DNA of 48,669 nt. It comes from Methanobacteriota archaeon. Its GTDB lineage: Archaea; Thermoplasmatota; Thermoplasmata; UBA10834. Both the position numbers and the translations under genes were made by a program. The stretch is taken from positions 108,993-157,661 of the forward strand of contig DYTN01000002.1 in NCBI GenBank assembly GCA_020725925.1. Reading direction: 5' to 3'. Of the stretch, positions 1-48,669 are shown in pieces (positions within the stretch are counted from its first letter, which is position 1; each line of letters begins with the position of its first letter). The notes beneath the pieces were generated by a model. That model did no database searches and had not been told where the DNA came from. It worked only from the letters and a program-made list of their open reading frames with translations.

Positions 1-644
1 AATGTGAACTTGGTCGCCTTGTCCATGGCGATGACGCTCTTGGGGTCCAGCCGCCGGGGCGTCCCGAACAGCGTCGGCTTTCGATACGCGAGCACCTCCC
101 AAGTGCGGTCCCGCGGCCTCCAGGCCATGGCCGCGGCAGCGCCCACAACCCCCCTTCCCTGCTTGAACTTCCTCCAGACCGCTCCGGACCGCCTGAGCGC
201 TGCCTCCGCATCCCTGATGGGCACTATCTCCCGCACGGTCCTCCAATAGAGGGACGGAGCAGGTCTCTTGAGCGAGACGGCGACGCCCGGGTTGGTCTTC
301 TCGCACCCGAACTGGGCGACATCCCGGAGCACGGCCGATGCCCTCTCCAGGATCTCCTCGGAGTCGCATGGACGCCCATCTGGATAGCACTTCACTTCTC
401 TTGAGGACACCGACCCGCACACCTCCGGCTCTCCGGAACCCTCGCCCAGGCTCAGGCAGATCGCGGCGTTCCCCCTCGTCTTCCACGGTATGTTGGGGTT
501 GAGGCGGACCAGCCTGGGCAGGCCGATGAGGTCGTAGTCCGAGAACTCCTCGACCATGAGGGCGGCCACGTATGTCGTGCACATGGCGCTCGGGGAGTCC
601 GTGTCGTCGAAGGCTAGCAGCGTTCCAGGCACGGTCATGGCCAT
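1..644 (-). CDS. tiaS: tRNA(Ile2) 2-agmatinylcytidine synthetase TiaS, N-terminal part
   Basis: TiaS attaches agmatine to C34 of the AUA-reading tRNA-Ile, an archaeal-specific modification that lets the tRNA read AUA as isoleucine. Reverse-strand translation from the ATG at 644 gives the family's N-terminal kinase-like signature: FDDTDSP at about residues 12-18, then a conserved stretch with LVRLNPNIPWKTRGNAA at about 43-59. About 214 codons are present; the OB-fold and zinc-ribbon C-terminal part lies beyond the window. A second ATG two codons in (638) is possible. It starts 24 bp after the OB-fold gene at 669-1331, so the two look co-transcribed. Identification rests on the very distinctive N-terminal motifs. 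Confidence 0.9.
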   Translation of the reverse strand, partial: MAMTVPGTLLAFDDTDSPSAMCTTYVAALMVEEFSDYDLIGLPRLVRLNPNIPWKTRGNAAICLSLGEGSGEPEVCGSVSSREVKCYPDGRPCDSEEILERASAVLRDVAQFGCEKTNPGVAVSLKRPAPSLYWRTVREIVPIRDAEAALRRSGAVWRKFKQGRGVVGAAAAMAWRPRDRTWEVLAYRKPTLFGTPRRLDPKSVIAMDKATKFT

Positions 645-668
645 CGCGGGGCTCCCTGAAAAGAGTTG

Positions 669-1331
669 TCATCGCGACCAGGGCAGGACCTGCTCCGCAT
701 CGAGCAGGAGGGAGAACGATGCCGAGTCGAAGACGAGCACGCCCTGGACGAGGACCGTACGCCCGGCCAACTGTGATATCGCGTCGTCTCGGCTGGCGAC
801 GCGGATGCTATGCTCGAGGTCGTGGTCGAAGAGCCTCAGCGAGGCCGGTCCATCCTCGACGAGGACGCCGACGACCCTTACCGGGTCGCCCTCGAAGAAC
901 CTCCAGTTGGACGCTAGGAGCTCAAGCGAGAGGACCAGCTCCGACGGTCGCACGATCGAGACATCGTCGCTGTTGGAGAACAGGACCGTCGAGTAGTTGG
1001 AGTGAGAGACCCTCCCGAGGACCTTCAGCTCGTCCCCGATCCGAGCTAGCGCGCTCGGGCGCGGGCGAACGCCCTGTAGGCAGACGACTTTGACCGTGGA
1101 GCCGAACTCGGGGTCCACCAGCAGCAGGCTCTCCGCACCGCTGTCGTGGACTTTGAGGTCCGCGAGAAGGCCGACCACGGCAACGAGCTGGCCTTCGTCC
1201 ATGAGGTGAACCTGGCCAATCGGCACGATAGGCGTGTCCGCTGAGAGCGAGAGGACTATCATGAGGGCGAGAAGTGCCGCGAAGAAGATGGCGAGGACGC
1301 GATGGTCAGGGATTCTTGCGCGCATCGACAT
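669..1331 (-). CDS. membrane-anchored tandem OB-fold protein
   Basis: A 220-residue protein with an N-terminal hydrophobic helix (about residues 12-32) followed by two beta-rich segments, each with the look of an OB-fold (about 40-120 and 122-218), e.g. EGQLVAVVGLLADLKVHDS and DPVRVVGVLVEDGPASLRLF. OB-folds of this type usually bind nucleic acid, but an N-terminal membrane anchor would put them on a membrane surface. It lies directly upstream of tiaS, itself an OB-fold tRNA enzyme, in a likely operon. No catalytic residues are evident. A role in RNA or DNA binding is inference; the fold call is by pattern only. Confidence 0.55.
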   Translation of the reverse strand: MSMRARIPDHRVLAIFFAALLALMIVLSLSADTPIVPIGQVHLMDEGQLVAVVGLLADLKVHDSGAESLLLVDPEFGSTVKVVCLQGVRPRPSALARIGDELKVLGRVSHSNYSTVLFSNSDDVSIVRPSELVLSLELLASNWRFFEGDPVRVVGVLVEDGPASLRLFDHDLEHSIRVASRDDAISQLAGRTVLVQGVLVFDSASFSLLLDAEQVLPWSR

Positions 1332-1333
1332 TG

Positions 1334-1374
1334 CATGATGAGATCATGGCAAGCTGGCTGCGGCTACATGTAGC
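1334..1374. promoter_or_regulatory. two palindromes in a divergent promoter region
   Basis: The 59-bp gap between the divergent genes at 669-1331 and 1391-1831 holds CATGAT-GAG-ATCATG (1334-1348) and a perfect 12-bp palindrome GCTACATGTAGC (1363-1374). Both are candidate operators; no clear TATA box stands out. Confidence 0.4.
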
Positions 1375-1390
1375 GTACGGGCCCGGCGGG

Positions 1391-1831
1391 ATGGCAAATC
1401 ATTTTAACACGGTCCCAGTATTCGGTGCGGAGGATGAAAGCCTGTCGAAGTCGATCCTGACTGAGTACAGGCTCGAGCTGGGGAGCTTCTTCAGCCTGGC
1501 TTTCGGAGTCCTCACGCTCATCGGGACTGTCGGCCTGTACATGGACCTGGGCAATGAGCTGCCGTCGGCAATCTCGTTCCTGGAGGACCTCGCTACGCCG
1601 TTCGGCAACTGGGTGGCGTGGATCGTGGTGGTAGGCCCTATCGGACTCGTCGTGTGCGTGTGGTGGGTCTACGACTACGTGAGAAAGACGCGGGAGCTCG
1701 CGGAGCTGATAGACACACCTAGCAAGGCGAAGTTCGTCAGGAACCTGGACGACATCGAATACCTTGCCTGGAGCCTCCCGCAGAGATTCGAGGACAAGGT
1801 ATTGGCGAAGAAGAAGGAGTTCAAGCTCTGA
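1391..1831 (+). CDS. two-TM membrane protein, unknown function
   Basis: Translation from the ATG at 1391 gives 146 residues starting MANHFNTVPVFG. The longer in-frame upstream reading crosses the divergent promoter region and is unlikely. Two hydrophobic helices lie at about residues 31-50 (FFSLAFGVLTLIGTVGLYM) and 74-95 (VAWIVVVGPIGLVVCVWW), with a charged C-terminal helical region rich in Lys and Glu that is probably cytoplasmic. It resembles small archaeal membrane proteins of unknown function (possibly the DUF3198 type, not verified). It is convergent with hflX, whose stop codon lies 6 bp away. I cannot assign a function. Confidence 0.6.
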   Translation: MANHFNTVPVFGAEDESLSKSILTEYRLELGSFFSLAFGVLTLIGTVGLYMDLGNELPSAISFLEDLATPFGNWVAWIVVVGPIGLVVCVWWVYDYVRKTRELAELIDTPSKAKFVRNLDDIEYLAWSLPQRFEDKVLAKKKEFKL

Positions 1832-1837
1832 CCGCCC

Positions 1838-3160
1838 CTACGGCAGGGGGGCCCCTTCGCTTCCGGTGGAGTCGCGTGCTTGTTCAGAGGTGCCGTTAGA
1901 GGCTATGGAGCGGCCCGTCGTGTTCATTGCCCCCACGGTTCCCAACCACCCAATGATCCTGTCCATGTCTTCACGTCGGCAGCGAATGAAGATTCTGGAC
2001 GACTTGCCTACTACTTGCTCTTGAACCTCAGATATGGAGCGGAGCCGTGACAGGAGCGAGTAGGATTCGTTCGTCATTGGGATTGTTGCGCTAATCTCGC
2101 AATCGAAGTTCCTGACCTTGGCAATCCGTTCTCTCAGGCGATCCAGGCCTTCCTCTGATTTCGCGGACGTCATGAACAGCTCATAGTCGCCGATTGTCTT
2201 CTTCACGGCAGCGGTGACGGACTCCATGCGTCCCTGTGACAGCAGATCCACTTTGTTCCCAATCACGGCTATGGTCCTGTTCTCGACTCGGGGCTGAAGA
2301 ACGCTCAAAGAGGTCGCCAACTTCTGATTGATAATCTCCTCATCTTCACTTGCATCAAGTACAAGCAGGATCAAATCAGCATAGAATATCTCCTCGAGAG
2401 TCGAGTTGAATGCATTGACAAGGTCCGGCGGGAGGTCCTTGATGAAGCCCACGGTATCTGTCATAAGGATTGTCCCCTTGATTCCTTTCACTTTCCTCGT
2501 AGTAGTAGATAACGTGGAGAAGAGTCGATCGTTCACAAGCACATCCGACTCGCATAGTTTGTTCATCAGAGCGGACTTGCCCGCGTTCGTGTAGCCTGCG
2601 AGGGACACCAGTGAATATCCTTTTTCACGCCTTTTCCTCCTAGTTATCTCTCGTTGTCTCGAGAGTTCCAGAAGACCCTGCTCGATTCTCCTCGCGTGAG
2701 TCTTTGCGTGCTCGAAGTACACGTCCGTGGCATAGCCTCCACCTGCCAGGAACCCCGGCCTGTTTTTACTCTTCGCCTTGTGTATCCACTCTCTCAGGAA
2801 CGGTAACTCATACCTCAGCTTGGCGAGGGTTACCTGGGCGATCGCCTCGGGAGTGTGAGCATGATCCGCAAAGATTCGCAGTATTACGCCTGGACGATCG
2901 ACGCACTCTTTCTGAAACTTCATTTCGAGGAAGTGGTGCTGAGATGGCCTGAGAACACCACTCACCACGATGAGGTCAATCTCGAGTTCCTCCAGTTCCT
3001 GAAAGACCTCATCGATCTTGCCAGGCCCGAGGAAGCTGGCTTTATGAGGCCTTTCCCGCCTCTGAACGAATTCTCTCATCACTCGGACTCCGAGCGTATC
3101 GAGGAGCGCCTTCATCTCATCGGTATCCTCGGCCAGCGAGAAGATCACACATCTCTTCAT
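1838..3160 (-). CDS. hflX: GTPase HflX
   Basis: HflX is a ribosome-associated GTPase that helps rescue or split stalled ribosomes under stress. The N-terminal HflX domain includes KASFLGPGKIDEV and the Gly-rich turn PGFLAGGGYATDVYF. A G domain follows with G1 GYTNAGKSALMN, G3 DTVGF, G4 NKVD and G5 SAK. I prefer the ATG at 3160 (MKRCVIFSL), because a TTAAT-like box lies about 30 bp upstream; a TTG at 3205 would add 15 residues. Codon use is visibly less GC-biased than in flanking genes, so the gene may have been acquired or be evolving differently. The C-terminus ends in a short low-complexity Ser/Gly tail. Confidence 0.92.
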   Translation of the reverse strand: MKRCVIFSLAEDTDEMKALLDTLGVRVMREFVQRRERPHKASFLGPGKIDEVFQELEELEIDLIVVSGVLRPSQHHFLEMKFQKECVDRPGVILRIFADHAHTPEAIAQVTLAKLRYELPFLREWIHKAKSKNRPGFLAGGGYATDVYFEHAKTHARRIEQGLLELSRQREITRRKRREKGYSLVSLAGYTNAGKSALMNKLCESDVLVNDRLFSTLSTTTRKVKGIKGTILMTDTVGFIKDLPPDLVNAFNSTLEEIFYADLILLVLDASEDEEIINQKLATSLSVLQPRVENRTIAVIGNKVDLLSQGRMESVTAAVKKTIGDYELFMTSAKSEEGLDRLRERIAKVRNFDCEISATIPMTNESYSLLSRLRSISEVQEQVVGKSSRIFIRCRREDMDRIIGWLGTVGAMNTTGRSIASNGTSEQARDSTGSEGAPLP

Positions 3161-3235
3161 AGATCCAACGTGCTTAGGGTCTGCGAGGATTAATTGGTTT
3201 GTCAACGATTTCCAGCGATTTCACCCTCTCCAGAA

Positions 3236-3253
3236 CCTACGTTTCCGTTGAAC
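3236..3253 (-). promoter_or_regulatory. ORB-like element A
   Basis: On the minus strand this reads GTTCAACGGAAACGTAGG. The GGAAACGTAGG half matches the archaeal ORB core (GGAAACGAAGG) at 10 of 11 positions, but the terminal G-string is short. It is oriented opposite to elements B and C, giving the inverted arrangement common at archaeal origins. Confidence 0.5.
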
Positions 3254-3290
3254 GTGCCTCCGCGCTCGCCCACACCCGCCTCCCGGGAGC

Positions 3291-3312
3291 GTTTCCATCG
3301 GAAAGAAAGGGG
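3291..3312 (+). promoter_or_regulatory. ORB-like element B
   Basis: Reads TTTCCATCGGAAAGAAAGGG from 3292, with one more G before T at 3313. It keeps the TTCCA...GGAAA dyad and the GGGG string recognised by the Orc1/Cdc6 winged helix and AAA+ domains. It is followed by CCCCCTTTCC, which makes a larger inverted repeat. Confidence 0.6.
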
Positions 3313-3508
3313 TCCCCCTTTCCAGAGCGCCCTTCACGCACGCTTCATTTATTATTCGGAGGACGACATTTTCCCGTTTCCCTGGCCTGCATTATTCATC
3401 GAAATTCCCGGGCTGTAGGAAAAATGATTCCTTGCGATAAAATTAACGCTTAAGTAGAATCTACTGCATTCCCTCCTTCCCTCAATTTCACGTGGATTCC
3501 GTGAGCGG

Positions 3509-3530
3509 CTTCCATAGGAAACCAAGGGGA
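3509..3530 (+). promoter_or_regulatory. ORB-like element C
   Basis: Reads TTCCATAGGAAACCAAGGGG from 3510. This is the best match to the ORB pattern TTCCAGTGGAAACGAAGGGG (16 of 20). It sits about 36 bp before the orc1 start codon, so Orc1 binding here could also control its own promoter. Confidence 0.62.
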
Positions 3531-3565
3531 AGGGAAGGAGCCTTTTTGCTTCTGCGGGGGGCGTG

Positions 3566-4801
3566 ATGCAGGACACGATATTCCAGCAGTACATCAGAAC
3601 GAAGTCCGTGTTCAAGGGAGACAGGGATGTCCTCAGGCCATCGTACATCCCCGACTTCCTCCCGCACAGGGAGGAGCAGATACAGCAGCTGGCATCCATC
3701 CTCGTGACCGCCCTCGAAGGGGAGAGGCCGTCCAACGTGCTCCTGTTCGGCAAGACGGGCACGGGAAAGACGGCATCGATGAAGTACATCGGCAAGGAGA
3801 TCGAGCGCGCCGACTCCGGCCTGAACAAAGTCCAATTCATCTACATGAACTGCGAGGTCGTTGACACGCAATACGGCGTCCTGCAGAACATCGGGAACAG
3901 GTTCATCGAGAACTTCGAGGAGCGCATTCCCTTCACTGGGTGGAGCACGGAGCGGGTCTACAACATCCTCAGGGAGAAGATCGACGACGAGAAGCGCGTG
4001 ATCGTGATCGCGTTGGACGAGATCGACCAGCTCGTGGCAAAGAGCGGGGACGACGTCCTGTACCACCTGTGCAGGATCAACGACGACCTGAAGAACGCGA
4101 AGGTGAGCGTGATAGGCATCTCGAACGACCTGCGGTTCATGGAGTTCCTGGACCCACGGGTCAAGAGCTCCCTCAGCGAGGAGAAGATGGTCTTCCCGCC
4201 GTACAACGCCGAGCAGCTCAAGGACATCCTGCAGCAGAGGAGCAAGCTCGTGTTCGAGGACAGCGTGCTCGAGTCGTCCGTCATACCGCTCTGCGCCGCG
4301 CTCGCAGCGCAAGAGCACGGGGACGCGAGGCGCGCGCTCGACCTTCTCAGGGTCGCAGCTGAGATCGCGGAGCGCAACCACGCCCCTGTGGTCACCGAGT
4401 CGGACGTTGTCAAGGCGAAGAACAAGATCGAGCTAGACTGCGTCACGGAGGCGATACGCACGCTCCCGCTCCAGTCCAAGCTCGTGCTCATGGGCGTCCT
4501 CATGAACCACGACCGCGGCGACGGGAAGCTCACGACGGGCGACTTGTATGAGACCTACAAGGAGCTGTGCCAGTCCACCTCAATGGCCATCCTGACCCAG
4601 AGGAGGATCACCGACCTGATCTCAGAGCTCGACATGCTCGGTATCATACACGCTCGGGTGAAGTCCTTCGGCAGAGGGGGGAGGACGAAGGAGATAGAGC
4701 CCAGCGTGCCGGTGGTGGAAGCGAGGAAGATACTCGAAGAGGACGAGATCCTCAGCCAGCTGAGGAACTACAAGCTGCGCTACCAGACCACCCTGATGTG
4801 A
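3566..4801 (+). CDS. cdc6: origin recognition / replication initiator Orc1/Cdc6
   Basis: Archaeal Orc1/Cdc6 binds ORBs and loads MCM helicase. The AAA+ domain shows Walker A GKTGTGKT (about residues 63-70), Walker B ALDEID (about 148-153), sensor 1 GISND and sensor 2 GDARRALDLL. A C-terminal winged helix follows (about 300-390, including ITDLISELDMLGIIHARV). Length (411 residues) is typical. A GTG immediately precedes the ATG at 3566; a G-rich run (3556-3561) is the only ribosome-binding candidate. The gene is next to its probable origin and convergent with the signal peptidase gene, 2 bp apart. Confidence 0.95.
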   Translation: MQDTIFQQYIRTKSVFKGDRDVLRPSYIPDFLPHREEQIQQLASILVTALEGERPSNVLLFGKTGTGKTASMKYIGKEIERADSGLNKVQFIYMNCEVVDTQYGVLQNIGNRFIENFEERIPFTGWSTERVYNILREKIDDEKRVIVIALDEIDQLVAKSGDDVLYHLCRINDDLKNAKVSVIGISNDLRFMEFLDPRVKSSLSEEKMVFPPYNAEQLKDILQQRSKLVFEDSVLESSVIPLCAALAAQEHGDARRALDLLRVAAEIAERNHAPVVTESDVVKAKNKIELDCVTEAIRTLPLQSKLVLMGVLMNHDRGDGKLTTGDLYETYKELCQSTSMAILTQRRITDLISELDMLGIIHARVKSFGRGGRTKEIEPSVPVVEARKILEEDEILSQLRNYKLRYQTTLM

Positions 4802-4803
4802 GT

Positions 4804-5760
4804 CTACGGCCGCGGCGGCTTCTCAGGGGCAGTTCGGGCTTCCTCCCTCTCCACCTTTTTCCATTCCTCAACCAGGACCTGGTCGTCGCCCTGGGGTTCC
4901 TGCGCTCGAGCCCGCTTCTTCCTCTCCAGGACCTTCTTCTCCCTGAAGGTGAGCGCGAGGTCCACCAGTATGGGCGCGACGATGATCACTATTATCGAGA
5001 TCCAGAGATTACGCACGCTGTTCTCCGGTGCGGGGTTGCCGAGCGAGTCCGTCGACCAGAGCTTCAGCAGGCCAAACCATGGTATCTCTCCCCTGGCCTT
5101 GCCGACCACCCAGGAGATGTCCACCGGGCCAGCGCCAGAATAGGACTGGTCAGTCGCGCTGTTTTGGTCCCCCTTGGTGATGAACCCGCTCCTGTGAGAC
5201 GAGATCATGCCACCGATGTCTATCACGACGTTCTGCCCGGTCCAGCCGACGTTGTAGATCGTGACCGTGCTCGTCAGGTGGTCCCAGGTATCGGACGGGT
5301 CCGACGCGTCCCATTTGTCAGGCACGGGCCTGAGCGACTCTGAGCTGTAGCTGGTATTCACCGCATCGTACTCGAGGTAGACGATCGCCCTGTGTATGAT
5401 CGGCGTGGTGGCATCGGACCCTCCCCGCTTGTAGATGACGACATCTCCGTAGTCGCCGTAGGTCTTGTGTCCCGACGCCACGCCGTCCATGTAGGTCTCG
5501 ACCTCGGAGGCCGCATCGACATCCTTCACGAGAACGAGGTCGCCGGTATCTATCGTGCCTATGGAGCTGAGGTTGTCATCCCCGTGCATCATGCTGTCCG
5601 ACTCGACGACGACGAGAGGCGGCCAGAGGCCGGTGTAGGCGTACATCGTGAGCAGTACCAGGACAACGAAGACGAGGGCGATCCCCGCATCCCTGAGGAA
5701 CAGCATCGCCCCGCTGCGCCTCTTCGGCTTCGTGCCAGTCTTCCCTTCTTCCTCGGCCAC
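4804..5760 (-). CDS. signal peptidase I, archaeal/ER type (S26B)
   Basis: Cleaves Sec signal peptides at the outer face of the membrane. A TM helix (about residues 22-43) is followed by the catalytic Ser motif VESDSMMHG, by the catalytic His in PIIHRAIV (His replaces the bacterial Lys, as in ER and archaeal enzymes), and by the Asp motif TKGDQNSATDQ. A second TM helix lies near the C-terminus (about 265-285), followed by a charged tail. An A/T-rich TATA box on the minus strand (5782-5789) puts the transcript start at about 5760, so I choose the GTG there (leaderless); a GTG at 5781 would add seven residues. Confidence 0.92.
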   Translation of the reverse strand: MAEEEGKTGTKPKRRSGAMLFLRDAGIALVFVVLVLLTMYAYTGLWPPLVVVESDSMMHGDDNLSSIGTIDTGDLVLVKDVDAASEVETYMDGVASGHKTYGDYGDVVIYKRGGSDATTPIIHRAIVYLEYDAVNTSYSSESLRPVPDKWDASDPSDTWDHLTSTVTIYNVGWTGQNVVIDIGGMISSHRSGFITKGDQNSATDQSYSGAGPVDISWVVGKARGEIPWFGLLKLWSTDSLGNPAPENSVRNLWISIIVIIVAPILVDLALTFREKKVLERKKRARAQEPQGDDQVLVEEWKKVEREEARTAPEKPPRP

Positions 5761-5781
5761 GCCGCTTACAGCGAAAGCCAC

Positions 5782-5789
5782 CTATAAAA
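5782..5789 (-). promoter_or_regulatory. TATA box of the signal peptidase gene
   Basis: TTTTATAG on the minus strand, centred about 26 bp before the GTG at 5760. The spacing fits a leaderless transcript. Confidence 0.5.
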
Positions 5790-5815
5790 TGCATATGGTC
5801 CAGGGATGTACGCGT

Positions 5816-6763
5816 TCATCCCTGGGTGAATATGTAGTTCTTGATGCCCTTCTTCGTGAGGTTGACAAGAGCGCCCCTGAGTATGCCCTCGCCGTACTCG
5901 CTCCCCGGGTTGAGGCAGAGGGTCTTGCCGAGATAGGTGAACGCCTTCGACTCGTGTATGTGCCCGTGGAGCCCGAGCATGGGCTGGTACCTCGTGATGG
6001 TGTTCCTGACGGCCTTGCTCCCGGCGGAAATCATGACAAGCTGTCCGCCAGATGTGACGGCCTTCATCTTGTCGTCCAGCTTGGCTGCCGGGTCGAGAGG
6101 CGTGTCGATCGGCGGGCAGTGAAGGTTGAACACGCAGCTGGCCATGTCCCTCACCTTCGCGGCCATCGTGTCGATCTTCTTCTCCAACTCCTCCTCCGAA
6201 GTCTCACGAGGGCTGTTCCAGGGGGTCCTGTTGCTCCAGCCGCTGGAGATTATCTCGTGGTGTTCGTCGAGGTCGACGACCTTGTCCTCGGGGTTGACCA
6301 CGTACTTGGAACGGCTCAACACTTCGTCGATGACGAACCTGTCATCGTTTCCCGGAGTGATGAAGCACCTCACGCCTTTCGGCTTCAGTCTCTCCTCGGC
6401 AATGGCCATCCAGCGCTCCATCGTCTCGCCCATGAGCCTCGTGAACAGCTGGTCGACCTTCTCCTTCGAGGCGTTGAGCTCCTCCATCTCCTTCTTGTTC
6501 GTCAGGTAAGGATAATAGCCCGAGTAGCGCGTGTTCTTGATGAGCTCGTCGACCTCCTTCTTCGTCCTGAGGGTCTTGACCTCGCCGACGTAGTCCACGA
6601 CGTACGATCCGTCTGGCTGCTCGACCAGGGGCACGATCATCTTGCCCGTCACGTCCCCTCCGAGGATCAGCACGTCCGCGTCGTAGAATGCGGCCGCGTT
6701 CACGAACTTCATGAAACATCTTTCTGAGCCGTGCACGTCCGTCGTGAAATATACCAGCGTCAC
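5816..6763 (-). CDS. calcineurin-like metallophosphoesterase
   Basis: A binuclear-metal phosphoesterase of unknown substrate. The five family motifs are in order: DVHG (residues 9-12), GGDVTG (35-40), GNDD (about 140), HCPP (about 217) and GHIHES (about 264-269). The 315-residue length and the long insertion between motifs 2 and 3 (about residues 55-130, helical and Lys/Glu-rich) differ from small phosphodiesterases. Start is a GTG with an upstream AAGGTG. It lies just upstream of the signal peptidase gene on the same strand, but that gene has its own TATA box. Substrate could be a nucleotide or phosphoprotein; nothing visible decides this. Confidence 0.85.
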   Translation of the reverse strand: MTLVYFTTDVHGSERCFMKFVNAAAFYDADVLILGGDVTGKMIVPLVEQPDGSYVVDYVGEVKTLRTKKEVDELIKNTRYSGYYPYLTNKKEMEELNASKEKVDQLFTRLMGETMERWMAIAEERLKPKGVRCFITPGNDDRFVIDEVLSRSKYVVNPEDKVVDLDEHHEIISSGWSNRTPWNSPRETSEEELEKKIDTMAAKVRDMASCVFNLHCPPIDTPLDPAAKLDDKMKAVTSGGQLVMISAGSKAVRNTITRYQPMLGLHGHIHESKAFTYLGKTLCLNPGSEYGEGILRGALVNLTKKGIKNYIFTQG

Positions 6764-6779
6764 TCACAGCACCTTTTGC

Positions 6780-6796
6780 AGCATCCGGCGGATGCT
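6780..6796 (-). promoter_or_regulatory. hairpin upstream of the metallophosphoesterase gene
   Basis: AGCATCC-GGC-GGATGCT on the + strand is a perfect 7-bp stem with a 3-nt loop, 17 bp before the GTG start at 6763. It could be a 5'-leader structure or an operator. Confidence 0.4.
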
Positions 6797-6933
6797 ATTC
6801 TTCCCCGGCGAGGAAAGCGTTCGACCGATTAATGCCTTTTCCATGTACACAATACCAAGTCCGGGCGTCTGGCCTTGGCTGTGCGGTAGTCGAACGATAT
6901 CCATATGAGGCCTTCTCGAGCCCCCTCAGGGAC

Positions 6934-6963
6934 GATAAGTTGAAGAGCGTCGGCCGACTTATC
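6934..6963 (+). promoter_or_regulatory. inverted repeat before the nucleotidyltransferase gene
   Basis: GATAAGT (6934-6940) and ACTTATC (6957-6963) form a perfect 7-bp inverted repeat. Inside it lies the 10-bp palindrome GTCGGCCGAC (6949-6958). The end is 17 bp before the start codon at 6981, so it is a candidate operator or leader hairpin. The rest of the 217-bp gap shows nothing recognisable. Confidence 0.4.
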
Positions 6964-6980
6964 CCGCGCTGTTGTGCTAG

Positions 6981-7745
6981 ATGCACGAAGACATATTCGT
7001 GGCCGCTGACCAGATCCTCGAGGGCGCAAGGAGAAGGCAGATAACCGTTCGTCTGCTCGGGGGGATGGCCATTCGCATGCGGTGTCCGAAGGCGTCGGCA
7101 GACCCGGCCCTTGCGCGGAAGGTCCCCGACATCGACCTCATCACGCGGAAGAAGGATGTCAAGCTGCTCAAGGAGCTCATGACGGAAATCGGCGTCCAGC
7201 CCGTGAGCATGTTCAACGCGCTCCACGGCGACAGGAGGCTGCTCTTCACGGACCCGAAGCTCGGCCGACAGATCGACGTGTTCATAGAGCTCTTCGAGAT
7301 GTGCCACAAGTTCGACTTCATGAGACGGCTCTTGCTGGATGAGAGCACGCTGACCTTGGCCGACCTGCTGCTCACAAAGCTCCAGATAGTCGAGATCAAC
7401 GAGAAGGACTACAAGGACATCCTCTGCCTGTTCCTCGACCATCCGATGTCAGAGAAGGACGACAGGGAGAGCATCAACGCCGCGTACATTGCCGCCATCT
7501 GTTCAGAAGACTGGGGCATATGGAAGACCTTCACGAGGAACCTCGGCTGGGTGAGGGACTACGCACAGAAGATGCAGATCGACGACAGTTCCCGGGCCAC
7601 CCTGCTGTCCCGACTGGACGTCCTCCTCGAGCGGATCGAGGAAGAGCCCAAGAGCCTCAGGTGGAAGATGCGCTCCAAGGTCGGAGAGCGGGTCATGTGG
7701 TACGACACCCCTGACCGCGTCGGGAAGATCACGACCGATCAGTGA
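6981..7745 (+). CDS. nucleotidyltransferase-fold protein
   Basis: A 254-residue protein with the nucleotidyltransferase signature: LLGGMAIRMRCP (about residues 25-36) supplies the Gly-Gly loop, PDIDLIT (about 48-54) the paired Asp residues, and GRQIDVFIEL (about 88-97) the third Asp. These are the residues that hold the metals in MNT/AbiEii-like enzymes, so it is probably active. The C-terminal half is helical and does not match a family I know. No HEPN or other antitoxin partner is adjacent, which argues against a standard toxin-antitoxin pair. It is convergent with the MttB-family gene and overlaps its stop by 7 bp. Confidence 0.65.
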   Translation: MHEDIFVAADQILEGARRRQITVRLLGGMAIRMRCPKASADPALARKVPDIDLITRKKDVKLLKELMTEIGVQPVSMFNALHGDRRLLFTDPKLGRQIDVFIELFEMCHKFDFMRRLLLDESTLTLADLLLTKLQIVEINEKDYKDILCLFLDHPMSEKDDRESINAAYIAAICSEDWGIWKTFTRNLGWVRDYAQKMQIDDSSRATLLSRLDVLLERIEEEPKSLRWKMRSKVGERVMWYDTPDRVGKITTDQ

Positions 7746-9190
7746 CCGTAGCTCTTGACGACCTTCCTGACGAACGCCTCGCCCTCCCTCAGGACGTCCT
7801 TGTCCATCGGCTCCGGCCTGTGCTCCTTCAGGATCGCCTTGGCCCTCTCCCTAGCCACGAGCGCCATGTCCTTCCCGCCAGCGGCCTCCCAAGCGTCTCG
7901 CGACCTTCTGTCCAGGAGCATCGGGATGTAGTGCTCCTTCTTGTACTGCCGGAGAGTGAACTGCGTGCCCAGGTAACTCGCCGCAGGGCCCACCTTGACG
8001 ATCTCGTCCACGGCCAGGGTCTCGTCGGTGACCTCGATCCCCCGCATGGTCCTGGCTATCATGCCGCATATCTCGTTGTCCACGAGGATCTTCTCGTACG
8101 AGGTCGTGATGCTGCCGTCGAGAGAGCCAGCTGCATCGTAGATGAAGTTCATCCCAGCCATGGAGGCCATCATGAGGCTCATGGTGGTCTCTATCCCCGC
8201 CTGGGCGTCCGGCAGCTTGGAATCGGAATTCCCCCCAGTACCCCTGGACGGGAGCCTGTAGTGCCTTGCCAGCTGCGCTGCGGCAAGGTTGAACAGGCCC
8301 ACCTCCGGCCCGCCAAGCGCTGTCGCACCGGTCTTCATGTCCAAGACGGCCGACACGGTGCCGTAGAGTATGGGCGCGCCTGGCCTCGCCAGCTGCGAGA
8401 GCATTATGCCGGACAACACCTCCGCGTTCTGCTGGACCAGCAGTCCAGCCAACGTGGCAGGGGCAGTCCCGCCTGCTAGCGCCTCGGGCGCGTATAGGAC
8501 TGGCTGGTTGTGCCTCGAATAGACGATCGAACCCTCGACGAGCTCCTTGGAGAGCTGCATGGGGCTGACGGGGTTCGTGAAGCCCAGGAGGGTGGGCTTC
8601 TTCAGCAGTTCCTCCATGCCACCCCTGACTATCGCTGCGAGGCCGATGGTCTCCTCGGCCCACTTCATGCCGTGGGTGTACCCGTCGGTGGTTTTGACCG
8701 TGTTCCTGAAGTTCGCCCAGAGGGCGTGGATGTGCATCGTCTCCGGCGGGACGTCCATGGGCGTGGTCATCATGGACGAGTGGTGTATGTACTCGCAGTG
8801 GTCAGCGAGCCTCGCCATGTCCTCGACGTCCTTGACGGTCGCCAGCCTCACCTTGCCGTCGAGGCCCTGGACCTTCACGCCCTGGCCGCAGATGGACCAG
8901 TGGATCCTGTTCCTGCCCATGAGGAGCTTGTACCTGGGGTCCCTGCCGTAGAAATCGAACTCCGACGGGGCCTTGCCTACGATGTCCTTCACGAGCCCCT
9001 CGGTGAACCTCACCATCATGGTCTTCTTGTCCACCTCGGCGCCCCCGTCGGCGAAGAGCTTCATCGCAATAGGGGACCACACTTTGACCCCGAGCCTCCT
9101 CAGGACCTCCATGGTCGCCCCGTGTATCTTGTCCACATCGCTCCTGGAAAGGATCTCTAGTTGCCCGCCGACCGGCTCGTGGATATTCAT
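7739..9190 (-). CDS. MttB-family (COG5598) corrinoid methyltransferase, non-pyrrolysine
   Basis: The MttB superfamily demethylates quaternary or tertiary amines and passes the methyl group to a corrinoid protein. The 483-residue length and motifs such as LRRLGVKVWSP, SICGQGVKVQG, GFTNPVSPMQLS and EVGLFNLAAAQLARHYRLPS are typical. There is no in-frame TAG, so this is a non-Pyl member, like MtgB, which uses glycine betaine; the substrate here is unknown. I start at the ATG at 9190, six bases after GAGGGGA, dropping 15 residues of the longest reading. It follows an APC permease on the same strand; no corrinoid protein or methyltransferase activator is nearby. Confidence 0.85.
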   Translation of the reverse strand: MNIHEPVGGQLEILSRSDVDKIHGATMEVLRRLGVKVWSPIAMKLFADGGAEVDKKTMMVRFTEGLVKDIVGKAPSEFDFYGRDPRYKLLMGRNRIHWSICGQGVKVQGLDGKVRLATVKDVEDMARLADHCEYIHHSSMMTTPMDVPPETMHIHALWANFRNTVKTTDGYTHGMKWAEETIGLAAIVRGGMEELLKKPTLLGFTNPVSPMQLSKELVEGSIVYSRHNQPVLYAPEALAGGTAPATLAGLLVQQNAEVLSGIMLSQLARPGAPILYGTVSAVLDMKTGATALGGPEVGLFNLAAAQLARHYRLPSRGTGGNSDSKLPDAQAGIETTMSLMMASMAGMNFIYDAAGSLDGSITTSYEKILVDNEICGMIARTMRGIEVTDETLAVDEIVKVGPAASYLGTQFTLRQYKKEHYIPMLLDRRSRDAWEAAGGKDMALVARERAKAILKEHRPEPMDKDVLREGEAFVRKVVKSYGH

Positions 9191-9303
9191 GCTCGTCCCC
9201 TCTGAGACGGGTTTGATGCCCGGGGGGCGAATCACGCAGCTCTCATATCAAGCTAGGCAACAAACAGGAAAATGAAAACGGATAAAGGGTTTTGGTCCAG
9301 CGT

Positions 9304-10965
9304 CTACTCGGGCGGGAGCTCTCTGTACGCCAGATCGATGTTGATGCCCTGCCTCTTCCTGTACCATCTGGCGAACCACCAGAGGACGAATCCCGAGACG
9401 AATATCACCGCCGTCAGGACTATGGAGAAGCCTATGCCCCACATGTCGCTCTTCTCCCAGACCCAGACGGAGCTCCAGAAGTCCAGTGCTCCTAGGTTCG
9501 GGTCCGCGAGGAAGAAGTACAGATTCAGCACCAGGAACGCCACCCATATCACGCCAGCTAAGGTGACTAGGGGTATGCCCAGGAACGACTTGTTAACCCC
9601 TGACGCCTCGTAGATCGGCTTGGTCCTCTTCCTATAAGGCAGGACTATGGCCGACAGCCCGACGAACAGGAATGTGCTTATCAGCTGTCCCATCACAGCA
9701 GAGAAGCTCGTCTGGTACTCGAAGGTCTTGGCGTAGATGGCCACGTAGATCAGGTTCAGTACGGTGAAGAATATGATGGCGTTGACAGGCGTGTGCCACC
9801 TCTCGCTCACCTTTCCGAACCAGCCTGGGATGACCCTGTCGAAGGACCATGCCAATGAGGCTCTAGTCTGCCCCAGGAACGACAGCGCAGGATACATCAG
9901 CAGCCAGCCGACCATACCTATGCCCATGATGTATATCACGACCGGGTTCCCGGAGATGATCCCCGCCTGGAAGTCGAACCACTGGCTCGGCATGTTGTAC
10001 GAGTTGTCAGTATAGGCATAGTACTGTCCATACGTGCCTATTATGAAGTCGTCTCCGATGCTGTTCTGGACCGCGAGCCACAGCCCGATGATGAACGCGG
10101 CTCCTATGATGACGCCTCCCAGGTTTCCGATGAACGCAGTCGACTTGGCTCGTTTCAGCTCCCCGCCCAGGAAGGCGGAGAAGTACGGATATGCCAGCAC
10201 CCAGAAGCCTATGGGCAGTATGCCCAGCGTCTGCGTCGCCGGAGACCAATCGGAATACCATGCGGTCACAGTGTCCGCGTCGGCCACAGTTGTTGCGTAG
10301 TCTGACGCCCCCTGCTCCGCCGCGTAGCCGTCCCAGATCTCCTGGAACTCCGTGTTCGAGGTGGTCATGAAGACGCCGATTGCGACCACGAGCATGATCA
10401 GCCCGAGGAGCGCGCACACGGCCTGGACCTTCAGGTACACCCTGAAGCCCATAGCGAGCATCACCCCGGACAGCACGACAACGAGCGCGGTCAGCGAGAA
10501 CGTTATCGGGTTGTCAGGCTTGCTGAGCTCAGTCGCCCAGTCGAGGTATGTCGCGTCATTGTACACGACCCCGAGCATGCCGAACAGGTCCCTTAGACCC
10601 CAAGTCACCACCCATGTCCCAAGCACGCCGCACCAGACTACGTTCCACACGACCCACATCCAGTTGGTCGCGAACCCGATCGACGGATGCAGGCACCTGC
10701 TCACGAACACATAGTCGCCGCCGCTACGGGGCATCGCCGACGTCAGGAACGCCCAGCAGGCCATGCCTGCGAGGCAGCCAAGGGCGCAGATGATCAGCCC
10801 CAGCGTTACGTTCCCTTCTGGATATATGCCCGGTCCAAAGAATATGACCCACGCGGCGCCGAGCCCTATGCTCATGTTCAGGAAGTTGAGGAACAGCGCG
10901 TCGTACCATTTCATCTCCCTTACTAGACCAGTCGCCTCTCTAAGGAAAACCCTCTTCTCTCCCAT
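9304..10965 (-). CDS. APC-superfamily amino acid/amine permease
   Basis: A 553-residue integral membrane protein with about 12 hydrophobic segments. The first helix region has the APC pattern FLNMSIGLGAAWVIFFGP, and SAMPRSGGDYVFVSR is the hallmark second-helix motif (PRSGGDY). A long extracytoplasmic loop (about residues 215-265) is rich in Asp and Thr. The ATG at 10965 is preceded by GGAGGG. A strong A/T-rich box (11037-11048, minus strand) lies upstream. Position before the MttB-family gene suggests import of a methylated amine or amino acid used by it, but that is inference. TATA-like ATCCG/TTTATCC sequence at about 9275-9285 may give the downstream gene its own promoter. Confidence 0.9.
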   Translation of the reverse strand: MGEKRVFLREATGLVREMKWYDALFLNFLNMSIGLGAAWVIFFGPGIYPEGNVTLGLIICALGCLAGMACWAFLTSAMPRSGGDYVFVSRCLHPSIGFATNWMWVVWNVVWCGVLGTWVVTWGLRDLFGMLGVVYNDATYLDWATELSKPDNPITFSLTALVVVLSGVMLAMGFRVYLKVQAVCALLGLIMLVVAIGVFMTTSNTEFQEIWDGYAAEQGASDYATTVADADTVTAWYSDWSPATQTLGILPIGFWVLAYPYFSAFLGGELKRAKSTAFIGNLGGVIIGAAFIIGLWLAVQNSIGDDFIIGTYGQYYAYTDNSYNMPSQWFDFQAGIISGNPVVIYIMGIGMVGWLLMYPALSFLGQTRASLAWSFDRVIPGWFGKVSERWHTPVNAIIFFTVLNLIYVAIYAKTFEYQTSFSAVMGQLISTFLFVGLSAIVLPYRKRTKPIYEASGVNKSFLGIPLVTLAGVIWVAFLVLNLYFFLADPNLGALDFWSSVWVWEKSDMWGIGFSIVLTAVIFVSGFVLWWFARWYRKRQGINIDLAYRELPPE

Positions 10966-11036
10966 AGATGAGCCCTCCCACTGCCCCTTTATGCGGGGCA
11001 AGCTCAGCTTTCCCACCTCGGGAATCGCCTTGAGTC

Positions 11037-11048
11037 GATATATATATT
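11037..11048 (-). promoter_or_regulatory. TATA box of the permease gene
   Basis: An alternating AT run (ATATATATAT core) on the minus strand about 72-83 bp before the ATG at 10965, giving a leader of about 50 nt with a GGAGGG ribosome-binding site. Confidence 0.5.
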
Positions 11049-11268
11049 CTCCGAAGGTTGGGCAGATAGGGCAGCAACCTCAGGCCAGCCGGGAAGGCGC
11101 CTCGGGGATGACGGGGTACGAAAAACGGTCGGTGAAGGAGTTTGCGGGGGAGGGAAGGCGACTACCAGGTCACATGCATGGGCAGTCGTAGTCGTAGCTG
11201 TAGTTCCGCTCCCAGTCGTCCATCTGACAGGAGTCAGGGCCGTTGCTGTACCCGTACTCGTTCTGCTC

Positions 11269-11433
11269 CTAATGCATGTGCCCGGAGCCCATGCCCATGT
11301 GCCCGCCCGAGTATCCGCCGTCCCTCGGCTGAGTCGCGAATATGCCCGCGTTCGTGCTGGACGCGACTGCGAGGCCGGCGACGGCCAGGACCGCGACCAC
11401 GCCCAAGACAGCTAGGATAGCCGTTGTCTTCAT
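11269..11433 (-). CDS. Met/His-rich exported peptide with in-frame amber codon
   Basis: An ATG at 11433 follows a near-perfect ribosome-binding site (GGAGGTGA, 7-nt spacer). The 54-residue product has a signal peptide or anchor (residues 1-26, KTTAILAVLGVVAVLAVAGL) and ends in a Met/His cluster, GGHMGMGSGHMH, suited to copper or another soft metal. TAG at 11269-11271 ends it. The same frame then runs 32 more codons of protein-like sequence (EQNEYGYS..., ending YDYDCPCM) to TGA at 11170. One CAG-to-TAG change would explain this; readthrough is another option. The adjacent membrane regulator carries a similar motif. Function is inferred from composition only. Confidence 0.6.
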   Translation of the reverse strand: MKTTAILAVLGVVAVLAVAGLAVASSTNAGIFATQPRDGGYSGGHMGMGSGHMH

Positions 11434-11452
11434 CGTTTGTTCACCTCCGATC

Positions 11453-11474
11453 GCTTCCGGTCTCCTCCGGAAGC
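11453..11474 (-). promoter_or_regulatory. 8-bp-arm inverted repeat before the Met/His peptide gene
   Basis: GCTTCCGG and CCGGAAGC are perfect arms around TCTCCT, ending 5 bp before the ribosome-binding site of the gene at 11269-11433. It may be an operator for the adjacent winged-helix regulator, or a leader hairpin. Confidence 0.5.
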
Positions 11475-11516
11475 CTTCGTGTGTACTCTTGGGTGAAATG
11501 GTACTTGGAGGTATCC

Positions 11517-11565
11517 TGAAAAGTGGCGCGAACCTTTGCGGGCAAGTGAAAAGTGCCCTGAAAAG
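11517..11565. repeat. iterated TGAAAAG elements
   Basis: TGAAAAGTG occurs at 11517-11525 and 11547-11555, and TGAAAAGCC at 11559-11567; a looser TGAAATGG is at 11494. They fill the gap between the membrane regulator gene and the peptide gene it may control, with the first two about three helical turns apart. Confidence 0.4.
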
Positions 11566-11574
11566 CCTGGGCCA

Positions 11575-12128
11575 TCATGGCTCTAGTCGTATCTTGATCC
11601 TGTTCGTGGACCCGTGCCTTTCCTTGGATATGACGCCCTTCTCCTCTAGCTTGTCCAAGAGGCGCGAGACCTTGGCGTTGGACATCCTTGTCCTGAGTAT
11701 CAGGTCCTTCTGCAGGTCCTCCCCGCCAGAGTCCATGATGGTCTTGAACATTGTCCTCTCGTCCCCGGTCAGCAGCCTAAGCACGAGGTAGTTGTGCCTC
11801 GCCTTCTCCTCTGCGGTCGAATGCTCAGTGACCTGAGGGGTGGCCGCAGGCGCTTCCTCCGGCTCGCTAGGGGATTCCGGTAGATGCCGAGGCGCGACGG
11901 GAGCGGTTCGTACTGTTGCCACAGGGCCATCACCATGACGGACACGACTATCGCCACTAGCGCGAGGGCCATCAGGCCCACATTGCCGGAACTATACGAC
12001 ATGTGGGAGTCCCACATGCCCATGCGGTCGTCTGCCGCCGACGGCTCGGGCGTCAGCAGAGCGTAGGCTAGCAGAATCGCCCCCGCTGCCGCAATAGCCA
12101 CCGCAACCGCTTTGACCCACTTGGTCAT
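11575..12128 (-). pseudogene. membrane-anchored winged-helix regulator, frameshifted
   Basis: Two overlapping frames together make one recognisable protein. Frame 1 starts at the ATG at 12128 and has two TM helices (about residues 6-25 and 50-70) around a Met/His-bearing loop (RMGMWDSHMSYSSG). Frame 2 ends at 11575 and supplies an acidic Pro-rich linker and a MarR/ArsR-like winged helix (LQKDLILRTRMSNAKVSRLL, then EEKGVISKERHG). The switch needs a one-base change at about 11895-11925. The second frame's only start is a GTG at 11922 with no ribosome-binding site. This TM-plus-wHTH arrangement is common in Thermoplasmatota regulators. It is a real frameshift, a sequencing error or, less likely, two genes. 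Confidence 0.6.
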
Positions 12129-12167
12129 CTCTTGTCCTCAGCCCTCGTCCTCATAGTCCACACGACC

Positions 12168-12175
12168 GTATATCT
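12168..12175 (+). promoter_or_regulatory. TATA box of the deaminase gene
   Basis: GTATATCT, which predicts a transcript start at about 12197. This is the reason for rejecting start codons at 12132 and 12186 for the deaminase. Confidence 0.4.
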
Positions 12176-12245
12176 ACCCTTTCCCATGCCTGCATGGTCT
12201 GGATGCGCTGCGGGTGCACAGAAAGTTAGAAATGGGGCTAGGGGC

Positions 12246-12749
12246 TTGCGTCGAAGGGGGGTTTGCCTGCCCGAGCACAGGAACGCCCGGATCTCCAAGG
12301 ACCGCTACTTCATGAACATCGCCATCGAGGTCTCCAGGAGGAGCACGTGCACGAGGCGCCAGATAGGCGCCATCGTGGTCAGCGATGTCGGGGAGATCAA
12401 GAGCACGGGGTACAACGGCAACCCCAGGGGGCTCCCGCACTGCGAAGAAATAGGCTGCATCAGGGACAAGCTGGGGATACCGTCGGGCACGCGCCTCGAG
12501 ACGTGCACGGCCGTGCACGCTGAGCAGAACGCCCTGATACAGGCGGGCACGAACGCGAGGGACTCGACCCTGTACTCCACCATCGTCCCTTGTCCTATTT
12601 GCGCCCGGATGATACTCAACGCGCAGGTCGCCCGCGTAGTGTACCTCGGCGACTACTCGGACCTCACCGGTGTCGAGCTGCTCAAGCAGGGCGGGGTGAA
12701 GTTGACCCGCTTGGACAAGAAGGAGTTCGCGGACAAGCTGAAGGACTAG
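12246..12749 (+). CDS. dCMP/cytidine deaminase family protein
   Basis: Zinc-dependent deaminase that converts dCMP to dUMP for dTTP synthesis. The core ISKDRYFMNIAIEVSRRSTC is typical of dCMP deaminases. Zinc and catalytic motifs are HAEQNALIQ (His and Glu) and PCPICARM (two Cys). An internal CTAVHAE context and the GYNGNPRGLPHC loop support dCMP rather than tRNA or guanine substrates. Start is uncertain: a TTG at 12246 comes after the predicted transcript start; an ATG at 12186 would lie upstream of it. The product is about 167 residues. It stands alone, divergent from the broken regulator gene. Confidence 0.85.
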   Translation: MRRRGVCLPEHRNARISKDRYFMNIAIEVSRRSTCTRRQIGAIVVSDVGEIKSTGYNGNPRGLPHCEEIGCIRDKLGIPSGTRLETCTAVHAEQNALIQAGTNARDSTLYSTIVPCPICARMILNAQVARVVYLGDYSDLTGVELLKQGGVKLTRLDKKEFADKLKD

Positions 12750-12880
12750 GGGCAGGCTCTGCACGCGGTCCCCGAGCCGTCTTCTTTCGGGGTTTCGCAA
12801 GGATTTAGGCGCGCTCCCTTGGTGGTCGTAGTTTGTCGTAACAACGGCCCGATAGTTCGAAAAGACAAGACCCCGTAGCC

Positions 12881-12889
12881 TATAAATAT
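12881..12889 (+). promoter_or_regulatory. TATA box of the ATP synthase operon
   Basis: TATAAATAT, centred about 30 bp before the GTG of the first gene at 12915, so the operon transcript is leaderless or nearly so. Confidence 0.65.
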
Positions 12890-12914
12890 CGAAACCCGCA
12901 TCAGCGAGCTGGAC

Positions 12915-13250
12915 GTGTCTGACTTGGGCAAGGCCGAGATTCTCCACCAGATAAAAGTTGCCGAGGAGCAGGTCCGCAAGATGACCCGCGAGGCGGAGGA
13001 TAGGCGGAAGCAGCTCCAAGCCGAGGGGAAGCGGCTCGCGATGCAGAGGGTCGAGGGCGCGGAGGCGGCCCTGAGGAAGCAGCTCGACTCGAAGGTGGCG
13101 GAGGCGCAGAGGCAGGTCGAGGGCCGCAAGAAGGTGCTCCTCGACGAAGGGGCGAAGAAGGCGGCCGCGCTCGCATCGACCGCGAAGCGGAGGATGGCCG
13201 ACACCAAGGCTTTCGTTGTCTCGGAGTTTGAGAGGGCAGTTGATGCTTAG
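12915..13250 (+). CDS. atpH: A-type ATP synthase subunit H
   Basis: Subunit H forms the peripheral stalk coiled coil with subunit E. The 111-residue product is almost entirely heptad-rich and charged (AEILHQIKVAEEQVRKMTRE onward, to FERAVDA), with Ala at regular intervals as in the right-handed coiled coils of these stalks. It starts at a GTG just after the operon promoter and is the first gene of the H-I-K-E-C-F-A-B-D order known from Methanosarcina. Its stop overlaps the start of subunit I by 8 bp, so translation is probably coupled. Confidence 0.85.
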   Translation: MSDLGKAEILHQIKVAEEQVRKMTREAEDRRKQLQAEGKRLAMQRVEGAEAALRKQLDSKVAEAQRQVEGRKKVLLDEGAKKAAALASTAKRRMADTKAFVVSEFERAVDA

Positions 13251-15246
13251 ACCGGAGGAGATGACCCGGGCCGTGGTCGTCGGCTCGATAGACAGCCTCG
13301 ACCCGACGATCGGATGTTTGTACGAGCTCGGGGTCTTGCACGTCATCGACTTCACCAAGCCAGACGAGGAGTTCAAGCTCGGGCAGCCCCTGCCGAAGGC
13401 GTCAGATGCGTCCCAGAAGCTGCTCAAGCTCAGGGCGATGATGCGGTCGCTCGACATAGAGGAGCACAAGCCCTCGGACAGGATGCCAGTTAATGCCCTC
13501 ACGAAGAGGCTCGAGCAGGCCCTCGTGACTCTGGACCTGAACACATCGAGCAAGGCGGAGGCCAGGCAGAAGATACAGTCGCTCATCAGGGAGAAGGAGG
13601 GCGAAATCAAGGCGCTCGAGCCGTTCAGGACCTTCCCGCTCAAGGTGGAGGACTACGAGGGCTACGACAACATCTCGCCCTTTGTCGGCGTGTGCAAGAC
13701 GGACCCCGATGAGTCCCTTCGTGCCAGGGTCAAGGAGCTCGAGATATTCAAGGAGATCCGCAAAGGGGACATCGCCCTCGCGGTCTTCGTCAGGAACGAC
13801 GCGCGCGGGGAAGCGGCCAGAGTGCTCGCGGAGCACGAGCTCCAGGAGGTCAAGCTCCCCAAGGTCACGGGCCGGCCGGAGGACATCATTTCGAAGGACC
13901 AGACCATCATCAACGAGCTCGAGGCCGACCTCAAGCGGATCGAGGGGGAGCTCGAGTCCATACGGAAGCAGTTCGCCGATTTCATAGTCTCCTCCGAGGA
14001 ACACCTGTCGATCGAGGTGTTGAAAGCCGAAACCCCCTTGAGAATCGCGGCGTCGACCAACTCGTTCGTCATCGACGGCTGGATCCCGAGCTCTCGGATT
14101 GGAGAGATCAAGGCGGCCCTCGACACACTCTGCTGTGGGCTGGCGTTCGTGGAGACGATACCAGCGGAGCACGAGGAAGAGCCCCCGGTGAAGCTGAAAA
14201 ACCCGAAGCCCGTGAGGCCGTTCGAATTCTTCATCAACCTGGTGTCGACCCCGAAGTACGAGGAGATTGACCCGACGCTTGTCCTCTTTGTCACATTCCC
14301 GGTGTTCTTCGGGTTCATGATCGGCGATCTCGGCTTCGGCGCTGGCCTGGCCGCCCTTGGCGCTGTGATGCGTCTGAAGCTGAAGGGGCATCCGGATTTG
14401 CAGAAGCTGGGCACGATCATACTCGTCGGCGGCATCTTGGCCAGTATCTTCGGCATCTTCGTCTTCGCCGAGGCGTTCGGCGTGCCCTTCCATCCGCCGG
14501 AGGGGGAGGGCGCGGGAGGTCATGAGGAGGCCTCTTGGGAGGTCGTCGCCAACATCCCAATCCACCCGATGCTCGACAAGATGCACGACATCCAGGAGAT
14601 GCTCGGGCTGTCGCTGCTCGCTGGATGGGTGCACCTGTCCCTGGGCCTGGGGTTTGGCTTCGTCAACCACTACCAGCACAGCAAGAGGCACGCGCTGGGG
14701 AAGATCGCGTGGATAGTCATCCTGCTGGGGCTGTTCGAGGAGATGATGCTCATCGCCGGGAACGCGACCGAGACGAGCTCGTTCATCAACTCGACCGTGT
14801 TCTCCATGATGCCGGACTCCCAGATCTCGCTGATAGGCGTGGAGATATCGATACCAGCGGTCGTGCTGATCGTGGTCGGTGTCGTGGCTCTTCCTTTCAC
14901 TGAGGGCCCTCTGGCCCTGAGCGAGGTCATAGCCCTCTTCACTAATCTGGTCTCGTACGCAAGACTGGCTGCGCTCGCGGTGGGCAAGGGGGCAATGGCC
15001 CTCGCATTCAACACGATGCTGTTCCCGCTGATATTCGACAGCGGCAACGTGGCCATCGCAATACTGGGGGCGCTGACTCTCTTCGTCACCCAGATGTTCT
15101 TCGTGTTCTTCCTGGGAGCTCTTTCCGCAGGGATCCAGGCTATCAGGTTGAACTATGTGGAGTTCTTCCTCAAGTTCTTCGAGGGCGGAGGCACGGACTT
15201 CCAGCCCCTGAGCTACGAGAGGAGGTACTCCGTGGCAGCGGAATAG
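13243..15246 (+). CDS. atpI: A-type ATP synthase subunit I (a subunit)
   Basis: Membrane subunit that forms the ion half-channels next to the c ring. The N-terminal half (about residues 1-345) is soluble with coiled-coil stretches. The C-terminal half has about seven to eight TM helices, including the family motifs VTFPVFFGFMIGDLGFG and SYARLAALAVGKGAMALAF, whose Arg is the essential stator arginine. I start at the ATG at 13243 with GAGAGGG upstream, giving 667 residues; a GTG-type start at 13216 would run inside subunit H. His/Gly/Glu-rich loop (HPPEGEGAGGHEEAS) lies between TM segments. Confidence 0.95.
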   Translation: MLRPEEMTRAVVVGSIDSLDPTIGCLYELGVLHVIDFTKPDEEFKLGQPLPKASDASQKLLKLRAMMRSLDIEEHKPSDRMPVNALTKRLEQALVTLDLNTSSKAEARQKIQSLIREKEGEIKALEPFRTFPLKVEDYEGYDNISPFVGVCKTDPDESLRARVKELEIFKEIRKGDIALAVFVRNDARGEAARVLAEHELQEVKLPKVTGRPEDIISKDQTIINELEADLKRIEGELESIRKQFADFIVSSEEHLSIEVLKAETPLRIAASTNSFVIDGWIPSSRIGEIKAALDTLCCGLAFVETIPAEHEEEPPVKLKNPKPVRPFEFFINLVSTPKYEEIDPTLVLFVTFPVFFGFMIGDLGFGAGLAALGAVMRLKLKGHPDLQKLGTIILVGGILASIFGIFVFAEAFGVPFHPPEGEGAGGHEEASWEVVANIPIHPMLDKMHDIQEMLGLSLLAGWVHLSLGLGFGFVNHYQHSKRHALGKIAWIVILLGLFEEMMLIAGNATETSSFINSTVFSMMPDSQISLIGVEISIPAVVLIVVGVVALPFTEGPLALSEVIALFTNLVSYARLAALAVGKGAMALAFNTMLFPLIFDSGNVAIAILGALTLFVTQMFFVFFLGALSAGIQAIRLNYVEFFLKFFEGGGTDFQPLSYERRYSVAAE

Positions 15247-15259
15247 GAGGCGAAAAGGA

Positions 15260-15499
15260 ATGGCACTAGATCCGGGAACGGCAGTAGGAGCTGGGCTTGC
15301 CCTGATTGGTGCGGGGATCGCGATCGGCGTCGCGGGCCTCGGCACCGGCGTTGCGCAGGCCCAGATCGGTGCGGCAGCGGTGGGCGCGACGGCTGAGGAC
15401 CCGAAGATGTTCGGCAAGGGCATGATCCTGATGGTCTTGCCCGAGACGATAGTCATCCTCGGCTTCGTCGTGGCGTTCCTGCTGCTGGGCAAGACGTGA
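15260..15499 (+). CDS. atpK: A-type ATP synthase subunit K (c subunit)
   Basis: Proteolipid rotor subunit. The 79 residues form a single hairpin: a Gly/Ala-rich first helix (about 8-34), a polar loop (AEDPKMFGKG, 45-54) and a second helix with the ion-binding Glu62 in MVLPETIVI. Size is the standard 8-kDa form rather than the duplicated form of some methanogens. Gln33 and Gln35 at the end of helix 1 and Thr63 next to the Glu are compatible with Na+ coordination, but ion specificity cannot be settled by eye. Confidence 0.95.
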   Translation: MALDPGTAVGAGLALIGAGIAIGVAGLGTGVAQAQIGAAAVGATAEDPKMFGKGMILMVLPETIVILGFVVAFLLLGKT

Positions 15500-15556
15500 G
15501 CAAGCATCAGGACAATGAGGGTCGGGACCACGAGTCCAATCGGGAGCTGAGAGGCC

Positions 15557-16114
15557 ATGAGCCTGAACAAGGTAGTCGAGGACATCCTTCGCAGGGGCGA
15601 GGAAAAGAAGCGCGAGATCGTCAAGCTGGGCGAGAAGGAGCGGGACGAGCAGGTCAAGCTGGCGGAGAAGAGGATCTCCGAGGACCGGGCAAAGGCCGAG
15701 AAGAAGACCGCCGCGCAGATCGCCCAGACGGAGCAGCAGGAGATCTCGAGCGGGGAGCTGGAGTCCAAGAAGACCCTCCTGGCCGCCCAGAGGCAGGTCA
15801 TGGAGGAGCTGAGGGAGCAGACTCTCTCCGAGCTCGCGGGCCTCCCGGCGGACAGGCGCAAGAGAATCTACTCGAAGCTCGTGGCCAAGGCCAAGATGGA
15901 GCTCGGCGAGTGCCTCGTGTACTCGAACAAGGCCGACAGGGCGATCCTACAGCTCCCCGCAGGCATGGGCAACGGGGGCACGATCGACTCCGCCGGCGGG
16001 CTCGTGTTCGAGAGCAAGGACAGGAGCGTCCGGTTGGACTACCGGTTCGAGAGCATCCTGGATGAGGTCTGGAACAAGAAGATGCAGGAGATATATTCGA
16101 GGTTGTTCGGGTGA
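15557..16114 (+). CDS. atpE: A-type ATP synthase subunit E
   Basis: Peripheral stalk subunit that pairs with H and holds the catalytic head. The 185-residue product has an N-terminal charged coiled coil (about residues 5-100, RRGEEKKREIVKLGEKERDE onward). A globular C-terminal domain (about 105-185, including GGLVFESKDRSVRLDYRFES) follows, which binds the A/B head. Spacing to subunit K is 57 bp and to subunit C 8 bp, within one operon. Confidence 0.92.
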   Translation: MSLNKVVEDILRRGEEKKREIVKLGEKERDEQVKLAEKRISEDRAKAEKKTAAQIAQTEQQEISSGELESKKTLLAAQRQVMEELREQTLSELAGLPADRRKRIYSKLVAKAKMELGECLVYSNKADRAILQLPAGMGNGGTIDSAGGLVFESKDRSVRLDYRFESILDEVWNKKMQEIYSRLFG

Positions 16115-16122
16115 GCTGAAAG

Positions 16123-17181
16123 ATGTGGCCGTTCAAGGGCGGGGGGAATTTCGCATATGCGTGCACGCGCGTGAAAGCGAAGAAGCGGTTCCTGCTATCG
16201 CGCGACACCTACTCGAGGATGCTGGTGATGGACGTGCACGAGATAGGCCGGTTCCTCGGGGAGACTCAGTACAGGGAGGAGATGACGAAGTACGCCTCCC
16301 GGTACTCCGGCGCGAACCTCGTCGAGGTGGCCATCACGAGGAACCTCGCGAGGACCTACTCCGACATCCTGTCGTTCACGACCGGCCACCTGAGGGAGAT
16401 GGTGGGCGACTACCTGAAACGGTGGGACACGTTCAACGTCAAGACGGTGCTCAGGGGGAAGACCACCGGCGTGGGAGAGGAGGACGTCATGGACACGTTC
16501 GTCCCCGCTGGCTCGTTCTCCGAATCGTACCTCCGCACGCTGGTGCAGCTGGGCTCGATCCAGGAGCTCATGGACGCCCTCTCCAAGGAACCGTCGCTCG
16601 GCATCACGCCCGAGCTTGTGCGGGAGGTCGTGGACACCGGCCGGCTGGCGCAGCTCGAGGACCACCTGGACAAGTCGATGTACTACGACCTTCTGAAGAT
16701 AATCGAGGAGACGAACCTCCCAGACCAGCTCCTGCGGCAGTTCGTCAGGCGGGAGATCGATGTCACGAATCTGAAGGTCCTGCTGAAGCTCAAGGCAGAG
16801 CGGATACCTGAGGACAAGATACTGAAGTACCTCATCCCGGGAGGCCTCGAGTACGGCATGGACAAGCTGAAGGCCCTTGCGCAGGCCGAGGGGCTCAGCG
16901 CCATCATGGAGGAGCTGGAGAAGTCCTCGATGTACGAGGTCATCAAGGGCGCGGTGGAGAAGTTCAAGGCCGACCAAAAGCTGTCGGACATCACGATCGC
17001 CATTGACAAGGCGCTGATAGGCACGAGCGAGAAGTTCGCCCACTTCTACCCTCTCTCGGTGCTGCCTATCGTGAACTACATGATACGCAAGAAGGTGGAA
17101 GTGGACAACATAAGGATCATCGCGAGGGGCAAGGAGAGCGCCCTCTCGAATGCGGTGATGGAGGATTTGCTGGTGGTGTGA
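16123..17181 (+). CDS. atpC: A-type ATP synthase subunit C
   Basis: Funnel-shaped central-stalk subunit that couples the c ring to the D/F axle (V-type subunit d family). The 352-residue all-helical product starts NFAYACTRVKAKKRFLLSRD, and the repeated YSRML / YDLLKII / YEVIKGA helices follow the three-fold pseudo-repeat of this family. It ends in the expected LPIVNYMIRKKVEVDNIRII motif. One base separates its stop codon from the start of subunit F. Confidence 0.95.
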   Translation: MWPFKGGGNFAYACTRVKAKKRFLLSRDTYSRMLVMDVHEIGRFLGETQYREEMTKYASRYSGANLVEVAITRNLARTYSDILSFTTGHLREMVGDYLKRWDTFNVKTVLRGKTTGVGEEDVMDTFVPAGSFSESYLRTLVQLGSIQELMDALSKEPSLGITPELVREVVDTGRLAQLEDHLDKSMYYDLLKIIEETNLPDQLLRQFVRREIDVTNLKVLLKLKAERIPEDKILKYLIPGGLEYGMDKLKALAQAEGLSAIMEELEKSSMYEVIKGAVEKFKADQKLSDITIAIDKALIGTSEKFAHFYPLSVLPIVNYMIRKKVEVDNIRIIARGKESALSNAVMEDLLVV

Positions 17182-17182
17182 G

Positions 17183-17482
17183 ATGGAGATCGCCGTCGTG
17201 GGGTCGGAGGAGTTCGTGGTGGGCTTCAGGCTCGCGGGCATCAAGAAGGTGTACGCAGTCACGCCAGACAAGCTCCTCGACACGATCGTCAAGGTCCTGG
17301 ACGACCAGGCAGTCGGCATACTCGCGGTGCACACGCCGGACCTGGACAGGCTCCCTGCGCAGCTCAGGGAGAGGATGATGGAGAGCGTCAATCCCGTGGT
17401 CATTCCCGTCGGCGTGGAGGAAGGCGACATGAGGGACAAGGTCCGAAGGGCGATGGGGATCGACCTTTACAAATCAAGGTAG
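17183..17482 (+). CDS. atpF: A-type ATP synthase subunit F
   Basis: Small Rossmann-like central-stalk subunit that associates with D. The 99 residues include the typical start [19 protein letters not shown], then [20 protein letters not shown], and the C-terminal region INPVVIPVG-like ([13 protein letters not shown]) with the terminal [10 protein letters not shown]. Length is normal for the family. Confidence 0.94.
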
Positions 17483-17498
17483 CAGGAGAGCGTTCGAT

Positions 17499-19235
17499 AT
17501 GGCTGGACAGACAAAGGGCAAGATAAGCAGGGTTGCAGGACCGGTCGTCACGGCTGAGGGCATCTCGCCGAGGATGTACGATGTAGTTCTCGTCGGCGAC
17601 CTGAAGCTGATGGGCGAGGTGATCAAGCTCGTCGGCGACAAGGTGGTCATCCAGGTGTACGAGGACACGTCGGGCATAAGGCCGGGCGAGGAGGTCGTCG
17701 ACACCGGTGCCCCTCTGCAGGTCGAGCTGGGGCCGGGCCTGCTCTCGAGCGTCTACGACGGCGTCCAGAGGCCCCTGCCGATCCTGAGGGACAAGCAGGG
17801 GGACTTCGTCTCGAGAGGCGTAGCCGCGCCGGGCCTGGCGAGGACAACGAAGTGGAAGTTCACCCCGACGGTGAAGAAGGGCGCCGAGGTCCAGGGCGGC
17901 GCCATCGTCGGCGAAGTGCCCGAGGGGAACATCGTCCACAAGGTCCTGCTGCCGATCAACGTGAAGGGCAAGGTCAAGAGCATCCAGGAAGGGCAGTTCA
18001 CCGTCGAGGAGCCTGTCGGCGAGCTGGAGAACGGCCAGAAGATCTCCATGATGCAGACCTGGCCCGTGAGGCAGCCGAGGCCTTATGTCGACAAGCTCCT
18101 GCCGGACATCCCGCTGGTCACCGGCCAGAGGGTCCTCGACATGCTCTTCCCGCTTGCGAAGGGCGGCACCGCGGCCATCCCTGGCGGGTTCGGGACGGGC
18201 AAGACAGTCACATCGCAGCAGCTGTCCAAGTGGAGCGATGCGAAGATCGTGGTCTATGTCGGCTGCGGGGAGCGCGGGAACGAGATGACCGAGGTTCTGA
18301 CGACCTTCCCCGAGCTCGAGGACCCCAAGACTGGCCTGCCCCTGATGGGGAGGACGGTGCTCATCGCCAACACGTCGAACATGCCCGTCGCTGCCAGGGA
18401 GGCATCGGTCTACACGGGGATCACGATCGCGGAATACTATAGGGACATGGGGTACGACGTCTCGCTGATGGCCGACTCGACCTCGAGGTGGGCAGAGGCG
18501 ATGCGCGAGATATCCTCGAGGCTCGAGGAGATGCCCGGCGAGGAGGGATACCCCGCGTACCTGGCCTCCAGGCTGTCGGAGTTCTATGGGAGATGCGGCA
18601 GGGTCAAGACGCACTCTGGCACGACGGGGTCCATATCCGTGATAGGTGCAGTGTCACCGTCGGGCGGGGACTTCAGCGAGCCTGTGACGCAGAACACTCT
18701 GAGGATCGTCAAAGTCTTCTGGGCGCTGGACTCGAAGCTGAGGGAGAGGAGGCACTTCCCGGCGATCAACTGGCTCACTTCCTACAGCCTGTACAGCCCG
18801 ATATTAGAGGACTGGTACAGGCAGAATGTCGCGGAGGACTGGAACGCCGTGCGCCTCTGGGCGATGGAGACCCTGCAGAAGGAGTCGGAGCTGCAGGAGA
18901 TCGTGCAGCTCGTGGGCTCGGACGCTCTCCCGGAGGAGCAGAGGCTCACGCTCGAGGTCGCGAGGATGATCAGGGAGTTCTTCCTGCAGCAGAGCGCCTA
19001 CCATCCTGTCGACACCTACAGCCCGCTGAAGCGGCAGTACGAGTACATGAGCGCCATCAAGAAGTTCTCGGAGCACGCTAAGAAGGCCATCTCGCTCGAA
19101 GTGCCGCTCGAGAAGGTCGTCTCCCTACCATGCAGGGCGGACCTTGGCAAACTGAAGTTCGAGGAGACCATCGACGAGGGCATGAAGACGGTGGTCGCGG
19201 CGATGGAGAAGCAGTTTGCGGGCCTGGGGGTGTGA
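17499..19235 (+). CDS. atpA: A-type ATP synthase catalytic subunit A
   Basis: Catalytic subunit that makes or hydrolyses ATP. The N-terminal barrel (about 1-75) and the non-homologous bulge region (about 115-190) precede the P-loop [12 protein letters not shown] (about 228-239), then [13 protein letters not shown] with the catalytic Glu, and Walker B/arginine region [20 protein letters not shown]. The 578-residue length is standard and no intein is present; this gene carries one in several archaea. The P-loop reads FGTGKT rather than the commoner FGSGKT. Subunit B follows 5 bp later. Confidence 0.96.
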
Positions 19236-19240
19236 TGGTC

Positions 19241-20620
19241 ATGGCGAAGGAGTACCACACGATCTCACAGATCGCAGGGCCGCTTGTGTTCGTGGAGAAG
19301 ACAGAGCCCGTAGGCTATGGCGAGCTCGTCATGATATCCCTCCCGGACGGCTCGACCAAGAGGGGACAGGTGCTCGACACCTCGGATGAGATCGTGGTCA
19401 TCCAGGTGTTCGAGGGCACCGGCGGCATCGACAAGGCCTCCGGTGTGAAGTTCCTGGGCGAGACCGTCAAGATGCCGGTCTCGAAGGACATGCTCGGCAG
19501 GATCCTGTCCGGGTCAGGCGAGCCCCTCGACAAGGGCCCGCCGATCATCCCCGAGAAGCGGCTGGAGATCATCGGCGCGGCGATCAACCCGTGGGCGAGG
19601 GACAACCCCCAGGAGTTCATCCAGACGGGCGTCTCGTCCATCGACGGGATGAACACGCTCGTCAGGGGCCAGAAGCTCCCGATATTCTCCGGGTCGGGCC
19701 TGCCGCACAACGACATCGCCCTGCAGATAGCCAGGCAAGCGAAGGTGCTCGGGGAGAAGGAGGAGTTCGCCGTCGTGTTCGGGGCCATGGGCATCACGAG
19801 CGAGGAGGCCCAGTACTTCATGAAGGACTTCGAGAGGACCGGCGCGCTCAAGCGGGCGGTCGTGTTCCTCAACCTCGCGGACGACCCTGCGATCGAACGC
19901 CTTCTGACCCCGAGGCTCGCGTTGACCACCGCGGAATACCTCGCGTTCGACCTCAACACGCACGTGCTCGTCATATGGACCGACATCACGAACTACTGCG
20001 AGGCCCTGAGGCAGATAGGCGCCGCCAGGGAGGAGGTGCCGGCGAGGAGGGGCTATCCAGGGTACATGTACACGGACCTCGCGAGCATGTACGAGCGTGC
20101 CGGGAGGATAAAGGGGAAGAAGGGGTCCATCACGCAGTTCCCGATCCTGTCGATGCCGGGAGACGACATCACGCACCCGATCCCGGACCTCACGGGGTAC
20201 ATCACCGAGGGGCAGATCGTCGCGTCCAGGGAGCTGCACAGGAAGGGCATATTCCCGCCCGTCGCGGTCGAGCGCTCATTGTCCAGGCTAATGGGCCAGG
20301 GCATAGGGCCCGGACGTACGAGAGAGGACCACAGGGCGGTCTCGGACCAGCTCTATGCGGCCTATGCAGAGGGCAGGGACCTCAGGGGGCTGGTCGCGAT
20401 CGTGGGCAAGGAGGCCCTGTCGGAGAGGGACAGGAAGTTCCTGGACTTCGCGGACTCGTTCGAGGACAGGTTCGTGCGGCAGGACAAGGACGAGGACAGG
20501 ACCATCGAGCAGACGCTCGACCTTGGCTGGGAGCTGCTGTCCAGCCTGCCGGTCGACTCGCTAACGAAGATCGACAGGAAAATCGTCGAGAAGTACCACC
20601 CTTCCATGAAGAAGAAGTGA
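19241..20620 (+). CDS. atpB: A-type ATP synthase regulatory subunit B
   Basis: Non-catalytic head subunit that alternates with A. It lacks a true P-loop, as expected: the equivalent region reads [20 protein letters not shown]. Other hallmarks are [29 protein letters not shown] and [29 protein letters not shown] use the ATG at 19241, eight bases after GGGGGTG; another in-frame ATG at 19235 overlaps the stop of subunit A but sits too close to that site. Product is 459 residues, the normal length. Confidence 0.95.
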
Positions 20621-20627
20621 TCGGAAC

Positions 20628-21269
20628 ATGCCGATGCGTGAGATACAGCCGACCCGGTCGGAGCTCCTCGAGGTCACGAGGAAGATCAGGCTGACCCAGA
20701 ACGGGCACAAGATCCTGAAGCTCAAGAGGGACGGCCTCATACTCGAGTTCTTCAAGATACTGGACCAGGCGAAGGACCTCAGGTTGGAGATCGCCAAGCG
20801 GTTCAGGGAGGCCAGCGAGAAGATCGCCATCGCGAGCGCGGTCGACGGCGTGATCGCCGTCAGGTCCGCGTCGTACGCCCTCACGGGCCATCCGGAGATA
20901 CAGCTCAGGAGCAGGAACCTGATGGGCGTGGTCGTGCCCGAGATCAAGTCCAGCAAGATAGTCGCGCCCATCTACGAGAGGGGATACGGCATAATCGGGA
21001 CCTCGCCCAGGATAGACGAGGCCACGGACGCCTTCGAGAAGCTCGTCGAAACGGTCGTGAAGGCCGCGGAGCTCGAGACCACCATGAAGAAGCTGCTGGA
21101 GGAGATCGAGCGGACGAAGAGGCGGGTCAACGCACTCGAGTTCAGGGTCCTGCCCGACCTCGAGGAGATCGAGCGGTTCATCAGGTTCAGGCTCGAGGAG
21201 ATGGAGCGGGACAACATCTTCCGGCTGAAGAGGATCAAGGGGAAGATGGCCAAGGCGGCAGAGGCGTGA
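20628..21269 (+). CDS. atpD: A-type ATP synthase subunit D
   Basis: Central axle subunit, an antiparallel coiled coil like F-type gamma. The 213-residue product opens REIQPTRSELLEVTRKIRLT with the conserved GHKILKLKRDGL motif (about 26-37), and closes with the long helix RRVNALEFRVLPDLEEIERF. It is the last canonical gene of the operon, 7 bp after subunit B. Confidence 0.95.
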   Translation: MPMREIQPTRSELLEVTRKIRLTQNGHKILKLKRDGLILEFFKILDQAKDLRLEIAKRFREASEKIAIASAVDGVIAVRSASYALTGHPEIQLRSRNLMGVVVPEIKSSKIVAPIYERGYGIIGTSPRIDEATDAFEKLVETVVKAAELETTMKKLLEEIERTKRRVNALEFRVLPDLEEIERFIRFRLEEMERDNIFRLKRIKGKMAKAAEA

Positions 21270-21273
21270 GCCC

Positions 21274-21399
21274 GTGGCCCTGATGGACATCCTGACTGAC
21301 AGGGAGAAGCTGATGAAGCTCATCTGGCTGGGGTTCATATCCAGCCTGGTCTTCATCGGGATAGGACTCTACCTGATAGTCGCGGACATATTCGGCTGA
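21274..21399 (+). CDS. 41-residue single-TM peptide at the end of the ATP synthase operon
   Basis: A short frame opens 4 bp after subunit D with GTG (21274) or ATG (21283) and ends at TGA 21397-21399. It encodes a charged N-terminus (DILTDREKLMKLIW) and one TM helix (about residues 17-37, LGFISSLVFIGIGLYLIV). Location, strand and spacing make it part of the operon. In Methanosarcina mazei a small gene of unknown role (ahaG) occupies the same place, though I see no clear sequence match. It may be an accessory or assembly subunit. It is easily missed because of its size. Confidence 0.6.
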   Translation: MALMDILTDREKLMKLIWLGFISSLVFIGIGLYLIVADIFG

Positions 21400-21403
21400 G
21401 AGG

Positions 21404-22789
21404 TCAGCGCAGCAGCCCTTTCTTCTTCAGGTACTTCCCGCGCACATGAAGCGCATGCAGTGCGGTGATCGCCCTCTCCGGGACCGGCATGGCGGGCACG
21501 CCTCGCGAGTCCAGGAACCGCTCGGACTCGGGGTCCTCGATCCCGGGGAAGCATGCGACCGTTGGCTTCCCACTCAGCTTCGACGTGATGGCTATCCACT
21601 TGGCGAGCTCGTAGAGGTTCGTCGCGGCCTGCCTAGCGGCTATCACCAGGATGCCCTTGACCTCTGGTGCCCGCCCGATGATCTCCAGCACGCCGGCAAA
21701 CCGGGCGGTGTCGGCATCCCCGATGATGTCGATCGGGTTGCCCCAGCTCCAGGTGGGTGGGCAGACCTTGGCAAGCGCCTCGACTGTCTCCTTCGACAGG
21801 TCTGCGAGCTCGATGCCGATCTCTTCCGCGTAGTCCGTCGCGACCACTCCCATTCCGCCCGCGTTCGTAACGATGGCTATGCCATCGTCCGTGAGAGGCG
21901 GCTGGTTCGCCAGTGCCTGGGCGGCATCGAAGAGGTCGAACATGGTCTTCGCCCGGTACACCCCGGTCTGCTTGAACGCCGCATCGAAGGACGCGTCCGA
22001 CCCGGCGAGCGCGCCCGTATGGGAGCTCGCGGCTCTTGCGCCCTTCCTGGATCGACCGGCCTTGAGTATCACTATGGGTTTCTTCCGAGAGGCCTTGTCC
22101 AGCGCCTGGAACAGCTCCTGACCCTTCCTGGTCGCCTCCATGTAGGCCACTATGCATTTCGTCTTGGGATCGTTCGCGAAGTACGTCACGAGGTCCGCAT
22201 CCTCGATGTCGGCCTTGTTCCCCGAGCTGACGAAGGCCGAGAAGCCCAGCATCTCGCCGAGGGAGTACTCGATGGCGGCGGTGCAGAACGCGCCGCTCTG
22301 AGAGAAGAATGCAATGTGCCCTGCCAGGGGCGACGCGCGCGCAAAGGAGGCATTCAAGCGCGCATGGGGGGAGATGATGCCGAGCGAGTTCGGGCCCACA
22401 ATCCTGATGCCGTTCCTCTGGGCGATTTCAAGGACAACGCGTTCGCGTTCCTTCCCCTCAGCGTCCGTTTCCGAGAACCCAGCGGATATGATGGTCACTG
22501 CCCTGGTCCCCTTCTTGCCGACCTCTTCCATCACACCCGCGACGAGCTTCGCAGGAACCACTATGATCGCCATCTCAGGTATCTCGGGGCAGTCGAGCAC
22601 GGACCGGTAGCAGGTCATCCCCAGGATTTCCTTGTAGTTCGGGTTCACGAAGAATATCCTGCCCTGGTACCCGTCGCTGAACAGGTTCTCGATGATGATG
22701 TTGCCTATCTTGCCGGACGACGGGGTCGCGCCAATCACAGCCACGGACTTGGGCTTGAAGAACGGGTCCAGGTCGCGCACGGAAGGCAA
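21404..22789 (-). CDS. acdA: acyl/acetate-CoA ligase (ADP-forming) alpha subunit
   Basis: NDP-forming acyl-CoA synthetases make ATP from acyl-CoA, ADP and phosphate in peptide- and acid-using archaea. The N-terminal CoA-binding Rossmann domain shows SVAVIGATPSSGKIGNIIIENL (split here as SVAVIGATPSSGKIG and NIIIENL). The succinyl-CoA-ligase-like domain carries the phosphohistidine motif SSHTGALAGSD, and NAGGMGVVATD is the second Gly-rich loop. At 461 residues it is the alpha part alone. The ATP-grasp beta subunit is not adjacent, so the partner must be elsewhere. It is convergent with the ATP synthase operon. Confidence 0.85.
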   Translation of the reverse strand: MPSVRDLDPFFKPKSVAVIGATPSSGKIGNIIIENLFSDGYQGRIFFVNPNYKEILGMTCYRSVLDCPEIPEMAIIVVPAKLVAGVMEEVGKKGTRAVTIISAGFSETDAEGKERERVVLEIAQRNGIRIVGPNSLGIISPHARLNASFARASPLAGHIAFFSQSGAFCTAAIEYSLGEMLGFSAFVSSGNKADIEDADLVTYFANDPKTKCIVAYMEATRKGQELFQALDKASRKKPIVILKAGRSRKGARAASSHTGALAGSDASFDAAFKQTGVYRAKTMFDLFDAAQALANQPPLTDDGIAIVTNAGGMGVVATDYAEEIGIELADLSKETVEALAKVCPPTWSWGNPIDIIGDADTARFAGVLEIIGRAPEVKGILVIAARQAATNLYELAKWIAITSKLSGKPTVACFPGIEDPESERFLDSRGVPAMPVPERAITALHALHVRGKYLKKKGLLR

Positions 22790-22824
22790 TCCCGCTCAGT
22801 GGATATCAATCCTTTCACTATCGA

Positions 22825-24282
22825 CTAGCTCGAGAAATCCTCTATCCAGGTCTCCCCAGAGCCGAGGTTGACAAGCGGGACCTTGGCAGGGTCAGGGACC
22901 TGGTTGTGCATGCGTTGGTACGCCGTCTGAGACTGCCACGCTGATGCGTTTATCAGTTTGATCCCCCTGTACTCCGACACCGCGCACGCGTGGACGTGCC
23001 CCGTGACGAATATGTCCGGGACGCGGTCGATCACGAGGTAGTCCTTCTGCTCGGGCGCGAGCGCCGTCCTCTCCCCGTATGTGGGCGCGAGGTGTCTCCG
23101 CCTCAGCATGTCCTTCATGATCTCGTCCGGGCGCGAGTAGGTCAGGTTCCTCACGCTCCCGACGAAGTCGTCCATGCTCCTTCCGTGGTACGCGAGGATG
23201 GTCCTGCCTTCTATGTCGAGGTAGCACGGGTTGCCCACGAACCTGACCCTGGGATCGAACATTGAGACGACCTCCGGAGGCAGGGCTGGCTGGGGCTCCG
23301 CGAGCCTGACGGCGTCGTGGTTTCCAGGCATCATCACTATCTTGATTCTCTCGGGTATCATCGATATCAACTTCGCGAGCTCCATGTACTGCGCATACAC
23401 ATCCTCTATCAGGAGCTCGTCCTCCTGGCCGGGATAGATCCCGATGCCGTCCACGAGGTCCCCCGGCACAACGATGTACTTCACGTCCCGTGCCACGGCG
23501 TCCCTGCCCAGCCAATCGGTGAACCTCTTCCAGGCTTCAGGCAGGAACTCGGCGCTACCGACGTGTGTGTCCGAGACGAACGCCACGATCGAGTCGGAGC
23601 CGTTCGGCGTCATGCCGCTGTTGTACGGCACCTCAGGTCTGATGATGTCCTTGGCCACGATGAGCTCCCCATCCTTGCTCATCGAGCCCACGATGCCCAG
23701 GACCTCGTCCCTGACGAAGGAATCCATGCCCTTCCTGGAACCTTTCAGCACGAGCACCTGCGTCTTGTCGTCCTCGTCCTCAAGCTCGAGAATCGTGTGG
23801 CCGTTCTTTGTCGAGCGTATGTCGTTGACTATCCCGACGAATCGGACGTCCTTCTGGACCCGCTTCGTCTTCGCAATCGGTATGAGGCCGGACAGCTCCC
23901 TGCGCTTCACGAGTATCTTCCGCAGGCTGGCGAACCTGTCATTGAAGAGCTTGGCGAAGTCGATGACGTTCCCGACACAGGTGGAGTCGCCCGTGATGTC
24001 CTTGAGGATTCTGATCTCCTCAGGGGGCTTCTCGTGCTTGGCTGCCGGCTGCTCAGGAAGCTGCGGCTCCTTGTTCCTCGCCGTCGGGGCGACCTTGGGC
24101 CGAGCGCAGGAGATGTAGCCGCCTACGTCTTCCCTGGTGAGGACAAGGGGCTGATTCTCCGAGTCGTCCAGTATGAGCCGCACGCAGCGCATCGGATCTG
24201 GAGCGGACGCGATCGCATCGACGGCGTCGGGCTCGACAAGGATGCCCCTCTCACTGAGCAGCTTCAGAATCCGTTTCTTCAT
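22825..24282 (-). CDS. polB: DNA polymerase D small subunit DP1 (exonuclease)
   Basis: DP1 is the proofreading 3'-5' exonuclease subunit of archaeal replicative polymerase D. After an N-terminal helical region and an OB-fold (about 150-225), the Mre11-like phosphoesterase core is complete: FVSDTHVG, VVPGDLVDG, MMPGNHD, LAYHGRS and VTGHVHA. All metal ligands are kept, so exonuclease activity is expected. The shared TATA box at 24307 sets the ATG at 24282 (MKKRILKLL, 485 residues) as a leaderless start; an ATG at 24327 would lie upstream of the promoter. The large subunit is not in the window. Confidence 0.93.
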   Translation of the reverse strand: MKKRILKLLSERGILVEPDAVDAIASAPDPMRCVRLILDDSENQPLVLTREDVGGYISCARPKVAPTARNKEPQLPEQPAAKHEKPPEEIRILKDITGDSTCVGNVIDFAKLFNDRFASLRKILVKRRELSGLIPIAKTKRVQKDVRFVGIVNDIRSTKNGHTILELEDEDDKTQVLVLKGSRKGMDSFVRDEVLGIVGSMSKDGELIVAKDIIRPEVPYNSGMTPNGSDSIVAFVSDTHVGSAEFLPEAWKRFTDWLGRDAVARDVKYIVVPGDLVDGIGIYPGQEDELLIEDVYAQYMELAKLISMIPERIKIVMMPGNHDAVRLAEPQPALPPEVVSMFDPRVRFVGNPCYLDIEGRTILAYHGRSMDDFVGSVRNLTYSRPDEIMKDMLRRRHLAPTYGERTALAPEQKDYLVIDRVPDIFVTGHVHACAVSEYRGIKLINASAWQSQTAYQRMHNQVPDPAKVPLVNLGSGETWIEDFSS

Positions 24283-24306
24283 CCCGCGAATCCAAGCGCG
24301 GACGTC

Positions 24307-24315
24307 TTTAAATAT
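24307..24315. promoter_or_regulatory. single symmetric TATA box serving two divergent genes
   Basis: TTTAAATAT contains the palindrome TTTAAA (24307-24312), whose centre (24309.5) is exactly midway between the first bases of the two start codons, 24282 (minus, DP1) and 24337 (plus, UPF0201). Each lies 27.5 bp away, the distance expected for leaderless transcription in both directions. Confidence 0.7.
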
Positions 24316-24336
24316 CTTTTCCAACATCGCTGGCTC

Positions 24337-24717
24337 ATGCTAAAGGTCCGGCTCTCGACCCGATGTTTCCCCACCGAGGACAGAGACAAGGTCGTGAGGG
24401 CAATCGGGGCCCTCTTCCCAGACGCGTCCGTTGTCGGGGATGAGGATCTGACCGCCGAATCATCTTCTCTGGAGGTGTTCTCTGAGCTGCTGAAGCGGCA
24501 GAGGATAAGGGACGCGGCCCGCGCCGTGATGCTCAGGGGCAAGAGGGACAACTCGACCCACTTCCGGCTGAACAAGCAGGTCGCCGCGGTCGGCAAGATA
24601 TCGTTCTCGGGCGAGGCGCATCCCCTGGGAGACATCGATGTCGTCATCGAATCCGACGACATCCTCGCTCTCATCGGTTCCATCGCGCCCGACACGAGGA
24701 AGGTGAAGGAGCATTGA
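24337..24717 (+). CDS. UPF0201 family protein, probable RNA-binding
   Basis: A 126-residue archaeal protein whose fold resembles an RRM/ribosomal-protein-like domain. The opening KVRLSTRCFPTEDRDKVVRAI and the later NKQVAAVGKISFSGEAHPLGDI are typical of UPF0201. Role in RNA metabolism is suggested for the family but not proven. Its start is fixed by the TATA box shared with DP1. The stop TGA (24715-24717) overlaps the TTG start of the next gene, so the two are translationally coupled. Longer upstream readings in this frame are antisense to DP1 and not real. Confidence 0.82.
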   Translation: MLKVRLSTRCFPTEDRDKVVRAIGALFPDASVVGDEDLTAESSSLEVFSELLKRQRIRDAARAVMLRGKRDNSTHFRLNKQVAAVGKISFSGEAHPLGDIDVVIESDDILALIGSIAPDTRKVKEH

Positions 24718-25472
24718 TCGGCATCGGTTCTCCTGCCTTCTGTATGACGCCCTTCCTCAACATGGTCGAGAGCATCTCGGAGCACTTCGAGCTGTGGGAG
24801 GTCCTGTCCGAGGGCGAGGACCGGCTGGAGCTCGTACGTGATAGCGTGAGGTACGCTCAGCAGTCGCACGGCATGCACTTCCAGGTGCACGCTCCTCTGA
24901 GCGACGTGAACATCGGAAGCGTGCACGAGCCCATGCGGGTGGCCGCCGTGAACGAGATCAAGCAGACGATATTGATGTGCCACCGCCTCGACATCCCGCT
25001 GGTGACGGTCCATCCGGGCTTCGTCCAGGGCATCGCCTTCCTCAACAGGGCCAAGGCGCTCGAGACGACGAAGCGGTCCGTCAGGGAGATTGCGGCCTAC
25101 GCGTGCGACAGCTCGATCGATGTGACGATCGAGAACCTGCCGGGGGGCATCAACGCCACCTGCACTAACGCTGGCGAGCTGCTCGAGGTCGTGGAGGATG
25201 CAGGTCTTGGCATCTGCTTCGACATGGGTCACGCCAACACCGTCCACCAGGTGGACGAGTTCCTCGCGCTATCCGACAGGTTCAGGAACGTGCACCTGCA
25301 CAACAACGAGGGGCAGTGGGACCAGCACAATAGGATAGACGATGGCTCTGCGGACCTCGCCAAGGTGGTCAAGGTGTTGCGGGATTCCTATAAGGGCAAT
25401 ATCGTGATCGAGTCTGTGAACCTCGAAAGCGGGGCGGAGAGCAAAGCCGTTCTGAAGCGTCTCCTAGCTTAG
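24714..25472 (+). CDS. sugar phosphate isomerase/epimerase-like TIM barrel (AP endonuclease 2 family)
   Basis: Xylose isomerase-like TIM barrel with the metal ligands expected for this fold: VTVHPG (His), DVTIENLPG (Glu), GICFDMGHAN (Asp, His), VHLHNNEG (His) and a final IVIESVN (Glu). The family includes endonuclease IV and many sugar isomerases; at 252 residues and without the endonuclease IV signature motifs, a sugar isomerase or epimerase is more likely. Start is TTG at 24714, after AAGGTGAAGGAG, overlapping the UPF0201 stop. The 3' end overlaps the convergent CPBP protease gene by 9 bp. Confidence 0.82.
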   Translation: MIGIGSPAFCMTPFLNMVESISEHFELWEVLSEGEDRLELVRDSVRYAQQSHGMHFQVHAPLSDVNIGSVHEPMRVAAVNEIKQTILMCHRLDIPLVTVHPGFVQGIAFLNRAKALETTKRSVREIAAYACDSSIDVTIENLPGGINATCTNAGELLEVVEDAGLGICFDMGHANTVHQVDEFLALSDRFRNVHLHNNEGQWDQHNRIDDGSADLAKVVKVLRDSYKGNIVIESVNLESGAESKAVLKRLLA

Positions 25473-26822
25473 GTGTCCGCATCCGAGGCACTGGAACCTT
25501 CCGTTGATGTATCTGGCCTCTGTGTGGCCGCACACAGGGCAGACATAGCCCATTCCGAAGCTGCTGACCGCGGGTGGCGCGCTCGGCGGGGGCTGATGTG
25601 GTTGGGGCGCGGGCGCCTGTGTCGGCACGGTCGAGTAGGTCCATGTGCCGGGAATGGGTGCCCTCATCCTCGGGTCCGTCCACGGTGTGGGGACCGCCCT
25701 CGGCCCAGTCTCGAAGAGCCTCTTCCCGGAGAGGAACTCCGCGACCCTCGTCGTGTAGTATATGAAGAAGATGAGGCCGAACCCAAGCCACATAAGGACT
25801 CCGAGCCCGACGATCATCCTGAGGCGGTCGGATTCGAACACCTCTATGGGCATGCCCAGGTAGTCGGTGGCGAAGTGGAGCATGATGGAGGCCGCGATGC
25901 CGAACCTCAGGAACAGGTATCCGAACGCGAGTCCGCCGACCGCGGCCGGGAGTATCTTCCAGGCCCCCCAACCGGTGACGTAGTGCGCCATGCCGAAGAC
26001 GAATGAGGAGATAATCAGCAGCGAGACCTCGGGTATGCCCAATCTGAACCCTCCCCCCAGCGCGTACGCGTACCAGTTCTTGTTCCAGCTTCTCCGGGCG
26101 AAGTCGACCAGGACCATCGGGAGGCCTATCATGAGGACCCGGACGACTATCTCCTCCCAGACGGATGCGTTGGCGAGGAGGAACAGGCTCTCCTCCACCG
26201 TTCCTATGTCTGGTATCTCCTCGTCGCTAGCTCCGAAAGCCAAGGCCATGACCACAGAGAAGAACATCGTCGCGAACAGCAGCCCACAGGTCTCGAAGAG
26301 AGGGCTGTGCTCCCTCGTGGTGGCCTTCATCGAGAGCTCCTTGAGGAAGGTCTTGTAGCTTCTAAGGACCACCCATGCGCAGCTCGCGACTATCGCGACG
26401 ACCAGGAACAGGTAGTACGCCACGAGGTAGTAGCCCGACAGCTCGAAGAGCGTGACGACGACCGGGACGATCACGAACAAGGTGTACCCGGCCCACTCGT
26501 CCAGGATCTCCGGGACAACCATGTGGATGCCATAGATCAGAGTGAAGAGCATCAGCATCGTCTGGATGCCGAGGGTGATCATCGCGAAGGCGCTCACGGC
26601 CTTGATGACCGCCCTTAGATCGGCACGCTTCGCAGGCCGCCTGTACTGCTGCCAGGCCCATGTGCGCCTGTCACCGGCCATCGGGAGGCCAGCGGCAACT
26701 ATCGAGGGCCTCACGGAGCCGCAGTTCGGGCAGTAGTACGCCCTTTCGGGGAATGCCGTGCCGCAGAAGGGGCAGGAATCCTGACCGGGCGGAGCGGGCC
26801 CAGGCTGGATGTCAGAGCTCAC
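25464..26822 (-). CDS. CPBP-family membrane protease with N- and C-terminal zinc ribbons
   Basis: CPBP (Abi/CAAX-protease-like) glutamic membrane proteases keep three motifs, all present: EEIVVR (EExxxR), FVFGMAH (FxxxH) and LHFATD (HxxxD). About eight TM helices make up the core. Unusually, zinc ribbons sit at both ends: CPFCG...CPNCGS near residue 20-40 and CPVCGH...CLGCGH in the last 25 residues. These may bind substrate or nucleic acid. A minus-strand TATA box (about 26844-26852) predicts transcription from about 26822, where a GTG gives a leaderless start; a GTG at 26843 would add seven residues. Confidence 0.85.
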   Translation of the reverse strand: MSSDIQPGPAPPGQDSCPFCGTAFPERAYYCPNCGSVRPSIVAAGLPMAGDRRTWAWQQYRRPAKRADLRAVIKAVSAFAMITLGIQTMLMLFTLIYGIHMVVPEILDEWAGYTLFVIVPVVVTLFELSGYYLVAYYLFLVVAIVASCAWVVLRSYKTFLKELSMKATTREHSPLFETCGLLFATMFFSVVMALAFGASDEEIPDIGTVEESLFLLANASVWEEIVVRVLMIGLPMVLVDFARRSWNKNWYAYALGGGFRLGIPEVSLLIISSFVFGMAHYVTGWGAWKILPAAVGGLAFGYLFLRFGIAASIMLHFATDYLGMPIEVFESDRLRMIVGLGVLMWLGFGLIFFIYYTTRVAEFLSGKRLFETGPRAVPTPWTDPRMRAPIPGTWTYSTVPTQAPAPQPHQPPPSAPPAVSSFGMGYVCPVCGHTEARYINGRFQCLGCGHLS

Positions 26823-26973
26823 GAGCGCATCAACCGCGTGCACTCTATATTACATTATCGTATTCCAGATTCCCGGCAGGATGTGCTGGCTGCGCTCCCC
26901 GATCCTCCATTTCACAGCAGAGTTCGGTGCGCATGCCCCTGTCTAGGTGGCACATGCTCCTGTCACGGGCGCC

Positions 26974-27000
26974 GACCTAGGTCAACGAACATTTATATTA
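26974..27000 (+). promoter_or_regulatory. palindrome and TATA box before the 82-residue gene
   Basis: The perfect 10-bp palindrome GACCTAGGTC (26974-26983) lies just upstream of a strong TATA box, ATTTATATTA (26991-27000). The start codon at 27044 is preceded by GGAGG. The rest of the 221-bp gap shows no other feature. Confidence 0.5.
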
Positions 27001-27043
27001 ATCGACAATATTCAAGAGCTGCCTATCAAACGGAGGCAACCGG

Positions 27044-27292
27044 ATGGACGATGAAAAGGAGACAAAGGTACAGTTCGAAACTTTGAGCGCCGAGAAGATA
27101 CCGTTCGGAAAGAACAACTTCCTGGCAGTCGCCAGGAAGAAAGCGATCACGGACGAGGGTGTCAGCGAGTTCATCTCGGTGTCAAGAGGGTACTTCCTGC
27201 CGGACGGAAGCGAGAAGTACAAGAAGTCAATAACAATCCCGGACGACCCCAACATCAAGGCCTTCATGACTGAGAAGATAAACAAGCTCTGA
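27044..27292 (+). CDS. 82-residue protein, possible PC4-like ssDNA-binding domain
   Basis: I do not recognise a named family with certainty. After a charged N-terminus (residues 1-17), the pattern FGKNNFLAVARKK...EFISVSRGYFLPDGSEKYKKSITI...NIKAFMTEKI follows the four-strand-plus-helix order of PC4/p15 coactivators, including a Tyr/aromatic strand, a DGxE turn, a Lys-rich strand and a closing helix. If correct it would bind single-stranded DNA and might act in transcription or repair. A good TATA box and GGAGG site (8-nt spacer) support expression. Composition is less GC-rich than the neighbours. Confidence 0.5.
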   Translation: MDDEKETKVQFETLSAEKIPFGKNNFLAVARKKAITDEGVSEFISVSRGYFLPDGSEKYKKSITIPDDPNIKAFMTEKINKL

Positions 27293-27335
27293 GGTCGTCC
27301 TCGCGGGCGCGGTCACAACACCACGCCCACACTCT

Positions 27336-27878
27336 TCATTTCTGCTTCTGCCTCGCCGATAGCGTCTCGATGATCAGCTCAAGATAGGTCTTGGGTTCGA
27401 GCTTGACCAGGGACAGCTCCCTCCGCGCTAGTTCGAGGAGCTCCGCCGACCTCTGCGGCGATTCCGTCATCACCTCCAGCTCGACGAACTCCCCGAGGCT
27501 CTCCACATCATCCAGTTCAATCCTCAGCTTGTCGAGGATGTAGCTTGTCCGTGTCTTCCTTACTGTGTGGAACTCCTTGAACCCGAGCCTCTCGATGATC
27601 CTCTGGGCCGCCAGAGGGCTGTCCGTCCTGAGCGTCAGCTCCTCCCTCGCCTTGGCGTTCTCCTGGTGCATCCTCGGGCCCTTGTAGGTCAGCTCCGAGG
27701 TCCCTTCCAGCTTCCTCAGCCTCAGGGCCTCGTCCGTCTTGCCGAAGTCCCTGGACGGATGCGCGAAGTACACGTCCTCCATCGTTCCCGAGAAGACCTT
27801 CTTCGCTCCCAGGTGCACGAGCGTCTTCTCGACCTTCTCGTTGCTCGGGGACCAGTACTTCGCCTCTACCTCCATCAC
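27336..27878 (-). CDS. CYTH-domain protein (class IV adenylate cyclase-like)
   Basis: CYTH domains are triphosphate tunnel enzymes: class IV adenylate cyclases or triphosphatases. The N-terminal ExExK motif is present as MEVEAK (residues 2-7), followed by the basic and acidic strands LRLRKLEG, ELTYKGP, REELTL, VRKTRTSY and IELDDVESLGEFVELEV that line the tunnel. The 180-residue length matches archaeal CyaB-type proteins, most of which probably hydrolyse triphosphates rather than make cAMP. Divergent from the V4R operon across 129 bp. Confidence 0.85.
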   Translation of the reverse strand: MMEVEAKYWSPSNEKVEKTLVHLGAKKVFSGTMEDVYFAHPSRDFGKTDEALRLRKLEGTSELTYKGPRMHQENAKAREELTLRTDSPLAAQRIIERLGFKEFHTVRKTRTSYILDKLRIELDDVESLGEFVELEVMTESPQRSAELLELARRELSLVKLEPKTYLELIIETLSARQKQK

Positions 27879-27953
27879 GCACTCACCGTAGCGCCATGCA
27901 CTAGATTAACCTGTCCTGGTCCAGCCAGTGGCCGAGAGCGAGCCACACCAAAA

Positions 27954-27971
27954 GATATAAGTCTCGACTTA
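27954..27971 (+). promoter_or_regulatory. TATA box with overlapping inverted repeat, V4R-KaiC-DUF835 operon
   Basis: The TATA element GATATAA (27954-27960) runs directly into TAAGTC-TC-GACTTA (27958-27971), a perfect inverted repeat. A protein bound there would block TBP, so repression is likely. The transcript start would be near 27984, 24 bp before the ATG at 28008. Confidence 0.5.
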
Positions 27972-28007
27972 CAGATAAACGCAACCCCTCGGGACCAGGT
28001 GGATTGT

Positions 28008-28415
28008 ATGGAGCAACCAGAGCGCGCGATCAGACTCCGCAGGGAGGAGCTCGTCGAGATCAAGAGGCTGTATGAGACCGTCATGACATTCGCCTCGCAC
28101 GGGATGTTCTACAGGAGCGGCCGCATCATGGGCGACAGGCTCATACGTACTTCCGGGACGGAGCTCGTGAGGATGAAGGAGGCCCTGGTCAAGGAGGGCT
28201 GGTGCACCGACATAGTGTTCGAGGGCGACACGATAACGGTCGCTGGGTCCATCGAGGCATCCAGCTCGGACTCGCCGACCTGCCACATGCTCAGAGGCAT
28301 CCTGGCGAAGATCTTCGAGGAGCGCACGGGCAAGGACGTCTACTGCCACGAGCGCAAGTGCGTCTCCAAGGGGGACGACAAGTGCGTGTTCGTCATCGAC
28401 ACGGAGGTGCTCTGA
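28008..28415 (+). CDS. V4R-domain sensor protein
   Basis: V4R (4-vinyl reductase) domains bind small hydrophobic ligands and are used as sensors. The 135-residue product has the domain's N-terminal helices (FASHGMFYRSGRIMGDRLIR) and its C-terminal signature CHMLRGILAKIFEERTGK, then the Cys-bearing strand CHERKCVSKGDDKCVFVID, which could bind a metal. I start at the ATG at 28008; the long upstream reading is antisense to the CYTH gene. It is the first gene of a tight three-gene unit with a KaiC-type ATPase (1 bp away) and a DUF835 protein, so it probably feeds a signal to them. Confidence 0.82.
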   Translation: MEQPERAIRLRREELVEIKRLYETVMTFASHGMFYRSGRIMGDRLIRTSGTELVRMKEALVKEGWCTDIVFEGDTITVAGSIEASSSDSPTCHMLRGILAKIFEERTGKDVYCHERKCVSKGDDKCVFVIDTEVL

Positions 28416-28416
28416 G

Positions 28417-29091
28417 ATGACCAGGAAGACCACCGGTATTCCTGGCCTCGACGGCATGCTCCAGGGGGGTTTTCCCTTTCCATCGGCGATACTCGTCGCC
28501 GGCGAGCCCGGCACGGGCAAGACGACCCTTGCGGTCCAGAGTCTCTTCCACGGCGCGAGGGAGGGGGAGAAGGGGCTCTACATAACGGCCATATCTGAGC
28601 CGCAGTGGCTCGTGCAGAAGTTCCTGTCGTCCTTCTCGTTCTACAACCAGGAGATGGTCGAGAAGGGCGTTGTCAACTTCATAGACATAGGCCCCACGCT
28701 GATGAAGAACCCGAGCGACATGCTCAACATCATCAAGAAGAAGATCGAGCAGTACCAGCCGCTCAGGATAGCCATCGACCCCATCACGCCGATGACTGAC
28801 ATGCTCCAGTGGCGCGGGGAGACGAGGGAGTTCATGCACGAGCTCTTCGCCTACCTCAAGGCCTTCAACTGCCTCACGCTCGTGACCGCCGAGATGTCCT
28901 ACGACGACATATCGCACAGCCAGGAGTCCTACATGGTGGACGGAGTGGTCATGCTGTCCTACCCCGAGGAGGAGAAGGTCAGGCGGAAGTTCCTCGAGGT
29001 CCTCAAGATGAGGGGGACCAAGCACACCACGGGCAGGCAGCTCATCGACATAACGGACGAGGGACTCGCGGTACAGGCTGGCCTGAGGTAA
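28417..29091 (+). CDS. single-domain KaiC-type RecA-family ATPase
   Basis: A 224-residue RecA-fold protein of the archaeal KaiC-like group. It shows GIPGLDGMLQGGFPFPSAIL at residues 7-26, Walker A GEPGTGKTT (about 29-37), Walker B RIAIDPI, and the C-terminal EVLKMRGTKHTTGRQLIDIT motif shared by KaiC proteins. The usual glutamate pair after strand 2 reads ISEP instead, as in several archaeal relatives. Such proteins act in signalling and may oligomerise. It lies between the V4R and DUF835 genes and is probably the switch of that module. Confidence 0.9.
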   Translation: MTRKTTGIPGLDGMLQGGFPFPSAILVAGEPGTGKTTLAVQSLFHGAREGEKGLYITAISEPQWLVQKFLSSFSFYNQEMVEKGVVNFIDIGPTLMKNPSDMLNIIKKKIEQYQPLRIAIDPITPMTDMLQWRGETREFMHELFAYLKAFNCLTLVTAEMSYDDISHSQESYMVDGVVMLSYPEEEKVRRKFLEVLKMRGTKHTTGRQLIDITDEGLAVQAGLR

Positions 29092-29099
29092 ACCTACCC

Positions 29100-29618
29100 A
29101 TGAACGGCGATGACGAGCCAGCCCTCAAGAGCGGCAGCTCATACCTGTTCACGGACAAGGGGGTCCAGCGCGCATACGACTCCTTCAAGAGGCTGCTGTC
29201 CGAGGGCAAGCGCGGTCTGGTCATCACTCGCACCCACCCTACCCGGGTGCAGCAGCTGTACGGCTTGGACTGCCCGATCATGTGGATCGCGAAGTCAGTC
29301 AAGCCCGTCGGAGGGGTCATGAGCCTGGAGCCCACGCGGCTGATGAAGATACACAGCACGGTCTCGGACTTCATCAAGGCGAATCCGGGCGCGGTCGTGC
29401 TCCTCGACGGGCTCGAGTACCTCATCACCGAGAACGGCTTCGCCCCGGTGATGAAGGCTATCCAGCTGACGAACGAGGAGGTCGCGATGTCCAGCTCGTA
29501 CCTGCTCGTGCCCATAGACCCGAGGACCCTCGAGACCCAGCAGCTGGGGCTGCTCGAGCGGGAGTTCTCCCTTCCTGGCGAGGACCATCTGGGCGGGCCT
29601 TCGACTGCGTTCAGCTAG
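29100..29618 (+). CDS. DUF835 protein
   Basis: DUF835 is an archaeal domain of unknown biochemical role, found fused to histidine kinases or beside KaiC genes. The 172-residue product opens GSSYLFTDKGVQRAYDSF, then has VITRTHPTRVQQLYGL, a central ANPGAVVLLDGLEYLITENGF segment (Walker B-like strand) and a C-terminal strand SSSYLLVPIDPRTLETQQLGL, all standard for the family. I use the ATG at 29100, 8 bp after the KaiC stop. The three genes V4R, KaiC and DUF835 form one unit; a T-tract follows. Confidence 0.85.
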   Translation: MNGDDEPALKSGSSYLFTDKGVQRAYDSFKRLLSEGKRGLVITRTHPTRVQQLYGLDCPIMWIAKSVKPVGGVMSLEPTRLMKIHSTVSDFIKANPGAVVLLDGLEYLITENGFAPVMKAIQLTNEEVAMSSSYLLVPIDPRTLETQQLGLLEREFSLPGEDHLGGPSTAFS

Positions 29619-29624
29619 CGCCTG

Positions 29625-29629
29625 TTTTT
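29625..29629 (+). terminator. T-tract terminator after the DUF835 gene
   Basis: A T5 run (in CTGTTTTTCTAG) 7 bp after the stop codon fits archaeal intrinsic termination; the same TTTTTCTA context recurs at 45746 and 48115. Confidence 0.35.
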
Positions 29630-29643
29630 CTAGTCGGAGATCA

Positions 29644-30189
29644 TTGACGACTGTGATGTCCAAGGCTGAGGGCCTGGGGAAGGTCCATGTCATCACCGGT
29701 CCGGGCAAGGGCAAGACCTCCGCCGCCTTCGGGCTCGCCATGCGGGCCGCGGGGCATGGGCTCAGGGTCTGCATCGTGCAGTTCATGAAGACCGGGGAGA
29801 CCACAGGCGAGGTCATCTCGTCCCGGAAGCTCAGGAACATCAAGATCGCCCAGTTCGGGACCGGCAGGTTCGTCCCGCCGTCGAAGCCGTCCGAACAGGA
29901 CAGGCGTTGTGCATCGGAGGCCCTCGACCATGCGAAGCAGCTCCTGAGAGAGCGTTCGTGCGAGCTGCTAGTGCTCGACGAGGTGAGCGTTGCCGTAGAC
30001 TTCGGCCTCATTGGCGTTGACGAAGTGCTGGAGCTCCTCAGGAAGAGGCCTCAGGGGATCGAGTTCGTGCTCACGGGAAGGAACGCCCCGCGGGAGTTCA
30101 TCGACTGCGCGGACTACGTGTCATATATAGATGCGAAGAAGCATCCGTTCGACAGAGGGCTCAAGGCGAGGAAGGGCATCGAGTGGTAG
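29644..30189 (+). CDS. cobO: cob(I)yrinic acid a,c-diamide adenosyltransferase
   Basis: CobO/CobA/BtuR enzymes attach the adenosyl group of ATP to cobalt in cobalamin synthesis or salvage. The 181-residue product has the inverted P-loop region VITGPGKGKTSAAFG, then MKTGETTGE, Walker B LLVLDEVSVAVDFGL and the C-terminal LTGRNAPREFIDCADYVSYID. Start is TTG at 29644 after GGAG, with an ATG at 29656 as an alternative. A corrinoid cofactor matches the presence of the MttB-family methyltransferase in the window. Convergent with the winged-helix/ATPase gene, 3 bp apart. Confidence 0.92.
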   Translation: MTTVMSKAEGLGKVHVITGPGKGKTSAAFGLAMRAAGHGLRVCIVQFMKTGETTGEVISSRKLRNIKIAQFGTGRFVPPSKPSEQDRRCASEALDHAKQLLRERSCELLVLDEVSVAVDFGLIGVDEVLELLRKRPQGIEFVLTGRNAPREFIDCADYVSYIDAKKHPFDRGLKARKGIEW

Positions 30190-30192
30190 GGT

Positions 30193-31326
30193 CTATTGCG
30201 TCTTGTCCTTCAGGAAGAGCATGTACCGAATCTCCTCGGCGGAGAACAGGGTGTCCCCCCTGAGGCCCTTGACGTCGTTCTCCCTGAGCATCTTGAGGAC
30301 CTTCGGCTGGCCGTGGGTCATCATCATGATCCTCTTGAACGCGTCCTTCTCAATCCTGTCGTTGCCGAGCAGCCTCTTCGAGCTGTTCTCGTCCAGGCCC
30401 TTGATCTTCAGCTCCCGCACACGGCCCGAATCGACGTGCTTCTTCTGATAGAACCAGTTGTATGCGGGCGTCTCCTGCCTGGCCGTGACGATGATCTTCA
30501 CACCGTCAGCCAGCTCGACGATGGACGAGAAAAGCTCCACGACCTCGTCGGTCACGTTGAAGTAGTCGTCGAACACGATAAGGGCGTTGTTGAGCTTCAG
30601 CGCGTCGGCCAGTCCCTGGACCTGCTTCCTTATGGTCCTGCCGAACTCCACGATGCGGCTCTCCAGCGCCTTGGCCGTCACCTCGGGCGTCAACCGAAGC
30701 CAAAGCAGGTCCTCCTCGAGTTCGCCATCGACGAACTTGCGTGCGAGCGCGGTGGTGCCATACCCCTTGTTGCCCAAGATGACCAGCATCCCAGCATCGC
30801 CGTCCATGAACGACTCGATTGCATCGAGCTCGGAGTCCCTCCCGTAGAACGGCTCGGGAGAGGGCGCGTTTCTGAGGTCCTGCACGGGCGCCCGCCTAGC
30901 CTCGTTCAGGCGGACTACGCCGTCCTTCATCTGCGAAATGGCGGCGATCGCCCGCTTCTTGCCGACCGTCTTCTCGATGTCCCTGCCCACCATGGGCACG
31001 TCCGCACCGTCGACAACAACAGAGAAGAGAGAGTCCGACGCGCCCTGCCAAAGCTTCTCAGCGCCCTTGAGCCCCTCCGAGGTCACGGCGTAGACATTCA
31101 TCCGGCGCTCGTGCCCTCGGACCCTGCCCATCAGCTCGGCCACCAGCCCCTCCTTGATGAGACTCCTAACCGCGCGCGGGACGTGCGTGCGCGATATCCC
31201 GACGGCCAAAGCGATTCCGGCCTGCGTGCTGTCGGGGGCGTACTCCTCCGGGGCCATGTCCGTCGCGAACCTCGACAGGTGAAGTAGCACCCGGTCGTTG
31301 ACGCTGAGCTGGCCCTGGTCTGGCAT
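30193..31326 (-). CDS. winged-helix regulator fused to a STAND/AAA-like ATPase
   Basis: A 377-residue protein. An N-terminal winged helix (about 1-90) includes AGIALAVGISRTHVPRAVRSL as recognition region (two parts of at most 20 residues: AGIALAVGIS, RTHVPRAVRSL). An ATPase module follows, FYGRDSELDAIESF then a P-loop-like LGNKGYGTT (184-192). The invariant Lys is Thr191, so ATP hydrolysis may be lost or altered. Walker B FDDYF (252-256) and sensor-like IIVTARQ remain. It is leaderless (TATA 31350-31357), with an inverted repeat over its own start codon that suggests autoregulation. It diverges from the giant surface protein gene and probably controls it. Confidence 0.8.
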   Translation of the reverse strand: MPDQGQLSVNDRVLLHLSRFATDMAPEEYAPDSTQAGIALAVGISRTHVPRAVRSLIKEGLVAELMGRVRGHERRMNVYAVTSEGLKGAEKLWQGASDSLFSVVVDGADVPMVGRDIEKTVGKKRAIAAISQMKDGVVRLNEARRAPVQDLRNAPSPEPFYGRDSELDAIESFMDGDAGMLVILGNKGYGTTALARKFVDGELEEDLLWLRLTPEVTAKALESRIVEFGRTIRKQVQGLADALKLNNALIVFDDYFNVTDEVVELFSSIVELADGVKIIVTARQETPAYNWFYQKKHVDSGRVRELKIKGLDENSSKRLLGNDRIEKDAFKRIMMMTHGQPKVLKMLRENDVKGLRGDTLFSAEEIRYMLFLKDKTQ

Positions 31327-31357
31327 CGACTCTTATGATGCCACTGTGCTTATATAA
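31321..31357 (-). promoter_or_regulatory. TATA box and start-codon inverted repeat of the regulator gene
   Basis: TGGCATC (31321-31327) and GATGCCA (31337-31343) form a perfect inverted repeat spanning the start codon and predicted transcript start, next to the TATA box TTATATAA (31350-31357). A degenerate second copy, TGGCGTC...GACGTGCC, lies at 31370-31394 between the two promoters. Confidence 0.55.
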
Positions 31358-31422
31358 CCGTGCTGGTTTTGGCGTCATCAGAATCCGACGTGCCGAGGTC
31401 CGTCTGGTAGTTGGTATTGACC

Positions 31423-31454
31423 TCAACATGTTTATATACGGTCCAACACGTTGA
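31423..31454 (+). promoter_or_regulatory. inverted repeat flanking the TATA box of the surface protein gene
   Basis: TCAACATGTT (31423-31432) and AACACGTTGA (31445-31454) match as inverted arms at 9 of 10 positions, with the TATA box TTTATATA (31431-31438) overlapping the left arm. Binding would occlude TBP, so this is a likely repressor operator. Confidence 0.6.
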
Positions 31455-31501
31455 ATCGCCAGAAATCAGAGAGTTCTCTCTCCCCCCGGAGGACCGATAT
31501 C

Positions 31502-34500
31502 ATGGGTTTGGAGTCTAGGAAGCTTTGGAAGGACGAGGGCGGTGTGTCCGAAGTCGTCGGCAACATACTGATCCTCATGATAACCGTCATCCTGTTCAGC
31601 AGCATCATCGCGTTCGTCGGCAGCATGCCCGTGCCCGAGCAGGCGACCAAGGCCGACTTCTCGGCGAGCATATCGTTCTGGGAAAACGGCGCGAAGGCCA
31701 ACCTCACCGTGACGAAGGCCGGAGGCGCCATCATGGACGCCGAGGACACAATGATCATAGTCGATGTGGACGACGTCAACGAGGGGTACGACCTCGGCAC
31801 GGATGAGGGGCTCGGGGGAGCAGACCAGTGGAAGACGGGCATGTCCTGGACCAAGACCCTGACAGGCACGACTTACACCAGCACGGTGGTCGTGACCGTC
31901 ATTGACCTCGTGAAGCACGCCTCCGTGTGGACGAGCCAGGTCACCGGAGGCACGGGAGGCAACCCGCCGAGCATACTGCAGAGGTATGCAGACAGCGACC
32001 GGAACACCTCGACGGCCGACCCCGTCAGGGAGTGGGACGACTTCAGCCTCTTCGTGACCATCGTGGACCCCGACAACGACCTCAACACGACCGACGGGAT
32101 TTGGATAGACTCGTCTCAGGTCGAGGGTGCGAGCTACACTCACAGGTTGCCCGCGGCCGACAGCCCGGGCGGAGGCGTCTACCGGTGGGACTTCAACGAC
32201 ATACAGACCAGGGACCTCAGCGCCGAGGACCTGGACGGCGGGGTAATAATGATACATGCATGGGACTCCGCGGGCCACAAGGCGATCTCGTCCTTCGTGC
32301 TCACTATCACCCAGCTCCCGGTCCAGGAGATCCCGGTTTCGGAGGAGGACGAGATCGTATACACTGGCGACAGCAACCTGCCCTCGTACATCCGCTGGTT
32401 CTTCGCCAACCAGGGCTTCGGGGTGTTCCCGGAGAGGTACATCAACGGGAGCGAGACCGGCAGGCCAGAGACCTCTACCATATCGACGCACTTCGACAAG
32501 GACCATCTGGTGTTCGTCAGGTTCGCGAGCAAGGTCATGGACAACGTCGCCGTGCAGAACGACCTTACCCTCACGGACATCAGGACGGGCGTCGAGCGTC
32601 TGCCCGCGTTCAATGAGTCCGCAGGCAGCACGGCTGCGAACCCGTTCTACTCGATCCCGTCGGGCGGCGGCATCTACCTGTTCGAGGCCCAGTTCAACAC
32701 GAGCACCCTGCCCCCGGGCGCGTACGGGATGGAGATCACCCTCAAGAACAACCCGACCCCACCCAACACCCAGGCAGTGTACACAGGCTCCATCACGTTG
32801 TTCGTCAGCGCGGTCGGCTCGCCGATCACGGATGAGTTCTTCCCCGAGATCGAGCTGTACAAGGACCAGGCGCTCACCACTGTGTGGGGCGAAAGGACAA
32901 CGCCATTCGAGATATCCTCCTCTGACAGCTTCAGGGCCTGGGTCGCCATCCGAGTGCTCGACACTGAGACCGCCAGCCCGCCACCTGTGAGCGTGGCCGA
33001 GATCAGGATAAGCGACGGGTCAGGCGCCGCGGAACTCTATGGCGTGCCGCCCGCTGGCAGCATGATGTCCCGCATATGGAGGTACGACCCGGAGTACTAC
33101 AACTTCAGCATCGACCTCAGACTGAACAACGGGGTCCAGTGGAGAGCCGGCACGAACTCGTACACAATCGAGATCTCGAAGTTCAACGACACGAACGAAG
33201 GCATCTACTCCCTGTCCCACCAGATATTCGTCAAGGGCGCGGGCGCGAGGGCGGACTTCCTCGTCGGCACGACGGGCATGGCCGGCGGCCAGAGCAACTT
33301 CAACTCGAGGGAGTACCTGTACCACATACAGAACAACCTTCTGTTCAGCACAAGGATCATGTGGCTCTATGAGGCGACCCCCAGCGCCAACAACGACTAC
33401 ACCGTCACGGCCCTTGGCGTGGGCGACCTGGACGGCGACGGCGACAGGGATGTCCTGATGGGCCAGGGTTCGAGCAACTACCTGTACTACTTCGAGAACA
33501 CGCTCAACACGTTCGGCATATGGCAGTCAGGAAGCCAGGTATCCCGGCCCGAGGGGTACGCCTCCAGGGTCAGCTGGATCACCTTCGGCGATGTGAACGG
33601 CGACGGGGACCAGGACTTCGCGTGGTCTAGCTCGGCCGGCCAGGTAGTGATATACAACACGACCTACGGCTCGACCGGCTGGATATACACTCCGCCGGCC
33701 ACCAAGGGCTGGTCCACGCCAGTCGCCAAGATCGCCCTCGAGGACATGACCGGTGACGGGCGCGCGGACCTCGTCGTTTTGGGCGGCGGGGACATAAGCG
33801 TGTACGACCTGAAGTACGCGTACGACCCGCTACTCGCATCTCAGAGGTTGGCCAAGGAGCGCGTCACACTCTCGACCGGCGCGACTGTCGACTTCGACAT
33901 CGAGGACATGAACAATGACGGCAGGAAAGACATCCTGACCGCCGACACCACAGCTGCCTTCGCAGGCGGCGTGAACGGCGTCAATGTGAACGAATACTCA
34001 ACGGTCGCTGGCACGAAGAAGACGCTTGACGCTGCGGCCGCCGGATACAACCCGCAGATGCTGGCAGGTGACGACACCCTTGGGAGCGTCAGCAACACCT
34101 ATGCGGTGGAGGGGGCTTACATAGAGTTCTCCGAGAACGGCACAGGCGGCGACAGCCCGATAGGCGCCGTGGTGGCGACCATGAAATTCCTGACTCTGAC
34201 TAACAGCCCCGACCAGGAACTGCGGGTCTACGCCAGGCTGGGTACTGCCGGCTCTGGGACCCCTGAGAGCTTCTATGTCTGGTACTCAATCGACGGGATC
34301 TACTTCACGCCGATCATGACCGTGTACTCCGAGAGCTGGGCGTACTACAACTACTCGCTTCCGGCCAGCGTGGCGAGCAAGGCCATATACCTGCGGTTCA
34401 CGGACGCCTACAACACCGCGGACAGCGGGGCGGTGAGGGACTGGATACAGGTCGACATGGCGGCCATCTTCACTGACACGTTTGGAGGCTACGCAGGCAA

Positions 34501-35032
34501 GCCTGTCGTCGCGGGCACCACCTGGAAGGTCGTGAGGGCGGCCGCGATAGACGGCCCGTTCAGCGGCACGAACCAGTACCACGAGGTTGTCGTGGCGAAG
34601 CACCACGACACTGTGTCCACGAACTCCCTCTGGAAGGTCTACAGGAATGTCGCGTCCACCTGGGTGCCCCTGACGGGTGAGCTCGCGGGCAGCACGTCGT
34701 TCTATGTGTCCTCGGCCTCGAAGGTCACGAGCGGGTGGTACGGCAACGACGATGGTGACATGCTAGACGCCAATGATGTCGCCCCGACGATCTTCGATGC
34801 TGTTGACATCAACGGCGACGGGTACACGGACATCTTCACCGTCAACTACACCACCACTGGTGCCAACGACCCGAAGGTGTCCAAGATAGGGTTCTACATG
34901 AACCTGTGGAGCGGGACGGGCATGTACTGGCGGTACTTCCATGTGAAGACCTGGACCATCGACGCCCCGAGCGGCTCGGCGAAGGACCCGTGGGTGTGCA
35001 TCCTCTCAGTGATCAACCTGACGGTGGCCTAG
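31502..35032 (+). CDS. giant type IV pilin-like surface protein with FG-GAP/VCBS beta-propeller repeats
   Basis: About 1,176 residues. The N-terminus is a class III (type IV pilin-like) signal: KLWKDEGG, then SEVVGNILILMITVILF, cut before the hydrophobic helix as in archaeal pilins. Beta-rich extracellular domains follow (about 40-620). Then FG-GAP/VCBS repeats with calcium-binding DxDxDG loops: GDLDGDGDRD (about 640), GDVNGDGDQD (695), EDMTGDGRAD (745), EDMNNDGRKD (799) and VDINGDGYTD (1098), with a beta-sandwich between the last two. I start at the ATG at 31502 after GGAGGA. No C-terminal anchor is visible. It is probably an adhesin or pilus tip protein, controlled by the divergent regulator. 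Confidence 0.85.
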   Translation: MGLESRKLWKDEGGVSEVVGNILILMITVILFSSIIAFVGSMPVPEQATKADFSASISFWENGAKANLTVTKAGGAIMDAEDTMIIVDVDDVNEGYDLGTDEGLGGADQWKTGMSWTKTLTGTTYTSTVVVTVIDLVKHASVWTSQVTGGTGGNPPSILQRYADSDRNTSTADPVREWDDFSLFVTIVDPDNDLNTTDGIWIDSSQVEGASYTHRLPAADSPGGGVYRWDFNDIQTRDLSAEDLDGGVIMIHAWDSAGHKAISSFVLTITQLPVQEIPVSEEDEIVYTGDSNLPSYIRWFFANQGFGVFPERYINGSETGRPETSTISTHFDKDHLVFVRFASKVMDNVAVQNDLTLTDIRTGVERLPAFNESAGSTAANPFYSIPSGGGIYLFEAQFNTSTLPPGAYGMEITLKNNPTPPNTQAVYTGSITLFVSAVGSPITDEFFPEIELYKDQALTTVWGERTTPFEISSSDSFRAWVAIRVLDTETASPPPVSVAEIRISDGSGAAELYGVPPAGSMMSRIWRYDPEYYNFSIDLRLNNGVQWRAGTNSYTIEISKFNDTNEGIYSLSHQIFVKGAGARADFLVGTTGMAGGQSNFNSREYLYHIQNNLLFSTRIMWLYEATPSANNDYTVTALGVGDLDGDGDRDVLMGQGSSNYLYYFENTLNTFGIWQSGSQVSRPEGYASRVSWITFGDVNGDGDQDFAWSSSAGQVVIYNTTYGSTGWIYTPPATKGWSTPVAKIALEDMTGDGRADLVVLGGGDISVYDLKYAYDPLLASQRLAKERVTLSTGATVDFDIEDMNNDGRKDILTADTTAAFAGGVNGVNVNEYSTVAGTKKTLDAAAAGYNPQMLAGDDTLGSVSNTYAVEGAYIEFSENGTGGDSPIGAVVATMKFLTLTNSPDQELRVYARLGTAGSGTPESFYVWYSIDGIYFTPIMTVYSESWAYYNYSLPASVASKAIYLRFTDAYNTADSGAVRDWIQVDMAAIFTDTFGGYAGKPVVAGTTWKVVRAAAIDGPFSGTNQYHEVVVAKHHDTVSTNSLWKVYRNVASTWVPLTGELAGSTSFYVSSASKVTSGWYGNDDGDMLDANDVAPTIFDAVDINGDGYTDIFTVNYTTTGANDPKVSKIGFYMNLWSGTGMYWRYFHVKTWTIDAPSGSAKDPWVCILSVINLTVA

Positions 35033-35057
35033 ACCGGCCCGGCCAAAACCCTTTTCA

Positions 35058-35687
35058 CTACCCTTCTTTTGAGCTCCTCAGCAGCCTCGCCACATCGGCC
35101 GACCGCTCGAGCTCTATGACCGCGAGAAGCGACTTCGCGCCGTCGCACGCCCTCTCGATGCCCTTCGCCATCGCCTGGGCGCGCCTGGCCTCTATCATCC
35201 CGAACCCCTCGAGGCTGTTCACTGTCCTGTCCCAGGCAAGGACGAACTCCTCGGCGCTCCTGTCGCTGAACCTTCTCCTTTTCATGAGCCAGGTCCTCGT
35301 GGAGTGCCTGAACAGGGTGGTGCCGGGCACTGCAGCGCAGTATAGTTCCGAGTAGGCGTCCTCGTCCATGTCGACCGGCACGAGCCTGATGCCCGCGTGG
35401 TCGGCGAGCTCGACGGCAGCCACATAGCACGGCGGAGGGGCGGCCACCTCGCCGAACCTGCTGAGCCCCTCCGCATATATCTCCTCGTACCTGGACAGCT
35501 CTGGCTCGAAATCCTCAGGGAGGTTCCTGAGGCCTTCCAACTCCTCCTTGGAGATGGATACGGCGACGCCGTCCGGCCTGATCTTCTCGAAAGCTTCCCG
35601 CACCTTCTCGGCCTCGGATTTCAGGCCCTTGATGACGCCGAGGAGGTGTACCGTGCATCCTCGGGCCTTGATTGTCTCCAAGGTCAA
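35058..35687 (-). CDS. TraB/PrgY-like protein (tentative)
   Basis: A 209-residue soluble protein that starts CTVHLLGVIKGLKSEAEKVR and continues IRPDGVAVSISKEEL, the layout of TraB/PrgY proteins (usually ...LIGTAHVS...VRPDVVAVEL). The usual His in the first motif is absent here (GVIKG), so if related it has lost the proposed catalytic residue. The C-terminal half is helical and rich in Arg and Ala. Its ATG overlaps the stop of the XRE-type regulator gene by 4 bp, so the two are translated together. Family call is weak. Confidence 0.45.
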   Translation of the reverse strand: MTLETIKARGCTVHLLGVIKGLKSEAEKVREAFEKIRPDGVAVSISKEELEGLRNLPEDFEPELSRYEEIYAEGLSRFGEVAAPPPCYVAAVELADHAGIRLVPVDMDEDAYSELYCAAVPGTTLFRHSTRTWLMKRRRFSDRSAEEFVLAWDRTVNSLEGFGMIEARRAQAMAKGIERACDGAKSLLAVIELERSADVARLLRSSKEG

Positions 35688-36643
35688 GTCTTCCTCCTCT
35701 TCTCTCGCTGGAGGATTAGCTCCAGCACATCGTCCGCATCATCCGCTCTTCGCAGCTCGTCCCTCGTGATCAGCGGCGTGCCCTCGATGGCCTCGACTGA
35801 GGTCTCCTTCTGGACGAAGATGACCGACTTGCGCTCGGTCACCCTTGATATGTTGCCCACGACCCTCGCCTTCCTTGCGGTCATCCGGGGGTCTTCCTCG
35901 ACGCCAGTCAGGAGAAGCAGGTCCCTCTCGCTCGCGAGGGCGTCGAACGGGCACCTGATGGTGGGCGTCACCGAATATCCGATCTCCCTCAGCATCTCGA
36001 ACACGTCCCTGTTCAGGCCCTTGAACTCGTCGAAGGACTTGAGCGTCCTGGCGACCTCGGAAGTGTACGAGAAGGGGTTCAAAGGGACGACGATGGGTTC
36101 GTTGAGGAACTGCTCGAGCCTGGCCGCGATGTCGATCATCGCGCCCATGCCGCTCTCGTACATCTGGATGGCCTTCCTCGACACGCCGGCTATCTCCGCG
36201 AGCATCCCCAGGGAGATGTTCCTCTCCTCTCGGACGCGCCTTATGAGCTCGCCGTCCAGCCTCACGTACAGCCCGCCTGGGGCGGCGTAGACGAACGGGG
36301 GCACGCCCTCCAGAATGTGCTCGTGGAATGTGCTCTCTGAGATGATCGGTATGCCGAACCTCGAGTACAGTATGCCGTCCTCGAGCTTGCCAGCGCCCGA
36401 GTGCAGGCCGATAACCATCGGGCTGCCGTTGAGCGTCGTCGCGAGTATCCTGAGCTCCTCCGCGTCCTCCGGGGACAGGGAGTCTATGTTGGACAGCGCC
36501 TTGATGATCAGCAGCTGCTTGTCCCTGCGCGCGATGATGTCGAAGCTTATGCTCCTGATGCTGTGAGGGTCGGAGATGAAGAACCCTGATTTTGCCAGCT
36601 TTTCCCTGAGGTGCGTGAGCAGCTCTTCCCTCTTTCCTGTCAT
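35684..36643 (-). CDS. archaeal HTH (XRE-type) transcriptional regulator
   Basis: A 319-residue protein of the conserved archaeal family of putative HTH-type regulators (HAMAP MF_00584 type). The N-terminal domain resembles a nuclease-like fold (SISFDIIARRDKQLLIIKAL), and a central helix-turn-helix lies at about 129-180 (IRRVREERNISLGMLAEIAG, VSRKAIQMYESG). The C-terminal domain includes GYSVTPTIRCPFDALA and repeats the restriction-like pattern. Function is not known beyond DNA binding. Located between cdc48 (64 bp upstream) and the TraB-like gene, which it overlaps. Confidence 0.85.
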   Translation of the reverse strand: MTGKREELLTHLREKLAKSGFFISDPHSIRSISFDIIARRDKQLLIIKALSNIDSLSPEDAEELRILATTLNGSPMVIGLHSGAGKLEDGILYSRFGIPIISESTFHEHILEGVPPFVYAAPGGLYVRLDGELIRRVREERNISLGMLAEIAGVSRKAIQMYESGMGAMIDIAARLEQFLNEPIVVPLNPFSYTSEVARTLKSFDEFKGLNRDVFEMLREIGYSVTPTIRCPFDALASERDLLLLTGVEEDPRMTARKARVVGNISRVTERKSVIFVQKETSVEAIEGTPLITRDELRRADDADDVLELILQREKRRKT

Positions 36644-36707
36644 CTCAGACCCTTTCGCTTCGCGTTGTCTACTATCGCGTCCCTGGATTTGAACCTTCCA
36701 TCGATGG

Positions 36708-38891
36708 TCATCGATACATGCTATTGGGTGCGAGCTTCTCGTACTTCTTCAGCTCGGTCTCCGTCATCGGCTCGACGTTCTCCATGGCCTTCTCGAAGTA
36801 CTTCATCCCGACCTTGTGCTTCTTGATCTTGTCCTCTTCCATCTCGCCGCCCTCGAGGACATAGTCCCTTATGGCCAGCATGACGGCCTCGTTGCACACA
36901 GCGGCTATCTCCGCGCCCGTGTAGTTGTCCATCTTGGCTGCGAGCTTGTTCAGGTCGACGTCATCAGCCAGGGGCTTGCCCTTCGTGTGAATCCTGAGTA
37001 TCTCCTTCCTCGCGTCGAGGTCTGGAGGGGCGATGAACACGAGCCTGTCGAACCTCCCCGGCCGGAGCAGCGCAGGGTCTATGATGTCCGGGCGGTTCGT
37101 CGCCGCAATCACGATCACGTTGTGGAGGGGCTCCAGACCGTCCATCTCGGTCAGTATCTGGCTTATGACCCTCTCCGTGACCCCCGAGTCGTGCGATGTG
37201 CCTCGCACTGGTGCGATGGCGTCGATCTCGTCGAGGAATATGACGCACGGGGCGGCCTGCCTCGCCTTCCTGAAAGTCTCCCGGACGGCCTTCTCGCTCT
37301 CCCCGACCCACTTGGACAGGAACTCCGGCCCCTTGACGCCTATGAAGTTGGCCTGGCTCTCCGTGGCGACGGCCTTTGCGAGGAGGGTCTTGCCGGTCCC
37401 GGGTGGTCCGTACAACAGGATGCCCTTGGGTGCGGTCGCATTCATGTGCTTGTACAACGCGCCGTAGCGGAGAGGCCACTCGACCGATTCCATGAGCTCC
37501 TGCTTGGGCTCCTCCAGCCCTCCTATGTCCTCCCACTTCACGTTGGGGGACTCGAGCAGGACCTCCCTGAGGGTCGAGGGCTGCATCTCCCTGTAGGCCT
37601 CCATGAAGTTGTCCATCGTCACGCTCAGGCTGTTCAGCACCTCCACTGGGATCGAATCGGCCTCGAGGTCTCTGGTGGGCAAGATCTTCCTGAGCGCGCG
37701 CATCGCTGCCTCTCTCGTCAGAGCCGCAAGGTCTGCGCCGACGTAGCCGTGGGTCATGCTTGCCAGCTGGACAAGGTCGACATCGTCTGCAAGGGGCATG
37801 CCCCGCGTGTGTATCTGGAGTATCTCGAGCCTTCCATCCTTGTCGGGGATTCCCAGCTCTATCTCCCTGTCGAACCTGCCCGGTCTTCTGATGGCAGGGT
37901 CGAGCGCGTTGGGCCTGTTCGTGGCCCCTATTACCACGACCTTGCCCCTCCCCCCCAGGCCGTCCATGAGCGCCAGCAGCTGGGCGACGATCCTTCGCTC
38001 GGTCTCCGCGGTCACCTCGTCCCTCTTGGGCGCGATGGAGTCTATCTCGTCTATGAAGACGATGCTCGGAGCGCTCTCGGCGGCCTCCTTGAATATCTCC
38101 CTCAGCCGCTCCTCGCTCTCCCCGTAGAACTTGCTCATTATCTCGGGGCCGCCTATGGACGTGAAGTTGGCGCTAGTCTCAGATGCGACGGCCTTCGCCA
38201 GGAGCGTCTTGCCTGTGCCTGGCGGGCCGTGCAGGAGCACGCCCTTGGGCGCCTCCACGCCGAGCTTCTCGAACAGCTCCGGGTGCCTGAGCGGTAGCTC
38301 TATCATCTCCCTGACCTTGGCCACCTCGTCAGTGAGGCCGCCTATGTCCTCATAGGCGACCTTCGGGCCCTTCGCGACCTCCTGCTTCGCGGGCTTCTCG
38401 CTGAGCTTGACCTCGGTGAAGCTCTGGATGAGCCCAGCCTCTGCGGCCGGAGTGAAGTTCTGGACCACTAGGTCGAACTTCCTCCCCATGATGGTGACTT
38501 CGACGAGGTCCCCCTTCACGATGGGCCTGCCGTCGAGCACCTGGACAAGGTACTCTTCGCCGCCAACGATCTTGACCGGCTGCGTCGGGGCCAGGGTCAC
38601 CTTCGTCGCCGGCTTGGGCACGGTCTTCCTGATGGAGACCTTCTCGTCCAGGCCGACGCCGGCGTTCTTGCGTATGCCCCCGTCGATCCTGATGGTCCCG
38701 CGGTTCTCGTCCTCCGGGTAGCCCTGGTAGACTGTGACTGCTGTGGACCTCGTGCCCTCTATGAGGACCGTGTCCCCCTGGTTCAGGTCGAGTATGCGCA
38801 TGAGCGCAGGATCTATCCTGGCGATTCCCTTGCCGTCGTCCGATGATTTCGCCTGGACGACCCTGAGTATCTTCTCCTTCTTCTCAGCCAT
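36708..38891 (-). CDS. cdc48: CDC48/VCP AAA+ ATPase
   Basis: Unfoldase of archaea and eukaryotes. The N-terminal double-psi barrel (about 1-180) precedes two AAA+ rings: D1 with GPPGTGKT, FIDEIDSIAPKRDE and a Cdc48-type second region of homology, and D2 with GPPGTGKT, FLDEIDAIAPVRG and NRPDIIDPALLRPGRFDR. The last three residues are Met-Tyr-Arg, a hydrophobic-Tyr-X (HbYX) tail of the type that docks ATPases onto the 20S proteasome. Start is the ATG at 38891; a GTG nine bases upstream is possible. The hsp20 gene lies 77 bp upstream on the same strand. Confidence 0.95.
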   Translation of the reverse strand: MAEKKEKILRVVQAKSSDDGKGIARIDPALMRILDLNQGDTVLIEGTRSTAVTVYQGYPEDENRGTIRIDGGIRKNAGVGLDEKVSIRKTVPKPATKVTLAPTQPVKIVGGEEYLVQVLDGRPIVKGDLVEVTIMGRKFDLVVQNFTPAAEAGLIQSFTEVKLSEKPAKQEVAKGPKVAYEDIGGLTDEVAKVREMIELPLRHPELFEKLGVEAPKGVLLHGPPGTGKTLLAKAVASETSANFTSIGGPEIMSKFYGESEERLREIFKEAAESAPSIVFIDEIDSIAPKRDEVTAETERRIVAQLLALMDGLGGRGKVVVIGATNRPNALDPAIRRPGRFDREIELGIPDKDGRLEILQIHTRGMPLADDVDLVQLASMTHGYVGADLAALTREAAMRALRKILPTRDLEADSIPVEVLNSLSVTMDNFMEAYREMQPSTLREVLLESPNVKWEDIGGLEEPKQELMESVEWPLRYGALYKHMNATAPKGILLYGPPGTGKTLLAKAVATESQANFIGVKGPEFLSKWVGESEKAVRETFRKARQAAPCVIFLDEIDAIAPVRGTSHDSGVTERVISQILTEMDGLEPLHNVIVIAATNRPDIIDPALLRPGRFDRLVFIAPPDLDARKEILRIHTKGKPLADDVDLNKLAAKMDNYTGAEIAAVCNEAVMLAIRDYVLEGGEMEEDKIKKHKVGMKYFEKAMENVEPMTETELKKYEKLAPNSMYR

Positions 38892-38968
38892 GATGAGCAC
38901 CGATCGAAATGATGAGTCAAGAAATCCTGAAAGCGAAATAGGTTTTTCTCACTGCAGCATCGAACGGC

Positions 38969-39472
38969 TCACTTCACCGGGACCTTCTTGGTCTTCTTCT
39001 CGGGAGGAGCCGCCTTGGGGAGCTTCACCGTGAGGATGCCGTCCTTCAGCTCTGCCTCGGCCTTCTCCGAAAGGACCGCCTCTGGCAGCGGGAGGGACCT
39101 GTAGAACTTCGAGTAGCGTCTCTCCCTTCGGATGAAGCCCTTCTCCTTGTCCTCCTCCCTCTCTTCGCTCTTGGTCTCGCCCGAGATCTCAATCTCGTTC
39201 TCGGTGACCTCGATATTGAGGTCTTCCTTGTTGATGCCGGGGATCTCTGCTTTGACAGTGTACTCCTTGCCGTTGTCGGCTAGGTCTATCAGGGGCTGCC
39301 TGACAAGCTCTCTCGCAAAGGTCCTCGGGGCGAGGAATGTGCTCTCCCACTCGGACCTGAAGTCGTCGAACAGCCTGTCCATGTCCGCCATGACCGACAT
39401 GGGGTTCATCCAGGAGGAGCCCCAGTAGTCCCTGGGCACAAGGCCTTCTTTTCTCTCTTTCCTTCTGATCAT
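38969..39472 (-). CDS. hsp20: small heat-shock protein Hsp20
   Basis: An alpha-crystallin-type holdase of 167 residues. The alpha-crystallin domain spans about 62-155 (PLIDLADNGKEYTVKAEIPG, EDLNIEVTENEIEISGE), ending in the conserved ELKDGILTVKLPK (AxLxxGxLxxxxP motif). A basic C-terminal tail has no clear I-X-I motif. Its leader has GGAGGTGA-type ribosome-binding sequence and a 7-bp hairpin at the predicted transcript start. With cdc48 downstream on the same strand, the pair links holdase and unfoldase in one protein-quality locus. Confidence 0.93.
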   Translation of the reverse strand: MIRRKERKEGLVPRDYWGSSWMNPMSVMADMDRLFDDFRSEWESTFLAPRTFARELVRQPLIDLADNGKEYTVKAEIPGINKEDLNIEVTENEIEISGETKSEEREEDKEKGFIRRERRYSKFYRSLPLPEAVLSEKAEAELKDGILTVKLPKAAPPEKKTKKVPVK

Positions 39473-39496
39473 CTTGTGTTCACCTCCATATTTCGA

Positions 39497-39513
39497 GAGG
39501 TTCCATGAACCTC
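39497..39513 (-). promoter_or_regulatory. perfect inverted repeat at the hsp20 transcript start
   Basis: GAGGTTC-CAT-GAACCTC is a perfect 7-bp stem, placed about 25 bp downstream of the minus-strand reading of the TATA-like run at 39536-39545 and before the GGAGGTGA ribosome-binding site. It may be a heat-shock operator or an RNA thermometer-like leader hairpin. Confidence 0.5.
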
Positions 39514-39662
39514 GGCGGATTGATTATGTTAGCGCTTCTATATAATGGTTGTGAATGACCTTTTGGGTCGTCCCAGGCATGGCCAGCTTGCTGGCAAGAC
39601 TCAATCAGACCGCTCGGAAGACGACCACAACTAATAACCACGAATCGCCATATTCGGGCCGC

Positions 39663-40718
39663 ATGGTCGGACTACTCCAGGGCGACGCAGTCATCGTCCA
39701 AGACCAGGCTGAGGCGAGCCAAATACACAACAAGGGGTACTATGGAATCCCTCAATCAGGCGGAGCCCTGAAGCTGGACCTCATGGAGGCGATCTACCTC
39801 GCCGAATCGGCTCGGCTCGTGGTGCAGTCCGAAGAGAGGGAGCTTCCCGCCGGCGAACTCCTAAGATTGGCGCACAGGATTTCCGAAGGGTTCGAGATCA
39901 GATACCTGGTCTATCGTGAGCTTAGGTCGAGGGGATACATCGTCAAGCTCGGCCAGCCTCCTCTGGACTTCCGGGTCTTCCCAAGGGGCGGAGCGCCCAA
40001 CAAGACGCCCAGCAAGTGGTGGGTCGGGGCGATTTCAGAACGCTGGGAGTTCAACCTGGGCGACCTCCTCAAGAACCTCGACCGGACCACCGACGTGCGG
40101 AAGAAGCTACTGCTGGCAGTCGTGGACGAGGAGAGCGATGTCACGTACTACGAGGTCAGGCGCGTCACGCCGAAGGGGCGGCTCGGCGCCTTGGACATCG
40201 TCCAGCCCGTCGCTGGCGTGCTTATGGCGGATCGTGTGCTCGTTCCCGATTCTGCAGGTGCGTCTTCTCTCCACAGCGGACACAACTTCGGCAAGCTGAT
40301 CGGCCCGACCCTTCAGCTCTCGCTGATAGAGGCAGCGTTCCTGGTTGAGCTGGGTGCGCTGAAGCTGAGCGACGCGAAGACGGGCAGGGGGGTCGCGCTC
40401 TCATCGCTGAGGAAGCGTGCACGCGAACTCCAGCCCGACTTCGATCTCAGGCTCGACGCGTTCAAGGACATGAAGGCGAAGGGGTTGATAGTGAAGACCG
40501 GGTTCAAGTACGGCTCGCACTTCAGGGCGTACGAAGGCGACCCGGGCAAGCAGCATGCGAGGTATCTAGTTCACGCGGTCCCGAAGGACTACACCGCTAT
40601 GTGGCCCGAAGTGAGCAGGGCGGTCAGGCTCGCCCATGGGGTGAAGAAGGAGATACTGCTCGGGCGGGTGGCCGATAAGGAAGTGGAATACGTCAGCCTG
40701 AGCAGGTACAGGCCCTGA
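39663..40718 (+). CDS. endA: tRNA-splicing endonuclease EndA (tandem alpha2 type)
   Basis: Cuts archaeal pre-tRNA introns at bulge-helix-bulge motifs. The 351-residue protein holds two endonuclease repeats (about 1-175 and 176-351), the arrangement of alpha2-type enzymes. The second repeat carries the catalytic residues: KTGFKYGSHFRAYEGD with Tyr, HARYLVHAV with His, and GVKKEILLGRV with the Lys. The first repeat is degenerate but keeps the fold (RSRGYIVKLGQ, PPLDFRVFPRG). I start at ATG 39663, which matches the usual LLQGDAVIV opening; two in-frame ATGs upstream would add an odd Thr/Asn tract. Confidence 0.92.
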   Translation: MVGLLQGDAVIVQDQAEASQIHNKGYYGIPQSGGALKLDLMEAIYLAESARLVVQSEERELPAGELLRLAHRISEGFEIRYLVYRELRSRGYIVKLGQPPLDFRVFPRGGAPNKTPSKWWVGAISERWEFNLGDLLKNLDRTTDVRKKLLLAVVDEESDVTYYEVRRVTPKGRLGALDIVQPVAGVLMADRVLVPDSAGASSLHSGHNFGKLIGPTLQLSLIEAAFLVELGALKLSDAKTGRGVALSSLRKRARELQPDFDLRLDAFKDMKAKGLIVKTGFKYGSHFRAYEGDPGKQHARYLVHAVPKDYTAMWPEVSRAVRLAHGVKKEILLGRVADKEVEYVSLSRYRP

Positions 40719-40877
40719 CTACATCCTGGCCCTGCCCTCGGGTTTGTACATCTGACCCCGCCAGGAAATCACCTTGAACTTGGCGCAGTACTGGTCTATC
40801 TTGTCCCTGTACTCGATGGGTGGCACTACGCCTTGACATTTGGTTCCGAAATACTCGCAGTCCCAGCAGGACACCAT
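40719..40877 (-). CDS. 52-residue Cys-rich protein
   Basis: Reverse-strand reading from the ATG at 40877 to TAG at 40719-40721 encodes 52 residues with CWDCEYFGTKC at positions 4-14 and a fourth Cys at 31 (DQYCAKF), followed by a short basic tail. Four Cys in a C-x2-C-x6-C-x16-C spacing suggest a zinc or iron-sulphur site. A good TATA box (40903-40909, minus strand) is centred 29 bp before the ATG, as expected for leaderless transcription, so it is likely expressed. It is convergent with endA, directly abutting its stop. I do not recognise the family. Confidence 0.65.
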   Translation of the reverse strand: MVSCWDCEYFGTKCQGVVPPIEYRDKIDQYCAKFKVISWRGQMYKPEGRARM

Positions 40878-40902
40878 CGCTGGTATCTAGAGCCTCTCGT
40901 GG

Positions 40903-40909
40903 TATAAAT
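40903..40909 (-). promoter_or_regulatory. TATA box of the Cys-rich protein gene
   Basis: ATTTATA on the minus strand, 29 bp before the ATG at 40877. Confidence 0.5.
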
Positions 40910-40926
40910 CCTTGGCCAAGGCTGTC

Positions 40927-41199
40927 CTAGCGTTTCTGCGACTTAAGCTTCTCATACTCTTTCTGGGCCATGGAATCGACCTTGCCAAGCGCATAGAAGG
41001 TCTGGACGAAGTGCGCCACGATGCCTATGCCCCAGCCAACGGTCATGAATATGAACCATGGGAAGCCCCCTCCATACGCCCACCACGTGACCACGGTCAT
41101 TGCGTTCACGACCAGATAAATCCCGAAGTGTATGTAGAATCCGATCTTCTCCCTTGCAATCTTCTCTGCCTTCTTCCTGAGCTCCTCGTCCGATGCCAC
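40927..41199 (-). CDS. 2TM-domain membrane protein
   Basis: A 90-residue protein of the 2TM domain family (PF13239 type): a charged N-terminal helix, KAEKIAREKIGFYIHFGIYL leading into TM1 with the conserved FYIHFGIYLVVN, a WWxxGGGFPWF turn, and TM2 (MTVGWGIGIVAHFVQTFY) ending in a basic helix. Members occur fused to LytTR or histidine kinase domains or alone; their role is unknown. Start is GTG at 41199 after GGAGGT. It follows the type I GAPDH gene by 55 bp on the same strand. Confidence 0.85.
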   Translation of the reverse strand: MASDEELRKKAEKIAREKIGFYIHFGIYLVVNAMTVVTWWAYGGGFPWFIFMTVGWGIGIVAHFVQTFYALGKVDSMAQKEYEKLKSQKR

Positions 41200-41254
41200 C
41201 GTCTCACGACCTCCGGGGAGTCCGAAGGGCCCCCGCCTCCGATGACCGACGGAG

Positions 41255-42265
41255 TTAAAGTATCTTCTGCGAGAGCTCGATGAGCCTGTTGGCGTAGCCC
41301 CACTCGTTGTCGTACCACAAGAGGATCTTGCCGAAGTTGCCCTTGCCGCCTATGACCATGGTCGAGAGCGAGTCTATGATGCTCGAGTGCGGGTTCCCGA
41401 TGACGTCTGCAGATACTATCGGGTCGACGCAGTACTCAACGATTCCCCTCATGGGTCCTTCCGCGGCATCCTTCAACGCCTTGTTGATGTCCTCGGCCGT
41501 GATCTCCGCCTTCGTCACGAAGGTGAGGTCCGTGACCGAGCCGGTGGGGGTGGGCACGCGCAACGCGAGCCCGTTCATCTTGCCCTTCAGCTGCGGTATG
41601 ACCTCGCCAATCGCCTTCGCTGCGCCGGTCGAGGTGGGAATCACCGAGAGCGCCGCCGCCCTGCTCCTCCTGAAGTCCTTGTGCGGCGTGTCCACGAGCC
41701 TCTGGTCTCCTGTGTAGGCGTGAACGGTCGTCATCATCCCTCTCTCTATCCCGAACTGGTCGTTGATGACCTTGGCTGGCGGCGCGAGGCTGCCCGTCGT
41801 GCAAGAGGCCATAGAGATCAAGTTGTGCTTCGCCTTATCGTACATGTCGAAGTTGACTCCCAGGACCACCGTGACGTCCGGGTCCTTCGCCGGTGCTGAG
41901 ATGATTACCTTCCTCGCCCCTCCCGAGAGGTGCTTCGACGCCTTCTCCCTGTCCGTGAATAGGCCCGTGCTCTCGATGACGACGTCCGCTCCCAGCTTCT
42001 TCCAGGATATCTCTGCGGGGTCCCTAGCCATCGTGACCTCGAACCGTCGGTCTCCAACCTTGACGCCTGATCCGTCCACCTTGACTTCGGTGTCCAGCTT
42101 TCCGTATACCGAATCGTACTTCAGCAGGTAGGCGAGCGAATCGACAGGGACGACGTCGTTGACCGCGGCGATGTCATAGTTCTTGCCGAATCCCTTGGAC
42201 TCGAGCGCTGCCCTGTAAACGTTCCTCCCGATCCTTCCAAAACCGTTGATGCCTATCTTGATCAA
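41255..42265 (-). CDS. gap: glyceraldehyde-3-phosphate dehydrogenase, type I (bacterial-like)
   Basis: Oxidises glyceraldehyde 3-phosphate with phosphate and NAD(P). This is the class I enzyme of bacteria and eukaryotes, not the class II form most archaea use. Rossmann motif INGFGRIGRNVYRAAL opens the protein, and the catalytic Cys155 lies in SMASCTTGSLAP (canonical SNASCTTNCLAP; the second Cys is Ser here). The phosphate-site motif DTPHKDFRRSRAAALS and the C-terminal WYDNEWGYANRL are complete. Start is TTG at 42265. It may be a horizontally acquired enzyme; direction in metabolism is not decidable. Confidence 0.95.
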   Translation of the reverse strand: MIKIGINGFGRIGRNVYRAALESKGFGKNYDIAAVNDVVPVDSLAYLLKYDSVYGKLDTEVKVDGSGVKVGDRRFEVTMARDPAEISWKKLGADVVIESTGLFTDREKASKHLSGGARKVIISAPAKDPDVTVVLGVNFDMYDKAKHNLISMASCTTGSLAPPAKVINDQFGIERGMMTTVHAYTGDQRLVDTPHKDFRRSRAAALSVIPTSTGAAKAIGEVIPQLKGKMNGLALRVPTPTGSVTDLTFVTKAEITAEDINKALKDAAEGPMRGIVEYCVDPIVSADVIGNPHSSIIDSLSTMVIGGKGNFGKILLWYDNEWGYANRLIELSQKIL

Positions 42266-42385
42266 GACTGTCCCCGATTCTGCGAATGGAGGAGCGGCAT
42301 AAATACGTGTTCATTGTACAGAGCTGGGGTTGGCGAAGAAAGGCAAAATAGAGGAAGAATCAATGGGTTTAGGAAGGATGGATTC

Positions 42386-43318
42386 TCAGAGCTGGACTTC
42401 GATGCCGAGTTTCTCGGTCAGCTCCTTGTAGCGGTTCCTGATCGTGACCTCAGTCACGCCAGCGATGTCCGCGACCTCCCTCTGCGTCCTGCGCTCGTTG
42501 CACAGTATGGAGGATATGTATATCGCCGCGGCAGCGACACCAGTCGGTCCCCTGCCCGACGTGAGCTCCTTCTTCGCAGCGTCCTTGAGGATCTCAGCCG
42601 CCTTGGACTGCACCTCGCCCGAGAGCTTCAGCTCTGAGCAGAACCTGCTCACGTAGTCCTGGGGCTTCGTCGGCATCAGCTTGAGCTTGAGCTCGCGCGT
42701 CATGAACCTGTACGTGCGGCCGATCTCCTTCCTGCCGACCCTGGACGAGTTCGCGACCTCGTCCAGCGTCCTCGGGACATTGCACTGCCTGCAGGCGGCA
42801 TAAAGCGAGGCTGCGACCACGCCCTCGATGCTCCTGCCCCTGATCAGGTTCTTGTTGACGGCCTTCCTGTAGGTCATGGCCGCCGTCTCCCTGACGTTCC
42901 TGGGCAGGCCCATGGAGGAGGCCATCCTGTCCAGCTCGCTGAGCGCGAAAGCGAGGTTGCGCTCCGTGGCGTTCGAGACGCGTATCCTGCGCTGCCACTT
43001 CCTGAGCCTGTACAGCTGGGCCCTGTTCCTTGTTGGGATGCTCTTGCCGTAAGAGTCCTTGTTCTTCCAGGAGATCTCGGTCGACAGGCCCTTGTCGTGG
43101 ATCGTATAGGTCATCGGCGCGCCCGTCCTGGCCCTCTTCTCCCCCTGCTCGACGTCGAAAGCCCTCCACTCGGGCCCCTGGTCTATCAGCTGGTCGTCGA
43201 GGACTATCCCGCAGTCCTCGCACACCAGTTCTCCGCGTTCGTAGTCTCTCACCAAGTGAGAGCTGTTGCACTCAGGGCATCTTTCGACCTGCTCAGTCTC
43301 CTCTCTTACCTTTGCCAT
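42386..43318 (-). CDS. tfb: transcription initiation factor B (TFB)
   Basis: TFB recruits RNA polymerase to TBP-bound promoters. The N-terminal zinc ribbon has CPECNSSH and CEDCG, followed by the B-reader/linker with EWRAFD, and then two cyclin-fold repeats (about 115-205 and 210-305) with the second-repeat helix-turn-helix [14 protein letters not shown] that contacts BRE. Start is ATG 43318 after GAGAGGGAG, dropping 24 residues of the longest reading, and it overlaps the gar1 stop by 26 bp, an arrangement seen in many archaea. Confidence 0.96.
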
Positions 43319-43562
43319 GCTCCCTCTCCTGTTGGACGTAGACCTCCTTGCCGAGCGCGGCAAGGGTCTTGAGATCCTTCCTCGGGTCAATCGCTACATA
43401 GGGCGATCGGACGGGGCCGAACACCTTGGAAACCCTTCCGACCTCCGCTTTCAAGTTGTCCCTCACTATCTGTCTAGCTTCGGGCGCGAACCGTGCTTTG
43501 ACGATGAGCTTCCCGTCGTGCGATATATCCTGTACCACACCGAGAAGACGCAACGGGCTCAC
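43293..43562 (-). CDS. gar1: H/ACA RNP protein Gar1
   Basis: Gar1 binds Cbf5 in H/ACA complexes that make pseudouridine in rRNA. The 89-residue product has the six-strand barrel pattern [18 protein letters not shown], then [18 protein letters not shown] (the conserved FGPVxxPYV motif), ending in a basic tail. The TATA box at 43570-43578 predicts a start a little downstream of the GTG at 43562, so the TTG at 43553 (RLLGVVQ) may be the true leaderless start. It overlaps tfb and shares its transcript. Confidence 0.88.
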
Positions 43563-43705
43563 CGAATGCTATTTATAGTTTTTGTCTGGCGGTCTATGTA
43601 CAATGTTATATATAATGTTTTGGTCAAGGTATTTAAGGTTTGAGTCGCGCTAAGGGTCGCGTAGGGCCGCCCACGCGACGGATTGGCGACGTGATAAGGT
43701 GTGTC

Positions 43706-44437
43706 ATGACTGAGATTCCCAAGTCCCATCCGAGGTATGCTTCACTCGTTCTCAGGGAGCGTCTAGTCGAGGGTTTCCGGGCGGGCATCGTGGTGCCTCA
43801 GGGGCTGATCGCCCACGGCAGAGGGGAGATGTTCGACTACCTCCTCGGGGAGAGGACGACGAAGGAAGCTCGCGAAGCATCGAGGGCTGGGGCAGCTCTG
43901 CTGCTCAAGGCGAAGCGTCCGGTCATCTCGGTGAATGGCAACGTCGCAGCTCTTTGCCCCGGAGAGATCGTCCAGCTCGCAAAGGTGGCCAGGGCGAGGC
44001 TGGAGGTCGGACTGTTCCACAGGTCCGATATTCGGGTATCGAAGATCGAGTCGGTCCTGAGGGAGCACGGCGCGAAGGAGGTCCTTGGATTCCTTCCAGA
44101 TGCCAAGATACCAGGCCTCGACCACGCCAGGGGGCTGTGCTCGAAGGAAGGCATCATCTCGGCGGATGTCGTGCTCATCCCCTTGGAGGACGGTGACAGG
44201 GCTGAGGCGCTCGCCAAGATGGGCAAGAAGACCATTGCGATAGACCTGAACCCGATTTCGAGGACCTCCAGGAGCGCGACAGTCACGATAGTCGACGAGC
44301 TGACTCGTGCCGTGCCTGAGCTGATTCGCAACCTGGAGGACCTTCAGGGCGACCCGAAGGCAGCGAAGCTGGCGCTCTCGAAGTACGACAGGGACGAGAA
44401 CCTCAAGCGCATCCGCGCCAGGATGTCAGTGCAGTGA
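43706..44437 (+). CDS. 4-phosphopantoate--beta-alanine ligase
   Basis: The archaeal phosphopantothenate synthetase joins 4-phosphopantoate and beta-alanine with ATP in CoA synthesis, replacing bacterial PanC. The 243-residue product shows the family landmarks EIPKSHPRYASLVLRERLV (first 20 residues), GLIAHGRGEMFDYLLGE, ISVNGNVAALCPGEIVQLA and the C-terminal AIDLNPISRTSRSATVTIVD. I start at ATG 43706; an upstream ATG at 43640 would include the promoter (TATATATAA at about 43608 and TATTTAAGG at about 43630). Confidence 0.9.
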   Translation: MTEIPKSHPRYASLVLRERLVEGFRAGIVVPQGLIAHGRGEMFDYLLGERTTKEAREASRAGAALLLKAKRPVISVNGNVAALCPGEIVQLAKVARARLEVGLFHRSDIRVSKIESVLREHGAKEVLGFLPDAKIPGLDHARGLCSKEGIISADVVLIPLEDGDRAEALAKMGKKTIAIDLNPISRTSRSATVTIVDELTRAVPELIRNLEDLQGDPKAAKLALSKYDRDENLKRIRARMSVQ

Positions 44438-44480
44438 CCCAACAGTTATTATCCTGCCTCCCGATTCGTCGTGAGGTACC

Positions 44481-45725
44481 ATGGCCAAGAACGAACTGCT
44501 CGAGAAGGGCATCAACAGGATCGAGTGGGCCAAGACCCACATGAAGGTGCTCGGGAAGATACGCGAGCGCATGGTGAAGGAGAGGGTCTTCGACGGCCTC
44601 AAGGTCGGCATGGCGCTGCACACGGAGGCGAAGACCGCGGTGCTCGCGCTGACCATCCAGGAGGCGGGCGCCGAGGTCAGGCTCACGAGCTGCAACCCGC
44701 TGTCCACTGACGACTCCGTGGCGCTGGCCTTGAACAAGGAGTACGGCCTCGAAACCTACGCCAAGAAGGGCCAGACGACCAAGGAGTACTACGATTCCTT
44801 GAACAAGGTCCTGGACATCGGGCCCGACTATGTCATCGACGACGGCGCGGACCTCATATTCCTGCTGCACGCGAAGCGAAAGGAGATGCTCAGGAAGGTC
44901 AAGGGCGCGAACGAGGAGACCACGACGGGCATCATGCGCCTCAGGGCGATGGCCCAGGAGGGCGCGCTCAAGTTCCCGGTCATGTCCGTCAACGACGCCT
45001 ACATGAAGTACCTGTTCGACAACAGGTACGGCACTGGCCAGTCGACCATGGACGGCATCATGGCCTCGACCAACCTCGTGATCGCGGGCAAGAACTTCGT
45101 CATCGCGGGCTACGGTTGGTGCGGCCGCGGGATCGCCATGCGCGCGAAGGGCATGGGGGCCGATGTCACGGTGTGCGAGGTGGACCCCATCCGGGCCATC
45201 GAGGCGAAGCTGGACGGGTTCGCCGTGGTGCCCATGCGGGAGGCGGCCAGAAGCGCCGACTTCATAGTGTCAGCCACTGGATGCAAGGACGTGGTGACGG
45301 CCAGCGACATCAAGGCCATGAAAGACGGCTGCGTCCTCGCCAACGCCGGCCATTTCGACAACGAGATCTCCAAGACGGCCCTTGAGAAGCTGTCGAAAGG
45401 CCACAGGAAGGTCCGCGAGTCCGTGGATGAGTATCGCCTGAAGAACGGCAAATCCGTCTACCTCCTGGCCGAAGGCAGGCTGGTGAACCTGGCGGCGGGG
45501 CAGGGGCACCCGGTCGAGATAATGGACATGAGCTTCGCGATACAGGCCCTGTGCCTCGAGTACCTCGACTTCAGCGCGCAGACGCTGGAGCCGGACGTCT
45601 ACGACGTCCCTGATCATCTCGACGACATGGTGGCGCGGATCAAGCTCGAGACTATGGGCGTCAAGATCGACAGGCTCTCGAAGGGCCAGAGGGCATACGT
45701 CAGGAGCTGGAGAGAGGGGACATAG
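44481..45725 (+). CDS. ahcY: S-adenosylhomocysteinase
   Basis: Cleaves S-adenosylhomocysteine to adenosine and homocysteine, removing the by-product of SAM-dependent methylation. The NAD-binding motif GYGWCGRGIAMRAKGMGADV is complete, and substrate motifs LHTEAKTAVLA, SCNPLSTDD, GVDEETTTG-like ANEETTTGIMRL, and NAGHFDNEI are in order. The 414-residue length matches archaeal enzymes, which lack the C-terminal tyrosine tail of eukaryotes. A GAGGTACC site precedes the ATG. The downstream T-tract at 45746 probably ends the transcript. Confidence 0.95.
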   Translation: MAKNELLEKGINRIEWAKTHMKVLGKIRERMVKERVFDGLKVGMALHTEAKTAVLALTIQEAGAEVRLTSCNPLSTDDSVALALNKEYGLETYAKKGQTTKEYYDSLNKVLDIGPDYVIDDGADLIFLLHAKRKEMLRKVKGANEETTTGIMRLRAMAQEGALKFPVMSVNDAYMKYLFDNRYGTGQSTMDGIMASTNLVIAGKNFVIAGYGWCGRGIAMRAKGMGADVTVCEVDPIRAIEAKLDGFAVVPMREAARSADFIVSATGCKDVVTASDIKAMKDGCVLANAGHFDNEISKTALEKLSKGHRKVRESVDEYRLKNGKSVYLLAEGRLVNLAAGQGHPVEIMDMSFAIQALCLEYLDFSAQTLEPDVYDVPDHLDDMVARIKLETMGVKIDRLSKGQRAYVRSWREGT

Positions 45726-45745
45726 TCGACTTGTCCATCGGCACC

Positions 45746-45750
45746 TTTTT
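45746..45750 (+). terminator. T-tract terminator after ahcY
   Basis: A T5 run followed by CTAG, 21 bp after the stop codon, as after the DUF835 gene. Confidence 0.35.
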
Positions 45751-45814
45751 CTAGCCCTTCGTCCCAATTTTCAAGTGCGGCCCAGCTGATACGGTCAGGG
45801 GAGAAGAGAGCAGA

Positions 45815-46738
45815 TTGCGGAGCAACAACTTTCTTGGCGTCTACGGTCACACCGCGGTCGACATAATCTACAGCTCCGAGAAGTTCCCCGAGCCAAACAC
45901 TTGCGTCGCGCTCATGGGCAGGCAGGAGCACTTCGGCGGGACAGGGGCCAATGTCGCGCGCATAGCCTCCTCCCTCGGGGTGAAGACCGCCCTCGCAAGC
46001 CATGTCGGGGACGACTTCCCAAAGAAGTTCATGGACGCGCTGAAGAAGAGCGGCGTGGACACCACCGACGTCGTCAAGGTCAGGGGCCATAGGACCCCGT
46101 TCATCATCATGGTCTCCGACCAGGAGCACAACCAGATAGGGTTCGTGGACCAGGGGGCCGTGCTCGACCAGGAGAGGCTGCCTATCAGAACGCACACAGT
46201 GGACAGCTCGAAGTTCGTGCACATAGGCACTGGCCGGCCGTCCTATGCTTTGAAGGTGGCCAAGCGCGCTAGGAAGAGGAAGAAGACGGTCGCAGTCGAC
46301 CCAGCCCAGGAAATCCATTACGTGGACGACGCCGACAGCTTCAGGGCCGTCCTCGAGAACGCGGACATGCTCTTCGTGAACACCGCGGAGCTCGAGCGGG
46401 CGAAGTCGTACCTCAACCTGAAGGAGGACGTGGAGCTGCTCTCGTACGTCAAGATGGTCATCAACACCAGGGGCGGGGAGGGGAGCAGGATCCTGACTGA
46501 GGACGACGAGATACTTGTAGGCACGATTCAGCCGGACAAGGTCGTGGACACGACAGGCGCCGGGGACGGGTTCAGGGCGGGGTTCTACGCGGGCCTGGAC
46601 AGGTCGCTCTCGATCGAGGAGTGCGCCTGGGTCGGCGCCGCTGCCGCCTCGTTCGTCGTCGAGGGCGTGGGGGCGCAGAGCACGCTCCCGACCTGGGACA
46701 TGGTCCAGAGGAGGGCCGCCCGCAGGAAGTGCGTCTGA
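45815..46738 (+). CDS. PfkB-family carbohydrate/nucleoside kinase
   Basis: Ribokinase-fold kinase of 307 residues. Both signatures are present: the N-terminal GGTGANVARIASSLG (residues 41-55) and the C-terminal DTTGAGDGFRAGF with the catalytic Asp (about 248-260). The substrate is uncertain; nucleoside or ribose kinases of archaea look like this. It starts at TTG 45815 and is followed after 2 bp by the sirtuin gene, so the two form an operon. Placement after ahcY, which releases adenosine, would suit an adenosine or other nucleoside kinase, but that is inference. Confidence 0.85.
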   Translation: MRSNNFLGVYGHTAVDIIYSSEKFPEPNTCVALMGRQEHFGGTGANVARIASSLGVKTALASHVGDDFPKKFMDALKKSGVDTTDVVKVRGHRTPFIIMVSDQEHNQIGFVDQGAVLDQERLPIRTHTVDSSKFVHIGTGRPSYALKVAKRARKRKKTVAVDPAQEIHYVDDADSFRAVLENADMLFVNTAELERAKSYLNLKEDVELLSYVKMVINTRGGEGSRILTEDDEILVGTIQPDKVVDTTGAGDGFRAGFYAGLDRSLSIEECAWVGAAAASFVVEGVGAQSTLPTWDMVQRRAARRKCV

Positions 46739-46740
46739 GG

Positions 46741-47493
46741 ATGGCTATGGCCTCTCGCGATTTGTCCTCCGAGGTCTCGAGGGCGATCTTGGACCGTATC
46801 AGGAAGGCCCGCAGGGTCTCCGTGCTGACTGGCGCTGGGGTCTCCGCCGAGAGCGGAATCCCGACCTTCAGGGGAGCTGGCGGCATCTGGGAGAAGTATG
46901 ATTTCAACAAGCTGGCAACGCCTCACGGGTTCATGGAGAACCCAGAGCTGGCCTGGGATTGGTACCAGCTCAGGCAGCGGGAGATGATGAAGGCACAGCC
47001 GAACGAAGCCCATCTGGTCATAGCCGAGATGGAGGACCATTTCCCGTCCTTCGCGGTCCTCACTCAGAACATCGACGGGTTCCACAGACGCGCGGGCAGC
47101 AGGAACATCGTGGAGCTCCACGGGAACATATGGCGCATGAGATGTGTCCGGGACGGCACGATTGTTGAGCTTGACTCGCCAGTTGAGCACATTCCCCCAC
47201 TGTGTCAATGCGGGAGCATCATGAGGCCAGATGTGGTGTGGTTCGGCGAGCCGCTGCCAAGTGAGGCGATTGAGGCCGCCTCGACCGTCGCCCGCGAGAG
47301 CGATGTGATGTTCGTCGTGGGCACTTCGGCGATCGTGTATCCTGCTGCTGCACTGCCCGCGTTGACGAAGAGCGCGGGCGGGTTGGTGGTCGAGGTCAAC
47401 GTCGAGCCGACACCGGTGACCGCGTACGCAGCCCTCACGTTGTTCGGGCCGGCAGGCGAGGTCTTGCCAGCATTCTGGACTCTCGTTCGCTAG
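46741..47493 (+). CDS. sirtuin (Sir2) NAD-dependent protein deacylase
   Basis: Removes acyl groups from lysines using NAD. Family motifs GAGVSAESGIPTFRG, LTQNIDGFHRRAGS and the catalytic His in ELHGNIW are intact. The pair Tyr-x-x-Arg in WYQLRQRE matches the class III motif linked to desuccinylation and demalonylation. The zinc module is degenerate: the first pair reads MRCVRD with one Cys instead of CxxC, while the second remains as LCQCGSIMRPDVVWFGE. The 250-residue length is normal. Start at 46741 directly follows the PfkB stop. Confidence 0.9.
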   Translation: MAMASRDLSSEVSRAILDRIRKARRVSVLTGAGVSAESGIPTFRGAGGIWEKYDFNKLATPHGFMENPELAWDWYQLRQREMMKAQPNEAHLVIAEMEDHFPSFAVLTQNIDGFHRRAGSRNIVELHGNIWRMRCVRDGTIVELDSPVEHIPPLCQCGSIMRPDVVWFGEPLPSEAIEAASTVARESDVMFVVGTSAIVYPAAALPALTKSAGGLVVEVNVEPTPVTAYAALTLFGPAGEVLPAFWTLVR

Positions 47494-47505
47494 GTCGAAA
47501 GCTTT

Positions 47506-47517
47506 ATGACCGGTCAT
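47506..47517 (+). promoter_or_regulatory. 12-bp palindrome in the promoter of the Lrp-like gene
   Basis: ATGACCGGTCAT is a perfect palindrome, overlapping a TATA-like CTTTATG (47502-47508) and 29 bp before the start codon at 47546. A second ACCGGT (47531-47536) lies closer to the gene. Likely operator. Confidence 0.5.
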
Positions 47518-47545
47518 CTCATTATACGCCACCGGTGAGGACCAG

Positions 47546-47779
47546 ATGGCCGTGGGTTTCATACTCATAAGCACCGCGCCAGCAAAAGAGCATGAGGTCT
47601 ACAACGAGCTGCTCAAGGTGAAGGAAGTTGTCGAGCTTCACCCGCTGTTCGGAGAGTACGACCTGATCGCTAAGATCGAGGCCGAGGACTTCAACCTCCT
47701 GGGGCAGGTTGTGGTCGACAAGGTCCGGTCGATACCTGGTGTGATAGACACGAAGACCCTAACGGGGATAAAGTTCTAG
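47546..47779 (+). CDS. stand-alone Lrp/AsnC ligand-binding domain
   Basis: A 77-residue RAM (regulation of amino acid metabolism) domain without a helix-turn-helix. The pattern VGFILISTAPAKEHEVYNEL, then VVELHPLFGEYDLIAKIEA, and IPGVIDTKTLTGIKF matches the beta-alpha-beta-beta-alpha-beta fold that forms Lrp octamers and binds amino acids. Such DNA-binding-free versions are common in archaea and may modulate full-length Lrp proteins. GGTGAGGA precedes the ATG. Confidence 0.9.
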   Translation: MAVGFILISTAPAKEHEVYNELLKVKEVVELHPLFGEYDLIAKIEAEDFNLLGQVVVDKVRSIPGVIDTKTLTGIKF

Positions 47780-47804
47780 ACCATCGGTCGAGAGGGGTGA
47801 AGAG

Positions 47805-48101
47805 ATGGAACTGATGGAGTTCTTGACAGTGCTGATACTAGTGTTCGCCCTGTTCATGCTCTTGGCGGGCATATTCACGGCGTACTTCGGAAGCGGCAAG
47901 AGCAGGCTGATCGGCGTGGCGCTGCTCGTGATCGGCCTCGTGGTCGGGATCGTTTGGATCCTGATGGGCTTCGACGACGTCGACATGATCGATGTCGACC
48001 TGTCGACGGTGATCTGGGACGCCTTCCTGAACATACTCGCCGGCGTCCTCGGGGCGCTCGCGGCGATTGGCGTGTTCCTGGTCGCAATAATGAAGTCCTA
48101 G
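47805..48101 (+). CDS. three-TM small membrane protein, unknown
   Basis: A 98-residue hydrophobic protein with three predicted helices (about 5-27, 34-55 and 72-95) and an acidic loop (GFDDVDMIDVDLSTVIWD, 55-72). GAGAGGGGTGAAGAG precedes the ATG, so translation seems real. It lies 25 bp after the Lrp-like gene and may share its transcript. I do not recognise the family. Confidence 0.6.
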   Translation: MELMEFLTVLILVFALFMLLAGIFTAYFGSGKSRLIGVALLVIGLVVGIVWILMGFDDVDMIDVDLSTVIWDAFLNILAGVLGALAAIGVFLVAIMKS

Positions 48102-48114
48102 GCGCACACAAACG

Positions 48115-48119
48115 TTTTT
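48115..48119 (+). terminator. T-tract after the three-TM protein gene
   Basis: T5 run followed by CTAC, 14 bp after the stop; the same context as the T-tracts at 29625 and 45746. Confidence 0.35.
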
Positions 48120-48146
48120 CTACAAACTACCCTTCTACCTTTTGTG

Positions 48147-48611
48147 ATGAGCGTCCAGATAGTCTTGGGCAGCAAGAGCGACCTGAAGGTGGCCAAGAAG
48201 GCAGTCGCGGTGCTGAAAGAGCTTGGGATCAAGCACAGGCTGAGCATAGCTAGCGCCCACAGGACCCCTGAGCTCGTCGACAAGCTCGTGGCCGAGGCCG
48301 ACGCAGAGGTCTTCATCGCCATCGCTGGCCTGTCCGCGGCCCTTCCGGGGGCTATCGCAGCCAGGACCATAAAGCCCGTCATAGGCGTCCCGGTGAGCGG
48401 TACATTGAACCTCGATGCGATACTGAGCGTCGTGCAGATGCCTCCGGGTGTCCCGGTCGCAGGTGTGGGCCTGGACAGGGGGGACAATGCGGCCCTGCTC
48501 GCAGCCGAGATAGTCGCCCTCAAGGACGAGAAGGTCCGGAAGTCGCTCGAGCGGTACAGGCAGAAGCTCAAGGACATGGTTGCGCAGGATTCGAAGGAAG
48601 TTGGGGCATAG
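48147..48611 (+). CDS. purE: N5-carboxyaminoimidazole ribonucleotide mutase / AIR carboxylase PurE
   Basis: Purine biosynthesis enzyme that moves or adds the carboxyl group of AIR. The 154-residue product shows VLGSKSDLKVAKKAV at the N-terminus, the SIASAHRTPE motif with catalytic His and GLSAALPGAIAARTIKPVIG, then GVPVSGTLNLDAILSVVQMP. Whether it uses N5-CAIR or CO2 directly cannot be told by eye; no purK gene is next to it. A GTG at 48144 could add one residue. The next gene begins at the base after its stop, and is another purine gene. Confidence 0.93.
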   Translation: MSVQIVLGSKSDLKVAKKAVAVLKELGIKHRLSIASAHRTPELVDKLVAEADAEVFIAIAGLSAALPGAIAARTIKPVIGVPVSGTLNLDAILSVVQMPPGVPVAGVGLDRGDNAALLAAEIVALKDEKVRKSLERYRQKLKDMVAQDSKEVGA

Positions 48612-48669
48612 ATGTTCGACCTTCAGAAGTTCATCGACAAAGAGGTCATGAAGCTCAAGGAAGAGGTCA
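48612..48669 (+). CDS. guaAB: probable GMP synthase ATP-pyrophosphatase subunit, 5' end only
   Basis: ATG at 48612 follows the purE stop directly. The 19 visible codons read FDLQKFIDKEVMKLKEEV after Met, which is the opening helix typical of archaeal GMP synthase subunit B (PP-loop ATPase), a sensible partner for purE. The window ends before the PP-loop, so this rests on a short N-terminal similarity and on context. Confidence 0.5.
   Translation, partial: MFDLQKFIDKEVMKLKEEV

Follow-up and report, generated by a model that had tools for sequence, protein, structure and literature searches.

In the window (the whole stretch of archaeal DNA analysed here, 48,669 nucleotides), the gene of a giant pilin-like surface protein lies back to back with that of a putative DNA-binding regulator. 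The locus raises the question of whether the second protein controls the first, and if so, through which DNA element and in which direction. Regulation of archaeal type IV pilins other than the archaellum is little known (PMC4858521). The initial annotation of this DNA proposed a self-contained, switchable adhesion system with inverted repeats at both promoters; its observations are partly confirmed by the present analysis and its interpretation is partly supported. Families, genomes and loci are referred to by f, G and L numbers.

The giant pilin-like surface protein

The giant protein (1,176 aa) is encoded at 31502..35032 on the forward strand. ATG 31502 was taken as its start codon because it is preceded by GGAGG (31488-31492), and TTG 31451, which lies about 12 bp past the TATA box, was rejected. 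The protein is laid out as a class III (Pilin_N) N-terminus, a beta-sandwich region and an FG-GAP propeller-like region with an inserted beta stretch. Pilin_N (PF07790) matches residues 14-90 with 51.6 bits, against a curated Pfam cut-off of 25.2, which marks this part as an archaeal type IV pilin domain, and residues 7-134 match the Pilin_N protein of PDB entry 8fj5 (E 2.8e-5). From about residue 642, the FG-GAP families PF13517 and PF01839 score 58.4 and 45.1 bits, above their curated Pfam cut-offs, and five DxDxDGxxD calcium loops are found at residues 642, 697, 748, 802 and 1102, as is typical of FG-GAP beta-propeller proteins. The union of a pilin N-terminus with FG-GAP calcium repeats in a protein of ~1,180 residues, as described in the initial annotation, is thus borne out, and both Pilin_N and FG-GAP_3 are present in 18/18 homologues scanned. 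The accompanying claim that such proteins are rare does not hold, as 137 of 300 sampled genomes of the class have matches at E 1e-10, many of them to the N-terminal part only.

The giant shares the N-terminal class III signal and helix with archaeal type IV pilins (e.g., PDB 8fj5, 145 aa), but these have 150-200 residues, whereas the giant has ~1,180, with the FG-GAP region added. With propellers of the integrin-alpha and Psathyrella lectin type it has in common the FG-GAP calcium loops. The structure prediction proposed in the initial annotation was run with AF2, and integrin alpha headpieces are among the Foldseek matches of the model, as is the Psathyrella lectin propeller 2bwm. The confidence of this model is moderate (mean pLDDT 69.5); as to a closed seven-bladed propeller, the best propeller-lectin match obtained with it has a TMt of 0.59 at 7.2 A. 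Unlike in those propellers, the loops of the giant are interrupted, since an inserted stretch of ~300 residues, mostly beta by prediction, separates the fourth from the fifth.

The pilus platform family PF00482 is present in 32/32 giant-bearing genomes, and T2SSE-family ATPases, the family of the assembly ATPases, are present in the genome of the window. Therefore, the giant could belong to a filament as a minor or tip subunit; alternatively, it may be anchored at the surface by its pilin helix. The idea of giant pilins in genomes devoid of pilus machinery, the helix being a mere anchor, is unsupported in view of the 32/32 count, although the presence of PF00482 does not prove assembly. A role in adhesion is suggested by the domains of the protein. 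Even longer giant pilin-like ORFs (~1,800-2,600 aa) occur in tandem at L230, L233, L236 and L237 (G030, G041, G058 and G111), where the second gene directly follows the first and has no promoter of its own. In the genome of the window, two small pilins (187 aa) adjoin KaiC-like genes at L250:7175-8478, on the same contig and ~50 kb from the giant.

The putative divergent regulator

The regulator (377 aa) is encoded divergently to the giant, at 30193..31326 on the reverse strand, and was characterized by profile comparison, fold comparison and inspection of its Walker A motif. It comprises a winged helix (about residues 9-81) and a STAND-like NTPase domain (about residues 155-375). Its Pfam scores are all below the curated cut-offs. 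Its profile matches STAND proteins in the PDB, namely PH0952 (E 2.7e-14) and MalT (E 0.0018), and its model (mean pLDDT 88.5) has CED-4 as the closest fold, which together identify a P-loop domain of the STAND type. The description as a winged-helix/ATPase regulator is therefore correct as to the winged helix and the P-loop domain, but not as to the catalytic motif: another residue stands in place of the Walker A lysine in the window regulator (GNKGYGTT), and an intact GxxGxGK[ST] is absent from the regulator throughout the window's order (21/21 genomes; GYGTT, GYGAT, GFGAS, etc.). Therefore, the "ATPase" is better called a STAND-like domain, and in this order it probably does not hydrolyse ATP normally. 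The lysine is also replaced in f20, f32, f12 and the f7 proteins read, and it is intact in the regulators of f15, f19, f23, f24 and f27.

The NTPase domain is shared by profile with STAND regulators and sensors such as MalT and PH0952, and by fold with CED-4. The regulator differs from them in its N-terminal DNA-binding domain, in the Walker A lysine lost in this order, and in the absence of the C-terminal superstructure-forming repeat (sensor) region of STAND NTPases, as the 377-aa protein ends after the NTPase and a helical part. It is also unlike the TrmB family, since PF01978 scores 15.8 bits against a cut-off of 25.6 and the NTPase domain follows the winged helix. Among 293 sampled genomes of the phylum, the short (~370-aa) form was found in none outside the class at E 1e-30; the matches outside the class in this sample sit in longer ORFs of 541-955 aa.

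Conservation of the gene pair

In the window's order, 21/21 genomes have the regulator and giant genes side by side in divergent orientation, separated by 173-212 bp, and further divergent pairs were read in 32 genomes among 300 sampled over the class Thermoplasmata. Homologous pairs thus stay together in relatives, a check that the initial annotation proposed, and its refuting case, in which the two genes never co-occur, does not apply. Paired genes were found in nine families in all (f1, f2, f15, f19, f20, f23, f24, f27 and f32), and the gap is at most 267 bp in all but G170, G182 and G119, in which 1-1.9 kb is inserted between the genes. In f7, close regulators adjoin a GNAT-like gene instead, with no pilin there.

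The commonest gene order is cobA-regulator-giant-d1-hth. In the window, the left neighbour conserved by synteny is the corrinoid adenosyltransferase gene cobA/btuR (29644..30189, forward strand; PF02572, 200.8 bits), which marks the corresponding places in genomes without the regulator. On the right are d1 (35058..35687, reverse strand), which has no assigned function and was recognized by synteny across the class, and the gene of an HTH_3 regulator-like protein (35684..36643, reverse strand; PF01381, 37.4 bits; synteny). The cobA, d1 and HTH_3 genes are kept beside the regulator and the giant over many families, and a kaiC-like gene (28417-29091 in the window) within the order.

Candidate control elements between the two genes

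Two inverted repeats had been assigned to the two promoters in the initial annotation, and only one of them proved to be conserved in part. This is GGCATC-N9-GATGCC over the regulator start (31322..31342), which keeps 71% of its pairing in the order, compared with 7-43% for slid controls, with 6/6 pairs in 5/21 genomes only. One of its arms partly coincides with the start codon and a proline codon, and its letters differ from those of the pilin-side site. With this partial conservation it was rejected as the main operator and kept as an element that could serve autoregulation. The second repeat, on either side of the giant gene's TATA box (31424..31453), keeps 55% of its pairing over the order, compared with 9-38% for slid controls. 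Its upstream part consists of the BRE-position bases and the TATA box, and its downstream arm, CAACACGTTG, taken as a palindrome, reaches 41% pairing, hardly above slid controls. This repeat was dropped as an operator because the downstream arm is not conserved across the order.

The conserved element is another one, which had been overlooked: the operator-like palindrome GGTANNKACC, found by aligning the intergenic regions of the paired genes. In the window it reads GGTATTGACC (31413..31422, forward strand). It is preceded by an upstream half-site, GGTAGTT (31406..31412, forward strand), conserved in the alignment of the order, and is followed by an 8-bp spacer at the BRE position, TCAACATG (31423..31430, forward strand), and by the TATA box of the giant gene, TTTATATA (31431..31438, forward strand). 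The TATA box of the regulator gene, TTATATAA, lies at 31350..31357 on the reverse strand. The GGTA and ACC of the palindrome are invariant in 21/21 genomes of the order. Over the class, 53/53 paired promoters have scores of 12 or more out of 13 for GGTNNNNACC-N8-TATA, which 0.05% of dinucleotide shuffles reach, and 50/53 carry the perfect element at a spacing of exactly 8, with none at spacings of 4-7 and 9-13. Where 1-1.9 kb parts the two genes (G170, G182 and G119), the palindrome stays on the pilin side.

Together with a TATA box, the palindrome occurs once in the 2.0-Mb genome of the window. A pattern search in 300 genomes of the class gave 86 matches in 69 genomes, compared with 11 for the reversed control pattern, and ~72 of the 86 precede giant pilins, some assigned by reading the downstream gene and the rest by coordinates. 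These include giant pilins unlinked to a regulator gene, in f7 (G037 and G055) and f14 (G157, G032 and G173). The remaining matches lie before Sec-type surface proteins (f14, f16 and f25) or resemble chance matches (G141 and the helicase-like gene of L148). The loci before mostly Sec-type secreted or surface proteins are L145-L151 (G034 and G044, of f16), L154 and L155 (f14), and L160 and L161 (f25), and the regulon may therefore be broader in these families. The system is consequently not "self-contained", since the regulator is unlinked in other families and the site marks remote giant pilins and some other surface-protein genes; that the surface protein is regulated is supported.

The constant distance to the TATA box would also be expected if the two genes were chance neighbours and the palindrome an extended, BRE-like core-promoter feature of strong Thermoplasmata promoters, with no part in regulation. 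The single copy with a TATA box in the 2.0-Mb genome of the window led to the rejection of a general core-promoter element, and the palindrome is absent at the giant pilins of regulator-negative genomes, so that this explanation appears highly improbable.

A second palindrome, TGATTNTCA, was observed in several families some tens of bp upstream of GGTANNKACC, at L077, L079, L083, L094-L097 and other f19 and f23 promoters, and TGATTATCA also occurs close to the TATA boxes of the giants of G222 (L212 and L213), a genome without the regulator. These sequences possibly bind a second factor.

Joint presence and loss of regulator and site

Of 45 named loci of the regulator, 33 have a pilin next to it and 12, two of which are cut by contig ends, have none; the site lies at 33/33 of the former and at 0/12 of the latter. 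The conserved neighbourhood reveals losses on both sides. Nine f20 genomes from three genera (G054, G083, G171, G191, G219 and G258; G155 and G276; G222) have cobA directly followed by the giant and lack both the regulator and the site. A closer query for the regulator found in eight of these nine genomes a ~900-aa paralogue alone, and nothing in the ninth. G199 and G279, of the same family f20, retain both regulator and site. The reverse loss is seen at L191 (Methanomassiliicoccus sp. DR5_59_6), where hth, d1, regulator and cobA are kept, and there is neither a giant between d1 and the regulator nor a site. On the tree of giants, with presence of regulator and site labelled by hand, the site changes with the regulator in 4/4 independent contrasts, or in 3/4 if G225 is taken as having a site but no regulator; 3-4 contrasts are too few for significance (p 0.125-0.25).

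It could be argued that some other conserved factor binds GGTANNKACC and that the regulator has other targets, perhaps its own gene alone, via the start-codon repeat. The site is also found before unlinked pilins and Sec-type surface genes, as would fit this proposal, and in G225, whose assembly is 96% complete, a giant with a one-mismatch site, GATAATTACC, occurs without a regulator orthologue. Such a separate factor is nevertheless improbable in view of the co-loss within conserved synteny, the reverse loss at L191, the 33/33 against 0/12 distribution and the correspondence between recognition helix and site described below. G225 shares a genus of f30 with G163, which has a regulator and no giant match; the difference between these two genomes reflects either missing assembly or a real reciprocal loss.

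Recognition helix and site

All paired regulators carry R-[ST]-H in the recognition helix, and their sites are mostly of the GGTAA type. In f12 and f17, the regulators have L-T-H and the pilin promoters carry GGTTATAACC or GATTATAACC at an unchanged spacing. In the f7 and f4 regulators, S replaces P in the next turn, and most sites retain only the AAATTACC part. There are exceptions, as f4 also has LTH with another site, f2 has R with GGTAC, two f7 genomes have the full site, and the f14 regulators (VTH) accompany sites with a variable centre. Helix and site vary together between some families, a suggestive correspondence that is neither strict nor one-to-one. It offers a natural series in which the joint change of a winged helix and its operator could be read.

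Activation or repression

Known archaeal activators sit just upstream of the BRE and TATA box and recruit TBP or TFB, and repressors bind over these elements or downstream of them (PMC4158304; PMC5512572). The palindrome lies upstream of the BRE and TATA box at a fixed position (50/53 at spacing 8), where an archaeal activator would be expected. A comparable case is EarA, which activates the archaellum operon in Methanococcus and Pyrococcus through sites in the corresponding position, upstream of the BRE (PMC5512572). The likeness concerns the position of the site, and it is incomplete, as EarA sites are repeated 6-bp boxes (TACATA-type), whereas here there is one 10-bp palindrome at exact spacing. 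Members of the TrmB family (TrmBL1 and Tgr) also act on palindromes, activating from upstream of the BRE/TATA (PMC4158304), and the site in the window is similarly placed.

The palindrome ends 8 bp before the TATA box, close enough for a bound protein to block TFB near the BRE, and the regulator could thus be a repressor that excludes TFB and TBP until it is released by a signal. A protein that acts by blocking would be expected to allow several spacings, and only the one was seen; sites that are one-sided and exactly spaced argue for contact activation. Joint loss of site and regulator fits activator and repressor alike. Repression at this site is considered unlikely.

Proposed mechanism and significance

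The best explanation, to which we give a probability of about two in three, is that the regulator is a one-component transcription factor that binds GGTANNKACC in the giant promoter, 8 bp ahead of the TATA box, and most likely activates the transcription of a giant surface or pilus adhesin. The state of the STAND-like domain, in response to a presumed signal, would gate this activation. As the Walker A lysine is absent in the window's order, switching there would probably proceed without normal ATP hydrolysis, through the binding of a ligand or nucleotide or through contact with a partner, and a regulatory STAND-like domain would apparently work without its catalytic lysine. The giant would be exported via the type IV pilin route and act as a large calcium-stabilized adhesin at the cell surface; it would either be a minor or tip component of a type IV filament or sit in the membrane, held there by its pilin helix. 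Presence and absence of the palindrome follow those of a putative DNA-binding protein whose gene usually lies beside it, and the arrangement therefore looks like a conserved adhesin switch.

A broader proposal, which we hold as tentative and put somewhat below even odds, is that archaeal surface adhesins share a regulatory code across the class. Short winged-helix/STAND regulators, with the Walker A lysine lost in several lineages, would read a 10-bp palindrome that lies 8 bp ahead of the TATA box in giant-pilin promoters, helix and operator having co-evolved by family into GGTAATTACC, GGTTATAACC and AAATTACC types.

The kinds of components are all known, namely Pilin_N, FG-GAP, winged helix, STAND-like domain and a BRE-upstream activator site. 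In the open-licence literature, no prior description was found of their combination, of the exact site, of its class-wide conservation or of the paired losses, nor any report of FG-GAP pilins in archaea. The locus provides a predicted regulator, an exact DNA site and a target, conserved through much of a mostly uncultured class and with natural losses on both sides, and the control of archaeal surface adhesion thereby becomes testable with one protein and one promoter.
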